From assembly GCF_964355755.1 (NCBI RefSeq), contig NC_092672.1, positions 34,592,501-34,656,500 of the forward strand: 64,000 nucleotides of DNA, read 5' to 3'. Below the pieces are notes generated by a model that was not told the origin of the DNA, did not search any database, and worked only from the letters and a program-made list of their open reading frames with translations. The DNA comes from Antedon mediterranea. Lineage: Eukaryota > Echinodermata > Crinoidea > Comatulida > Antedonidae. Shown here piece after piece: positions 1 to 64,000 of this stretch; the first letter of the stretch is position 1; each line of letters opens with the position of its first letter. A program made the translations under genes and the position numbers.

Positions 1-2015
1 AACAAAAAAAACATAGATTATTAAAATAACAACTAATAATTAAAAAAAAGTACAAGGCCAGATAGAGATGTTTGTCAAATTTGTTTATGTTGAACAATAC
101 TTGGGAGATGTAACAATTTTTTAAATTTATTTTACATCTTTCTGACAATACTATTTTCAATAGACAATTTTTTTCTATAAGCTGGTATTCAAATCGAATA
201 AACATTTTTTCTTTCAATTTAAGTTCAACATAACTTCCTTTTTTGTGAAATTATACACGAACTTGTCACGAACTTGTGTAAAAACAATCAATATTGATTG
301 AACGAGTTGTACTGCACATCAGTCTCGTGTCTAAATAAAGTTTATATATATATATATACCGTATATAAATTTCAATTAGAAATCCTAATTTACTTCTGAG
401 AAGTGAATGTATTTTTTGCCGACATGAAAAGAAACATTTTTCATTAAAAAAAATAATAATTTACAATTCTAATTTACTTTAGCAAATGTATTGTTTGCAG
501 ACATGAAATTGAAAAAAAAACAACAGATTTTTGGTTAAAATACAAAAACAAAATTAATTTAAAATCCTAAATTACTTCAGTAAATGTATGTATATCATTA
601 ATTTACAGCTTTAATATAATGAAAAATGTATTTTTCAAACATAGTACCAGTCAAGGACATGGTATTCGTTTTAAGTAATGCAAAAATAATTCTCAAAGAC
701 TCAAGGTTTTCCGTAAAAAACAAATTAGAACAACAAATTTTAATTAGTACAAAATCAGACAGCACAACCTTTCATAAACATTGAACAATTGTGAGCAAAT
801 GTATTTCACCTTGCTCTAGATATAAAGATCTGGCCACACTATCAAATTTTATGTGACAACAATTCTGATTTGCCCATATATGGACATGATGATGAACTAA
901 AATAAAATTAATGAATGTATTATATACAATGACCTAGTATAGTCCAAGGGGTATGGTTACAACAATTGGGGAAATTAGGGGTGAACTTTCACTATACTTT
1001 AAAGCTCTGTCTACACTATCAAACTTTATGTGACAAAAATGTGATGTGTGCCCTTATATGGGCCTCATATTACTACCATATTTGGTCACATTACACTTTT
1101 TTGTCAAACTAGTTTGATAGTGTAGAGCTTAAGCAGAGCTTAAAGCTCAGATACAGGCATGAATTTTAAATATAATATTTGGTTAATTGTACATAAATCA
1201 AATATTTGTAACAGAAATCGAGACGAAAAAACATGAATTTCCCTTAATATGGTCAAATACAAAATTTGGCAAAATTCTTCCATAAAAACCAGGAAGACTT
1301 TTTTTCAGTAGTTAGGTAGTTAACCTACTGTAATTCCATGTCTGGTGACTCCCTAGACGGTGAAAAAAGATGGTGGATATACGGTGGATAATTTTTGCTA
1401 TAGCATGAAAATAAAAATCTGAAGTGAATAAAAATATCAGAAATGTAATATTCAAGTTATATTACCTATATTTAGTCATCTGATAACATTTTTTACCACA
1501 CCATTTATTTTTCATAGCTTTTTAAAATGCCTCTCTATTTACAAAATTTGTGTACAAAAGAATAGAGATTTTACTGTGTAATTTGAACTATCCCCCCACT
1601 GATAAGAAAGTGCTTATTTTCAACAAGCTCGTGTAACACAAAAAAATTATGAAACATAGGGGAAACTATAGATCGACAATTATTGGAATTATGATCAATA
1701 GAAATTTTTTGCCCGCACCTGGCCTTTAAAGCTTATGTGACAAAAAAATCTGATGTGCCCATATAAGGACAAACTAGTTTGATAGTCTAGACAGGCAGCT
1801 AAAACCAAGGGAGAAAACCATATCTCAAAGACACTAAATACATGTATTTCAGTTAATACAAAGTTTTATGTGATGAATGCCTTTAATCCAGCTCATTATC
1901 AGTGGAGGAAATACAAACAAACAAACAAATAATACTTAAAATCCATGAGTTTTCTTTGATATGAGGGGGGTATTTCCCAATTTACTAATAAAAAAACCAT
2001 TTTATATATACTAAC
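1..2015. other. TYW1 intronic sequence, no exon seen
   Basis: Very AT-rich, with degraded palindromic MITE copies (about 822-880, 1003-1142, 1727-1800) and a TA repeat at 341-358. I looked on minus for the next TYW1 exon (the residues after CVFCWR) and saw none, so this is treated as intron. Confidence 0.5.
1003..1142. mobile_element. MITE family A copy (palindromic, TTAA-flanked)
   Basis: Family A termini are AGCTCTGTCTACACTATC and its reverse complement, flanked by TTAA. The inner part contains TGATGTGCCCATATATGG and CCATATTTGGGCACATCAC. This copy has a TTAA on the left and a duplicated AGAGCTTAA at the right end. Confidence 0.8.
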
Positions 2016-5000
2016 CTCCAACAAAAGACACATTTATTTGCACATGCTAAACTAGGCGTGGTTTCCATACAACGATGACTTTCAATTCCATAAAAAGTAT
2101 GTTTGTAGCAGCCACCGCGACCACGCAACATACTCTGCAATAACAAACAATAATTGGAAGTATTAAATTTCAATCCAACAATATTAACTGAATGAACTGA
2201 GGATTGTTCATTATAATATCTCTATGGTGGGAGCAATGTGGAGGTGGTGTTGTATATTAATAATTAGTGTAGAAAAAATATCAGCCTGATTGGATTTTAA
2301 AGTTATGAAAAAAAAAAAAGTAGACTGAGTGAAAAAAATATTTAAAAGTAAATAAATGTTAATTTTTGATACTTTTCTAAAATTGATTGAAAACAGGAGC
2401 CTATAAAATAATAAATTTCACTTAATAATAATAACAGGTTTTACAATTAAAAAAAATAGGAAAATGTTTATATTTTAAAGATAAATGTTTCTGTTAGTGT
2501 GAATGACCAATCATCTGCCAATAGGGAACTTTCGGTTTGCGAGAACCGATGACCAACGTAGGTCAGGTCAATCGATGTGTCATCGGTCGACGTCTGGTCC
2601 TAGAAATCATCAAATTGGTGTCAAGGTGAGAAGCGTGCATGTGCACAACACATTTTATGACATGGTTTGGTCGTCGGTGAGTTGCTGCCCTCTATATCAT
2701 CAGTTTCAATTTTTAAATTAACCATAAAATGATGTAAACAGACACACCCACATATTTAATCTTCTTTTTTTATATTATAAAATAAATTAAAATATACTTG
2801 TTTATATATAGTAACAATAACAATCATACCTACACACAGCAGATGTTCATCTGTAATATTCATTAATGATGTATATATAAACATGATGAATGTATATACA
2901 AGTATTAATTGATACGACCTCATCTATGATGTATATATGTATATATGTATATATATATATGTATATATGATGTATATATAAACATGATGAATGTATATAC
3001 AAGTATTAATTTGTTTACCTTTGTCCACCTACAAAGCTTAACACCTGAATGTGACCCAATTAATTTATAACCTAAAGAAACAAACACAGAAATCATAAAT
3101 CAACAATAAAGCTGGATAGTTTTAAAAATAATTTACTGTATATCATAGTTTTAATATTCTTTAGTTTTCCTAAAGATATCAAGTAGTCCATTTATAGACA
3201 GGTGAGCTTTTATCAAATGCTATAAACATTTATTATTTACTATCTTGCTGATAAAAAAATGTGTAGTGTAGTCCTAAGTGCCTGGGTTTGAAAAATAGGG
3301 TAGGATTATGCTTGGATTGCTCAACAGAGTTAGCAGAGTCTTAATTTAGTCTAAGTTAGAGGGTAGGATTATAATCAAGCATGGGATTATACTGTTACTG
3401 TACATTAACATTAATGTACAATTCTACTGTACCTTGCTTAGTTAAAGATTTTCGTAGCAATGGTGTTACCATTTCCTTTGGGCCGTTTGTACCTTTCTCT
3501 TCTTCTTCCCTATTATCCTAAACATTGAGAATGTTATTATTTTATTGATACACATTATTTGAAGAACAACTAAGATAAAATAAAAGTTATACTGGTTTAC
3601 AGTCAAAGAACCATCAAATCAATAAGGTAACTATGGTTTAAAACACAAATTTCATGTTGATAGTTTGTCTATACATAAATAGTTTTTAATTGGTACAATC
3701 TTAGCCTTTGTAATTGTTCCTCTGACACACTCTTCAAATATACTTGTTCCGGCACGGTTCCGGTCTGGTGTCAAGAAATCAAATATAATGTTTAGTTTTC
3801 AAGACGCTCTACGAGGCTATACACCAATCGATATGCACATAGCAGCTGCATGATAACAAAACATTGACATTCAATTTGATTTTTCAGTGCCGGAACCGTG
3901 ACTGAGCAGGTGTGAAAGATTTTTTTACCTTAGCTTGTTTTAATTTAGTCATAACACTTCCAAGATCCTCCAAATCCATCACTGGTTCACTTGATTTTTT
4001 ACCATCATCATCATCTTCTTCCTCATCACTTGAGGTCTCATATGCGACCTTCAGTAAAAAAACAAGAATGCCCATAAAAAGGAAAGCAATCCAAAAATAA
4101 ATAAACAAGCCAAATAAACGCACAATAAAAGCGGAGAAAAAAAACTACAACTAGGGACCCAGCAAAGTGTATCCTCAATAGAGGTGTCTTCAGAATAGCG
4201 ATATTGGCCATATACTAAAGGAATTGGCCATACTATACTGATAAGCCTGATAAGTCAGATTTTTTTTAGAAGTCTTCTTTAAAAACAAGATGGGGATGGA
4301 GGTTGGTTCCTGTGGTAAAGTTTATGTGGATCTTTGGATGCAGAAAAATCCCAAACTTGATCCACTTCTGTTCATGACGGTTAGAAGTCTATTGATACAA
4401 AATAATAACTTACTTCTTCATCTCCTTGTCCTTCTTCTTTATTCATTTTCTTCTTCTTCTTCTCACAACATCCTTTATCTTCACTGCATTCACATTTATC
4501 TTTGATTTTAATTTGTTTTGGTTCTGTTAATCCTTTCACGACTGGGATTATAACATTCAACAATTTAGATTTCCATGCTTCAAAATCACCTTCAATTCCT
4601 TTTAAGAAGAAACATAACATATTATGTACGTGTAATGAACTGATAGTATTAAAACAGTATCATATTAATGCTCATAATAAAGAGGTTAAAGCTCTGTCTA
4701 CACTATCAAATGTCATGTGACAAAAAAATGTGACGTGGACATAATGATGTCATATTACTACCATATTTGGGCATATCACTACCATATTTGGTACACTTTT
4801 TTTGGTCAAACTGTAGTTTGATAGTGTAGACCATAGAGGTTCACTATAATATTTCTATGTGTAGACAGAGCTTAAGTGATATATAAAAAGACAGAATGTT
4901 TAAACACTATATACTTCTGTATGAAAGCATTGGTAACAGGGTTTTAAGCTCTGTCGACACTATCAAACTAGTTTTACAAAAAAGTGTGATGTGCTCAAAT

Positions 5001-8000
5001 ATGGTAGTGATATTCTTAAATATGGGCATATCCAGTTGCTTACCTGGAGAAACCAGATAGCCATTTTAACCTCCAATGGAGAACATATATTTTTGTGAAA
5101 AAAGAGTTTATGAGGAGGGGGACCACACAACATGCAGGCTTCCATACAATAGCACCTTCCTGGAGGGATGTTTAATGTTTTTGGTTACTGATCAAGATAT
5201 GCTCACTCCTCGGGAGGAAAAGGCCTATGTCAGTTTATCCAGGTAAGCTATGCACAAAAACTGTAGTTACCTCCATGTTTGCTTTCTGTCTCATTTTCGT
5301 TACCATCCCCTTTCTTCATGAGTCTCATTGCATTTAGGTCACTTAGCATTTTATCAATTCCTTTGCTTACCTATGGTAATAAATGAATAATTACCGTATA
5401 TTTCGGTGTATAAGTCGCACTTTTGACACGCAAATTTGACCTCTAAATTAAGGGTGCGTCTTATACACCGGACATAAATGCCTCACCACACAGATTGTAC
5501 ATATCGTCACCTCGTTTGCTAGGCCTGAGTAGGCTAGGCCTAGCTACAGTATACTAACGTAACGGCAACCTGCTTCTGCCTAGTTTTCAAGGCATTTTAG
5601 CATGATGTTATACTAAATATGATGAAAAGATTTGTTCATTATGGAGCTGTTGTAGGCGCTCCGATAAAATTTCCTTTGTAAAACGTTTACGATTGGCATA
5701 GCAGGCTAGTATTTATTTATAGTTATACGCACGATCGCCGTACCCCCAGCGCAAGCCCTTCTTGGCGGCCACATGGTGTACGGTATTCGACTAGTATATT
5801 CTCCAGGTGATTATAGCATGGACCTAGCGTACACACTTCTCGGTCCGGATACATAGATACTAATCGAATATGATTGTCCGTGAAAACGTGCGCCCTCTCG
5901 AAATGATCGAGCGAGGCTAGCCCACACGTACGTGTTACACACACGGTCATGCACTCGATGTTGCGGGTGCGAAACTCATGAATAACAAGTTAGAAAGAAC
6001 TTGTTGAGGCTGGGTAAGAAAAAACGTAAATAAAGGATGCCGTTGTAGATATAACAAAATATATTATTACAATAATATTGATTACAATTTAAAAAAAAAT
6101 TGTTTTGATGAAATATAAGGTGCGTCTTATACATTGACGATATAAAAAATACCGATATTTTACTCTCAGTTAGGGGGTGCGTCTTATACACCGAAATATA
6201 CGGTAATATACAACAAATAATGAATGTTTATGAGTGTAATGGTACAAATAATGGCATGATTGAGGTGAATGATGAAAGGTTATATGTCAATGAGGCGAAG
6301 TCGAGTTGATATAAAACTTTTCATCATTCACCTCATGCCATTATTTGTACCATTACAAGAATATAAAACATTCATTATTTGTTTTATATAACATCTAAAT
6401 AGATTCCTGTCATTTGAATCAAATAAAAGGTAGGGCCTAGGCCTACATTTGATTCACATTGATTCAAATAGAACATTTGATTTTTAATAATAATATATTA
6501 AATATACGGATTTTATAAACACACATACTGTAGTGTTAATTATGTCAACAAACAAACAATCCTAGGCCTAGCAAAGCTAAAACGCCTAGCCTAATACTAT
6601 CAGTCCTAGGCTAGCTAGGCTGAAAGGCAGCAATTCCATACAAAACTTTGGCAACTGAAACTCATTGCGGGTAATTGTCCACTTATGTCTCCTTGAAAAG
6701 GGGTGTCCAAAAGGAGGGATTATACTGTACGGAGAAACATACATACTTACAAGGTTGTAGTTATTCTTGTAGTCAGAATTACCGAGTCCAAAGACAGCAT
6801 ATTTGACACCATTTAGTAAGGTCTTCTGTACCCTGAAGTCATTAGTTGACTCTTCCAGCCATTTATAGAACCACACAGCATCTTCAGGGGGCTGTCCGTC
6901 AGTGTACGTAGATATTACAAATATATGAACATTAGTATTACCCTAAAAATGTAAATAAAGTAATGAATATTACTGTATTTATAATGATTTGGCCACATCA
7001 TTAATGACTTTGCCTCGACTAGTACACTAATCAAGCAGGTGACCTTAGACAGTTTGAGAAACTTAACAAGAAGGTCGCAAAAGCAGACATCAATTTCTTA
7101 AAGAATGATCATTATCCCTAATTACAAGATTAAATAATAATTTGTAATTTTGATTTATAGTAGCTTATTTTGTCTTATTTTAATTTTTTTTAAATTTAGT
7201 AATAAAAAAAAAAGTAATAAATATTACTGTATAATGATCCTTATCCTTATTACAAGATGAAATAACAATTTGCACGTAAGTTTATATACTTTTACTTTAC
7301 TTTTATTTTATTAAATAAATATCAATATAAAAAGGTCTAAAGATAAACCATAGTGAATAAATTATAATTAAATTAGGTTTCATCACAGTTAATAAACTTA
7401 ATGTTTCAAATCTACCATAATTAGATATCCTCACTTAAGTATTAATCTCAATCACCCCCAGTCACAAGGATACTTATATCCAAAAACAATTAATTTGACA
7501 AACATTACAATTACAGTACAATTTTAATTCTAGTACTGTGTAGTAATTACAAGCGCTAGATTTAATCATTTAAAGATGTATTGTCCCCCAAAAAATGAAA
7601 AATAAAGATGAAAAAAATCAAATTTTGAATAGACCGTTTTGTAGTTAACATAAAGTTATTCACTTCCACTGAAAAAAAATCCGAAAAAAATATTGATTTC
7701 GCTTATAAAAAAATCAAAATAAGTTTACCATTTTTTCGAACTCATCGGCTCAGAAATTAGGCCGGTAGAGCTAACTCATACATATGCATGATATGTTAAT
7801 GAGCATCCACACAGCAGAGATCTGATCTAACAATGGACGATGCACGTTGTATGTACAACAACACCACCAGAGATCGACGCGACTCGACTGTGGGTTTCCC
7901 TGGCCTGATCGTATAAATATGTAAAGCTGAGCTGTTAATTTGTCGGTAAGTAGGCCTAGACGGTTATTTTAAATATAATAATATATATAACGCAATAATA

Positions 8001-11000
8001 ACAGGAAGGTAAATTAATTAACTTAGCCTGGGATTTTTTCCGTTCAGGGCTAGGCCTAGAATAATTAATACATGCTGCTGCATATTACTAGGCTAGTAGC
8101 AAGCAGACTGTGACAATCGGGTCCCTGCAGAAGATGCCCAGCTAGGCCCTATACATTGTACTCTTCATAGACTGGCCTAGGCTATATGCCATCAATCTTA
8201 GCTACATTCCGAAAATACAGCCAGCTTGCTGTACCATATATATTTACAGTTGAAGCTTGTTTAACTAATTTTTATGATAAAAATAAAACAAACATTTTTC
8301 AGGGAAAATGGTTGCAATACAAGCCTGAAATTGAGAACCTTACAGCAGCACTGTACAAGTAGACAGAGGGGAAAAGCCAGCTTAGCCATTTTACAACACA
8401 AACAAATGTTCTCTGTACTGTAGTAAGTCAAATATTTATTTTCTCTTTTTATAAGTTATAACATTATAAGTAATGTGTTTTAATTACCATAGAAAGGTAG
8501 TATACTTATTTGACTATGTCAAAGTAAGCAATTTCACTAGCCCAATTTTGCACTAAATATGCATGATCTATTTTTTCCAGATTTTCATACTTTGCTTTTA
8601 CTTTTTTTAAAGACGTTGAGCTGATGAAGACTGGAACAGAGGTCACCCAAAGACAACAATGATAGACTCGGTATTGGAATATGAATGGATATTGCAGGAA
8701 AAATATTTCTGACTCTCCTGCTGCATTCGGCCAATATGTTCTTGTCCAGCTTGTAAAATATTGTATATTTTTTTGTATTATATGTACAGTATATTATTTT
8801 GTAAACATAACATTCAATAAATAATAAAAAACTACTACAACAGTACACAGGATAAATTCTTCAAATTTACTTGCACTTCATAATTTTACTGTAAATATTA
8901 CAGTGCAAAAGGAGTTAATAAAATATATATATACAGTATATCTTATTGAATTCCTGTATTGTTTTTGTGTCAATTTGTCTACTAATTATCAATGTGTTGA
9001 TTGTGGCAGTAATTACGACAGCTATAGTCTTCTAAGATCGCTCACATCCATTACAAAGTGTCATTTTAATAGTAAGAAACGTTTCAATAAATTGTGAATG
9101 TTGCCACTGTACGATACATTTTATGTTTCTCACTACTTGCTCTTATTGTTCAATCAATCAACTTAAAAAAAAAAGAAATTTGTGTCAAAATATCTGCATA
9201 AAATGTTTATTTGCGGAATGTTAATTTGAACCTATTGCATTTGATACAGAAAATATTTTTAAAATATTGCATCAGTAAAACATCCAAAACAATATTTAGA
9301 TTTTCTTTTTTTTTTTTATTTTCACTGCTGAATAGATAGTTGAAATCTTTAAAAATTAAACCAATTCATCATGATTAAAACAAAAATACATCCCTTCTGG
9401 TGGTGGTCTACACTGTAGACCTAGCTAGCAGTGTACTGCCTAGGCCTACTACACTCTACTTCTAGAGACAGAAGTAGGCAGCAGTTTAGGCTACTCGAGA
9501 CTGTCAGTGCTAGTAGTAGTAGTAAATCCGACTAGTAGTACAGTAGCAGCAAATTCGGGCCTAGGCCTAGCTAGGCCTCTCCTGTTAGCGAAACAAAAAC
9601 TCACCTAAATGAATAAGATTCAACATCAAAGTTACCAACTGTAATTCTAACTTAGCATTCTGCTAGCTATAGTTTTCGTGTTTTCTTCAAGATTCGTCTC
9701 GCATCACTACTCGACTCTCTCGCGCACGCATGCATTGCTATCGTTGTTGGCTGTTGATTTGGAAAGCATCATCATCCACACGATGTATCCATACAATATG
9801 AATATTTATGAGCTAACTCAGGTCAAGGGTTAAATTAAACCGGAACACATTTGTCTTCCAGACAAATAGCTTCCGGTTGGTTAATTTTTGCATTAAATTG
9901 CGATTTTCCCGTGTAAAAAATTATTTTTTTCAATCCAAATTGAGGTCAAAGTGAATAACTTTTATGTGCAATTAAAATGGCCTATTCAACAAAAATATTG
10001 AAAAAAAATTTTTTTTCAGGGGGACAATACATCTTTAATAGAACAGGTTAATCTTATCATTATTACTTATATCCTCGGGTATAATCCCACTTCAGGTCTC
10101 ATCCCACCCCCTACTTTATATCTGATTTCACAAACAGGCATAACCCCAGGTATAGTCCCAGTATAGTCCTTTGGATCTGGATGTAGCCTTTACAGATGAG
10201 TTTTTATAAGAAATGCTTTCTTAATTTTTTTTCCTGAACTAGGATTTCCTCTGTTATAGCCAATTTTGTGTTCTAGTGGGGTGGGATTGTACCAGAGGAT
10301 AAACGGTATTATAAGGCAAGTTCATCGCTATGGTAATTATTTTAGTGAGAATACAACAAAATAAAACTTAAATCTTTTATTGAAAAATAAAATTATATTA
10401 ATTTTTATAATAAAATTTTTTGAATACCTCAACTTCATTTAAGATGTGTTTTTCTGGGTCAAAGTTCTTCAGGTCAATGACCTCTTGATAGACACCTTGA
10501 TCACGTATGGCAGCAGATAATAAATTTGAAAATTTCTAAAATAAATATAAAAACAAAAAAAGTTTTCTTTCAATATATGGAAACAATGAATGTAAAAAGA
10601 ATGATTTATAAACATGTGAAATAAAGTGCTATGGTTAGGGAAAGTTACAGGTTCGAATCCTGCCAGAATCTTTTCCTGGCAGTGTGGGTTATTTATATAT
10701 GATTCAGGTTGCAGCAATAGATTTACCTTTGCTGTTCCAGTTTGTGTACCATAAAATATCTTCACAAAACCACTTCCAGATTCTTTGTTTGTTGTATCTT
10801 CTTTCTCATCATGCTAAAATATTTTTTTTTAAATCATTAAATTTATTTTATTTATTTTCTAAATTGGGTTTCATAGTTACTGTAATGCACTTGTCAATTG
10901 TATGACCCACTATACGACCTCCGGGAGAGGTGCGTCATGAGTGCGTCATTTACAAATAATTACTGACGCAGGGGTGCATCAAAAAACCGAGATGGTACGT

Positions 11001-13141
11001 CACATCAATGAACAAGGTGTGTCAATGTCCGTCACTTTACCACCCACCATATCATAAACAACATGGTCACAGTGCGTCAAAATGGGTGCGTCATGGTCAC
11101 CTAAAGGTAAGTCACCTTTTTGACGCACGGGTGCGTCATGGTATTCAAAAGTATGACGCACATCGGACAAATGACGCACCTCTCCCGGGGGTCGTATCAT
11201 GGGTCATACAATTGACAAGTGCATAATAACAAATTACTATTTTTTATTTTCAAAAATTGAAGTAAAAGATATCAAGTTTCAAGTCAATCAAGTGTTAAGA
11301 CAATTTGAACGATTTGCGCAAGGTACATTCTTGCGCATAACAAAAGCATTTACCTGATTTAAAGTTGTTATTCTTACATTTCTTTTATTTCTCCAGCCAA
11401 CAAACCACAATACTCCCACTAGTCCGATAATAAAGGCAAGTGCATGCCCACATGGCAATCCATCCCATACAGAACCAAACAAAACAAAATTCATTTCTGA
11501 AGATAGAGAAATTACCTAGTAATAATACCCAAAAAAGTAACAATTATAACAAAGTTTGCATTATATTTGAAGACAAAGATTTCACAGGGGTCCCTTGTAA
11601 AATTTCGGGAGAAAAACACACCAACAAGAGACACCTGTTTTAACTGACCAATCATAGTACAAATAGCGCTGTACTATACTTTCTTCTTAAGATTTCCCAT
11701 ACCGTAGTTATCATATGCGGGTATGAAAACATGTAACAAATCAGGAGATAAAACCTGGTTACAACTTGTTATGCGCGATTTGAACGATTTGCGCAATTTG
11801 AAATTGCGCAAAAAAAATCCTTGCGCAATTTGAATTGAAACATGTGTTTCAAATTGCGCAAGCAACGTATTAAATTGCGCAAGTAATCTGCAAATTGCGC
11901 AAGGTTTTTCGACAGATTGTGAAATCATGCACACCCATATTTTTATAGTAATTTCTAAGAATGATTCAAAATTAAAGATAAATATCGCATTTCCTTATTT
12001 TAGTAGTGCAAATATTGTTATAAGTTAGCATACCGTCGAAGAACCGACGAAGGAAAACGAAGCGGTGGTGTTCCACCAGGCGGGCGCGGCGCGGGCGGCC
12101 GGCTATACTACTCTAGCCTAGCTAGGGTCTGGACTACTGATACTGACAAGGTTACATGGCCTAGCTTAAACTAATATTAAAAACTTAATTTTTACATTTA
12201 TTTTGATTTATTTCAAGTTACAGTGATAATATTATTTAATTGTAATAATAAATGTTATGTATTTATTATACACATGTTATCTTCGCATTTATTATGTTTT
12301 ATTTTGAGTTATTTAGTTTCCAATAAAAATTTACAGTTCGTTTTCAAATTGCGCAAAGGTGTCATATTGCGCAAGAACTATCTTGCGCAATTTACAAATT
12401 GTGCAGCGCAATTTAAAATTGCGCAAAGATTTTCTTGCGCAATTTGAAATTGCGCAAGTTGATTGCGCAAGTTGAAATTGCGCAAAAAAATCCTTGCGCA
12501 ATTTGAAATTGCGCAAGAATTCTTTGCGCAATTTGAAATTGCGCAAGGATTTTTTTGCGCAATTTCAAATTGCGCAAATCGTTCAAATCGCGCATAACAC
12601 AACTTGTTACAAGTATAAAGATATTATTTTTTTCCTTCCCATCATTCATTGCTCACAACACAAGCATTTTTGCGATATTTAAAATAAACATTATTATTCA
12701 TATTAATTATTATTAAATAAAGACTAAAATAATAAGACTAGGCCTAGACCGAATTGGTCTAGCCTAGCTAGGTCTACTCACTATTAAGGGCCTAGCTAGG
12801 CAAATCATCCCATGTCTAATAAGGGCTAGGCCTACCATACTAGTAAGGCCTACACTAGGCCCCTAGGGCTAGGCTATACTATGCTATGCGAGTCTAGCCA
12901 CTCTCTAGTTAAGCTAGCCTTTAGTTTAGGCCTAGGCCTAGTAGGCCTACTAGAGTAGGCCTAGCTAGCCAGACAGAGGTCTAGAAAATGTTTACGGAAA
13001 ACCTATTCATCAATCTAAGTTAAAATAAAATCGTTGTATTTTCATTATAATACCTTCTGCATTTGCATATCCTACACTATCAAGTAAACCGATTAATATT
13101 GACAGCCAAACTGACCACCCCTCGACGACGGAGGCTGACAT
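2016..13141 (-). CDS. TYW1: tRNA wybutosine-synthesising enzyme 1 (S-adenosyl-L-methionine-dependent tRNA 4-demethylwyosine synthase), 5' 11 exons, 3' end outside window
   Basis: TYW1 makes the tricyclic base of wybutosine on tRNA-Phe; a flavodoxin domain supplies electrons to a radical-SAM domain. Exons read on minus: 13054-13141 (ATG), 11354-11496, 10727-10813, 10428-10535, 6751-6942, 5271-5370, 4414-4598, 3929-4048, 3433-3517, 3019-3071, 2016-2134. All have AG/GT borders and keep frame, giving about 426 residues. Residues 1-77 hold two hydrophobic segments ([11 protein letters not shown] and [18 protein letters not shown]), a likely membrane anchor as in animal TYW1. [12 protein letters not shown] (about 95-106) is the FMN-binding flavodoxin loop; [12 protein letters not shown] and [11 protein letters not shown] are further flavodoxin signatures. 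An acidic/lysine-rich linker follows. The last exon contains the radical-SAM cysteines as CANKCVFC (about 418-425). The next exon, for the SAM barrel, was not found in 1-2015, so it probably lies outside. Introns are packed with MITEs. Confidence 0.95.
2869..3011. repeat. Direct repeat with TA-rich core beside a TYW1 splice donor
   Basis: A 42-bp stretch beginning GATGTATATATAAACATGAT occurs twice (2869-2911 and 2970-3011), separated by a (TGTATA)n run. The right copy ends 8 bp from TYW1 exon 3019-3071. Confidence 0.7.
4690..4872. mobile_element. MITE family A copy
   Basis: Complete palindromic copy with TTAA at 4686-4689 and a right end AGACAGAGCTTAA. About 30 bp of extra sequence lies inside the right arm, with the terminal repeat partly duplicated. 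Lies in the TYW1 intron between exons at 4598 and 5271. Confidence 0.85.
4947..5035. mobile_element. MITE family A half copy
   Basis: Left arm only (AGCTCTGTCGACACTATC to ATATGGGCATAT), ending near 5035. A solo half of the palindrome. Confidence 0.6.
5392..6205. mobile_element. Non-autonomous DNA transposon with CCGTATATTTCGG termini
   Basis: The ends are inverted repeats of at least 23 bp (TACCGTATATTTCGGTGTAT... and its complement at 6183-6205) with TA at the borders. The word GGTGCGTCTTATACA recurs inside both ends. The 814-bp element sits between two TYW1 exons and has no transposase ORF. Confidence 0.8.
6207..6390. mobile_element. Palindromic MITE family D copy
   Basis: Inverted arms AACAAATAATGAATGTTTAT / ACATTCATTATTTGTT with inner arms TGGTACAAATAATGGCAT / TGCCATTATTTGTACCA. 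A second copy is at 41880-42025. Directly abuts the element at 5392-6205. Confidence 0.8.
7574..10034. mobile_element. 2.46-kb TTAA element with AGATGTATTGTCCC termini, no transposase seen
   Basis: Left end AGATGTATTGTCCCCC after TTAA (7570-7573); right end GGGGGACAATACATCT before TTAA (10035-10038). Sub-terminal repeats (TAAAGTTATTCACTT / AAGTGAATAACTTT) extend the inverted similarity inward. The TTAA target and AG start fit Kolobok- or piggyBac-type elements. No ORF over 90 codons survives inside. It accounts for most of the TYW1 intron between 6942 and 10428. Confidence 0.8.
10070..10301. mobile_element. TIR repeat family E copy (TATCCTCGGGTATAATCCCA)
   Basis: Ends TATCCTCGGGTATAATCCCA and TGGGATTGTACCAGAGGATA form imperfect inverted repeats. 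A second copy at 27545-27819 shares long internal stretches (CTGATTTCACAAACAGGCAT). Confidence 0.75.
10640..10672 (+). other. tRNA B-box-like sequence, possible SINE remnant
   Basis: ACAGGTTCGAATCCTGCC contains a perfect Pol III B-box core (GGTTCGAATCC) with a short stem around it. No complete tRNA cloverleaf or convincing A box was found upstream, so a tRNA-derived SINE scrap or chance are both possible. Confidence 0.3.
10885..11224. mobile_element. 340-bp palindromic MITE with internal GTGCGTCA repeats
   Basis: Outer arms ATGCACTTGTCAATTGTATG (10885-) and its exact complement ending at 11224, followed by ACCCACTATACGACC / GGTCGTATCATGGGT. The interior holds about ten copies of (G)TGCGTCA in both orientations. 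It lies in a TYW1 intron. Confidence 0.85.
11761..12610. repeat. Inverted pair of GCGCAATTTGAAATTGCGCAA satellite clusters
   Basis: The left cluster (11767-11900) and right cluster (12345-12600) are built from the near-palindrome TTGCGCAATTTGAAATTGCG. Their outer edges, ACAACTTGTTATGCGCGATT and its complement, are inverted, so the whole forms an 850-bp fold-back unit in TYW1 intron 1 with an ordinary AT-rich centre. A stray fragment lies at 11310-11340. Confidence 0.8.
12721..12975. repeat. CTAG / TAGGCCTA palindrome cluster
   Basis: About 250 bp in which TAGGCCTA, CTAGGCCTAG, GCTAGC and related self-complementary words recur every few bases. A similar cluster is at 9405-9580. Simple-sequence-like, near the 5' end of TYW1. 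Confidence 0.6.
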
Positions 13142-13464
13142 TTTGTTACAATGGCTGGTGGGAAATTAATAAGAATTTAGCTGAACATTTGTTTTATTTT
13201 CATGCGGATCTAGGGCCTAGATTTCAAGAATTTTTATAAAATAATTTTGTATTTGATTTATATTTTTATTATCTTTATAAATTAGTTTAAGTAGCATATA
13301 AATATTGGTTCTTATCTTTTATAAGTTAAAACTTGTTCAATTGTTTATTTCACCTTTAACCTTACATGTGTTGTGTGGCCTAATCTGATTCGCGACCGAC
13401 CGGTGGATTTCTCGACGTAAACACTCACTGTTATCTTGTTAATTTTGTTTATTATATTTGTAAG
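13142..13464. promoter_or_regulatory. Shared bidirectional promoter region of TYW1 and MLEC
   Basis: The two start codons face away from each other with 323 bp between them. The interval holds both 5' UTRs and must contain both core promoters. No TATA box is obvious in either direction; CpG-containing words cluster at 13390-13420. Inferred from gene geometry only. Confidence 0.6.
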
Positions 13465-16400
13465 ATGGGTCATAATATGCAAATAATGTTTTGCATATTG
13501 TTGCAATGTTTATTATTATGTCAGGTTTTAGCTATAGGAAAGGTAATATTTGCAGTAAATTCTGGAGGCCAGGCTCACACAGATGAGAATGGTATTCGAT
13601 ACAACGAAGACACGCTCTCAACCGGTATAGTGTCGGACTACGGTAGAAATATGCAGATAAGTCGAGTGAGGCCTGAAGATATGATTTTGTATCAAACAGA
13701 GCGATACCACGATGAAACATTTGGCTATGATATTCCTCTAAAAGAGGATGGCCGTTATGTTCTTATTTTAAAGTTTTGTGAAGTTTATTTTGCAGCATCA
13801 ATGCAAAAGGTAAATAATACAAAAATAATAATAATAAATATTAATTTATATATAAAAATTATACTAGGCCTATTTTACTACTACTCTACTGTATATAAAA
13901 GTAAGTATACCTTTTTATTAATATTACTTAGCAGCTCTTTAAAGGTGATTTTCCACTAGGCGAATTTGTTTGCGCGAATCGAAGGCGTTAGCTTATACGC
14001 ATGCATAGAGAAGGATTTGGAAGATGGAAACATGAATACGCATGCGTACAAGCTGGCGCTTTCGATTCGCATGAACAAATTCGTCTAGTGGAAAATCGGT
14101 TTCATGTAGGCCTATGTGAGTCCTCTTTCTCCCAATACAATATTATAGGCATCTTACAGTATCAAATTGTATTACAGTATAAAAGTAAATAGAAGTATGG
14201 TAACATATTTTAATCTTTGTTTTATTATTATTGATTAATAACAATTGTATTATTTTCTTTTATGTTTTAACACAGCTACAGTTAAAAAAATATATTGTAA
14301 CAAAATAATTTAAAGTTCATTTATTTGCAATACAATTATATTCTAGTAATTTACAATCATGCTGTAAAATTAAAATATAAAATTAAATATGCCATCTTAA
14401 TGTAGACAATATTAATTATCAATTTACTTCCCTGTTAAATCACTCAATCATTGCAATAACACTCCCTGTCGACTGTTGATTCATAGTACATTTCATCCAT
14501 ATGTTTTATGTTATATATCAATTAATCTATTTAAGTTATAACATGATATTACTTTTCAGAAAAAAACTTAAATTAACTTGTTTGTGTCTTAGAAAACAAA
14601 CAATATGAAAATGGGATTTTTAAAACATTTTTAAATAGTTAATTTTAATATTTCAAATGAGAATTAATTTATTCAAATACATTTCTGTTTATTTTCAATT
14701 TGTTCAAACATTTGCAATCTTTTGATAACCTGAATAGGTTGACAGCTTTATAATTTAATCTCTTGTTGTTCAATTGTTCAAATAAAATAATAAATAGATT
14801 CAATAATTAACTAGGATAGTAAACTGAACTGTAATACAGTTGATCTAATTAGTTAATTAATATTTCAGCTGCAGATAATGTTACACAAATTACAGTAGAA
14901 ATTAGCTTTGTTTTCGATGATGAATTTGTTCTAAAGCTCTGTATCAATAATATCAAACTAGTTTGACAAAAAGTGTGATGTGCCCAAATATGGTAGTGAT
15001 GTGCCCAAATATGGTAGTGATGTGCCCAAATATGGTAGTGATGTGCCCAAATATGGTAGTGATGTGCCCAAATATGGTAGTGATATGCCCAAATATGCAT
15101 TGTTTTGTAACATAAAGTTTGATAGTGTAGACAGCGCTTTAGAATGAACAGATTAATTAGAATTTTAAGACTGGTATAATTAACAAACAATACCAGTATA
15201 TTTACAGATCTTGTTAAATATCAATATAGCTTACGGCCAAGATATTGAACTCATAATGTCAACTTATTATTTATTAACAACAGTATGATTGTTAAAGATG
15301 TATTGTCCCTTGAAACACAAAAAAATGAAGGTCAAAATATACTAAATTTTAATTGGCCACATCAAAGTACAGTAATATTAAAGTTATTCACTTGAAGTCG
15401 AAAATTCAAGCCAAAAACAACAATTTTACGTAATTAACAGCTAAATTTATTTGATTACATTTCGTCTGGAAAATAGTCGCGAGCGAAAGTAAACAAAGAT
15501 TTCAAACCATGAGTATACATTAGGCATGATGCTAATTAGGATTGTTTACAACTTGTAACAGTTAAGAAGGTGTTTTCACACAGATCGCGAGGAAGTTTTA
15601 TGATTATGCATACAGAGTAGCCAAACAAGCGCATTGCATTATGAGATATGTTTTGATCAAAAACTTTGACTGGAAGTCAAAGTTATTTTTTGAACCAAAA
15701 CATTTTTTTTCGACTAATTTTTGGTGAAAGTTAATAACTATTATGATAGTTCAAAATTACCCACTTTTTTTCGAAATAGGTTTTTGATTGGCTTAATTGT
15801 TTTTTTATTTTTCAACAGGTGTTTAACGTTCGAATGAATGGACAACATAATATTGTGACAGATCTAGATATTTACAACAAGGTTGGCAGAGGTACTGCAC
15901 ACGATGAAATCATTCCATTCTCAGTAAGCAAGGGTAAATTAACAGTGAAGGGGGAAGCTTCAACGATTGGAAGCTCACTTTCAGTCGAATTTGTTAAGGT
16001 ATGTAGTCTATTCGTGCCTAGCTTATCTGAATAAACCGACAAAGGCCTTTCACCTCCAAAGGAGAACATAACTCGAAAAATAATAAATCCACATTTCCAA
16101 GACTGTGGTAATGTCAAGTACGCCTATCCATACCTCATCATTCAATTTTGAGAAGTCAAGAGGAAAATGTCGGTTTGTCCTTGTAAGCGGTAACTACTAC
16201 AAACATCAGTTTTGGTTTGTGTAATTAAATTTATATTTAAAATGTGTATAATTTTTATTGTTGGACTTTTGCTATATTTTGTAGTTTACTGTAGAGGAAA
16301 GCAGTGAGCTACTGTATCACTAATCTAGGCTTCTCTCTTTAAAGAAGAACCTAAAACCCTAACAATACAACAGTATACATTGTTATAATTGATTGTTATG

Positions 16401-18559
16401 TCGTGAGGTAATTTCCCGATTGATCGTAATTAAAACGGTACTGGGTATGGTCTACTAGTTTTTCTGCTCCCAACCAGTACATCCATTCATAGAAGCCTTG
16501 ATGAAGTAAGCCTACCTGGTGGTGGCCATAGAACGGTCCCGAGATAACGACTATACTTCGGCTTTAGTCGATAGAAGATTGAGAAAATTGTTAGATATAG
16601 AGTATACGATGTTTGATTAGTGTAAATGTGTGATTTGTTCTTTTATTAAAATGATGTTCTGCCTAAGGAAACGGAGATAGTAGTTGGGTATAATGATTTT
16701 TTATATCAATTAATTAAATTATCGTAGATTGTATATTATGCGATAAATATTTTTTAAATATTTGATATATTATTATTATTATTATTATATTAATAAAAAG
16801 ATATTTGTTAGTATAAATTTAAAAAATATAGATATAAGGAAGAAAAGCAAAGAGAGTATGTTGTCTTGTAGTGTTGTGGTGTTGTAGTCTTTGTTGCACG
16901 TTTAAACATAACAATAGTAATAACATTTCACAGTATCAATAATCAACATTACTTGGTTTCATATTGTTTTTGTTTCTTTCCATAAAAGTATTTAGTTCAT
17001 TTAATTGTTTGACTTTCGATTTGATTTGTTGAATCCTCGATACATAAACAAAATTATGCAGATTATAAGATTAAAACACTGTAAGGCCTATATATTTTAA
17101 AAATAAAACATAATATTATTTTAGTTAATTTTCTTCTCAATGGTTTTTTTTCAGAATTAAACTGTACCTTGCACCCTCTTACACCATCGCCACAGTGTAC
17201 TTTAGTACACACTAACATTCAATTTGTCCACAGAAGAGTTACTAATTCCATGATTTTTTTCAATGGAAAGAATGTGTTCATTGAAGTGTGTAATCCTTCT
17301 ATAGACTCTTCGTTTCAGGTTCTCTATTCTTCAAATTAATTGATTGAAATGTCATTATCATTTTAATTATCCCATTTTAGGATAAATACTTTGACTCTTG
17401 AATGTAAAGCTTTGTCTACACTATCAAACTTTAAGTGACAAAAAAATGTGGTGGGACCACCGTATATGGACACGATGATGTCACTACCATATTTAGGCAT
17501 ATGACCACCATATTTGGGCACATCACACCTTTTTTGTCAAACTTGTTTGATTCTGTAGACAGAGCTTTACTTCTTTGTCTGCATTCTCTTATTGTCTGGT
17601 TTATTGGCAATTTATGGAGGATTTTCTCCATTGCTTTGTATTGATAACTAATTATATTAAACAGCTATTTTGACCATTTTTTTTTTTACAAATTACAATG
17701 TATTTTTTCCTTTTAGGGCATCTATGATAACCCTAAAATTAATGCAATCGTCGTAATGAAAGGAACGGAGGATGGTGAGTATTAAAGTACAAATAATGAC
17801 ATGAAATAATCAAATCATGTGACCGGGCAGTTATAGAGAGATATGAGAGTTACTTAGTGATCATGTGACTACCATAATGCATTAATAAAGACCTCATTGC
17901 ACATTTGTATTGTGTTATTGCTAAAAGAAAAACAGATAAATCTAAAGAATTATATGCCAAAACCGTTCAAGCATATATTGTAAGAAATAATAAACTATCA
18001 CGAGACAATGACATGAACCATTACAGCCAATTCTCTGTACTTTACATAAATGTATCCAGGCAAATTCTGTGATACACCATCTCATGTGTTTTCACATGTG
18101 ATACTGTATCATAGATGCTAACCTTCTATTATGCAGGCGTTGCATGTGACACCTGTATCATAGATACTTCAATGATACAGGCGGAACATGTGTGCAGTAT
18201 TATGGCATTTGCCTATGATACCTAGACAAATATTGTCATATGTGGAGATACAGCACTGAAAATTGGTTGACCATTAACAAAATTAAACTTTGTTGCAATA
18301 CCTTTGTTTTTCAGATGTGCCCAAGCTGCCCCCCATACCAGGAAAAGAAGACAATTTAGACTCATTTGACGACGATGAGGATGAAGATGATGATGAAAGA
18401 ACAGAAGAAAGAAAACAAAATATTAAAATTCCTTCAAACATACCCTCAGGTCCAAAAACAGTAGATCCTTATTCATCAAACGAAAGTAGTCTTCTTTTTC
18501 CCATTTTAATTGCAATTGGTCTTTTCATTCCTTCGTTGTTTTGTCTGTGTCGACTTTGA
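13465..18559 (+). CDS. MLEC: Malectin, ER diglucosylated N-glycan-binding membrane protein
   Basis: Malectin is a type I ER membrane lectin that binds Glc2-high-mannose N-glycans and works with ribophorin I in glycoprotein quality control. Coding exons are 13465-13809, 15819-15998, 17717-17774 and 18315-18559, all with AG/GT borders and joined in frame, giving 275 residues (human about 292). The start ATG precedes a hydrophobic signal peptide (about residues 1-23). The malectin domain (about 26-195) includes [56 protein letters not shown] and GIYDNPK. These stretches hold the aromatic and Asp residues that bind glucose in the family. An Asp/Glu-rich linker and a C-terminal transmembrane segment ending FCLCRL follow, as in vertebrate malectin. 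Intron 1 carries a palindromic MITE and a second TTAA element; intron 2 carries another MITE. A possible poly(A) signal AATAAA lies at 19450. The gene is divergent from TYW1. Confidence 0.97.
13943..14100. mobile_element. Palindromic MITE family C copy (TTTTCCACTAGGCGAATTTG)
   Basis: TTAA at 13939-13942, then GGTGATTTTCCACTAGGCGA; the right arm is AATTCGTCTAGTGGAAAATC. Inner arms include ACGCATGC on both sides. Other copies: 34188-34266 (partial), 51517-51830 (interrupted), 58715-58878. Lies in MLEC intron 1. Confidence 0.85.
14935..15141. mobile_element. MITE family A copy with internal 21-bp tandem expansion
   Basis: Family A ends are present (left end mutated, right end TTTGATAGTGTAGACAGCGC). 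The middle is six head-to-tail copies of a 21-bp unit (GTGATGTGCCCAAATATGGTA), starting near 14975. Lies in MLEC intron 1. Confidence 0.85.
15296..15780. mobile_element. Second, damaged copy of the AGATGTATTGTCC TTAA element
   Basis: Starts TTAA + AGATGTATTGTCCCTT at 15292 and shares the sub-terminal TAAAGTTATTCACTT word with the 2.46-kb element. Right-end-like sequence (AAAGTTAATAACTATTAT) appears near 15730, but the terminal 15 bp is lost. Lies in MLEC intron 1, just before exon 2. Confidence 0.65.
17406..17568. mobile_element. MITE family A copy in MLEC intron 2
   Basis: Left end AGCTTTGTCTACACTATC and right end TTCTGTAGACAGAGCT flank the standard family interior (GGACACGATGATGTC). Sits about 150 bp before MLEC exon 3. 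Confidence 0.85.
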
Positions 18560-20750
18560 GACCAGATTTATGTAAGTGTTCGTCTTTATATTTGTTGTAT
18601 TTGATAAAAACCAAAATTTTAAATACTGTATGTGACTCCTTTAAGCGGAGGAAATTCATTGAAACTTGGAAATATCATTTGTTGGTTTTTTTTTTTTAAT
18701 TAGATCTCCCACCTTGAAATCATACTCATATCAATATTCATATATTTTTTCGTACAGTGCAACGGAAAATGTATGCAAATTAACCATTTTTATATTTTGT
18801 TTGTTTTATTTCGTTTATTTAATATAAACTAACATCCTCATTAAAAACACAATTTTTGGGGTAAATTTTTTTTTATTAGAGGAAAATTCCGGAGGGAAAA
18901 TTAATTTTAATTATTAAACAATTATTGTATTAAGATTTGTTTTTATAAAACAGCTTTAATTATTTAATTAAAATGTCTAAAAGACTAAGGTATTTCAAAA
19001 ACATAAACAGAATTCCTACTGAGCAGCTGCGTGATAGGCCTAAACATCAAATTCTAAAAGTGTGATGCGTCTAATTTATGGAATACGAGTCATGCAAAGT
19101 CACTAGTATAAAGATTATGATGACGATAACAGTGTTTTTATTTGTTTGGGTCATATTAATACTATCCCTGGATTTATGCATACATTTTTTGTTTTGTTTA
19201 AATAACAGCTACAATTTCAGGGTAATTTACATTTTCCCTAGAAGAGTCATGGCCGTAGCCAGTATGAGGCAGTTGTGGTACTCGCCTCATCTGAAATTTT
19301 CACTACCCACTTCAATTCCCCAGCAGAGATTGTTATATTTTATATTAATAATTATATTTAAAGCATCTTTGGCTCATGTGTTTAACCTTTGCTACGGCCT
19401 TAAGATAAACAAAATATTTCCATGTTTCAGGGAAAAATATTTAAGGTCAAATAAATGACCAGCATGATACTTCTTGGTAGCTAAAAAACTGGTGAAATTT
19501 TAACAATAAGGTTTTGGTATTTCTGGTAAATTTGACTGCTACAGTCAAGTATATACAGTAGAACGCTATTAAGGGGACAATTTGGGACAAAACGTTCTAA
19601 CTTTGGAGTAATTTAACATTGCTTTTGTAGCAAATTCCAATTCTTACCTTAGGTTTAAATGGTTTATTCCGGTTTACTAATCACTTTTTTTAAGATTTAA
19701 ATATTTATTTTAAGTAAAATTCTTTAAATATTATTAACATTATTTGTAGCAGAATTGTTTTTGGCTTAACTTAACATTACCACTGCCTCACACTTTCAAT
19801 TGCCTTTGATTTATGTGAAAATGTGTGTTTTGGTGTCTCATTTGTTTTGTACTGTATTATAAGATTGTGAAGCTTTACTGCTCATCTCGGGGTATTTACA
19901 TTGAACATGTACTTAAGTTAGGTAAAGACGTCTTTCATCTACATTTATGATCGGTGTATCATTTTTTTAAATATTTGTTTTCCAATTACCGTATATAAAC
20001 ATAGTATAAGCCCATACTGGAATATAATTCCCACTCCCTAATTTTCACTAAATTTCATCATAGAAATATTATAATATCCCTATATCATACAGAAGCTTCA
20101 TGGGACTAAACTTATTATTATTATACACAGTAACTAAAATGTGTACAGTACCTGTTTAATATAAACACTGCTAGGCTTGGCTAAATGCTGTCCTAAATAA
20201 GTTCTAAATAAGGCTTAATTAGTAGTACTATTATTTATATAAAAAACTGTGTTTTCCCACCCCATAATTTTCATACACAATCTCTATGGGAATATTACTT
20301 GGTCATACACAGTAATTAAAATGTGTAACTGTTAAATATAAACACTGCTTGGCTAACTGCTAGCCTATAGAAGTTCAAAATAAGGCTTAATTATTAGGGG
20401 AAGGAAAAAAGCAAAAATACTATCATTTTTAATTAATAATAAACAATAACAAGGGCAACCTAGAATATATTATTAAGATCATTTGCTTCTTTTAAATGCC
20501 CATAAATTATTTTTTTAAACATTGTTGTTTATTTATGTACACCACCCAGTCAATGGTAATGCAATATTTTTTAGTATTAGTAGCTGTGTTATCAATATAA
20601 CAATAAGTTTGAGCGGAGACAATGTTGTCTCGGGTTTAAACAAACACTCACTGCAAAGTTATACCAAGTATGGTGGTTGTTAAAAGTACTTTTAATAAAT
20701 AATTTGAAAAAAGAAATAGTCTTTTCTCCTTATGTTGTATACAAGAATAC
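18560..20750. other. MLEC 3' UTR and AT-rich intergenic sequence
   Basis: No second gene seen. The 19078-19458 reading frame has no recognisable domain and probably lies in the MLEC 3' UTR; AATAAA is at 19450. From 19980 to 20400 a roughly 250-bp direct repeat is visible (shared words ATATAAACACTGCT and GGCTTAATTA). Confidence 0.45.
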
Positions 20751-20756
20751 TGTGTA

Positions 20757-21182
20757 ACCACCAGCGAAGGAGATCGGGTCTGTCAGGGGCATGGGACAGA
20801 AACACTCCCGCAAGATCCGCTCTAGGAGCTGATCTTGTCGTCGGGGCTAGTCGGTAATGGTCCAGCATTACCTCTCCCAGTGCCCAAACCCTCAGGTTCT
20901 AGACCAACCCCTGAAACTCTCGCGCCGTTACAATGTGTGTCGGGTGCAGCCCAATCGACACATGGGTGTGGGACGGGGCCTGTATTAGATCAATCTCTCA
21001 AAAATGTGTGTCTGAATGCGCACGGTGGAGGCTTCCTCCCCGTGTCGGATCCCGGAACGGCTGTGAAAGTCGCCACCCCCACGAGTGGCCATGGTGGCCA
21101 GTGCTCGAAAATGGATGAGAAAGGTGGGATGATTGTTGACTTGTGAGTGCAGGTCTTCCTCCCCTTAAAGATCCCCACCATC
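20757..21182 (+). repeat. GC-rich segment, probable retroelement fragment
   Basis: A base-composition island (GC far above the flanks) with a 103-residue Gly/Pro/Ser-rich open frame at 20835-21146 and sharp edges to AT-rich DNA. The CCAGCGAAGGAGATCGGG start and the coding-like but unrecognised sequence suggest a truncated transposable element. I cannot name the family. Confidence 0.35.
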
Positions 21183-21666
21183 TAGTTCGGAATCACTCAT
21201 GGTTCTTCATTGTATTTATTATCCTGTATGTTATTGTGTATTGTGGAAATAAATTTAATCACCTTAAGAATTTTACAGCTAATAAATTCAGAAATGTTCA
21301 TCATGCCCAGCCTCACTTATCATGGTTAGGTACATATTAAACTTTTATTCATAATGATCGGCGCTTATACAGATTTGCAACATTACCACATTATTCATAA
21401 CATAAGCTGAATTACTCGGAAAGTGTGATTATAAAGTACATTGTTTGATTGCAATATAGCAATTCATTACAACATATTTACTGTGTAATCGTCGTCTAAT
21501 CTGTTTGTCATCTTCTTTGATGAATTGGCACAAATTTCAATATTTGCTTGTGTAACATAACAGGAAAATCTATCAAAATCAGTATTATTGTATAGTATAG
21601 CTATGAGAGCTAAACCCAGGGGCCTCAGAGCATGAGCAGTTCAATGCAACGCCCCAGCATTTGATG

Positions 21667-21683
21667 CCCCCCCCCCCCCCCCC
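21667..21683. repeat. C homopolymer (17)
   Basis: Uninterrupted run of 17 C just beyond the RAD1 stop on the downstream side; likely length-variable. Confidence 0.9.
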
Positions 21684-21885
21684 TAAGAGTGGCCACTGTG
21701 GTACACCACTGAGTATACTATCAAATTGTGTGGCTAACACTGTATAAAGTATATGCAATAACCGCATACAATTACAATTCATTCTATTTCATGGATCTTT
21801 AATGAAAAGCTCCAATTAAGAATCTGCATGTTAATGTCCTCTGGCCAAATGAAGATACCTCTCCACATAAAAATAATCTTCATTT

Positions 21886-24800
21886 TCAGTCATCTTCAAC
21901 ACTCTCTTCATCAGGGGCACACTGAAAATAAAAGTAATTGACAATTTATTAAAACAAAATGATTATTATTTTATTCAGATCGTCATGTACATTGTGAAAC
22001 ATTGATACCTTTCAAATGTTAACCCTCTGGGCTAAACTCGAAGGGTTACCCTCTTAAGCTTTGTCTATACAGTACTATCAACTTTATGTGACAACAAATG
22101 TGATGTGACAACAAATGTGATGTGCCCATATATGGTTTGATGGTGTAGACAGAGCTTAAGCCTTTTATGGCACAAATAACTGTGCATTATAACATGATTT
22201 TAAAGAGTGGTCTTAATAATATTAATTAATACTTACATAATATTCAACAAATGAGATTTGGCCATCATCATTTTGTATCATGTACTGCAGCGACAGAAAG
22301 CCACGATGGTCTGTTTGGATTGACACTTTACACGAAACCATTAATGCTTTAACAGACGGCTTTAGTAATGTCAATTTGTATCTAAAATATGTGGTGAAAA
22401 TATTTTTACATAAGAATTATATTACATCATTAAACTAATTTATATAGTAAAGCCTTGTGATGTGCCCATATATGGACATGATGATGTCATATCACTACCA
22501 TATTTGGGTATGTCACTACCATATTTGAGCGCATCACACTTTTTTTAGTCAAACTAGTTTGATAGTGTAGACAGAGCTTAAGAAATGGACGTATTCTGAA
22601 TCATTTTGTATGGATCGCCACTCGTTTAGCCATCCTTTTGACAGGGCTGTGATGTATTGGAACACTGGGGTACCTCCTACTCTTCTGAAACATGCACTGG
22701 CCAAAGCTTTGTCTGCATCATATCCATATGGGCACATCACATTTTTTTGTCACATAAAGTTTGACAGTGTAGACAAGGCTTTAGGTTAGGTTGACAAACC
22801 CACTGGTCCTCCAGTTAAACTCTATCTGAGAAAACTTATTCTACCACCAAAATGATAAAGATGAAGTGCCTAGAACCTTTCCTGATCTTATGGCTATGGG
22901 TTGCAGCGCCCTCTGCCGATTTTTCTCTGTCTGTCTCTATTCTGATTTTGTTAGGAGGATCATAAGAATTGATTTGCACTTACAAATAACTAGTTCATTA
23001 AACTTTAATTCCATTAAAACTAATATAAAAAACTAATATTTGTTTAGCCCACTTGATTGAAATAATTAAAGCTCTGTCTACACGATCAAACTAGACAAAA
23101 AAAGTGTGATGTGCCCAAATATGCTTAAATATGGTAATGATATGACATCATCGTGTCCATATATGGGCACATCACACGTTTTTGTCACAAAGTTTGATAG
23201 TGTAGACAGAACTTAATGTTTGTATACTCATGGAGGAGAAAAATGTACTACACACTGACACAGCATTTATTTCCTACAACACAATTAATAGCGTTAACGT
23301 CACAAGATACCTTTATGTAATTGATCACCCTATAAATTCCTTTTTTCTGCGAATTTCATTTTTTTAAGACTTTGCTCTTCAAGTTATTGACCTGCTAAAA
23401 TCGGCCTTTGATTTTCTTTGAATACATAACTCTACTTGGGTAGAGGAAATGGTTATACAGACAAAATATATATGTAATGATGTATATATTATTATTCACA
23501 AGAAATTTACTCATGCGTGAAAGCAGTTATCCCTACTGAGTATAGCCTTGGGAAAATGTTCTACTATGAATTGCTATCCACTGTTTGTCATTGTAAAAAA
23601 AGCCTGAGGAATATTTTCAACTACAGTATATCAATTTATTTGATAATTCATGTAAGGTTGTTGACATGATGGAGTAACTCGATAAGCTTCATTTAAGATT
23701 TTAAAAAAACAACAATTAATTGATATAAAGTACACTAGGAAGATCAAAATCTATACCGATCACGAAGTTCAAAAGGAAATAGAAAACTTAAGAAAACAAT
23801 CCTGCACATAATAGAGGAAAATGGTATGGAAGACATCATTGTCTCAATGACGAGATGAAAGGCGTAACTGATGATAATAAGTGCACACATACACTCACAC
23901 AAGAGTGTGGGGCCCGTGTGGGGATGGAAAATAATCTACACACAAACACATATACATACATAAATAATTTATATCCCACCCATTGCTAAAATGATCTTTA
24001 TATTTAAAGGATGGGAAGCTCTTCGAGACTACTGTAGGCGAAAGGGATTGTACATAACTGTTAAATTTTAAAACTATTATTTTTAATTTTGTATGCAATG
24101 CACACCACCTACTGTATGCATAACAATTGCTATTATAGCCAGTGGAGCAGTAGCCTTCAACTATGAAGTTTGCTCCTAAAGAAGAAGAAAAGGAAACATC
24201 GGATTTGTTGAAGTGAGTGAGGTTAATTTACACTATAAACTGCATTGCAATTTACTCTGTACCCATAAACCTACGGATATAAAGCAGATATATTGTTTCA
24301 ACTCTATGACTTTGACAATTGTAATCTGATTTGTCTTTGGTTTTACATTAACAAGTACTTTATAGCATAAAGCAATGGCATATTAAGTAACCACTAAAGT
24401 CCTGTAATGGAAATCAAGATTTTGGTTGTAACACGGTGTAAGAAATAGTTTTAGATTAGTGAGAAATAGTTTTAGATTAAGGATAGAGTAATTTAATGTG
24501 ATAATTAATGGTAACTGAGATTCTTTGATGGTATTAATTCTTTACATTATCTCAATTTATTGAAATTGTCTATGCAACAGACAACTAAACCTTTTTCAAC
24601 ATGTATGCTATAGGTTAATCTAGATTCAGCTTATATTATTCGTAAACAAATATTTTGGCACACATGGCGTGTCATAACTATAAACTTTAAAAAATAATCA
24701 AAAAGCCAGCAGGTGGTGGTGGTACATAAAAAGATTAAAACAAGATTTCTAGCTAGGTATACACGAAAACATGTTTTTCTGCATGCATTCAACAATGTTC

Positions 24801-27800
24801 AGACTTAAACCCTTTTCACACCTGCAAAAAGTAACAACTTGTAACCAAGTTTCTTTTTGAGGAAAATCTCCAGATAAAAACTGATGAGAGGCCTGTTTTT
24901 TTGTTTGTTTAGATGTTAATGTGCACATGTATATTGCTCTGGTATTAAAGTGACCAATCAGAGTAAGAAGAATTTCTGTTATCATTTTATTAAGATAATG
25001 GTCTAATAAAGCTTAGTATTTTTAGCAACTATGCTTTCTACCAAGATTTCTCACGGTTCACTTATGCGTGTATGAAAACGTGTAATAAATCAGGAGATCA
25101 AACCTGGTAACAACTTGTTACAAGTTGTAACAATTTACGCAATGTGGTGTGGACATGATGATGTCATATCACTACCATATTTGGGCATATCACTACCATA
25201 TTTGGGCACATCACACTTTTTTTTAAAAACTACTTTGAGGTTTAGGCTTACGGTTAAGAATTACCCATTTACCTGTTTAAGTTGGTTTAATGGGTAAACT
25301 TATCACTAACTTGGTTAAGTCAATAACTAAGTCTGAACCGTGTAAAGCTTATTTGAAGGTCTTTATCTGCACTCACCTATTGCTCTGTGCCCATATATAG
25401 TAGTGATATGCTTAAATACGGTATTGATATGACATCATCATGTCCATATATGGGCACATCACATTTTTTTGTCATATAACGTTTGACAGTGTAGGCAGAA
25501 CTTAAGCTAGAACCGTGTACAGTTTATGTTATATTCTTTATCTGTACTCGCCTATTGCTCTGTGCCCATATTATGGTATTGATATGCTTAAATACGGTAT
25601 TGATATGACATCATCATGTCCATATATGGGCACATCACATTTTTTTGTCACATAACGTTTGACAGTGTAGGCAGAACTTAAGCTAGAACCGTGTACAGTT
25701 TATGTTATATTCTTTATCTGTACTCGCCTATTGCTCTGTGCCCATATATAGTAGTGATATGCTTAAATACGGTATTGATATGACATCATCATGTCCATAT
25801 ATGGGCACATCACATTTTTTGTCACATAACGTTTGACAGTGTAGGCAGAACTTAAGCTTGAACCGTGTACAGTTTATTTTATATTCTTTATCTGTACTCA
25901 CCTATTGCTCTGTGCCCATATATAGTAGTGATATGCTTAAATACGGTATTGATATGACATCATCATGTCCATATATGGGCACATCACATTTTTTGTCACA
26001 TAACGTTTGACAGTGTAGGCAGAACTTAAGCTAGAACCGTGTACAGTTTATGTTACATTCTTTATCTGTACTCACCTATTGCTCTGTGCCCATATATAGT
26101 AGTGATATGCTTAAATACGATATTGATATGACATCATCATGTTCATATATGGGCACATCACATTTTTTGTCACATAACGTTTGACAGTGTAGGCAGAACT
26201 TAAGCTTGAACCGTGTACAGTTTATGTTATATTCTTTATCTGTACTCACCTATTGCTCTGTGCCCATATATAGTAGTAATATGCTTAAATACGGTATTGA
26301 TATGACATCATCATGTCCATATATGGGCACATCACATTTTTTGTCACATAACGTTTGACAGTGTAGGCAGAACTTGAAGCTTTGTCTACACTATCAAACT
26401 TTATGTGTCAAAAAAATGTGATGTGCCCATATATAGACATGATGATGTCATATCACTACCATATGTAAGCATAGTTCTACCATATTTGGGCACATCAAAC
26501 TTTTTTGACACATAAAGTTTGACAGTGTAGACAGAACTTAAGCTTGAACCGTGTACAGTTTATTTTATATTCTTTATCTGTACTCACCTATTGCTCTGAG
26601 TCTGAGTGCATTGAAATGACTCTATCAGATCACTCTCTCTTGGGAAATCTGACTGAAATGTAAGAAATTGCCTACATTATATTTATAATGCTATTTTATT
26701 TATTACATATCAATACAACAACTGTATTATATTTTTATTAATGAGCTACATAACATTATTGTCAATGTTACATTATATTATACCGAGATGGTAGACGGAG
26801 GATGACCTACAGTTAAGCTCTGTCTACACTATCAAACTATGCAACAAAAAATGTGACCATATATGGACATGATGATGTCATATTAATATCATATTTAAGC
26901 ATATCACTACCATATTTGGGTACATCATACTTTCTTTTGTCAAATTAGTTTTATAGGAAGTGTAGACAGAGCTTTATGCCTACAGATAAGGAACGCAACA
27001 GTGTATACTGGGCTACACACATGCATTAATTTATCTTTTGTACTCATCACTTCTTCTTTATATACCGTCCTAAAAAACTGAAAACTATTACTCACACAGC
27101 AGAAATAGGTGTTTTTTTTTAAATAAAATTTTGTTAAGATATAATACTGTAGTAAATTATCTTTTTTTTTAAACATTATTTTTTAAACTTTGTTATTGAC
27201 TGAGCTGAAGGAAGGACATCATTTTGATTTATGAAAGAGGAATTTAAATATTATAGTTATTATCAAATACTAAACATACTTTTAGCATTGGCTAATTAAG
27301 GCATAAGTGACCACACAAGTACACTGCACGTAACTTATGAATTTTTATGTTGTGTATGCAATTATGTAATGCATATTTTTCTACATTTTACTCAGTAATG
27401 GATATTGCTAACTGTGTAAAAGCTTCTATACTTCCTTAAGGTATATTACTATCAATTTGTTCAATATACAGGATAGCATGCTTTATGTATACACAAATCT
27501 ACAATAATAAGATTGAAACAACTTTATAAGAACACTGTACAGTATATCCTCAGGTATACAGTAATCCCACTTCAGGTCTAATCCCACCCCTTACTTTATG
27601 TCTGATTTCACAAACAGGCATATCCCGGTCTTATAGACATACGTATAGTCCCAGTATTGACATTTGGTCTGGATCTATAGGCCTCTTTTGTTTTTTACAA
27701 TACTTATCAATTGTTTTTGTCCTGAACCAGGGTTTTCCCGCGTATAGTCCCACCACCCAAATTTGGCTGATATTGTGTTCTACTAGGAGAAGGGGGTGGT

Positions 27801-29897
27801 GGGATTATACCAGAGGATGTACGGTAACTGTAAAGAATATATGAAGCTAGAGATTTTTTCCTAACTTGGCTATGCGCCAAACATTTGTAAAAAAAACTGA
27901 GGAAATCTTACAAAAGCGCTTCCAGACACGCCGTATGTAGTCAGTCTGAAGTGAGGCTTGTCAGGTGACAACAGTATCTCTAGTACCTCACTTGTCATGT
28001 CTAGTTCTTGGAAAGCTTCTTTTAGACACTCTGACTGTAATATAAGAATTGTTAATCTGAATACGACATAACATAGGTAATAAAAGCATTTTTACAGTAA
28101 AATGAACGATCTACCTCTACTGGTTATAGACCATCTTTTTGTTTTGGCTGCCTGTCATAGCATAATCTGTTTGTTTTTTTTGGATACAGAGATTTTTCGA
28201 GTCTATATGCCCTAGTGAACATTACAGTATGCAAAAATTGAAAACTTTGTCATCTGTTTAACGATTCTACCCTTTTCCCCCACCACAACCTACTAATACA
28301 GTATTGTTTTACATTACACAGAGATTCAAATATACTGCAATAATTAATACAAAAAATCTAATTATATGAATTAATTTGGGACCATGCCAAAATTATTTAA
28401 TGCAGTTACTGTAGTAACTTTTTTTTACTGCAATAAAGTATGATTTAGTTCTGCCATTTAGAAGTGAACTTCACTGGCTATAGCTTTTGCAATTTTCATG
28501 TGCTGTATACGCTGTGTGGTGCATACACAGTCACTGCAACAAACATTGCAGTAACTGCACTAGATTAATTTGACATATTTGAAGAAAGTAGTTTTTTTAA
28601 TAATCAAAGACATATTGTAAAACAATGACCTTCATAATAATTTTGTTAATGACATTTGCACTTGTAAAGTTGAAATCTAGCGTCTCATCTGACTCCAATG
28701 TTTTTATACTACAATCAGTCAGTACTCCATTTTCTTCCAACCTATACAGAATTAAAATAAATATGACAATAAAACACAACTGTAATTATCCATAGAATAA
28801 CAAGTGTAGCTCATTCTTGTGTTCACACTGGGATTAAGCCAGAAAAATCAGTAAAAGCGTATTTTGACACACTGGATTCTTGGAGATTGTGTAAATACAC
28901 TCACATAAGCAATAGTGGGCTTCCATAACCAGCATAACAAATCTTAAGTGCTGGGTTCGATCCTTGAGATGATCCACCACCAAATATGGTCAAACAATCC
29001 TAAAAAAATAAAAATAATAATAATAATGCTTCTTATAATTTTATATATTCCTTCACTTTTTAGTGGAATGAGTCATTTTTAGGAGAGGATAATATAGAAA
29101 TGTATATTAATTTGCTAAACTTCAATTTGTTAATCCAAGTTGCAATAAAGAATATGATTGATTGATTATAGATACTTCTGGGTATATCATTACACTGTAG
29201 ATTAACAAATCAATATACAAGGTTAGTGTGGTGCTTGTGTCCAACTTTTACCTGTAAAACATTGAGACTAATCTTGAATGTAGCCGACTCTTCCCGAATG
29301 ATGTAACTTTGAAAGATTGTTGCTTGTAAAAATGCATTTGCCTGAACGCATTTGGAATCTTCAACCGTAACTTTCAATCCATTCTCAGTTGCAAATACTG
29401 TTGCCAGCTACAAAAATAAAATACTAATAAATCTATTTTGGACATTTAGGCCTAGGCCTAGGTTAGGCAAGGCGCAGGCCTACAACAACAAAAAAGGAAA
29501 CAAGATTGACAAGTAAGAGAAGCAACTGACTTAACTTAAACTGAATGATGAAGTGAAGAGATTATTATTTTTGTAGGATTAAAATGCCATTCCGGGCATT
29601 GACATTGTTATGGCTATTTATAAAATAGGCCTATCTATAAATAAATATTAAAAGTTCACGTAGGCCTAGTAGGCTAGTACCTGGGGTCTACCCGACCGTT
29701 CGTACCTGTCAATCGTCTACGTAGTACGTACGTACGTAGGCCTAAGCCTACAACGAGGCCTAAAGCCTAGATATACTTACTTCTTTATCTTTACACAAAA
29801 TTGCTTTTAGGACGTTTGATATATTTTTGGCATTATCAATTTTGGCAATCAAAACGTATTGATTGTCCTCGTCACTTTCTTGTGTTGAAAGGGTCAT
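21886..29897 (-). CDS. RAD1: Cell-cycle checkpoint protein RAD1 (9-1-1 clamp subunit), complete
   Basis: RAD1 is a PCNA-like subunit of the RAD9-RAD1-HUS1 ring that loads at damaged DNA and activates ATR signalling in the nucleus. Eight coding exons on minus: 29781-29897 (ATG), 29252-29407, 28905-28999, 28630-28741, 27912-28034, 26588-26652, 22237-22381, 21886-21921 (TGA). Borders are AG/GT throughout and phases match, giving 282 residues, the same length as human RAD1. Recognisable stretches in order: LATVFATENGLKVTVEDSKC, QANAFLQATIF, CYAGYGSPLLLM, ESDETLDFNFTSANVINKI, EAFQELDMTSEVLEI, SDFPRESDLIESFQCTQTQ, YKLTLLKPSVKALMVSCKVS, HRGFLSLQYMI, GQISFVEYY, and the acidic tail CAPDEESVEDD. The exon-4 donor (AAG|gtcatt) departs from consensus. 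Intron 6 (4.2 kb) contains an array of repeated units copied partly from the exon-6 donor region. A GC-rich upstream stretch is the likely promoter. Confidence 0.97.
22057..22155. mobile_element. MITE family A copy, internally deleted
   Basis: TTAAGCTTTGTCTATAC... to GTGTAGACAGAGCTTAA, about 100 bp, with a short TGTGATGTGACAACAAA duplication in the left arm. Lies in the last RAD1 intron. Confidence 0.75.
22451..22578. mobile_element. MITE family A copy (left end shortened)
   Basis: Interior GTGATGTGCCCATATATGG and the complete right end AGTTTGATAGTGTAGACAGAGCTTAA (first 20 bases AGTTTGATAGTGTAGACAGA). Lies in RAD1 intron 6. Confidence 0.75.
22704..22780. mobile_element. MITE family A partial copy
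   Basis: AGCTTTGTCTGCATCAT joined to CATATGGGCACATCAC and the right arm ending TGTAGACAAGGCTTTA. Lies in RAD1 intron 6. Confidence 0.6.
23070..23213. mobile_element. MITE family A copy
   Basis: TTAA at 23066-23069 then AGCTCTGTCTACACGATC; right end TTGATAGTGTAGACAGAACT followed by TAA. Lies in RAD1 intron 6. Confidence 0.85.
25127..25232. mobile_element. MITE family A partial copy
   Basis: Family interior (GGACATGATGATGTCATATC and GGGCACATCACACTTTTTT) without intact ends, next to a separate repeat (25065-25135) also found at 11705-11775. Confidence 0.6.
25335..26376 (-). repeat. Tandem array (about 175 bp x 6) of MITE A fused to a copy of the RAD1 exon-6 donor region
   Basis: Six head-to-tail units with period 174-176. 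Each holds GTGTACAGTTTAT...TTTATCTGTACTCACCTA, then TTGCTCTG, joined to MITE A sequence from TGCCCATATA to CAGTGTAGGCAGAACTTAAG. The first segment is identical or nearly so to 26540-26600, the end of RAD1 exon 6 plus the start of intron 6. Copies of the donor begin at 25371, 25546, 25722, 25896, 26070 and 26244; the real one is at 26582. Two copies (25546, 25722) have GC instead of GT. Confidence 0.9.
26377..26538. mobile_element. MITE family A full copy next to RAD1 exon 6
   Basis: AGCTTTGTCTACACTATC to GACAGTGTAGACAGAACT. It separates the six-unit array from the genuine exon-6 donor and is the likely source of the array's MITE part. Confidence 0.85.
26816..26973. mobile_element. MITE family A copy
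   Basis: TTAAGCTCTGTCTACACTAT to GTGTAGACAGAGCTTTA, with a few extra bases in the right arm. Lies in the RAD1 intron upstream of exon 6. Confidence 0.85.
27545..27819. mobile_element. TIR repeat family E, second copy
   Basis: Same termini and internal words as the copy at 10070-10301. Lies in the RAD1 intron between exons 5 and 6. Confidence 0.75.
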
Positions 29898-30045
29898 ATC
29901 ACAAGAAACAAGAAAACCAGAAACTACACAAACATTCTCTAGGCCCAGGCGCGCCTAGAAACAAAAATTATAATGCCCGCCGCCCCGCCGCCGAACTTTA
30001 CCTCCGCCTCTAGAAATGAAGTGCGCCCTCATTACCATCGACTGT
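29898..30045 (-). promoter_or_regulatory. GC-rich 5' flank / probable promoter of RAD1
   Basis: Immediately upstream of the RAD1 ATG (minus strand), a short island at about 29940-30030 rich in C/G and CpG (runs such as GCCCGCCGCCCCGCCGCCG) stands out from the AT-rich surroundings. It is the natural candidate for the TATA-less promoter of this gene. No transcript start can be fixed. Confidence 0.45.
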
Positions 30046-30537
30046 GTAAACAAACATCTTTTTACCCATTATTAATTTGATACGGCGGTAGGACTAAAAA
30101 TACACGGAGGTAAAAAATATTAATTTATTACCTCCATGGTATAAATAGTTATTTAATATTAAAATAAATTAATTAACTAATAGGTTATTTTATACGCTAT
30201 TATTTGGTCAATAACGATCGAATATAATCGAATTCAATCAATTAAATAAATCAAAAAAAATAATAATATAACGTCATTCGCTGAAATGTTGTGCGAGTAT
30301 GATTAATTTGTTACACTTTATGAAATCGGTGTCAGATTCATAAACAAAAAGCGAACGGCAGCAGAGTACTATTAATTAGCTAAATGCGATTTTACTTGAG
30401 GTTAAACAGCTAGTTCTTTTGGTAACATTTGTGTGATGATGATCGATATACTAGTTACTGCAGGACATGTATTAAATATAGACGCACATTTATTTTTTAT
30501 TTCAAAAGAAATCAAAATTAGGCAGTGTATACTTTAA

Positions 30538-30703
30538 GCTTGGTTGGTTCCCTACTAGAACGCAACGCAACGACGTAATTGACTGATGACATGTGATAGC
30601 CAGGATAATCCATCGCCTGTGACTGGTCAAATTAAGTCAGTGTGCTTCCTTATGTACGTCCTTGTGCTGCGTTCTCCTACTACTACTAGTGGGAACCAAA
30701 CTT
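30538..30703. mobile_element. MITE family B copy
   Basis: Family B is palindromic with termini AGCGTGGTTCCCACTAG / CTAGTGGGAACCACGCT after TTAA, and inner arms of ACGCAACGCAAG and CCAATCACAAGCG. This copy starts TTAAGCTTGGTTGGTTCCCT and ends ACTAGTGGGAACCAAACTTA. Confidence 0.8.
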
Positions 30704-31137
30704 AGCTGTGAGTTCAAACCCGTTACCCTTATCGATCAGGACGACTAAGTATTTCACTTTTTAGATTAAATTCCTTATTAATGTCATTAATTTATGAAAA
30801 TATCAATATGTTTATCATATTGCTATTAACTATTATAAATTATGTGGATAACAACGACTTCAAGCCAAAAGGCGAACTAATCGTAAAAAATGGTGCAAAA
30901 TAAAAAAAAAAGGCACAATGTTAAATCGCTCTTCAAATCTTTCGAATAAATTGCGTTCTTTGAAGTGACAATTCAATGAATACCTACGATAGTGAATATC
31001 ATACTTATATATATATTAGTAATAATTTTGTAATAGCGATAATTTATTTTCGTCAATAGTTTTAAGTCATATGTATGTATCACCTGCATGGCGCGATATT
31101 AATTATGAATTATTCGGGTTTTTTTCGTTTCGTTGTA

Positions 31138-31293
31138 AAGCGTGGTTTCCACTAGAACGAAACGCAGCGACGACGTATCGACGCAAAGTGTTGTATTGCG
31201 TAATCACAAGTGGGAACCGACGACGCAATAGTACTGCAAACATCGCAGATTTGATTTCACGCAGGCAGGGGCAAACACAATTATTAGAAGGGC
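31138..31293. mobile_element. Repeat family F copy (MITE B-like left end)
   Basis: TAAAGCGTGGTTTCCACTAG, then CACAAGTGGGAACCGACGAC and GCAAACACAATTATTA. The same order is found at 52370-52517, so this is a dispersed unit sharing its left end with family B. Confidence 0.7.
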
Positions 31294-32165
31294 ATTTGTC
31301 TCAACCTTGTTGACTGTTGATGTACAAACATCCATCCTTATCCGTGCCCCTTTCGTGACCTCTCATTCAAAGATCGATAACGGTTTATAAAAATCAGGCC
31401 AATGTTTAAACTTTTTGAGCATATTCAGAGAAATGTATTTCATTTGAACAAATAAAAATGTTTTTTCGAACCGCAACAATATCTCGTATGGGAAGCCTTG
31501 AATAGCAATAACGAGCACTGATGCTGATAGACCTTCGATTAAACTAGCATTTATGTACGATGATTGAAAAACATCGAGGTAGATGGAAATGAATGATGTA
31601 TATGAAACATTATATTGATTGATGTTATTATTAGAGAAAGATTCGAGGAAAAAAACTAAGAATTATGAATCTATAGGAAGTCAGTGGGGCTGTGCTCCTC
31701 TTAAAGGTTTCTGTCAGTTTTATTATGCTTTTTTTAAAGTAATTTGATGGATCGTACACGTGATGGACTGTCTCGCTTGTGATTGGTTAGTTGATCATAC
31801 GTCTTGCGTTGCGTGGGAATACGCACACGTGTCTTCGTTCTAATACTACTATTTAAGTCAGTTTTATTTTATTTTTGGTCTCCCACTATGTAAGCGCACC
31901 GCAAGTAATTGACCAATGACGCGTTGGATCACCTTGACTGTCTCGCTTTTGATTGGACGTCACTCAGACCACTTTGGTTAATCCTACCGTCTTGTGTTGT
32001 GTACGCACGCGTGTCTTCGGATTAATACTATTATTATATTTAATCGTGTTTCTGATTCAAATTTTGTGTAAATGTGATGATGTGAGTCTGTGAGAAAGAC
32101 ACCATCACAAACATACGTAGGCATATATATTACGCGCGCACACTAAAAGATGGTGGCCGGCCCTA

Positions 32166-32328
32166 AAGCTCTGTCTACACTATCAAACTAGTTTGACAAA
32201 AAGATATGTGATGTGCCCAAATATGGTAGTGATATGCACAGATATGCTAGTGATATGACATCATCATGCCCATATATGGGCACATCACATTGTGCTGTCA
32301 CATACAGTTTGACAGTGTAGACAAGGTT
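32166..32328. mobile_element. MITE family A copy
   Basis: AGCTCTGTCTACACTATC to GACAGTGTAGACAAGGTT, intergenic between RAD1 and the long palindrome. Confidence 0.85.
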
Positions 32329-32864
32329 TAAGTCTCGGCTGATATAATAATTGCGGGTCATCGGAGCAATATTCGTGTTCGAAATTCCATTTTTTTACTT
32401 TAGTTGTAAAAAAAAACCCATGATTTAAACAAAATAGCAAATGACAGTAATACAACAAGCAAAGGTCAGTTTCATTTTGTATCATTAGATTAGCGGTGAT
32501 GCGAGAAATTTTCGGAAATAGTAGGCCTATGCTATAAAAAAAATAACAAATTAGCATTGCAATTTGACAAGCATTTCAATAAGGCTAAGGTGCTGAGTCG
32601 CTCCTTTCATCGGTGTTAATCTTAATAAATCCAAAATTGAACTAGACACGAGTCAGTTATCGTGATATGAATTATGAATATAACGTATGAATTTTAAAGA
32701 TTAAAGTTGTTCTGCCTGTCATCATTGCAATACACACAGGCCTATACTAGTTAACAGTGATTCGCACTGAATTCATCCAATGATAATAATAATTAAGCTA
32801 TGATTAAGACGTCGTTCACACAAAGACAAACGCACAGACGTAGACGCAACGCGTAGCGAGTTAA

Positions 32865-32980
32865 AGCTTGGTTTCCACGAGAGGAGGTAACGCAACGACG
32901 TAAGCGCGACGTAAGCAATTTAACCAATCACAAGCTTTGATTGGTCAACTCGCCTGCGCTTACGTCTATGCGTTGCGTCT
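32865..32980. mobile_element. MITE family B short copy
   Basis: TTAAAGCTTGGTTTCCACGA; the arms ACCAATCACAAGC / GCTTTGATTGGTCAA form the centre. It shares its right TTAA with the next copy. Confidence 0.75.
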
Positions 32981-32983
32981 TAA

Positions 32984-33160
32984 GCGTGGTTCCCACTAGC
33001 GACGCAACACAAGGACGTAACGCAACGCAAGTGAATTGACCAATCACAAGCGATGGCTTATTCGCTTGTGATTGCTAACTGTCTATAACTTCGCTTGTCA
33101 TTGGTTAAAACGCTTGCGTTGCGTTTACGTACTGCGTTACGTTCTAGTGGGAACCAAGCT
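32984..33160. mobile_element. MITE family B full copy
   Basis: Preceded by TTAA (32980-32983), GCGTGGTTCCCACTAGCGAC to TTCTAGTGGGAACCAAGCTT. Highly similar to copies at 38969, 40558 and 52518. Confidence 0.9.
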
Positions 33161-33956
33161 TTAGTGTTTGAGCAATGACAATTGTGTACGTCCTTGCGTT
33201 GCGTCCTAGTAGGCCTATGGGAAACCAATCTTTAAATTATCTACAGTATTAGCCAATCATCTCCAATGTAAATCATTTCGATGGGATTGAATTTAAATGT
33301 ATAAGGCTAATAGTTAGGCCTATACTTGATACCAATTGCAAGCCAAGTCTGCCAAAAGGCCTCAATCCATACCGGATTTGGCTTGCCATACCCAATCACT
33401 ATATTTATCAAACGTAACTTATGAAAAAACGCACCTTTAAAGTAATACGAATATTTAGACTTCAATTTCGTAAGGAAATTCATTCAGATCGATGCTTAAT
33501 TTAATCACCAATAAGCGAGTGAGTTAACCATGACGTAAGCGAAACAATAAAAAGGCAATTAAGACAATGCATTTTGTAATCAATAAACGTAAAATTCACC
33601 TGCAAATTTGATATGAAAAAGATGTAATTAACTTGTAATATAAGGCCTACTTTTATTGACATTTTTGTATATATCATATATAATACACATTATAAACAAA
33701 ATACCATCATCATCGGCGTTTCCACGCGCGCGCGCGTAAAATGACATACTACATAACAATGTTATATATTACACACAATAATTATACGCCTCAAATAACA
33801 AATGTATTATGGTATAAAATGATAAGAAATTATGAGGATTTGTATGTAAACGAGTTCATTGAATCTTGAGGAAATGATATATTTCAATTTCTTAGAACAT
33901 GAAAATTAGAATTGAACCAAACTATTCAGGTTTACTAGTTTAAAACTATTTCTACC

Positions 33957-34160
33957 ACAAGAACCATTTTGGAGCGAGTGAGGCTTGAACCCTTGCCGTT
34001 GTCATATTAACATCAACAATGGTTCTAACCTTACTCGCTGGTGGTAGAACAAGTATTCTCGGTGTATACACAGCCAGTCACATTAGGAGGGCACCTTGGT
34101 TGTCAGCATATGCTCTTTAGGGTCACCCTCTATAAATAAAGTGAAATCTAAAAAAAAAAA
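33957..34160. repeat. SINE-like unit with tRNA-like hairpin and poly(A) end
   Basis: AGCGAGT at 33974 and ACTCGCT at 34034 can pair as a 7-bp acceptor-like stem; on minus the segment between reads like a degraded tRNA, with a B-box-like GGGTTCAAGCC. On plus the unit ends ATAAATAAAGTGAAATCT followed by a 13-A run at about 34150. A tRNA-derived SINE is likely, but the orientation of head and tail does not fit cleanly. Confidence 0.4.
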
Positions 34161-34187
34161 AAATAAATACGTATTCATATTTCCATC

Positions 34188-34266
34188 TTCCAAATCCCTC
34201 GATACGCATGCGTAAGCTGACGCTTTCGATTCGCGCGAACAAATTCGCTTAGTAGAAAATAGGTTT
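34188..34266. mobile_element. MITE family C partial copy
   Basis: Right half only: ATACGCATGCGTAAGCTGAC to AACAAATTCGCTTAGTAG. Directly follows the poly(A) of the SINE-like unit. Confidence 0.7.
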
Positions 34267-34497
34267 AGGGAAGAGTAGGCCTATAATAATAAGAATGAAA
34301 TACACATGTACACATCTAATGCATTCCTCCAGTGTGGGCAAGATGACATTCGGCTGTAATTAGACGCTTTAGTGGTTAATGAGAGAATCGATTACCTAGG
34401 AATTTTTCTCATTTAATCGTCAATCAAGAAGGGAGAAGGTCAATCAATTGTCCTGATAATAATGCTTTATCAATAAATTGAGTCTGAGTAGGCCTAT

Positions 34498-34880
34498 AAT
34501 GGTTACATTGTTATCTCTCTAGATTGAGTTTCCTAACCTGATCGATAATTCTCTTCAATTATGATGGCTAAAAACATTAATAACATTCGGAAAGTTGAGA
34601 AAGAGTTCAAGGAAAATACCATAAATACAATGATTCTCCATGTAGGGGGCACAGGTTGGCGCAGGTGGTCGCAAGTCAATAATGGTTACATTTTTATCTC
34701 TCTAGATTGAGTTTCCTAACCTGATCGATAACTCTCTTCAATTATGATGGCTAAAAACATTAATAACATTCGGAAAGTTGAGATAATATTATAAATACAA
34801 TAATTTCCCAGGTACAGGTAGTGTGTGGGGGGGGGGGGGGAGTGGGGGAACAATTTGGCGCAGTTCGCAAGTCAATAATC
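34498..34880. repeat. 183-bp tandem duplication
   Basis: Two units (34498-34680 and 34681-about 34880) begin AATGGTTACATT and share TTTCCTAACCTGATCGATAA and AACATTCGGAAAGTTGAGA. The second is interrupted by a 14-G run at 34827-34840. Confidence 0.85.
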
Positions 34881-35399
34881 GGTCCAACCGTTTAAAAGTT
34901 TTTGAAACAAAATTGCTTCAGACATAAAACCCAGTCAGCATAGGCTGACCGGGTAAAAAGTATTTAATCTATGAAGGTTCGTGTTTAGTCAATTTAACCA
35001 GGACAATATCGACTTCTTACAAATATAAACAAGAAATATTTCTCACAAAGAAACGCCGCTCGACATTTTAAAATTAATCATTGTTCTTTTGATTAATTTA
35101 TGATTAATTATTAAAATACATACAAATTAAAAATAGTTCTTTAATTATGAATCACATGCCCATTTTTTAACTAGTTAATTGTACACAGCATTTGAAAGAC
35201 ATGTACCTTTCCAACAAATATTAATCAAAAAATGGCATTTAAAAATGGTCAATTTTGAACTTTAATAATGTGCTGTAGCCTCAACTGAATATCCTCTAGA
35301 GACAACGTGACTGCACGGCGGTACAAGTGAGAAAATTATTCCACAGTCTGTTGATTCGCGTCACCCAATCAAAGGGCGAGAATCCAAAATCGTTCAACC

Positions 35400-35590
35400 G
35401 TGAGCCCTCATAGACTCTCTTTTCCCAGACGTTTTTTGGGTCCAGCAGCTGGGATCTATAAATTATAGTCGAGTTTACAAAGTCGCAAAACTGTCGGTCT
35501 TAAATATTATAACTGCTGCTTGCTTTAGCTTCTGAATGAGTAGTCCTCATGGAACGTAGCTGGCTAGAGCAGCAGCGTGAAAAATTGAAA
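35400..35590 (+). repeat. Duplicated TATA-containing module, copy 1
   Basis: Contains ATAAATTATAGT (35458-35469), TATAACTGCTGCTTG and GGCTAGAGCAGCAGCGT in the same order and spacing as copy 2 at 44505-44675, about 70-75% alike by eye. A short open frame starts ATGGAACGTAGCTGG at 35549 in this copy but is not open in copy 2. Function unknown. Confidence 0.55.
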
Positions 35591-36562
35591 CAAACATTAA
35601 GCATTTACTATTTATTTGATTTTACTTCGTTTTCTATTCTTTTTTATGTCTAGACGCAGGTGTTACTTAATGAAACGCTATAACAATGATTTGTGTTTAA
35701 ACTACGCGTGGATAAGAATGATAGAATCTAATGTACGAATAATTTGAAACACAATGACAAGGTTATGCATCGAAATACAATTGAAATGCAGTGAGTTCAC
35801 AAACATGTGAAGGAAAGGAAATTAATAGAGATAAGTTAAATTATACCCTAAAGGCACAGTTATTTAGGATAATATTGAAAAGAAATCACATAATTACGTA
35901 TTTTTGTCAGTTTTTAACGGCATTCAATTCATCATTTTATTATATTTATCGTATACATAACCTATAATGTTTAAGACTGTTTTTATGTTCCTATTGATAT
36001 TAATTTTACTATAAATAAAATGATAGTTCATTATGTTTTTGTAAATGAGTTATTTTATTATTACCATCAATCACCATTGCCCCAATTTTCTTAACCTCTG
36101 ATGTTATTGCTTCTAACATGTACTTTATAATCAATAATAAATGTTGATTAGGAAAGAAATGGTGGTTCTTGAATTGTATAGCAATTTTATTAATACAAGT
36201 CACACCAAACCATCTGAAACATTAGTTATTTGGCGCGCTTAAAAACAGGCGCGGACGCGGATCCAACTTGTGGTGTGGCTCATGTACTCAATCTCTCGGT
36301 CTGGCACATATTGAAAATATCTATAAACGATTTGGAAACTATACTAATTGTTATTACTACCATGCATCGTTGCTTCCTTATGCTTGCTCATATACTTCTA
36401 ATTACTGCTACTCTGGGGCGTTCCATACTTGCTACTTGTTGCTATACGACTCGTACAGAGTATCGCAGTACAGAATAATAGTAGGGCAAACCAAGGACGA
36501 ATGCGTGAGTGAACAAGGCCATATACATGGCTGCATTCGCGTGCTCAAGTTATAGTGTTTAA

Positions 36563-38100
36563 GGCTGGTTTCCTGTCGACGTAAGAACATCACTTTTGTT
36601 GCGACTACGTCGATTTGTCGTAAGAAATGCGGATTTTACAGGAAACCGATTACGATCGAAAATTTATAAAATCGACGCAACGTAAGAAAAATGGTAACGA
36701 CAAACGATTTTACAGGAAACCGATGACCTAACCATTGTTGCGTTACGACGTTTTCTTCCGATTTTACAGGAAACCGGGATTTTTTATCTTACGCTTGAAT
36801 GAACGCCCTTGCGTCATGTTTCTTACGTCTCTTACGAAAGTTGACTTGAAGTCAACTTTCGCAAGAGACGTAAGCGCAATCGTAACAAGTAACCAATGAG
36901 CGACAAGAGTTATGACGTAATGTGTATGTCCTTATAGTGAAATAAAGCCGGACAATAACATTTGTATGTATTTACTACTATAATTTTAGCCTAATCATGT
37001 TCTAATCAGGGAGTTTTAGGGTTGAGGGATGGGAAAGCGGATAGATGCAAAGAGGAACAATTTTTAAATATATTCTTTATGCACTCAGTAACGAAATATT
37101 TTTTTCATGTTTTATAGGCCTATAAATAATATACCTCTAAATACAGTAAAATATTTGCGATTTAATACTTTGTTAAAACTGTCACTGTCATAATCGATTG
37201 AAATATAGTCACGATACACCACTACGACGTTTATATTTTTGGTAATTATTAATTAATACAAACGTTGTTGAGAAGGAACTGTCAGTATAGGTTATTTGTA
37301 TATAATAATGTGTTAATGTGTCAACTTTCGTAAGAGACGTAAGAAACGTATGATGTCGACAGGAAACCAGCCCTATACTGACAGTTCCTTCTCAACAACG
37401 TTTGTATTAATTAATAATTACCAAAAATATAAACGTCGTAGTGGTGTATCGTGACTATATTTCAATCGATTATGACAGTGACAGTTTTAACAAAGTATTA
37501 AATCGCAAATATTTTACTGTATTTAGAGGTATATTATTTATAGGCCTATAAAACATGAAAAAAATATTTCGTTACTGAGTGCATAAAGAATATATTTAAA
37601 AATTGTTCCTCTTTGCATCTATCCGCTTTCCCATCCCTCAACCCTAAAACTCCCTGATTAGAACATGATTAGGCTAAAATTATAGTAGTAAATACATACA
37701 AATGTTATTGTCCGGCTTTATTTCACTATAAGGACATACACATTACGTCATAACTCTTGTCGCTCATTGGTTACTTGTTACGATTGCGCTTACGTCTCTT
37801 GCGAAAGTTGACTTCAAGTCAACTTTCGTAAGAGACGTAAGAAACATGACGCAAGGGCGTTCATTCAAGCGTAAGATAAAAAATCCCGGTTTCCTGTAAA
37901 ATCGGAAGAAAACGTCGTAACGCAACAATGGTTAGGTCATCGGTTTCCTGTAAAATCGTTTGTCGTTACCATTTTTCTTACGTTGCGTCGATTTTATAAA
38001 TTTTCGATCGTAATCGGTTTCCTGTAAAATCCGCATTTCTTACGACAAATCGACGTAGTCGCAACAAAAGTGATGTTCTTACGTCGACAGGAAACCAGCC
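36563..38100. repeat. 1538-bp fold-back palindrome (729-bp arms, 80-bp spacer)
   Basis: The left arm 36563-37291 and right arm 37372-38100 are reverse complements, with no indel (paired positions sum to 74663 throughout) and no mismatch noticed by eye. The arm end is GGCTGGTTTCCTGTCGACGT. The spacer ends with the same terminal sequence inverted (GTCGACAGGAAACCAGCC, 37355-37372), so 36563-37372 looks like one about 810-bp TIR element and the right arm like an inverted copy missing its last 80 bp. GATTTTACAGGAAACCG recurs three times per arm. No protein-coding frame. TTAA flanks the left end only. Confidence 0.95.
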
Positions 38101-38968
38101 TACTGACCCACCGAACAATCGACCAACCGACCGACATAGTGAGCTGTAGAGTCGCGTTGCACACGACTAAAAATCAACTTAAAACAACAGCATTTCTTTA
38201 AGAGAAAATGAAGAACACTCCATTATTGCAACTTCCCAAAGTTAATCCTTCCAAGCGAACCGCATCTTATTATCAATATCCTTAAATGCGGCGAAATGTT
38301 CAACTATTATTCATCTAATGTCTTGAATATTGTATGTTATGTAGAAAATGTAATTATGTTGCTTGCACTTGACCTTTGACACGCAAAAGTGACTCCTTTG
38401 TTGCCAGAATGCAATATGTCTCATGTTTGTTTGTAATGGAAAATGAGCTGAATTTCTAAGATGTTTTTCGGTCGGTGGAAGTTGTGTTAGAGCGTGGTTT
38501 TTGCCTAATAAATTCGATGTGATGGGACTTGAATAATTGCAGCAGAAAAAAGTTGATTAAATTGATGAATGTATAGAAAATACATTACCTAAATGTGCTC
38601 ATGAGATACATATATCGGTGTATAAACCGAATTTGTGTATATCATGCCTCACGTTGCTTCACAATGTGCCATGATGGGAAATTAGTACAGTAGGGCCTAC
38701 GTGTGAACAACGTCATGTGATGGATTTTAAATACTGAGCAACAGTATTTTCTATAGTTGTCTCTAACGTGTATCTTAATCTATTTATGAAGTAAAACAGA
38801 TTGATAAATGACAACTGGTAATCCAGGCGGTTTTTTCAATTTAAAGCAGACTATTACATCATTTGCATGATGACCCACCTGCTTCTCCTAATCCACCTGT
38901 CTGGAAAATGTAAAGTCATTTGATGTCAAGTCAAGTTCAGTATAGTAAAGTAAAGCGTGGTTCTCACT

Positions 38969-39195
38969 AATGCTTGGTTCCCACTAGCGACGCAACACAA
39001 GGACGTAACGCAACGCAAGTGAATTGACCAATCACAAGCGATGGCTTATTCGCTTGTGATTGCTAACTGTCTATAACTTCGCTTGTCATTGGTTAAAACG
39101 CTTGCGTTGCGTTTACGTCCTTGCGCAATTATTGGAAAGCCATTTTGTTACGTTGTGTCGGTTGAGTTACGTTGCGTCGCTAGTGGGAATCAAGC
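38969..39195. mobile_element. MITE family B copy with damaged right half
   Basis: GCTTGGTTCCCACTAGCGAC to GTCGCTAGTGGGAATCAAGC. Inserted next to another family-B end at 38952 (AAAGCGTGGTTCTCACTAA), suggesting nesting. Degraded related sequence continues at 39395-39575. Confidence 0.8.
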
Positions 39196-40104
39196 TTAAC
39201 CAACAACCAAGTCGACTCTATGATCCAATTATTGTAATGATGATGTGTATCACAGATTTTTTATTATTCCATGGAGGAATAAGTCTCAATGATTATTCTA
39301 TATAAAAATAATTTAATTTATAGGATGAACGGAAATATGATTATATTATATGGATCAATGGAGGATTAATCGCATAAAATTCATTACTATGCCCCATTTT
39401 GTTATGACGCGTCGAGACAGTTTTAACACAACTATTAAAAGGCCATTTTCTTACGTTGCTAAAGCTACGTAACGCAATCTACGCAACGTAAAAAAAATCC
39501 CTTCCAATGTTTTCCCCCGCCTGCGTGACGCTGTAGGTTGCGCTACGTTGCGTCACTAGTGGAAACCAGGCTTTAAAATGCAATACCGCATAAACAAATG
39601 AGAGTACACTCTTCCCTGATGTATATACCTAGCGGAAAATCGTGATGTAAATCAACAAAAATACTGTATATAATTCGGCATAATGTAATCTGGATGTCCG
39701 TGCATTTGATACCGATGATAACATGGTAAAATGCAAAATAATCGTGAGCGGCAACTGATTGTGAACATTAAAAATCAAACATAGGTGTAGGTATTGGCGG
39801 CGGATCAAACAGATTTTTGTGTAATTGCATATTTCTAATGGGTGCCTCTTGTAACTGCGTGTTCTATTATCATTAGTCAGGTAAGTTAAAACGCATTATC
39901 GGGGTGTAATGAACGATAAAACTCTTTAAAACTCGCTGTGTTAATTACGATATATATATTTGTTTGTAATTTCTAATTGTTTTTATGTCGGATGGGTGTT
40001 CGGAGTTAGTTTGCGAGGCGGGTTTGCTGTTGTTAGTTACTTTTATGCAACATAATTTTAAAGTTCCTTATAGAAATGTGTGCACAGATTTGCGTTTGTT
40101 CAAA

Positions 40105-40247
40105 ATCTCTGTCTACACTATCAATAAAACGTTTCGTTTTGTAAACTATTATTGTGCCCATATATGGACACGATGACGTCACATCACTACCATATTTAAG
40201 CACATCACACTTTTTTGTCAAACTAGTTTGATTGTGTATACAGAATG
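40105..40247. mobile_element. MITE family A copy
   Basis: ATCTCTGTCTACACTATC to AGTTTGATTGTGTATACAGA, both ends slightly mutated. Confidence 0.8.
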
Positions 40248-40304
40248 TTACCCTCATGTGCTTGTGTGTCCACCAACATTTACCTGTAAGTTAGCCATAT
40301 CTAA

Positions 40305-40443
40305 AGCTCTGACTACACTATCAAACTTTATGTGACGACAATTGTTATGTGCTCATATATGGACATGATGATGTCATATCAATACCATATTTGGGCACAT
40401 CAAACTTTTATTTTCGAACTAGTTTGATAGTATAGACAGAGCT
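40305..40443. mobile_element. MITE family A copy
   Basis: AGCTCTGACTACACTATC to TTTGATAGTATAGACAGAGC followed by TTTA. Confidence 0.85.
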
Positions 40444-40557
40444 TTACAAGTTTGTGCACAGATTTGCATTTGTTCTTACGCTTGCATTGCTCTTGTGTGC
40501 TGTGTGACGCAATGCGTCCAAATTGATGATGCAACGCAAGGACGTAGACGCAACGTA

Positions 40558-40852
40558 AAGCGTGGTTCCCACTAGCGACGCAACACAAGGACGTAACTCA
40601 ACGCAAGTGAATTGACCAATCACAAGCGATGACTTATTCGCTTGTGATTGCTAACTGTCTATAACTTCGCTTGTCATTGGTTAAAACGCTTGCGTTGCGT
40701 TTACGTCCTTGCGTTACGTTCTAGTGGGAACCAAGCTTTATTGAGTTGACCAATCACAAGCGATGGATTATTCGAACTGTCGCTTGTCTTTGGTCAACAC
40801 GCTTGAGTTGCGTTTACGTCCTTGTGTTGCGTCCTCTAGTGGGAACTACGCT
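40558..40852. mobile_element. MITE family B full copy plus adjoining half copy
   Basis: The full copy 40558-40737 (GCGTGGTTCCCACTAGCGAC to TTCTAGTGGGAACCAAGCTT) is followed directly by a right-half copy ending TCTAGTGGGAACTACGCTTT near 40852. Confidence 0.85.
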
Positions 40853-40983
40853 TTAAGTTAGCCATCTTACGAGCATAACGCTCACGCTTGTAAACGAACG
40901 TAGTGCTGGTGATATTAAAATTATATTTTCTGTCACAAATACAATAATTCGATAATGAATTTTAAATATGACCTGAATTCCTC

Positions 40984-41599
40984 CTTTAAATACCTTTGAA
41001 TAACAAATTACTGTTAAAATAACGAGGCCTAACAACTCAGATTTCCTTGGAAGAACCAGGCCTAAACATTTAAGAACAAGCGCTTTATTTCCCGGGGACG
41101 TTACATCAGCTCAGACACGCTCCTTTGAGAGGCATACGCGAGGTCAATTCTCAGATCAAAATGTGAATTTTAGAGAAGACGAAGGCTTTTGAATAAGTTT
41201 ATTTTGATCCATTTTCGCCAACATCTGGTAAAATAATTATATCATATACTCTTTAATGTTTTGGTTTTAAATTGACGGACGGAGCCAAGGACTTTAAATA
41301 CCTTTGAATAACAAATTACTGTTAAAATAACGAGGCCTAACAACTCAGATTTCCTTGGAAGAACCAGGCCTAAACATTTAAGAACAAGCGCTTTATTTCC
41401 CGGGGACGTTACATCAGCTCAGACACGCTCCTTTGAGAGGCATACGCGAGGTCAATTCTCAGATCAAAATGTGAATTTTAGAGAAGACGAAGGCTTTTGA
41501 ATAAGTTTATTTTGATCCATTTTCGCCAACATCTGGTAAAATAATTATATCATATACTCTTTAATGTTTTGGTTTTAAATTGACGGACGGAGCCAAGGA
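40984..41599. repeat. Exact-looking 2 x 308-bp tandem duplication
   Basis: Units 40984-41291 and 41292-41599 read the same from CTTTAAATACCTTTGAATAA to GACGGACGGAGCCAAGGA, with no difference noticed. No ORF or recognisable element inside. A recent local duplication or an assembly duplication. Confidence 0.95.
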
Positions 41600-41744
41600 T
41601 AATATGTAGGCCTACGCTCTCTTGCGGATAAATTGATAGTTATATTATTTTGGAAATAAAAATTCAATTAAAACTCATTAGCATATTAGAAAAAAGTATA
41701 ACATTCGATATAATTATACAGAAATTGAATAAACTATATTATAT

Positions 41745-42025
41745 AACACCTATATAAATTCCTGTCATTTGATTGGACGAATGTGGGTCACATGGCGTGC
41801 AATAGTACGCACTATTCAACGATCGTTAAATAGTACTTTTTGAAACATTTTTGTGTACGAAAAAAAAACGTCTAGATGTTATATAAAACAAATAATGAAT
41901 GTTTTGTATTCGTGTAATGGTACAAATAATGGCTTTGCCTCGTTGATATAACCTTTCATCATTCACCTCGTGCCATTATTTGTACCATTGCACTCATAAA
42001 CATTCATTATTTGTATACTATATAG
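41745..42025. mobile_element. Palindromic MITE family D, second copy with extra flank
   Basis: The core 41880-42025 shares AAAACAAATAATGAATGTTT and TGCCATTATTTGTACCATT with 6207-6390. The motif TATATAAATTCCTGTCATTTG at 41751 (first 20 bases TATATAAATTCCTGTCATTT) resembles flank at 6395, so the full unit extends beyond the palindrome. Confidence 0.7.
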
Positions 42026-42356
42026 ATAATTATACTATAAATAATTTATCAAGCTTTTCACATATGTATTTGTCTATCAGGATCTTGTTTTGTTTATGTA
42101 TTATTAATGTATAGAAAACTGTGAATGATTTTAATAAATAAAGACGTTTTTAGCGTTTCATATTAGTAACTTGCCCTATGGATATCCACCACGTGCATAC
42201 CTGTACAATTTAAGAGGATAATTATTACATTAAGAGACATCGTATCTGTATCAATAACATAGTTATGTCATTGATATCACATTATTTGTACCCCAAGGCC
42301 GCTGAAAATCTTTCACGATTGACGTGTGTGTAATAATTATTATTCGACAGCTTAAA

Positions 42357-42412
42357 CGCGTTTATCCATAACTTAAACGCGTTTATCCATAACTTAAACA
42401 GGTTTATCATCC
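42357..42412. repeat. Short tandem repeat AACGCGTTTATCCATAACTTA
   Basis: Two and a half copies of a 21-bp unit (ACTTAAACGCGTTTATCCAT), the last diverged to AAACAGGTTTATC. Confidence 0.7.
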
Positions 42413-42771
42413 ATAATAGAATGTCTTTCGTTGAATAAAATCTATTTCCGAATATCTATTGCATTGGTTCACGACCTTTTGAATATCATAGCTATTCGGG
42501 ATTTGTTAGAACATTGCGAATTTATACACGTTAATGTTGTCTTCCCAATGGAGATAAGTTACATCACTGGTGTTAGACAACATGTTTGACAGCTCCGATG
42601 GGAAATAATGTTAATTGTCAGATACGAGATACACTATGAATTTATAAAAAAAATATGTTGTGTTTTGATAAAACTAACATCATACGCCATTAATCATATT
42701 CCATTAATCATCAATTATAACTAATATAACTGTCTGTAACTGTTTCGTCATCATTAACACTCTTAGCATCT

Positions 42772-43318
42772 TGATATTGGCAGCAACATAACGATCATCA
42801 TCGAAATTATCACCATCTTCATCACCATCATTATCATTATCATCACCATCGAAATTATTATTATCATCATCATCTTCATTATTATCATCACCACCACCAC
42901 TATCATCATTATCATCAATACCTTTATCATTATCATCATTGTCATCATGATCACCATCATTATCATCATCTTCATCATTATCATCTTCACCACCACCATC
43001 ATCATCATCATTATCATCATCCCTATCATCTTCGTCATCATCATTATCATCATCATCAAAATTATCATCATCTTCATCACCATCTGTATCATCATCACCA
43101 TCATCATCCTCATCATAAACCATCATCATCATCATCTTCATCACCATCATCATCTTCATCACCATCATCATCTTCATCACCATCATTATCATCATCACCA
43201 TCATCATCCTCATCATAAACCATCATCATCATCATCTTCATCACCATCATCATCTTCATCACCATCATCATCTTCATCACCATCATCATCACCGTCATTG
43301 TAATCATCAATATCATGA
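42772..43318. repeat. ATC/ATT trinucleotide-rich microsatellite, about 550 bp
   Basis: Interrupted (ATC)n with ATT, ACC and TTC variants, including a larger internal repeat (CATCATCATCTTCATCACCA) with a 15-bp period. Its long Asp/Met/Ile/Ser frames on both strands are artefacts of the triplet. Confidence 0.95.
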
Positions 43319-43811
43319 TCATCGAGAGAATATTCTAAAATGTTACAGTAGATATAATACATACATTCTTGATTTCCTTTCGTCGAGTTTAATTGAACAA
43401 AATGCTAAAATCTAACTACAATTCATCTTGGACATACAGAAGATGATATTTTATATTTTCTCGGTTGCCATGCCAAATAAGGTGGTTAAACTGCTTTTAA
43501 TTTATGAAGTCAATTATTAACAGCGTAGAAACTGTTATATAGATTTAAATCGGATCGTAATTGTACGTGTTTATAATCATCGTAAATAATTTGTTCGAGC
43601 TCTCTCAGTGCGAAAACAATCAGTTTAATTGGCAAAAAGGACAGCAAAACAGAGAGATAAGTAGGCCTACACCTGGTCTACATTTTAGAGCAATTTCACG
43701 CGTATGGTTCATTGTCACAGCATCGCGTCTAATTTGTTTACAGCGCGCGCGGCGCGCGGCGGGAGGGAGGCGTCATGGTTTATCTGTCCGACAGTACAGT
43801 ACAATCTTATA

Positions 43812-43846
43812 CCATGGAGGTATAAAAAATTTTATACCTCCATGCT
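43812..43846. repeat. Perfect short hairpin CATGGAGGTATAAAA
   Basis: CATGGAGGTATAAAAAATTT followed by its complement TTTTATACCTCCATG. Related GGAGGTAAAAAATA / TTACCTCCATGG words at 30103-30140 suggest a tiny inverted-repeat family. Confidence 0.6.
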
Positions 43847-43866
43847 TATACGATGGACGTACACTA

Positions 43867-44016
43867 AAGCGTAGTTCCCACTAGGACACAACGCAAGGAC
43901 GTAAACGCAACGCAAGCGTGTTGACCAATGACAAGCGACAGTTCGAATAATCCATCGCTTGTGATTGTTAAAACCACTTGCGTTGCGTTACGTCCTTGTG
44001 TTGCGTCTCTAGTGGC
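43867..44016. mobile_element. MITE family B copy
   Basis: AGCGTAGTTCCCACTAGGAC to TTGCGTCTCTAGTGG; the arms hold TTGACCAATGACAAGCGAC. Related, more degraded sequence continues to 44195. Confidence 0.75.
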
Positions 44017-44504
44017 ATTACATTACAAGTAACGTATTGTTGCAGTTTTAAATTGGTTTGGTTTCTTCACTTGGACGCAACGCGATGGATTGGATCACAA
44101 GCGATAGTTATGAATCATCCATATCTTCGTGATTTGACACATTACTGGTGGTGCGTTTACGTAACTGCGTTGCGTCCAAGTTGGAACTAAGATTTAGCGC
44201 GTAAACTTAAATTCGCCTGCCGTTTCTGACACGTCAGATAGATTGAAATGGGAAACATCATCGCTAACGACACTGAAACACCAATTATTGATAAATTAAA
44301 CAAGAATATTTCTTACAAAAAACGCTGCTCGCTTATTGTTATTGCTAAGGTCAAGTCTGGGGGTCACTTCATCACGCCTAGATACTTCAAGTATCCTATT
44401 ACAAACAAAAACTTCAATGGACTGTTTTGATAATAATTCAATGATTATCTGACAGCGAATTATATCATGGGACTCATAAATACCAGAATGCTTTGGGATT
44501 TGTC

Positions 44505-44675
44505 GTTAGACTCTTTTCTCAGCCGTTTTTGGATTCAACAGGTGGTACCAATAAATTATAGTGGAGTTTCCATTTTAACAAAAATGTCAAAGTGTAGTAC
44601 TATAAAGCTGCTTGATTTCATCTAATGAATGAGTCATCTCGTGTGACGTAGCGGGCTAGAGCAGCAGCGTAAAAA
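44505..44675 (+). repeat. Duplicated TATA-containing module, copy 2
   Basis: Partner of 35400-35590: ATAAATTATAGTGGAG, TATAAAGCTGCTTG, then GGGCTAGAGCAGCAGCGT. Upstream similarity (AAACAAGAATATTTCTTACA at 44300 against 35030) shows the duplication was originally longer. Confidence 0.55.
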
Positions 44676-45820
44676 AAATAAATGTAGGTCTATCTTGGAA
44701 TTGACCTTCCCCGACATAAACATGATTCTCTTACGTAATAAATTTACGCATTTTTGAAGTTTATTTTATGTTTATCACATTTTTGTAAATGTCATATTTG
44801 GTATTTTAACACTCGATACTGTAACGGTGCTAAGCAGATACGCTCATTAACTTATGAACTTAAGAATTAAGAATATAACACCAAAAAGATAAGTTAACAC
44901 CTTTTATGAATACCACGATGAGTGATAAAATAAACCATTCGTCCTCAAGATCACCGAGTACGGAACTTAATGATGCATGACGTCTGCGCGCGCAACTCGC
45001 TTATTCAATGTTCAGCTGATCAACTTTTATATGATTGGTTGAAATAGATTGTCGTGGTTGTACGCAGTTTTCGCCTTATATTGAGGATTATGCTGTTATA
45101 CTGCACATTCTGTGTATGCGTTCCACGCCAGTAAAAACATATTTTAGTTGTTCCCTTGATATATATATATACCGTACTTAAAGGTAAGTTCAAATGTATT
45201 TGTCTAGATTATATGCCGCATAATCTATATGTATGGAAAGTTATGGGTGTGTTTGTTGTACGTCATCCATACCGGCAGTTCCTTCCAAAGCTTTAATAAT
45301 TGCATAAACATTTTAATGAATTTACGAAATTATATTAGGCTCTATCTAAGATATATATTTCAATATTAGGGCTAGCTTCTTATACATACATATAGTCTTA
45401 GTATTTCAAGACAATTTTCCCGATCATTACGGGACACTCAAGAGGAGGCTCTTCTTTTCCTAAAGGTTTTCGGCTCTTATTTATTATATGCCCTTTTGTA
45501 TGCATTACTTTTTCATTATATATTCTGTTTTTAAACGATAATTTAGGTAAAATTTGACTGACCATTCTATTCATTTATTCTTTAGTCTTTCTAATTATTA
45601 TAAATATTATCTTTAATATATTATGATTTGTTGGTTCTAAGTCTCACGGGAAAGAGTTACACAATGTGGTTACCTTTTTCTATTATATAAAATATGCTTA
45701 ACTCTGAGATAGGCGAAAACAATACAAGCACTTTGATAGAAATAATTGTAAATCTCAGATATTCCACGAAACGAATTATTTGACAACATTATTGTTCAAT
45801 ACGATATTGCATTATGTTTT

Positions 45821-45964
45821 CTCAGTCACAACTTAATGTGACAAAAATGTGATGTTCCCATGAACATGATGATGTACATCATATCACTATCATATTTGGG
45901 AATATCACTACCATATTTGGGCACATCACTTTTTGTCAAACTTGTTTGATAGTGTAGAAAAGCT
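45821..45964. mobile_element. MITE family A copy (left end lost)
   Basis: GTGACAAAAATGTGATGTTC through CTTGTTTGATAGTGTAGA; the left terminal motif is degraded to CTCAGTCACAACTT. Confidence 0.7.
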
Positions 45965-46726
45965 GTAGAACGACAAAATGAAGGGGTTTCTCTCATTTCT
46001 CTCATCTTCATTGAAGAACGGTTGCAAATTGATGAAGGATCGCTAGATACAGGAACTTTGAGTTGAATTTCCTGGTTGAAATATTTAACAATTCAATACA
46101 ATTTATAACCATTTTTTAATGAGATTATTTATTTAGGTCAAATTGTTTAAATATACCACCACCGGCGTATAAAATATAATTTATATGGGTTGTGTTGCAT
46201 TTTTAAAAAACTGCATAAAGTCGACAGAGAAAATGAAGTAGGCCCAATGGTACGATAATTACGGGGCGCCGTTTGGGGCTGATGTACAAAACATGTATTC
46301 GATAGTGTACGTCTCTACATTATTTAGGGAAGTAAATTTACCAAGTCAAAACACATTAAATGGTTGTTAACGTATCCTCTTCAGTAGGAGGCCCATGGTA
46401 GGCCTAACTACACTTATTATTTCGAGCGTTCAAATGTTGATAATTATGGAACGACAGTATAATAAACGCGCGCGTCGACGACGCTACCGGCACGCTTGGT
46501 CGCCTATTAAATCAAGGAAAATATTGATAAACAAGCAATACCGTGGTGAGCAGCTACAGGTGCCCGAATATTATTGAGAGAGTCTGCAGGCTAACTTGGA
46601 ATAAATTAGCTAAAGCAATAACAAATAATTAAAAAAAATCATTATCATATATGCATTTTGTATTATGGAAATGGAGGCCAACACTCTTCCGATTTCAGTT
46701 TCGGCTCCGGTGCCGCTTCACAAAAT

Positions 46727-46849
46727 ATCACTATCAAATTTTATGTGATGTGCCCATATAAGGACATGATGATGTCATATAACTACCGTATTTGGGAATA
46801 TCCCTACCATATTTTTTTGTCAAATTAATTTGATAGTGTAACCAGAGCT
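46727..46849. mobile_element. MITE family A copy (left end lost)
   Basis: ACTATCAAATTTTATGTGAT to TTTGATAGTGTAACCAGAGC, with a deletion in the right arm. Confidence 0.75.
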
Positions 46850-48001
46850 TTAGTATTTACACCCTAGGTTAATCATATTGGTATTAGTAAAGTAGGTCTA
46901 AATATTAATTTAAACCCCTAATCGTAGAAATATGACTAAAATAGAATGATAAAATTGTGATTGCTAGGCCTCCTGATACGAAATAATTGGAACTGAAAAT
47001 CGCATCAGCCTCCAAAAGCTTTTAAGTAATTTGCATTGATTTTTAGACTAACATCGCGGAAAACACATAGTCCTACAAAATGGTGGTATTATTAAAGAAC
47101 AATAACGGTAATTGCAATATTCCATGTGGCATTTAGAAATTCTAATTTTCAACGACATTCACCATTAATATAAAAATGCCGAAATTCCTAGACATAATTT
47201 GGCTGATTGAAATCTGTGAGTTGAAAGCTCAATAAATAAAACAAATTTCGATTAAATCACGTTAAATTAGCAAATTGAAACATAACGTCTTTTATGGACT
47301 TTAAGGCTACGATTACAATATCGTAGAAGAAAACCAATGATCGGTGACGTCATGGGTATTTATTTCTGATTATGACTTTTTTTGTAGATGGATGTGTTTA
47401 TTTCAATACATTAATGCATTTATGTATGTCTAGATAATAATCTAAACATTAATGATGTATGCGTAATATAGACGATAATATAAAAAGATAATTATTTAGA
47501 TGCGTTTATAAATAGACTTTGCGTTTCTAGTTTGATAAATCGTTACAAACGCGTTACATCTTCGAGTGTACATGTACTAAACTAAGTGATTTAAAACTAT
47601 ATTAAAAGTATATTTTCTTGTTATAAAACGAACATAGAACACATCCGGACGAATATCATCATTACAAACGTGAACTGACGCCTTCTCTTCAAACAAAATA
47701 TTATTTTAGAAACGCTATACGAACGCGTTTAAATAACATTCTTCAACAAAGTTACCCGTCATATTGTAAAATGACGCGTCCTTCACATCATTATAAAACG
47801 AGATCAACACATGATAACGTGCTTGTATGTGAAATGTGTTTCTTTCTTTATTTATAAATTCTGATGAGATATCCAAATCATTTGACAACAGTTAGAAACC
47901 TTTGATAGAGAAAGAAAGATGTATAATTCGGTATAGGCCTCCCATTTGGCCTTAAAATCACATTAACTGAATAAATGATACACAATCGATAAAGTAGGTA
48001 A

Positions 48002-48144
48002 AGCTCTGTCTACACTTTAATTAATCTTTATGTGACAAAACAATATTATGTGCCCATATATGGACATGATGATGTCATATCTATCGTATTTGGGCACATC
48101 ACACTTTTTTTTGGTCAAACTAGTTTGATAGTGTAGACAGAGCT
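48002..48144. mobile_element. MITE family A copy
   Basis: AGCTCTGTCTACACTTTA to TTTGATAGTGTAGACAGAGC, followed by TTAA. Confidence 0.85.
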
Positions 48145-48624
48145 TAAGGTAAAGTATATGGTAATAACAATGTTTAATGTTTTAAAATTTAGTCATAGCT
48201 CTGTGAAAACAAGTGAAAAGCATAATGAAATCGATGAAAACTAAAACTAAAGCTTTGATTTTGACTTCCTTTCCGATTGGAAATAAAATTGGCATGACTG
48301 TAAGAGTAATACTTACTTTTCCCCCGAAGCAGTTTACTTTAAAACACTTGTTCATTTTAACACTTTATTGTACACGGTGTTATACACCGGGGCCACATTG
48401 CATGCGCACATTTATAGGTCAGTGATGCATGTTGATGTTATACAAATGATTATTATAAGTCTGTCTATTTACAGTAATTTTCGAAAAAAGAACACTGACT
48501 TAAAGTTCATCCCTAACTATACACGGTAATATACGTCTTTGTGTAAAAAAACTTAATTCACAGTGATTATATTCCAAACAGCCAACAGTACTTTCAGTAT
48601 ATTTAGTCTACGTTCTAGTCCGAA

Positions 48625-48790
48625 ATTAGTAAAAAGAATAAATATGTTGGCACATATGGCGTTTCATACGTATAATACTAGTCTAGGCTCCAGATGGAGT
48701 TTTGTCTAAATATTAGTAAAAAGATAAATATTTTTGCACATATGGCGTTTCATACGTGTATTACTTGAGTTTGGATATTTTCAGACAAAA
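48625..48790. repeat. Direct repeat family G (CACATATGGCGTTTCATACG)
   Basis: Two units about 85 bp apart share ATTAGTAAAAAGA(A)TAAATAT and GGCACATATGGCGTTTCATAC-like words. An inverted relative is at 54185-54260 and a scrap at 24650-24680. Confidence 0.65.
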
Positions 48791-49401
48791 ATCAAAACGA
48801 CGATGTGTGGAATAACATAAAAAAGATATTAAATACAGACTTGAGCAAGTCTAGTATAATACATGAGCTCGTATTTTCAGGCAAAAATCGAAATGCCGAC
48901 TGGTGGACTAAGCCAATAAATAGACTTGAGGCATGTTTTATAGTACATTATTATACTCCACACATGCACCTTTTATAAAATTCTTACCAGCAGCAATAGT
49001 TAGAATAGAACAGCGTATTTATTTAAACAAAAAATAGAAATTTTACTAATTTAAAAATAAGTTTTTTAAAGCTTATTAACTAATTCTTAAAGATAAGAGT
49101 TTTTCTTTCCCAGAGGACTGTCTCTCACCCAGTAATACGACTTTAAAATGCGCTATTTATGATGATATCTATAAAAAAATGTATTTGAAACGAACATAGC
49201 TTACGGTATGTCATTATCTTAATAGTTGACCATGTGCATGTAATTCTCTCGTGTTTAGTATCAATAAATAAATATCAACAGAGCCAAGATGAGTTATGTT
49301 ATAATGATTTAATTTCGTTACGATGTTTTCAGGAATTTATCAAGGCATGCTATGTTACTTTTTCAATATTGAATAAAAAAAACGTAGACATTCACTTATT
49401 G

Positions 49402-49749
49402 TTTAGCAGTGGCCAATCAACATAGAGGGTTCGACCCATGTGATGAATCCACGTTTATCGCGCGTAAATTAATGTTACTGTAAGTGTGCGAAAATCATCT
49501 GCCCTAGTTTTATTTAACAGTGACCAATCAACGTAGTGTAGGATGTGACCCATGTGATGAACCCACGATGAATAGTTATCGCGCGTGAATTATTACTGTA
49601 ATTGCGCGAAAATCATCTGCCCTAGTTTTATTTAACAGTGGCCAATCAACGTAGTAGGATGTGACCCATGTGATGAACCCACGATGAATAGTTATCGCGC
49701 GTGAATTATTATTGTAATTGCGCGCGAAAATCATCTGCCCTAGTTTTGG
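49402..49749. repeat. Three-unit tandem repeat (about 112-119 bp)
   Basis: Units start near 49402, 49513 and 49631 and share GTGGCCAATCAACGTAG, GACCCATGTGATGAACCCAC, TTATCGCGCGTGAATTATTA and CGAAAATCATCTGCCCTAGT. The second and third are closest. Confidence 0.85.
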
Positions 49750-50203
49750 AATGATATAGAAGTTAACACAATTTCATTTGATTATTTATACAAGTTGTAA
49801 AAAACACCGCTTTGAACTTAACTGCCAGATGCAAATTGTATTGTTACTGCTCATACCACCAATAAAATCGTCAATGTTTTTTATTTTGTATGACATCATC
49901 AGCAAATGATGATGTCATCATTATTAAAATGTCGTTTCTACCTTTCTCACAAAAAGTTCTATTCTTATACGTATAAAATTAGACCTCATTCTATTCTTAG
50001 GCCTATATGATAAGAATGGTGCAATTTTTAGAGTCATAATAGAAGTCATGATACAGTATAGATCTATACAAAATTATATGTTATGTAAGATTAATATAAG
50101 GTATACTTAATTATAGGCCTATTTGGTAATATATTGGTGATATATTACATTTCTGTTTTTAATACAAAAACGAATTGAATGTTTAGAAAGATGACGTAAT
50201 ATA

Positions 50204-50498
50204 GAGTTCGTTTAAAAAGGATGATATCATTAATTGCAGATGATGTCATAGAATGTTTAAAAAACGACTACAATTCTTGTTAAAAGTTGTATGGTACGAT
50301 GAGATAGAGAGGGAGTATTTGTCATATATTGCAGAGTCCTAATATGGAGCTCGTTTAAAAAGGATGACGTCATCTTTGTAGATGATGTAATAGAAAGTTT
50401 AAAAAATCGACTACAATTCTTGCTAAAACGTTTTATGATGCGATATAGGCCTAGAGAGAGGGAGTGTTTGTCATTTATAGCAGAAACGAACTCAATAT
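50204..50498. repeat. Two-unit tandem repeat (143 bp)
   Basis: Units at 50204 and 50347 share CTCGTTTAAAAAGGATGA, GATGATGT, and ACTACAATTCTTG. Each contains inverted GATGACGTCAT-type words. Confidence 0.8.
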
Positions 50499-51516
50499 GT
50501 CCGAATGCCCCGAAACAACATCTCATGTGTTACACAAAACAAAAAATCCATTAAGAAACACGTGGAACTATCATATCATTATACTGGACAATGCTCACTT
50601 TGATTAATGCGTTATTTATGTACCAAAACATGCACGTGTCTTTGTTAGCATTGCCTGCAGTGTTTAAGAAAAACGCAAGCGAACGTATAACAACGTAAAA
50701 ATGAACGTGATATCACGCACGATGTATGTAAAGGTGTATTATATTAGCGCGAGAGATAGTATGGACCATTCCCTATCTGACACACTTCTAATGCCTTGTC
50801 AATTAATCATTTTAACATAAATGGAAAACTGTTTAATGGTACTTTAAAGAGATTATAGAAGATGGTAAGAACACTAATGATGGATATGCATTCTAAGAAA
50901 ACATTTTTGTAGATTTAGGTAATTAAGATGAATATGGTTTTAATATCATATTTATTATTTAACAGAAAGACATAGGCCTATTATAAATGCAACACTACAC
51001 ACAGGACGAGGACACAAACGCACGGCCCTATATATACGTCTAAATTTCGAAATTATCCAATCACACGCGATTGGTCAATTTCGTGCGTGATTAAACTGTC
51101 GTTCCTGATTGGTCAATTTCGTGCGTAGCGCGTACGTCCTTGTGTTGCGTTCAACTAATGAGAGGCAGGTTTTACCGGTAAATAAAAAATATTAATGCAT
51201 CATTACTAAATAAATGTTAAATTAAAATGACAATAGCTGACGCGTTTTGATAATTAACCTAAATATCGCATTGATTGCTTAAACCACACTAAAAAGCAAG
51301 AGCACTTGATGGAAGACCATGAACTTTTGCCCAAAGTGGCGCAACTTGTAATGTGCGCTTTAAAATTATGATCTTTTATTAAAAAATAGAGATTAATTAG
51401 ACAACGCCAGCACGTAATGAACAACAAAACAATACGTGGCGGCGCCCTGTTTACTGTCGATCCGATAAATAACATCCGGCACCATGCGAAACAAAACATC
51501 AACAATGAAAAGCCTA

Positions 51517-51830
51517 AGGCTGGTTTTCCATGAGGCGAGTTAATTTGCGCGAATTATTAATAGCGTAGACTAATGCGCATGCGTATTCATATTTCCAACT
51601 ACTTTTGTGACGCAAACAATTTTATAACCAATCACGAGAACTCATGATAAGGGAATGTTCACGAGAATATATCGCTTCACTATCAAAATAGTTTGACAAA
51701 AAAGTGTGATATACCCAAATATGGTAGTGATAATATGATGTCATCGTGTCCATATATGAACACATCACACTTTTTTATCCAATAAAGTTTGATAGTTTAA
51801 ACAGAGCTTTAGTGGAAAACATCCTTAATT
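51517..51830. mobile_element. MITE family C copy interrupted by a MITE family A insertion
   Basis: Family C left half GGCTGGTTTTCCATGAGGCG...CGCATGCGTATTCATATTTC, then MITE A at 51672-51809, then the family C end TTTAGTGGAAAACATC. A nested insertion, so A jumped after C here. Confidence 0.75.
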
Positions 51831-52369
51831 GATGGGCATCATCATTTTCATTTTCAACAAAATCGTTAAATTTTGTTTATTGAAGACTTTTAATTCTGGA
51901 TTAACCTAATTGTTTTTGTATCAAACATTGAGTTGAAAGTATTGAATGATTTGACTGCGACTTAACTTAACTTACTGCTTTCGTAATTATAAAACTATTT
52001 TCTAAATAAACGAACGTATAAAACGGCATTAGCCTATAAAATACAAAGCACTAAATGCTTGGAATGATAAGGAATGTTATTATTATTAAAAGGATGAACT
52101 GTCATGGTAATGGTGATGGTAATGGCTGGAAATAAGTGCTCTGGGTTTAACAACATCATTGATTTTAAGCTTTCTACTATTTAATGTTTACAGTAATGAT
52201 GATGTACAGTGCATTGTAACTCAAAATATTGTTTAACCTGCGCGATTGATTCAATCAATAATTTTCGGAAAATGGAAAAATTAAAAAAATCAATCATCAA
52301 AATGAATAGGGCCTATATCAATACAATACTCGCGAGGAATGTACACGTATTTCATATTTTAGCCAATAC

Positions 52370-52517
52370 AACGTGGTTCCTACTCCTACTAGAACGACGT
52401 ATTGGACGCAAGGTGCTGTATTGCGTAAATCACAAGTGGGAACCGACGACGAGAATAGTGCAGTGCTCCAAACTTCGCAGGTTTGATTTTACGCAGGCGG
52501 GGGCAAACACAATTATT
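52370..52517. mobile_element. Repeat family F, second copy
   Basis: ACGTGGTTCCTACTCCTACT, CACAAGTGGGAACCGACGAC and GGGCAAACACAATTATT in the same order as 31138-31293. Ends where the next MITE B begins. Confidence 0.7.
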
Positions 52518-52703
52518 AAGCGTGGTTCCCACTAGCGACGCAACACAAGGACGTAACGCAACGCAAGTGAATTGACCAATCACAAGCGATGGCTTATTTG
52601 CTTGTGATTGCTAACTGTCTATAACTTCGCTTGTCATTGGTTAAAACGCTCGCGTTACGTTTCGTAGTATGCGTTACGTTGCGTCGCTAGTGGGAACCAC
52701 GCT
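52518..52703. mobile_element. MITE family B full copy
   Basis: TTAAGCGTGGTTCCCACTAG to GCTAGTGGGAACCACGCTTA, with both TTAA flanks. The best-preserved pair of ends in the family. Confidence 0.9.
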
Positions 52704-53070
52704 TAAACAAGATAGTCAGGATGTTTACCCGTACAAGAGTGTTATGAATGTTCGTTTAGGCGAGCGCATGTGAACTTTTTTTTAAATCGATGCCCGCTCA
52801 GTTCAGATAGCTTAAACGTTTATACAGTTTGTTGGCGGCTATTTCACACAAATACGATCGTTTATATTTTATTAATCGTTTGTCGTAAAAACCAGACATT
52901 GCTATATTCATCAGCATAAAGAAAAACACATAACCGTAAAAATCTGATCGAACGTGCTTCAGGGAAGTTTAAAAGGAATTTTGTACTAACCAATGTTGTA
53001 ATCAATGTTATTGACATCACAGATCTCGCGGAACCAAAACATTAAGAAAGAATTTTTTTAGAAGAATTTA

Positions 53071-53340
53071 TATGAAAGGCAATCACCGGCAAAAATACAA
53101 TTACAAACATACAATTCGCGGAAATATACAACGTACTCGCAGACACGTGACTGACAATGTCTGTTTCATATATATATGTCTTTTTGTTGGCTTCTTCTGC
53201 GAGTACGCTGTATGTTTCTGCGAGTACGCTGTACGTTTCTGCGAGTACGTTGTACGTTTCTGCGAGTACGCTGTATATTTTCGCGAGTACAAGTGTATGT
53301 TTGTTTGTAACTGTATTTTTGACGATGATTGCCTTCCATA
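53071..53340. mobile_element. TIR element with internal 21-bp GCGAGTACGCTGTACGTTTCT repeats
   Basis: Ends TATGAAAGGCAATCACCGGC / GATGATTGCCTTCCATA with about 45 bp of imperfect inverted similarity. The interior has four and a half tandem units of TCTGCGAGTACGCTGTACGT plus one base (53198-53290) and one opposite-strand copy on the left (ACGTACTCGCAGA). 270 bp, no ORF of its own. Confidence 0.8.
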
Positions 53341-53475
53341 ACTTTACCAAATGTCCGAACAGAAAACAATAATCCAAAGAATGTTTACTGTACTTTACAA
53401 AGAGATCATAAAAAACGGCTTTATCACATCACAATAAATTGTTTACTGTAAGTTATTAAATTCTTATAATGATAA

Positions 53476-53585
53476 AGCCTTGGTTCCATTGGATGCAACG
53501 CATACGTAAGTATAAAGCCCACCGCAATTTGACCGACGATCGTCCAAACACGTGCGTTGCGTCCAAGTGTTACGTAACGCTGTAT
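53476..53585. mobile_element. MITE family B degraded copy
   Basis: AAAGCCTTGGTTCCATTGGA with ACGCAACGCATACG and GTGCGTTGCGTCCAAGTG; weak right end. Confidence 0.5.
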
Positions 53586-55073
53586 ATGTCACTATAAATA
53601 AACTTCATATCAAATCTTTGAAACAAACACATTAATGAACGCATTGTGATCCATATTTATATAAACAACAATCGAAGAATCTTAGTCAAAATACGATGAC
53701 GTTAACGCGATTATGTGTTGTTGCAACATGTTATCAAAACAGTTACAAAATATGAACGCCTTATTAATTAACTAGGCCAGTAGACGCTTTCCAGATTTTG
53801 TCGTAAATTCTTATAAACAACATGTTAGACAAATTACGTAAAAGGAAATAGTATAGTAAAGGTTATTATCCGTCTGCTCATCAATAAGACACGTTCAGAC
53901 GATTTTAAAAGTACTTATAGCTGATTGGTTTAAAGTGAAGACGTTTTGTCTAATCAGTTGCGTACAAGTAGTGAATCATTCTGATTGGTTGATTGTTTAT
54001 CCAGGTCGAAACAGCAAAACACGGATTTTAATTGACGTCATCTACGCTTGTTTTTACAACATTTTAGCGAAGTTTCGATTATTTTAATATTTTATTTAAA
54101 TCAGTTACAACTGGAGATGTAGACTTGCCCCAAGTCTGTAGTTATTTCGAGGATTTTCGATGTTTGCAATGTCTGAAATACAAACTCAAATATGAAACGC
54201 CATATGTGCCAAAATATTTATCTTTTTACTAATATTAAGTCAAAACTCTACCTTGAACCCAGACTACAGGAGATGCAGTAGAACACCTCGTTTGTGACAC
54301 ACTCCTATATTCATGGGACACTTTCTGTGATGAAAACATGAAAGAGAAATATATAGGTTTTACTAGCATAAACTTCTATTAAATACTTTCACAAGACATT
54401 TTACAATTTTAATATGCAGACTGAAAAATTTATAAACCTTCATTTATTTAGTATTTTAAACACGATTAATTCAGTATATTAATATGTATACTAAGTATCG
54501 CTTTTAGCAAAACTATGATTGTCAATGATGCTAATCTAGAGATATGAAACCTGTTCAACTTACGGGCTTGCAATTTATTAACAGTATCTTTTACTTTATC
54601 GATATCGTAAATCAGTTTGAAAAGACTAAACCACAAGTGTTACAAATTATACGATAGGGTTAAAACATTAGTAATTAAATGTAGGCTTTTACATATCTTG
54701 GTACTTAAACACACGCCATGCTATACGTATATAGCCAAAAGGATAAACAAAAACACGTCAGGATATGACGTCATATTAAGACGGCCAGTAATACGTTGCG
54801 CGTGATGGTGCATTTCGTAATTGTATTTGACGCATGCGCAAATCTTTAAGCAAGATATTATTGGGAATATACTTAACTAGTTTGGTTTTTTTTCCTTCTT
54901 CTATTTCATTTTGTTCATCTCTTCCTCACACATTTCCACCAAAGGCGTGCGTTTATGAAAATAGCATTTTAGCTTCTGCGTCATTTAATCGGACGTGAAT
55001 GATAATATAAAGGTAAAATAAAAATTATACATTTTGGGAAAACGCCGAATGTTTTACAATTTTTAAAATAGTT

Positions 55074-55183
55074 AGCAGCTGCTGCTTATACGGATTTTGA
55101 TGAGAGCTTTTCCAACTTTCGTTGTCATTGTCCTTAATTGAAAGTTGGAAAAGCTCTCGAAAAAATCTTCAAAAGCAGCAGCT
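55074..55183. repeat. Long hairpin upstream of the GPCR
   Basis: AGCAGCTGCTGCTT...GAGAGCTTTTCCAACTTTC pairs with GAAAGTTGGAAAAGCTCTC...AAGCAGCAGCT around a 15-base loop. It lies 100 bp before the receptor's putative 3' splice site. Could be a small palindromic MITE. Confidence 0.8.
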
Positions 55184-55249
55184 GATATAAACTACATAAA
55201 CAAATAAAATTATTCTTATTCTTTTATTATAATAATTATAATTTATAAT

Positions 55250-55269
55250 ATTCCATTTTTCTCCTCCAG
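55250..55269 (+). promoter_or_regulatory. Candidate 3' splice site in the GPCR 5' UTR
   Basis: A pyrimidine-rich run (TTTTTCTCCTCCAG) ends 21 bp before the receptor ATG. This is the usual layout of a class-A receptor whose coding exon follows a non-coding first exon. Donor and first exon were not identified. Confidence 0.4.
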
Positions 55270-55290
55270 AATAACCGTAAAATTGACGTT

Positions 55291-56424
55291 ATGGAGCAAT
55301 ACGCCCCGACGCAATCAGCGTTAGAGATAGAGAACATTACGGCCAACACGACGACGCTGTCATACGCCGAAGCACCGACGTTTACCGAGGTTGATAAACT
55401 GATTATAACAGTTTTCATGCCAATAGTAGTGACTGTTGGAATAACTGGTAACATTGCTATTATTATTGTATTCTTACGCATCAAACCAATGCGAACGTCT
55501 ATGAACATATATCTGGCGAATCTAGCTTTAGCGGATCTAATGTACCTGACGAACGCACCAGTTACAATCTGGAAAGTGTTCGCAGCCGGCGACCTTAACG
55601 AAGACAGTGCAATCAGTTTGTTTTACTGCAAGCTAAATACGTTTCTTGTGGATGTTAGTTTTCACGTCAGCTCTTTGACAATTCTGGCGTTAACACTGGA
55701 GAGATATTTTGTTGTCTGTTGGCCATTGAGGTTTAAGACAACCAACGTGAGACCGATAGCGATTGGTGCAACGCTTTGTTGCTGGGGTGTATCATTTGTT
55801 TGGAACTCGCGTAAACTGGCTTTTACCGGTTTTAAGCATTATCGAAATATGATGCATGAAGGAGAGTTGGTTGATATTACATATTGTACGTATTATTCAA
55901 CTAGGCATCCCGGTGAAGAAATCTTGCACACTATTGACGCCTCGTTGTTTTTCGTCGTCGCTGTAACCATTTTCATTCTGTATTTCTTGATGATTTCAAT
56001 GATGCAGAAGATGTCACGGACGCAGAGAACCTTATCGCGTTCCTTTATGGTGAAACACAGAGCTCAGCATAAGATATTGAGAATGCTTATACTCACTGTC
56101 ACAGTATACATCTTATGTCTAAGCCCTTTCCAGGTAATTAACTTGATCTCAATTCATGGAGACTTGCACCCAGATGCTGCCGGAATTTTGATAAATCTTT
56201 GTCGGTGTCTACTCTATATAAACTCGGCGGCAAATCCATTTATTTATAATGTATTTAATATTAAGTACAGGGAAGCGTTTGTGGAATGTTTTTGCAGTTT
56301 TCCAGGAAAAAAGCTTAGTAGAACTTACACAAGAACCAATGAGCTATCGCCACGTAGGACGCAGACGATGTTGACGAAAATGAACAGTAACAAATCAACA
56401 ACATCAAACTACAACAACAACTGA
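55291..56424 (+). CDS. Rhodopsin-class G protein-coupled receptor, neuropeptide type (ghrelin/TRH/neuromedin-U-like group)
   Basis: A single ORF of 377 residues with seven hydrophobic segments; by family it would be a plasma-membrane peptide receptor. Visible class-A landmarks: N-glycosylation sequons NIT (15) and NTT (19); GN at 53-54 in TM1; LALAD in TM2 (D82); C113 before TM3, to pair with C199 in loop 2; ERY at 137-139 at the end of TM3; W165 in TM4; LCLSPF (275-280) in TM6 in place of CWxPF; NPFIY (315-319) in TM7. TM5 (about 213-238) shows no proline at the usual place. The cytoplasmic tail is Ser/Thr/Asn-rich. ATG 55291 is preceded by a pyrimidine-rich AG ending at 55269, probably the acceptor of a 5'-UTR intron, so the promoter may lie far upstream. 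The last 30 codons are the first unit of a tandem repeat. The peptide-receptor assignment is by motif resemblance; the ligand is unknown. Confidence 0.9.
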   Translation: MEQYAPTQSALEIENITANTTTLSYAEAPTFTEVDKLIITVFMPIVVTVGITGNIAIIIVFLRIKPMRTSMNIYLANLALADLMYLTNAPVTIWKVFAAGDLNEDSAISLFYCKLNTFLVDVSFHVSSLTILALTLERYFVVCWPLRFKTTNVRPIAIGATLCCWGVSFVWNSRKLAFTGFKHYRNMMHEGELVDITYCTYYSTRHPGEEILHTIDASLFFVVAVTIFILYFLMISMMQKMSRTQRTLSRSFMVKHRAQHKILRMLILTVTVYILCLSPFQVINLISIHGDLHPDAAGILINLCRCLLYINSAANPFIYNVFNIKYREAFVECFCSFPGKKLSRTYTRTNELSPRRTQTMLTKMNSNKSTTSNYNNN

Positions 56425-56781
56425 ACCAATGAGCTATCGCCACGTGGTACGCAGACGATGTTGACGAAAATGAACAGTAACAAATTAACAACATCAAACT
56501 ACAACAACAACTGAACCAATGAGCTATCGCCACGTAGGAGGCAGACGATGTTGACGAAATGAACAGTAACAAATCAACAATATCAAACTACAACAACAAT
56601 TGAACCAATGAGCTATCGCAACGTGGTACGCAGACGATGTTGACGAAATGAACAGTAACAAATCAACAATATCAAACTACAACAACAATTGAACCAATGA
56701 GCTATCGCAACGTGGTACGCAGACGATGTTGACGAAATGAACAGTAACAAATCAACAACATCAAACTACAACAACAATTGA
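56334..56781 (+). repeat. Five-unit tandem repeat covering the GPCR tail and stop codon (90/90/89/89/90 bp)
   Basis: Units begin AACCAATGAGCTATCGCCAC at 56334, 56424, 56514, 56603 and 56692. The first encodes the receptor's last residues and its TGA. Units 2-5 lie in the 3' UTR and each keep a TGA at the same place. Units 1-3 are 90 bp (in phase); units 3 and 4 have lost one A, shifting frame. Confidence 0.95.
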
Positions 56782-58273
56782 TCGGAAAAGCAAATTCCAC
56801 AATGACAAACAACTGTATAAAGTACATTTAGTACATACTAACATACCTAAATGTGATTTTACAGTATAAAAATGTATTGTTATTGAAAGAGAAAGAAAAG
56901 TTATTGGACAGGAGATATGAGAAACATTTTAATCGATTGAAAAAGAATCAAGGGACTTTAATCGAATCAACTACCGGTGAAAATGTGTGATTGTATAGCT
57001 GTTATCTTCAAAAGTTAATCTCTGTATATTATACTGTAGTATAGCCATAGACCTAAATGTATAGGTCATCGTACAGCCAACGTTATACAAATCCACTCCA
57101 CTAAAACTGGACACACTGAATCAATGTCCAGCCGATCCTCGAGCAAAGTCAAGAAAATCCTTTCATGTTTTTGCTATAGCATCATGTTTTAGGCCTAAAA
57201 ATAAATTACATTAGTACATTGGTTTCTGTTAGAGTATAACACTTTCTACCAAAGGAGTTACCATTTTCATGGCATTTCCCAAATACTTTCCCAAACATTT
57301 GAGCATAAACAAGCATACAGCATTTAGTAGTAAATTCTTACATAAGTACGAATTCTGAAAAGCTGGAAAATGTGTAAACATATTTACGTCACTAATATCA
57401 CACACTGAAAACGTGAAAGCTAAATAACAATATCTTTTCTAAGCTTAATTAAATTGAATGACTATTAAACTTAGCTTCTTCGTCGCCTGAATAACAATGT
57501 AGCATATGCGTTTAATGCATTTTGGAATCTATTCTTAGTTTAAGCACAATATTGTTTCTCCATAGTCTACGACACGTGGATTAAGAACATGTGTTACTTC
57601 TAGAAAAGAATACTGTAGTATAAAATTGATATAGTGACATAATGTATACATGGCGGCTTTGATTTATAACATCCGTAAGTGTAAATAAAACATGCTATAG
57701 TATATTTTTTTCAAAGCTACATCATATCCAAGTCGCCAATGATAAACGCTGCTAATTATTATACCGTCGACAAACGTCCAAAGTGGGCTTGCGTTTTCCC
57801 TTTCAGCTTGTAAAAATAATTCAAAATAAATCCCATCTATAAACGAAGCTCATCCAAAATTTGTAATTAAAAACAAATCATAAGTATTATATACTTAGTT
57901 CGTGCTCTACTCAAGGCTTCGTAATTTTTAAAACAACCAATACGATCATTCCAGAAAGAGTCATCAAAATACACAAACAGATGCAAATACTACTATTAAT
58001 ACATATTGTACCTATATTTTCCTTATAGATATATACTATTAATACATAATTGTACATTTTCCACGTGTATTTACAACCTTTTTATAAAAAATGTCCGTTG
58101 CTGTGTTAAGTTAATATTATTCCCTATTACGTATAAATAGATGGATAGTTGTGTGTGCGTTAATCACACACTTACACTTGTGTATGCTTATCATATACTT
58201 TCTCTCTCATTGATTGAAAGTTGTTAAAATGTAGCGTACGTAGTTTGCTATAATTTAACACTTCTGACTTAAT

Positions 58274-58437
58274 TTACACAGACGAGCGGTAACGCTAAAC
58301 GGAAAAAACCGCGTAGCTTGTCCCACATAAAATCTGAATCTATCCTGAGTCGAAACCACCCGTCTGCTCAGCGTTGTGTGTAAATGGTCATAAGAAATAA
58401 TATAGATTCTATATTTATATTCCACTCGTCTGTGTAA
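58274..58437. mobile_element. Short TIR element (TTACACAGACGAGCG)
   Basis: TTACACAGACGAGCGG at the left and CCACTCGTCTGTGTAA at the right form a 16-bp inverted repeat with one mismatch around a 130-bp centre. Single copy in this window. Confidence 0.6.
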
Positions 58438-58714
58438 ACTGGCCTTTATTTGTACGGATGCACATTAGTAAAATGTGGGTAAAAATAGAAAGTAATGTAA
58501 TTAAGTTGTAGGCCTATTTAAACCTTTTTTCGAAGACCCAATGTTCCCAAGACTGTAAGCATAGGCCTACTGTAATTATAAAAATGACAATATTATTAGG
58601 CCATATTGGACTCTTCTCCCATTCACTATCAAGCTGGTGACGTAACGTCCGAGATGACCGAAAATGACATTATGACGTGACGTAACGTTGATGAGACGAT
58701 GCTTGACACATTAA

Positions 58715-58878
58715 AGCCGATTTTCCACTAGGCGAATTTATTCGCGCAAATCAAAACCGTCAGCTTAGGCCTATACGCATGCGTAGAGAAGGATTTTGGA
58801 AGATGTAAACATAAATATGCATGTGCATAAGCTGGCGCTTTTGATTCGCGCCAAACAAATTTGCCTAGTAGAAAATGA
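58715..58878. mobile_element. MITE family C copy
   Basis: TTAA at 58711-58714, CCGATTTTCCACTAGGCGAA to AAATTTGCCTAGTAGAAAAT. Inner arms hold ACGCATGCGT. Confidence 0.85.
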
Positions 58879-60640
58879 TGACATGACCTCTTCCCACCAC
58901 CCCGACGATTAAATCTCCGAATTATTTAATTTATTTGAAAAGGTGTATATAAATCCTAAGTCCGTTTTCACATTATTGTAGTAATATATATAATATGTAT
59001 ATAGTAATAGATGTAATATAACTATATGTAAAATGATCCATAAAATAACAAAAATAAAGATATTTATTATATATGTAAATTGCTATTATAGGCCTATTTA
59101 TGGGATTTGTCTTTCGTATGTTATAACCCAAGTTGATAGAAGTACATTATATTAATTATTAAATAAATACTGTGTTGTATTATTTTGTACGTGTCAAATC
59201 AATACACTCATTATGACCAAATACTTTACTGTAAATATCTATCCAAATACTTACTGTAAACAAACCATCCTGCCATAAACAGAAAAAAATGGAAACAAAT
59301 TGTGGAAAGCGTAATTTCGGAAGACGGAAAACGTTAGCAACAAATATGTATCTATTATTCTATCTATGCCAATTGTATTGCTTCTCTCTTCAAACAATTG
59401 CTTAAAACCCCAACTCTTTCGCATGCATATGAAATGACGTAATTTCCACTCAAATCAATTCATATTAAAATCTGTCGTTATCATCAATTCACCAACAACA
59501 TATTAATACTTGGTAAGTCTTATTATAAAGTATGTATATTGTTTAAAAAAGAAGAAACACGAGACAAGAACAAGAACTTATTGAATGTTTTATGACAATT
59601 AGCGACAATCTAGTTGTACTGTAGCGTCTTTCAACAAATATCATTTTATTTATTTCCGTTGTGAAATCCTCCTTTATTCAGCGGTTAGTGTGATTCTAAA
59701 TCAGATTTCAGCTGGGGATGCATTATATCCAGTTCAATTCCCCTGTTTTCATTATTATTATATAATAAACCGAATCCAATATTACGTCGGTTACACTGTA
59801 AAGTCCAACATTCTCGCGCGCCCTTTATTTTCGCGACTTTCGCGATTGAACAACGATCGCAAAAAAGTAATTACAATTCTACCTTTATGACAAGCTATAA
59901 ATTAGACTTTAAAAAAAAAGCACAGTTACATGTGTAAACAAGTTTGTGATTTTAATTAATATACAATTGGTTTTGTATATAGAGGATTTAACAACAAAAA
60001 AGAATGTTAAGAAGTAAATACTAAATTGTATTAATGTTTAGTAATTCAGAAAACAAAAATACTAAATGAATGCTAATGTTTACTGATGGAATGATACTAA
60101 AGGTTAAAATTATGATATTAATGAGGGGAAAAACAGATAATAATGAAAAAAGCGTAGTAAATATTTGGAAATTATGTAATGAAACATTAAATGAATAAAG
60201 GTGGTGGTGATGAACCACAAAAGATAAAAACAGTTATAAATTAAATTAGATGAAGATAGAGAGAGTGTGATGGTTTGTGGGGGGGGGGGGGGGAGTTTAC
60301 CTTAGAAACCAGACGAGAGGTTGTGATTATGATTTTTAGTAAATTACCATGTGACGAATATATCTCACAAAGCAACAATGACCAACGCAAAGTGTAATTT
60401 AAAAAAAAGGAGATTTTTATGGGGTAAATTTGCTAAGAACGGTAATGCGGTTATTGGAAGGTGATCTTCTTAAAACACCTTAATAGATATAAATTGATAA
60501 ATATTGGACACTGGTGTAAAAATGATTTATATAATGACGTCATGCTGGTGTAGTACGCACGTAAATGAAGGTGGTTGTTGACCGGGAAAATTAATCAGTT
60601 TGTTTGAAATACTCGAATTTTCACACGAACTATAATTCAG

Positions 60641-60781
60641 TATGTGCCCAAATATGGTAGTGATACGCCCAAATATGGTAGTGATATGCCCAAATATGGT
60701 ATTGATATGACATCATTGAGTCCATATATGGGCACATCACATTTTTGTCACATAAGTGTGATAGTCTAGATAGACAGAGCT
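60641..60781. mobile_element. MITE family A copy, left end replaced
   Basis: Three 21-bp units of the TGCCCAAATATGGTAGTGAT type at the left, then GGCACATCACATTTTTGTCA and CTAGATAGACAGAGCTTAA. The left terminal motif is missing. Confidence 0.75.
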
Positions 60782-60890
60782 TAATATGCATATTGTGTCG
60801 TTGCTGTAATCGAAGAAACTGTCGATGAATCGAGTTACGAAGCGCGTACGAATGTCAACGCATGCGCACAAACTAATTCATATGTTATAA

Positions 60891-61026
60891 ATCTCTGTCT
60901 ACACTATCAAACTTTATGTGACAAAAATCTGATGTGACCATATATGGACACGATAACGTCATATCACTAACATATTTGGGCACATAACATTTTTGTGTCA
61001 CAAAGTTTGATAGTGTAGACAGAGCT
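60891..61026. mobile_element. MITE family A copy
   Basis: ATCTCTGTCTACACTATC to TTTGATAGTGTAGACAGAGC. Lies 300 bp before the LINE fragment. Confidence 0.85.
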
Positions 61027-61328
61027 TTCGTCGTAAATGGAAATCTATCGTAGTACCGTACCACACCTATTGAAAATCACGATGACCTCAGGCTTGTGAT
61101 TCATTTCAAGTTAAGTTCAAATCAATAAATATGTATTTCAAAATTACACATTTCATCAAAACAAACGATAAATATAATTACAGATTTAAAAGTTACGTGA
61201 TGTGCGTTTTATCGGCATAATTTAAAGTAGAATTTTGAATTATTATTGAACGAGAAAATAGATTTTAATCTGCAAATCAAAAAGTTCACAAGATTGACTA
61301 AACCAAACCTGAGAATAAATAGGCCTAT

Positions 61329-62216
61329 GTGGATATTGGATACAGCGTTCTGTCTATAGTAAAATATGCAGATGACACAGTCATCACTGGATACATTACT
61401 GGCAATGATGAAACAAGCTATAGACAACTAGGATGTGATTTTTATCACTGGTGCTGCAATAACAACCTGAAACTAAACATAAAGAAAACAAAAGAAATGC
61501 AAATTGATTTTAGGAAAATTAAAGAACCCTTAGAACCTCTGATTATAAATGAAAATGAGATTGAAGTAGTAAATGAGTACAAATATCTGGGTTGTATAAT
61601 TGACAATAAGCTAAATTGGATAAATAATGTAAATAAAGCCACATGCAAAGCCAACCAAAGGATGTTTATTTTAAGAAAAATTAAGTACCTACAAATTGAC
61701 AAAACTATACTTAAATTGTTTTATAACTCTGTAATTCTCAGTGTAATACTTTTTTGTAATGTTTGTTTTTATGGTAATTCAATGCAAAAAGATAAAATTA
61801 AACTTAATCGAATAGGAAATAGAGCAATTAGACTAGTAGGAGAGCACTTACCTGATGTTGAATCCTTGTATAAAGAAAATGTGTTAAAAAAAGTAAAAAG
61901 TATCATTGATGATGAAACACATCCTCTTCACAAACAATTTGCTCTCATGAATTCTGGCATAAGACTACGTGCACTTAATACCAAAACAAAACGGTTTAGG
62001 TGCTCGTTTGTACCTAATGCTATACACTTATATAACTCCAGAGTACAAAGGTAAAATGTAACCGATAATTTTTATCTAATTTTAACAATTTTTAGCCTCT
62101 TAACTTTTTGTGTGTGTTTTTGTAAATTGTATTTTATATTTTTGTATTTTGCCAGTTTTCAAATCACATTTCTGTTTTTTAAATGGACAATAAAGTATAT
62201 ATGACTATGACTATGA
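61329..62216 (+). pseudogene. 5'-truncated non-LTR retrotransposon (CR1/L2-like) reverse-transcriptase fragment
   Basis: A 241-residue open frame begins inside the reverse-transcriptase domain: KYADDTVITGY holds the catalytic YADD motif. It continues with WCCNNNLKLNIKKTKEMQ and EYKYLGCIIDNKLNW, the usual sequence after motif C in LINE reverse transcriptases, and ends with FVPNAIHLYNSRVQR and a stop at 62052-62054. The 3' tail (62055-62216) is T-rich and closes with ATAAAG and a short ATGACT-type hexamer run, as in LINEs that end in a microsatellite rather than poly(A). No endonuclease or upstream fingers/palm are present, so the copy is 5'-truncated and cannot move itself. The surviving frame has no internal stop, which suggests a fairly young insertion. 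The clade (CR1, L2 or Crack) is a guess. Confidence 0.85.
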
Positions 62217-62217
62217 C

Positions 62218-62348
62218 TACACTATCAAACTTTATGTGAAAAAAAATGTGATGCGCCCATTATATGGACATCATGATGTCATTTCACTACCATATTTTGG
62301 CACATCTCACTTTTTTTGTCAAACTAGTTTGATAGTGTAGACAGAGCT
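62218..62348. mobile_element. MITE family A copy fused to the LINE 3' tail
   Basis: Begins at CTACACTATCAAACTTTATG immediately after the LINE's ATGACT run, so its own first 8-10 bases are missing; the right end TTTGATAGTGTAGACAGAGC with TTAA is intact. Confidence 0.8.
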
Positions 62349-62576
62349 TAAGGAAAACAATCAATACAAGTGAGATCGAAATGTTCAAGACTTGTATTTA
62401 TATAATGGCGACTTATATGCAGCTGAGGGAAGTCATTCTGTGTACGCTAAAAACCGTGACCGTGTACAGAATGACTTTAAGACATAATGGCGTAAAAATG
62501 AAAGGTCTCTAAGAATAATATAACAGTGTGAATCAATTGATAAAGAGAAATAAAAGAGATGCAGAAAAGTACAGAA

Positions 62577-62675
62577 TCAAAACTTTATGTGACAAAAGAA
62601 TGTGATGTGCCCATATATAGACATAATGATGTCATATCACTACCGTATTTGGGCATATCACTACCATATCTGGGT
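62577..62675. mobile_element. MITE family A partial copy
   Basis: CAAAACTTTATGTGACAAAA to TATCACTACCATATCTGGG; both ends lost. Confidence 0.6.
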
Positions 62676-62679
62676 ACAA

Positions 62680-63590
62680 GATTTAAATTTACGGAGAGAC
62701 AAACTGACTGTTGGAAACGTTGGCAATGGATGTTGATCATGAACAAAATGACCGACAAACTTGAACTTGCTTTCATTTTGATAGATGAAGCGTCAAAGGG
62801 TGCTTCTCTTCGACAATGAACTTCGGCGAATTAATCAAAATGTGTAAGACATAATCATAATGTGTTAAGAAGCCGTTAAAAGCATGTATTTAATGTGATG
62901 TCATTATTAAACACAACAACACGTTTGTAATGTATAAAATGGTATGGTGTGGATTAGTTTAATGAAAGTTAAATGCACATTACTAAACACATTCATACAA
63001 GAGTTTAATACAAACACTTCATAAGTTTATTTTTGTGAGGGAAACTGTGAAGTCGATTTGGGTCTCTAGATAGGAACCTAATGACAGGGATATCGTGTAT
63101 TAAAGGTACTTGATACAGTTAGATAGGTATCTGGTAGACTGGCAACAGTCTTCCCACAGAGAGTCTATTGACAGCCACAGAACCGGGTGCTATCTGGGTG
63201 AATCGACTGATATTGGTTAGCCGATGCAGAATGATAAGGACTGAAAATAGACAAGGTTATACCCCACTCTCTCCGAAAGATGCACTTGGTTCTTTTTAAG
63301 TTCACACGAGCACGGGACAGACAATATTGTTCCTATAAATACCCCATACCTATGTCCGGTCCAAGGAGTTGCTTATGTGCGGATAGGATATTATGACCGT
63401 GGTTTGAGTGGATAGAGAATCTATTTCACTCGCAACAAACAATTATAAATTCTACTCTGACTAATGGTATAGGTCTAGATATTACACTTTAAAAGACACT
63501 AAGCTGCATGCACACTTGTTTAGGTGATTTTTAATATTATTAAGAAAACGGATTCGTCTTCCGTGTGAATTGATGAAGTGTGAATGCAGC
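62680..63590. other. Unassigned sequence, no gene seen
   Basis: Less AT-rich from 63100 to 63420, with a TATA-like CTATAAATACCCC at 63336 on plus, but no exon that I can support on either strand. Confidence 0.3.
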
Positions 63591-63593
63591 TTT

Positions 63594-63804
63594 AGCTATC
63601 ATACACATCTCGAGGGTACCACCACGTGACCATTGTAGAGACATGTGAACGCACATCTGTCTGTACAATCCGCCTGAATTAGAAGTCAAGTCAAGCTATC
63701 GTGTCGTGCACGCACATCGTGAGCGTACCACCACGTGCACCATTGGTAATGTGAACGCACCAGCGTCTGTCTCTACAATCCCCCTGAATTAGATGTCAAA
63801 CTAA
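63594..63804. repeat. Two-unit tandem repeat (100 and 111 bp)
   Basis: Both units start AGCTATC and share GTACCACCACGTG, ATGTGAACGCAC, TCTGTCT, and CCTGAATTAGA. Each carries the E-box-like CACGTG. Confidence 0.8.
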
Positions 63805-64000
63805 AGCTATTTGATTTATAGATACTGAATGTAATTGCAATCAGAGAAACGTTTGTCGTGGGTGATCGTCCGTACTACAAATAATGCTACAATCATTATA
63901 CTGGTTTATAATATCAATTTAATTGACAACAGGGATGACAGCTCGGATGACAGCTAAAGTCATATACTATATATTTTTGATTGGTTTTCGAATCCACAGC

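Follow-up and report, generated by a model that had tools for sequence, protein, structure and literature searches.

How does a 5′ splice site come to be repeated six times, in tandem, within the very intron that it opens, and what do such copies do to the splicing of their gene? We address this question at a locus of the crinoid Antedon mediterranea, in a stretch of 64,000 nucleotides (hereafter the window) on contig NC_092672.1; the assembly comprises 354 Mb in 18 contigs. RAD1, a subunit of the 9-1-1 checkpoint clamp, is encoded on the minus strand of the window. An earlier note on this DNA had described the 5′ splice site of RAD1 exon 6 as copied within the following intron and fused to a MITE, and had suggested that a word common to the exon and the MITE seeded the fusion.

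The exon 6 splice site and its copies

The joined exon translations matched RAD1 chains of solved structure in a PDB search (E = 6e-88), and all four matches to Pfam Rad1 in the whole assembly fall at this locus. The reading frame runs on from exon 6 into exon 7 through a split R codon (AG|A), and at this join the alignment with a solved RAD1 chain is unbroken. Exon 6 lies between introns of about 1.26 kb and 4.2 kb, the latter being intron 6 (4,206 bp), and on the minus strand it ends in CAGAGCAATAG|GTGAGT. Within the window, CAGAGCAATAG occurs seven times on the minus strand and not at all on the plus strand. The 17-mer that includes the donor, CAGAGCAATAGGYGAGT with either GT or GC, occurs seven times across the 354-Mb assembly, all within 1.3 kb at RAD1 and on one strand; neither the opposite strand nor a reversed control pattern gave a single occurrence in the whole assembly. 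These seven occurrences are the real site and six copies in intron 6 (Table 1). GT is retained in four of the six, the fourth and fifth copies having GC, and four copies match the real sequence exactly from 11 bases before the cut to 6 after it. A search of the assembly with exon 6 and the start of its intron (115 bp) likewise returned seven matches, the real site and its six copies. We also looked beyond this locus for a second exon block that could have been the source; neither the 17-mer nor the exon-plus-intron search found one, and a further scan scored 40 of 1,296 candidates, mostly MITE copies.

Table 1. Features of RAD1 exons 6 and 7 and of the array in intron 6, in positions of the window. 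Donor, dinucleotide and first intron base; distance, nt downstream of the real donor; differences, from the real block of 60 nt (11 exon and 49 intron bases).
Feature	Positions	Strand	Donor	Distance	Differences	Remarks
RAD1 exon 6 (65 nt)	26588..26652	-				Reads SDFPRESDLIESFQCTQTQSN and the first two bases of the R codon; identity from PDB and Pfam Rad1
Real exon 6 donor, GTGAGT	26582..26587	-	GT, 26587			
First 49 intron bases	26539..26587	-				End in TTA (MITE target site); copied in every unit
Full-length MITE, other subfamily	26378..26538	+				At TTA, between intron block and first unit MITE
Unit MITE copy 1 (114 bp)	26261..26374	-				Ends in TGGGCA; lacks right terminus
Unit 1 (174 bp)	26087..26260	-	GT, 26249	338	1	11 exon bases, donor, intron block and MITE
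Unit 2 (174 bp)	25913..26086	-	GT, 26075	512	3	
Unit 3 (174 bp)	25739..25912	-	GT, 25901	686	0	Block identical to real block
Unit 4 (176 bp)	25563..25738	-	GC, 25727	860	3	
Unit 5 (175 bp)	25388..25562	-	GC, 25551	1,036	3	
Outermost half-unit	25328..25387	-	GT, 25376	1,211	9	11 exon bases, donor and diverged block ending in TTA
Older decayed MITE fragment	25150..25222	+				Farther down the intron, outside the array
RAD1 exon 7	22237..22381	-				

TRF reports a single array at 25334-26598, with a period of 174 and 7.3 copies. Each of the five full units joins 11 bases of exon to 49 of intron, the latter ending in TTA, and these in turn to 114-116 bp of a MITE, which begins AGTTCTGCCTACACTGTCAAAC and breaks off at TGGGCA; all six junctions between MITE and exon fall at the same base. 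Compared with one another, copies of the unit MITE show 0-6 differences over aligned positions and the inner five blocks 0-3. The first spacing is 338 bp because an additional, full-length MITE (26378-26538) separates the real donor block from the first unit MITE. The length of the array is that given in one assembly. Together, the 17-mer and exon-plus-intron searches, the alignments and the PDB match uphold the gene, the exon, the copied donor and the MITE fusion as the earlier note had them; its count of six copies, four with GT and two with GC, is borne out by the 17-mer, and its donor coordinates refer to the same hexamers, given by their low ends. It had further described six units of 175 bp, and six MITE-to-exon junctions are indeed present, but only five units are full, the sixth copy being a half-unit.

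Other repeats occur elsewhere in the window. A near-perfect palindrome of 1.5 kb (36562-38101), 97% self-complementary over 1,550 aligned bases, is probably a fold-back element. At 40984-41599 a 308-bp unit is tandemly duplicated with 100% identity, as either a very recent event or an assembly duplication. An 89-bp unit is repeated five times at 56333-56781 (95% matches), and an imperfect ATC tract of 530 bp (70% matches) lies at 42794-43323, in a stretch of strong GC skew.

Origin of the array

On sequence grounds the element in the units belongs to the PIF/Harbinger-type MITEs, having terminal repeats and a 3-bp TWA target site, which we take to be the mark of that superfamily. Forty-one loci were put through a pattern script that found both ends in 21; identical 3-bp target sites flank 12 of these 21 (TAA in seven, TTA in five). 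Copies with AGCTCTGTCTACACTATCAAACT-like sequence at both ends, as read by eye, are about 160 bp long. Genome-wide, first-look searches gave 1,296 and 4,121 candidates, and the copies read comprised 20 others, seven deletion-junction sites and 14 matches of a second subfamily (one of which, L045, by its flank only). Against the consensus of these 20 other copies, the unit MITE shows 8 differences in 114 aligned positions (JC 0.074; 95% CI of p 0.03-0.13), a rough measure of age since these copies were selected as good matches to the unit. A 21-bp motif from inside the MITE has expanded to 5.9 copies at 14975-15097 of the window (99% matches), and repeats of it are also present in several further MITE copies.

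We favour, with moderate confidence, a course in which a MITE seeded a minisatellite that took in the RAD1 exon 6 5′ splice site, through exchange between alleles and subsequent expansion to a near-silent array. On one allele, a PIF/Harbinger-type MITE would have inserted at a TTA lying 49 bases inside intron 6. An illegitimate exchange with an allele free of the MITE, or a template switch to it during replication, would then have joined the MITE, at CA or CAGAGC, to the end of exon 6, giving in a single event an array of two copies of which the last was empty and diverged. One such exchange would account at once for the truncation of the MITE, for the duplication of the exon end with its donor, and for a last copy that is empty and of the other sequence type. 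The array may subsequently have grown to five full units, and its copies become homogenised, by unequal exchange in which the real donor block also took part; a MITE of the other subfamily would have inserted later at the TTA beside that block.

The outermost copy differs from the real site at 9 of 49 intron positions (18%) and runs past CTTA into unique intron with no MITE directly after it. Judged by an alignment that ends at TTA, it looks like an empty insertion site; the bases that follow (GTTATTG) loosely resemble the end of the MITE (AGTTCTG). The two types of intron block, A and B, differ at 9/49 positions (JC 0.21, or about 0.105 on each lineage; 95% CI of p 0.09-0.32), which is compatible with the divergence of the unit MITE from its consensus, as would be expected if the split came while the insertion was young. 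A value of 18% is large for alleles, so on the proposed course part of it must postdate the exchange. The identity of the unit 3 block with the real block points to exchange that included the real site.

The same outermost sequence could have come about on a single allele, a route that we consider rather unlikely. Here one MITE insertion would have been followed by tandem duplication, through slippage or microhomology repair, of the segment from the end of exon 6 to the middle of the MITE, and the outermost MITE would later have been precisely excised. Excision leaving one TTA would give what is observed, and as it needs both termini it would spare the unit copies, which lack the right end. 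This route requires one extra event, however, and by itself leaves unexplained why the outermost intron block has diverged so much further than the equally terminal real block (nine differences against 0-3).

The extent of homology at the join depends on the state of the inserted MITE. The junction reads ...TGGGCA/CAGAGC and has 2 bp (CA) in common with the undeleted MITE (...TGGGCACATCACA...); had the RAD1 insertion been a derivative with a deleted right end, the overlap would be the full 6 bp CAGAGC. Exact TATWTGGGCACAGAGC occurs at 12 sites in the assembly, five in the array and seven outside. All seven outside sites have a TTA within the next 6 nt and four show the left terminal repeat in the 150 nt displayed per site, so that at least some of them read as MITEs with a deleted right end. 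Allowing one mismatch gave 61 sites, six of them in the array, against three for a reversed control; of those outside the array, 48 have one mismatch, and the seven exact sites were the ones read. These seven (L037-L043) have the same junction near the right end of the MITE (GGGCACAGAGC), perhaps a recurrent deletion between short ACA repeats. L009, of the 20 copies read the nearest to the unit MITE, is undeleted; this does not favour a deleted derivative as the origin of a 6-bp overlap, and by eye none of the seven deleted-end GGGCACAGAGC sites is specially close to the unit MITE. As a rough estimate, homologies of 2 bp and 6 bp are about equally likely. The microhomology proposed in the earlier note (GCTCTG/CAGAGC) is possible, extending to 6 bp if the MITE was a deleted derivative but to 2 bp if it was undeleted.

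The full-length MITE beside the real donor block is flanked on the minus strand by TTA and TCA, and its orientation is opposite to that of the unit MITE. Its best match elsewhere, among 40 scored of 4,121 candidates, is 98% identical over positions 1-157 and belongs to the other subfamily. We infer that this MITE arrived after the units; as their source it is ruled out by its opposite orientation and different subfamily. Its exon-side 18 bases, counted by hand, show one difference from the unit MITE, against four from its closest match (L044) and two from L052-L056, which suggests that this end is a conversion patch between the neighbouring MITEs. L044 and a second match, L045, lie about 65 kb apart on C9 (98% and 97%) and have an identical left flank of 15 bp, suggestive of a local duplication.

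A misassembled or miscounted repeat, to which arrays of 174-bp units are prone, is very improbable here, given units that differ among themselves, distinct array ends, a window without Ns and flanking RAD1 exons found in order.

Predicted consequences for RAD1 splicing

U1 snRNP should pair equally well with the real site and with the four GT copies. Under exon definition the upstream of near-equal sites is preferred, according to the accessible text of PMC9225289. In equal-strength competitions the same text puts that preference at only 60% overall, which makes some leakage to the copies plausible (PMC9225289). Exon 6, at 65 nt and with long flanking introns, should be recognised across the exon, so that the upstream, real site is predicted to win and the copies to leave with the excised intron; each copy is preceded by only 11 exon bases. 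Use of a copy would extend exon 6 by at least 338 nt, and read-through from the real junction meets a TGA directly after the R codon (SNR*), so transcripts spliced at a copy should fall to nonsense-mediated decay. We also considered recursive (ratchet) splicing and micro-exons at the copies and set both aside on inspection: TATATATGGGCACAGAGCAATAG comes without a pyrimidine tract, and by eye a convincing acceptor is absent. Our prediction is that the array is most likely tolerated and near-silent, with some leakage possible.

We doubt that the copies are instead active decoys, competing for U1 or for the exon 7 acceptor and lowering or tuning RAD1 mRNA through unproductive extension of exon 6. 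Such a role would be served by four exact GT copies with 11 identical exon bases, by the confinement of AGGTRAG to the array between the donor and the end of exon 7, and by the immediate stop that follows decoy use. It sits poorly with copies that lack a full exon before them and lie 338-1,211 nt downstream, and with the exon-definition rule, which in the portion of PMC9225289 available favours the upstream site. Nor does variation single out the donors: across the real and five inner blocks, one column is variable in the 17 exon-end and donor positions against three in the other 43, and the exon end and donor show no clear extra conservation over the rest of the block. In the outermost copy none of the nine differences falls in the first 17 positions (P = 0.038 under random placement), a weak sign of selection on the copied donors that constraint on the real site would also explain.

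RNA folding adds no support for near-silence, and the predictions run partly against it. The real donor is the most open in 80-nt windows (mean unpaired 0.54, against 0.19-0.52 for the copies), middling in 150-nt windows (0.25 against 0.19-0.47) and closed in 300-nt windows (0.23). At this last length openness is greater at the first three GT copies (0.59, 0.55 and 0.55), a point in favour of active decoys. When all 1,452 nt are folded together, the real donor comes out mostly paired while the donors at 26075 and 25901 stay mostly open. The later MITE and the inverted first unit MITE form a predicted hairpin of -168.5 kcal/mol (z -18.9; exon bases left out of the fold). Standing between the real donor and the first copy, this hairpin might hold the real site apart from the copies.

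A further reading, which we put forward as speculation and think quite improbable, treats the real RAD1 donor as itself a member of the array that exchanges sequence with the copies, array length and the MITE hairpin together setting how much U1 is diverted and how much unproductive mRNA is made. If this were true, the site in use could be replaced by a copy, for example by a GC donor, and the array would be a rheostat on a checkpoint gene that varies with copy number. AATAAA occurs six times from the donor through exon 7, at 26564 and 25878 within the array region; that U1 at the copies might protect the transcript from premature polyadenylation is an idea only.

Comparison with known systems

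The IFI6 minisatellite units are reportedly short, at 12 bp (in a 1995 paper); those at RAD1 differ in being 174-176 bp long, mostly transposon, intronic and interrupted by stops. The likeness lies in a tandem repeat at the end of an exon whose units carry donor sites, as far as the accessible account of IFI6 goes: at RAD1, five units and a half-unit carry CAGAGCAATAG with GTGAGT or GCGAGT. In human IFI6, that account has minisatellite units acting as splice donors (PMC4526556; title also cited in PMC2572611), with two downstream repeat units used as donors (PMC4526556).

The Xenopus elements Xstir and miDNA4 resemble the RAD1 array in that a MITE takes part in the birth of a tandem repeat (PMC12628747, in the excerpts available). 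Xstir repeats are proposed there to derive from sequence within a MITE, and miDNA4 to have captured an existing repeat (PMC12628747). By contrast, the RAD1 unit joins a MITE to host exon and intron from its own insertion site.

New introns are reported to arise when a tandem duplication spans an exon-intron boundary, in the parts of the sources that were accessible, with the AGGT model of Rogers and potato RdRp as cases (PMC4974935) alongside human internal tandem repeats (PMC2812944). As far as these parts go, RAD1 has in common with them a tandem duplication with AG|GT across an exon-intron boundary; it differs in that its copies lie inside an existing intron and lack, on inspection, a convincing acceptor. 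Intron gain by AGGT duplication can be set aside at this locus, where the copies lie within intron 6 and exons 6 and 7 are in frame and unbroken against solved RAD1 chains. Introners, too, associate a transposon with a splice site (PMC9860276, as partly available). The RAD1 MITE, unlike those in the available description, brought no donor; at a single place, the host donor was copied and fused to a MITE. An introner, with many dispersed intron-creating copies, is excluded by the occurrence of the donor 17-mer at a single locus in the assembly.

A search for a published MITE-joined array of a copied 5′ splice site found none, in a literature of which the subscription part was thinly covered. 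Events of this kind are already known; what appears new is that a host donor has been fused to a MITE and repeated in tandem within the intron, with the real block near-identical to its copies. The locus offers a natural experiment on the choice that the spliceosome makes among identical 5′ splice sites, one with its exon and the copies without. It also suggests that a transposon landing beside an exon may convert a working splice site into one member of a repeat that undergoes concerted evolution.
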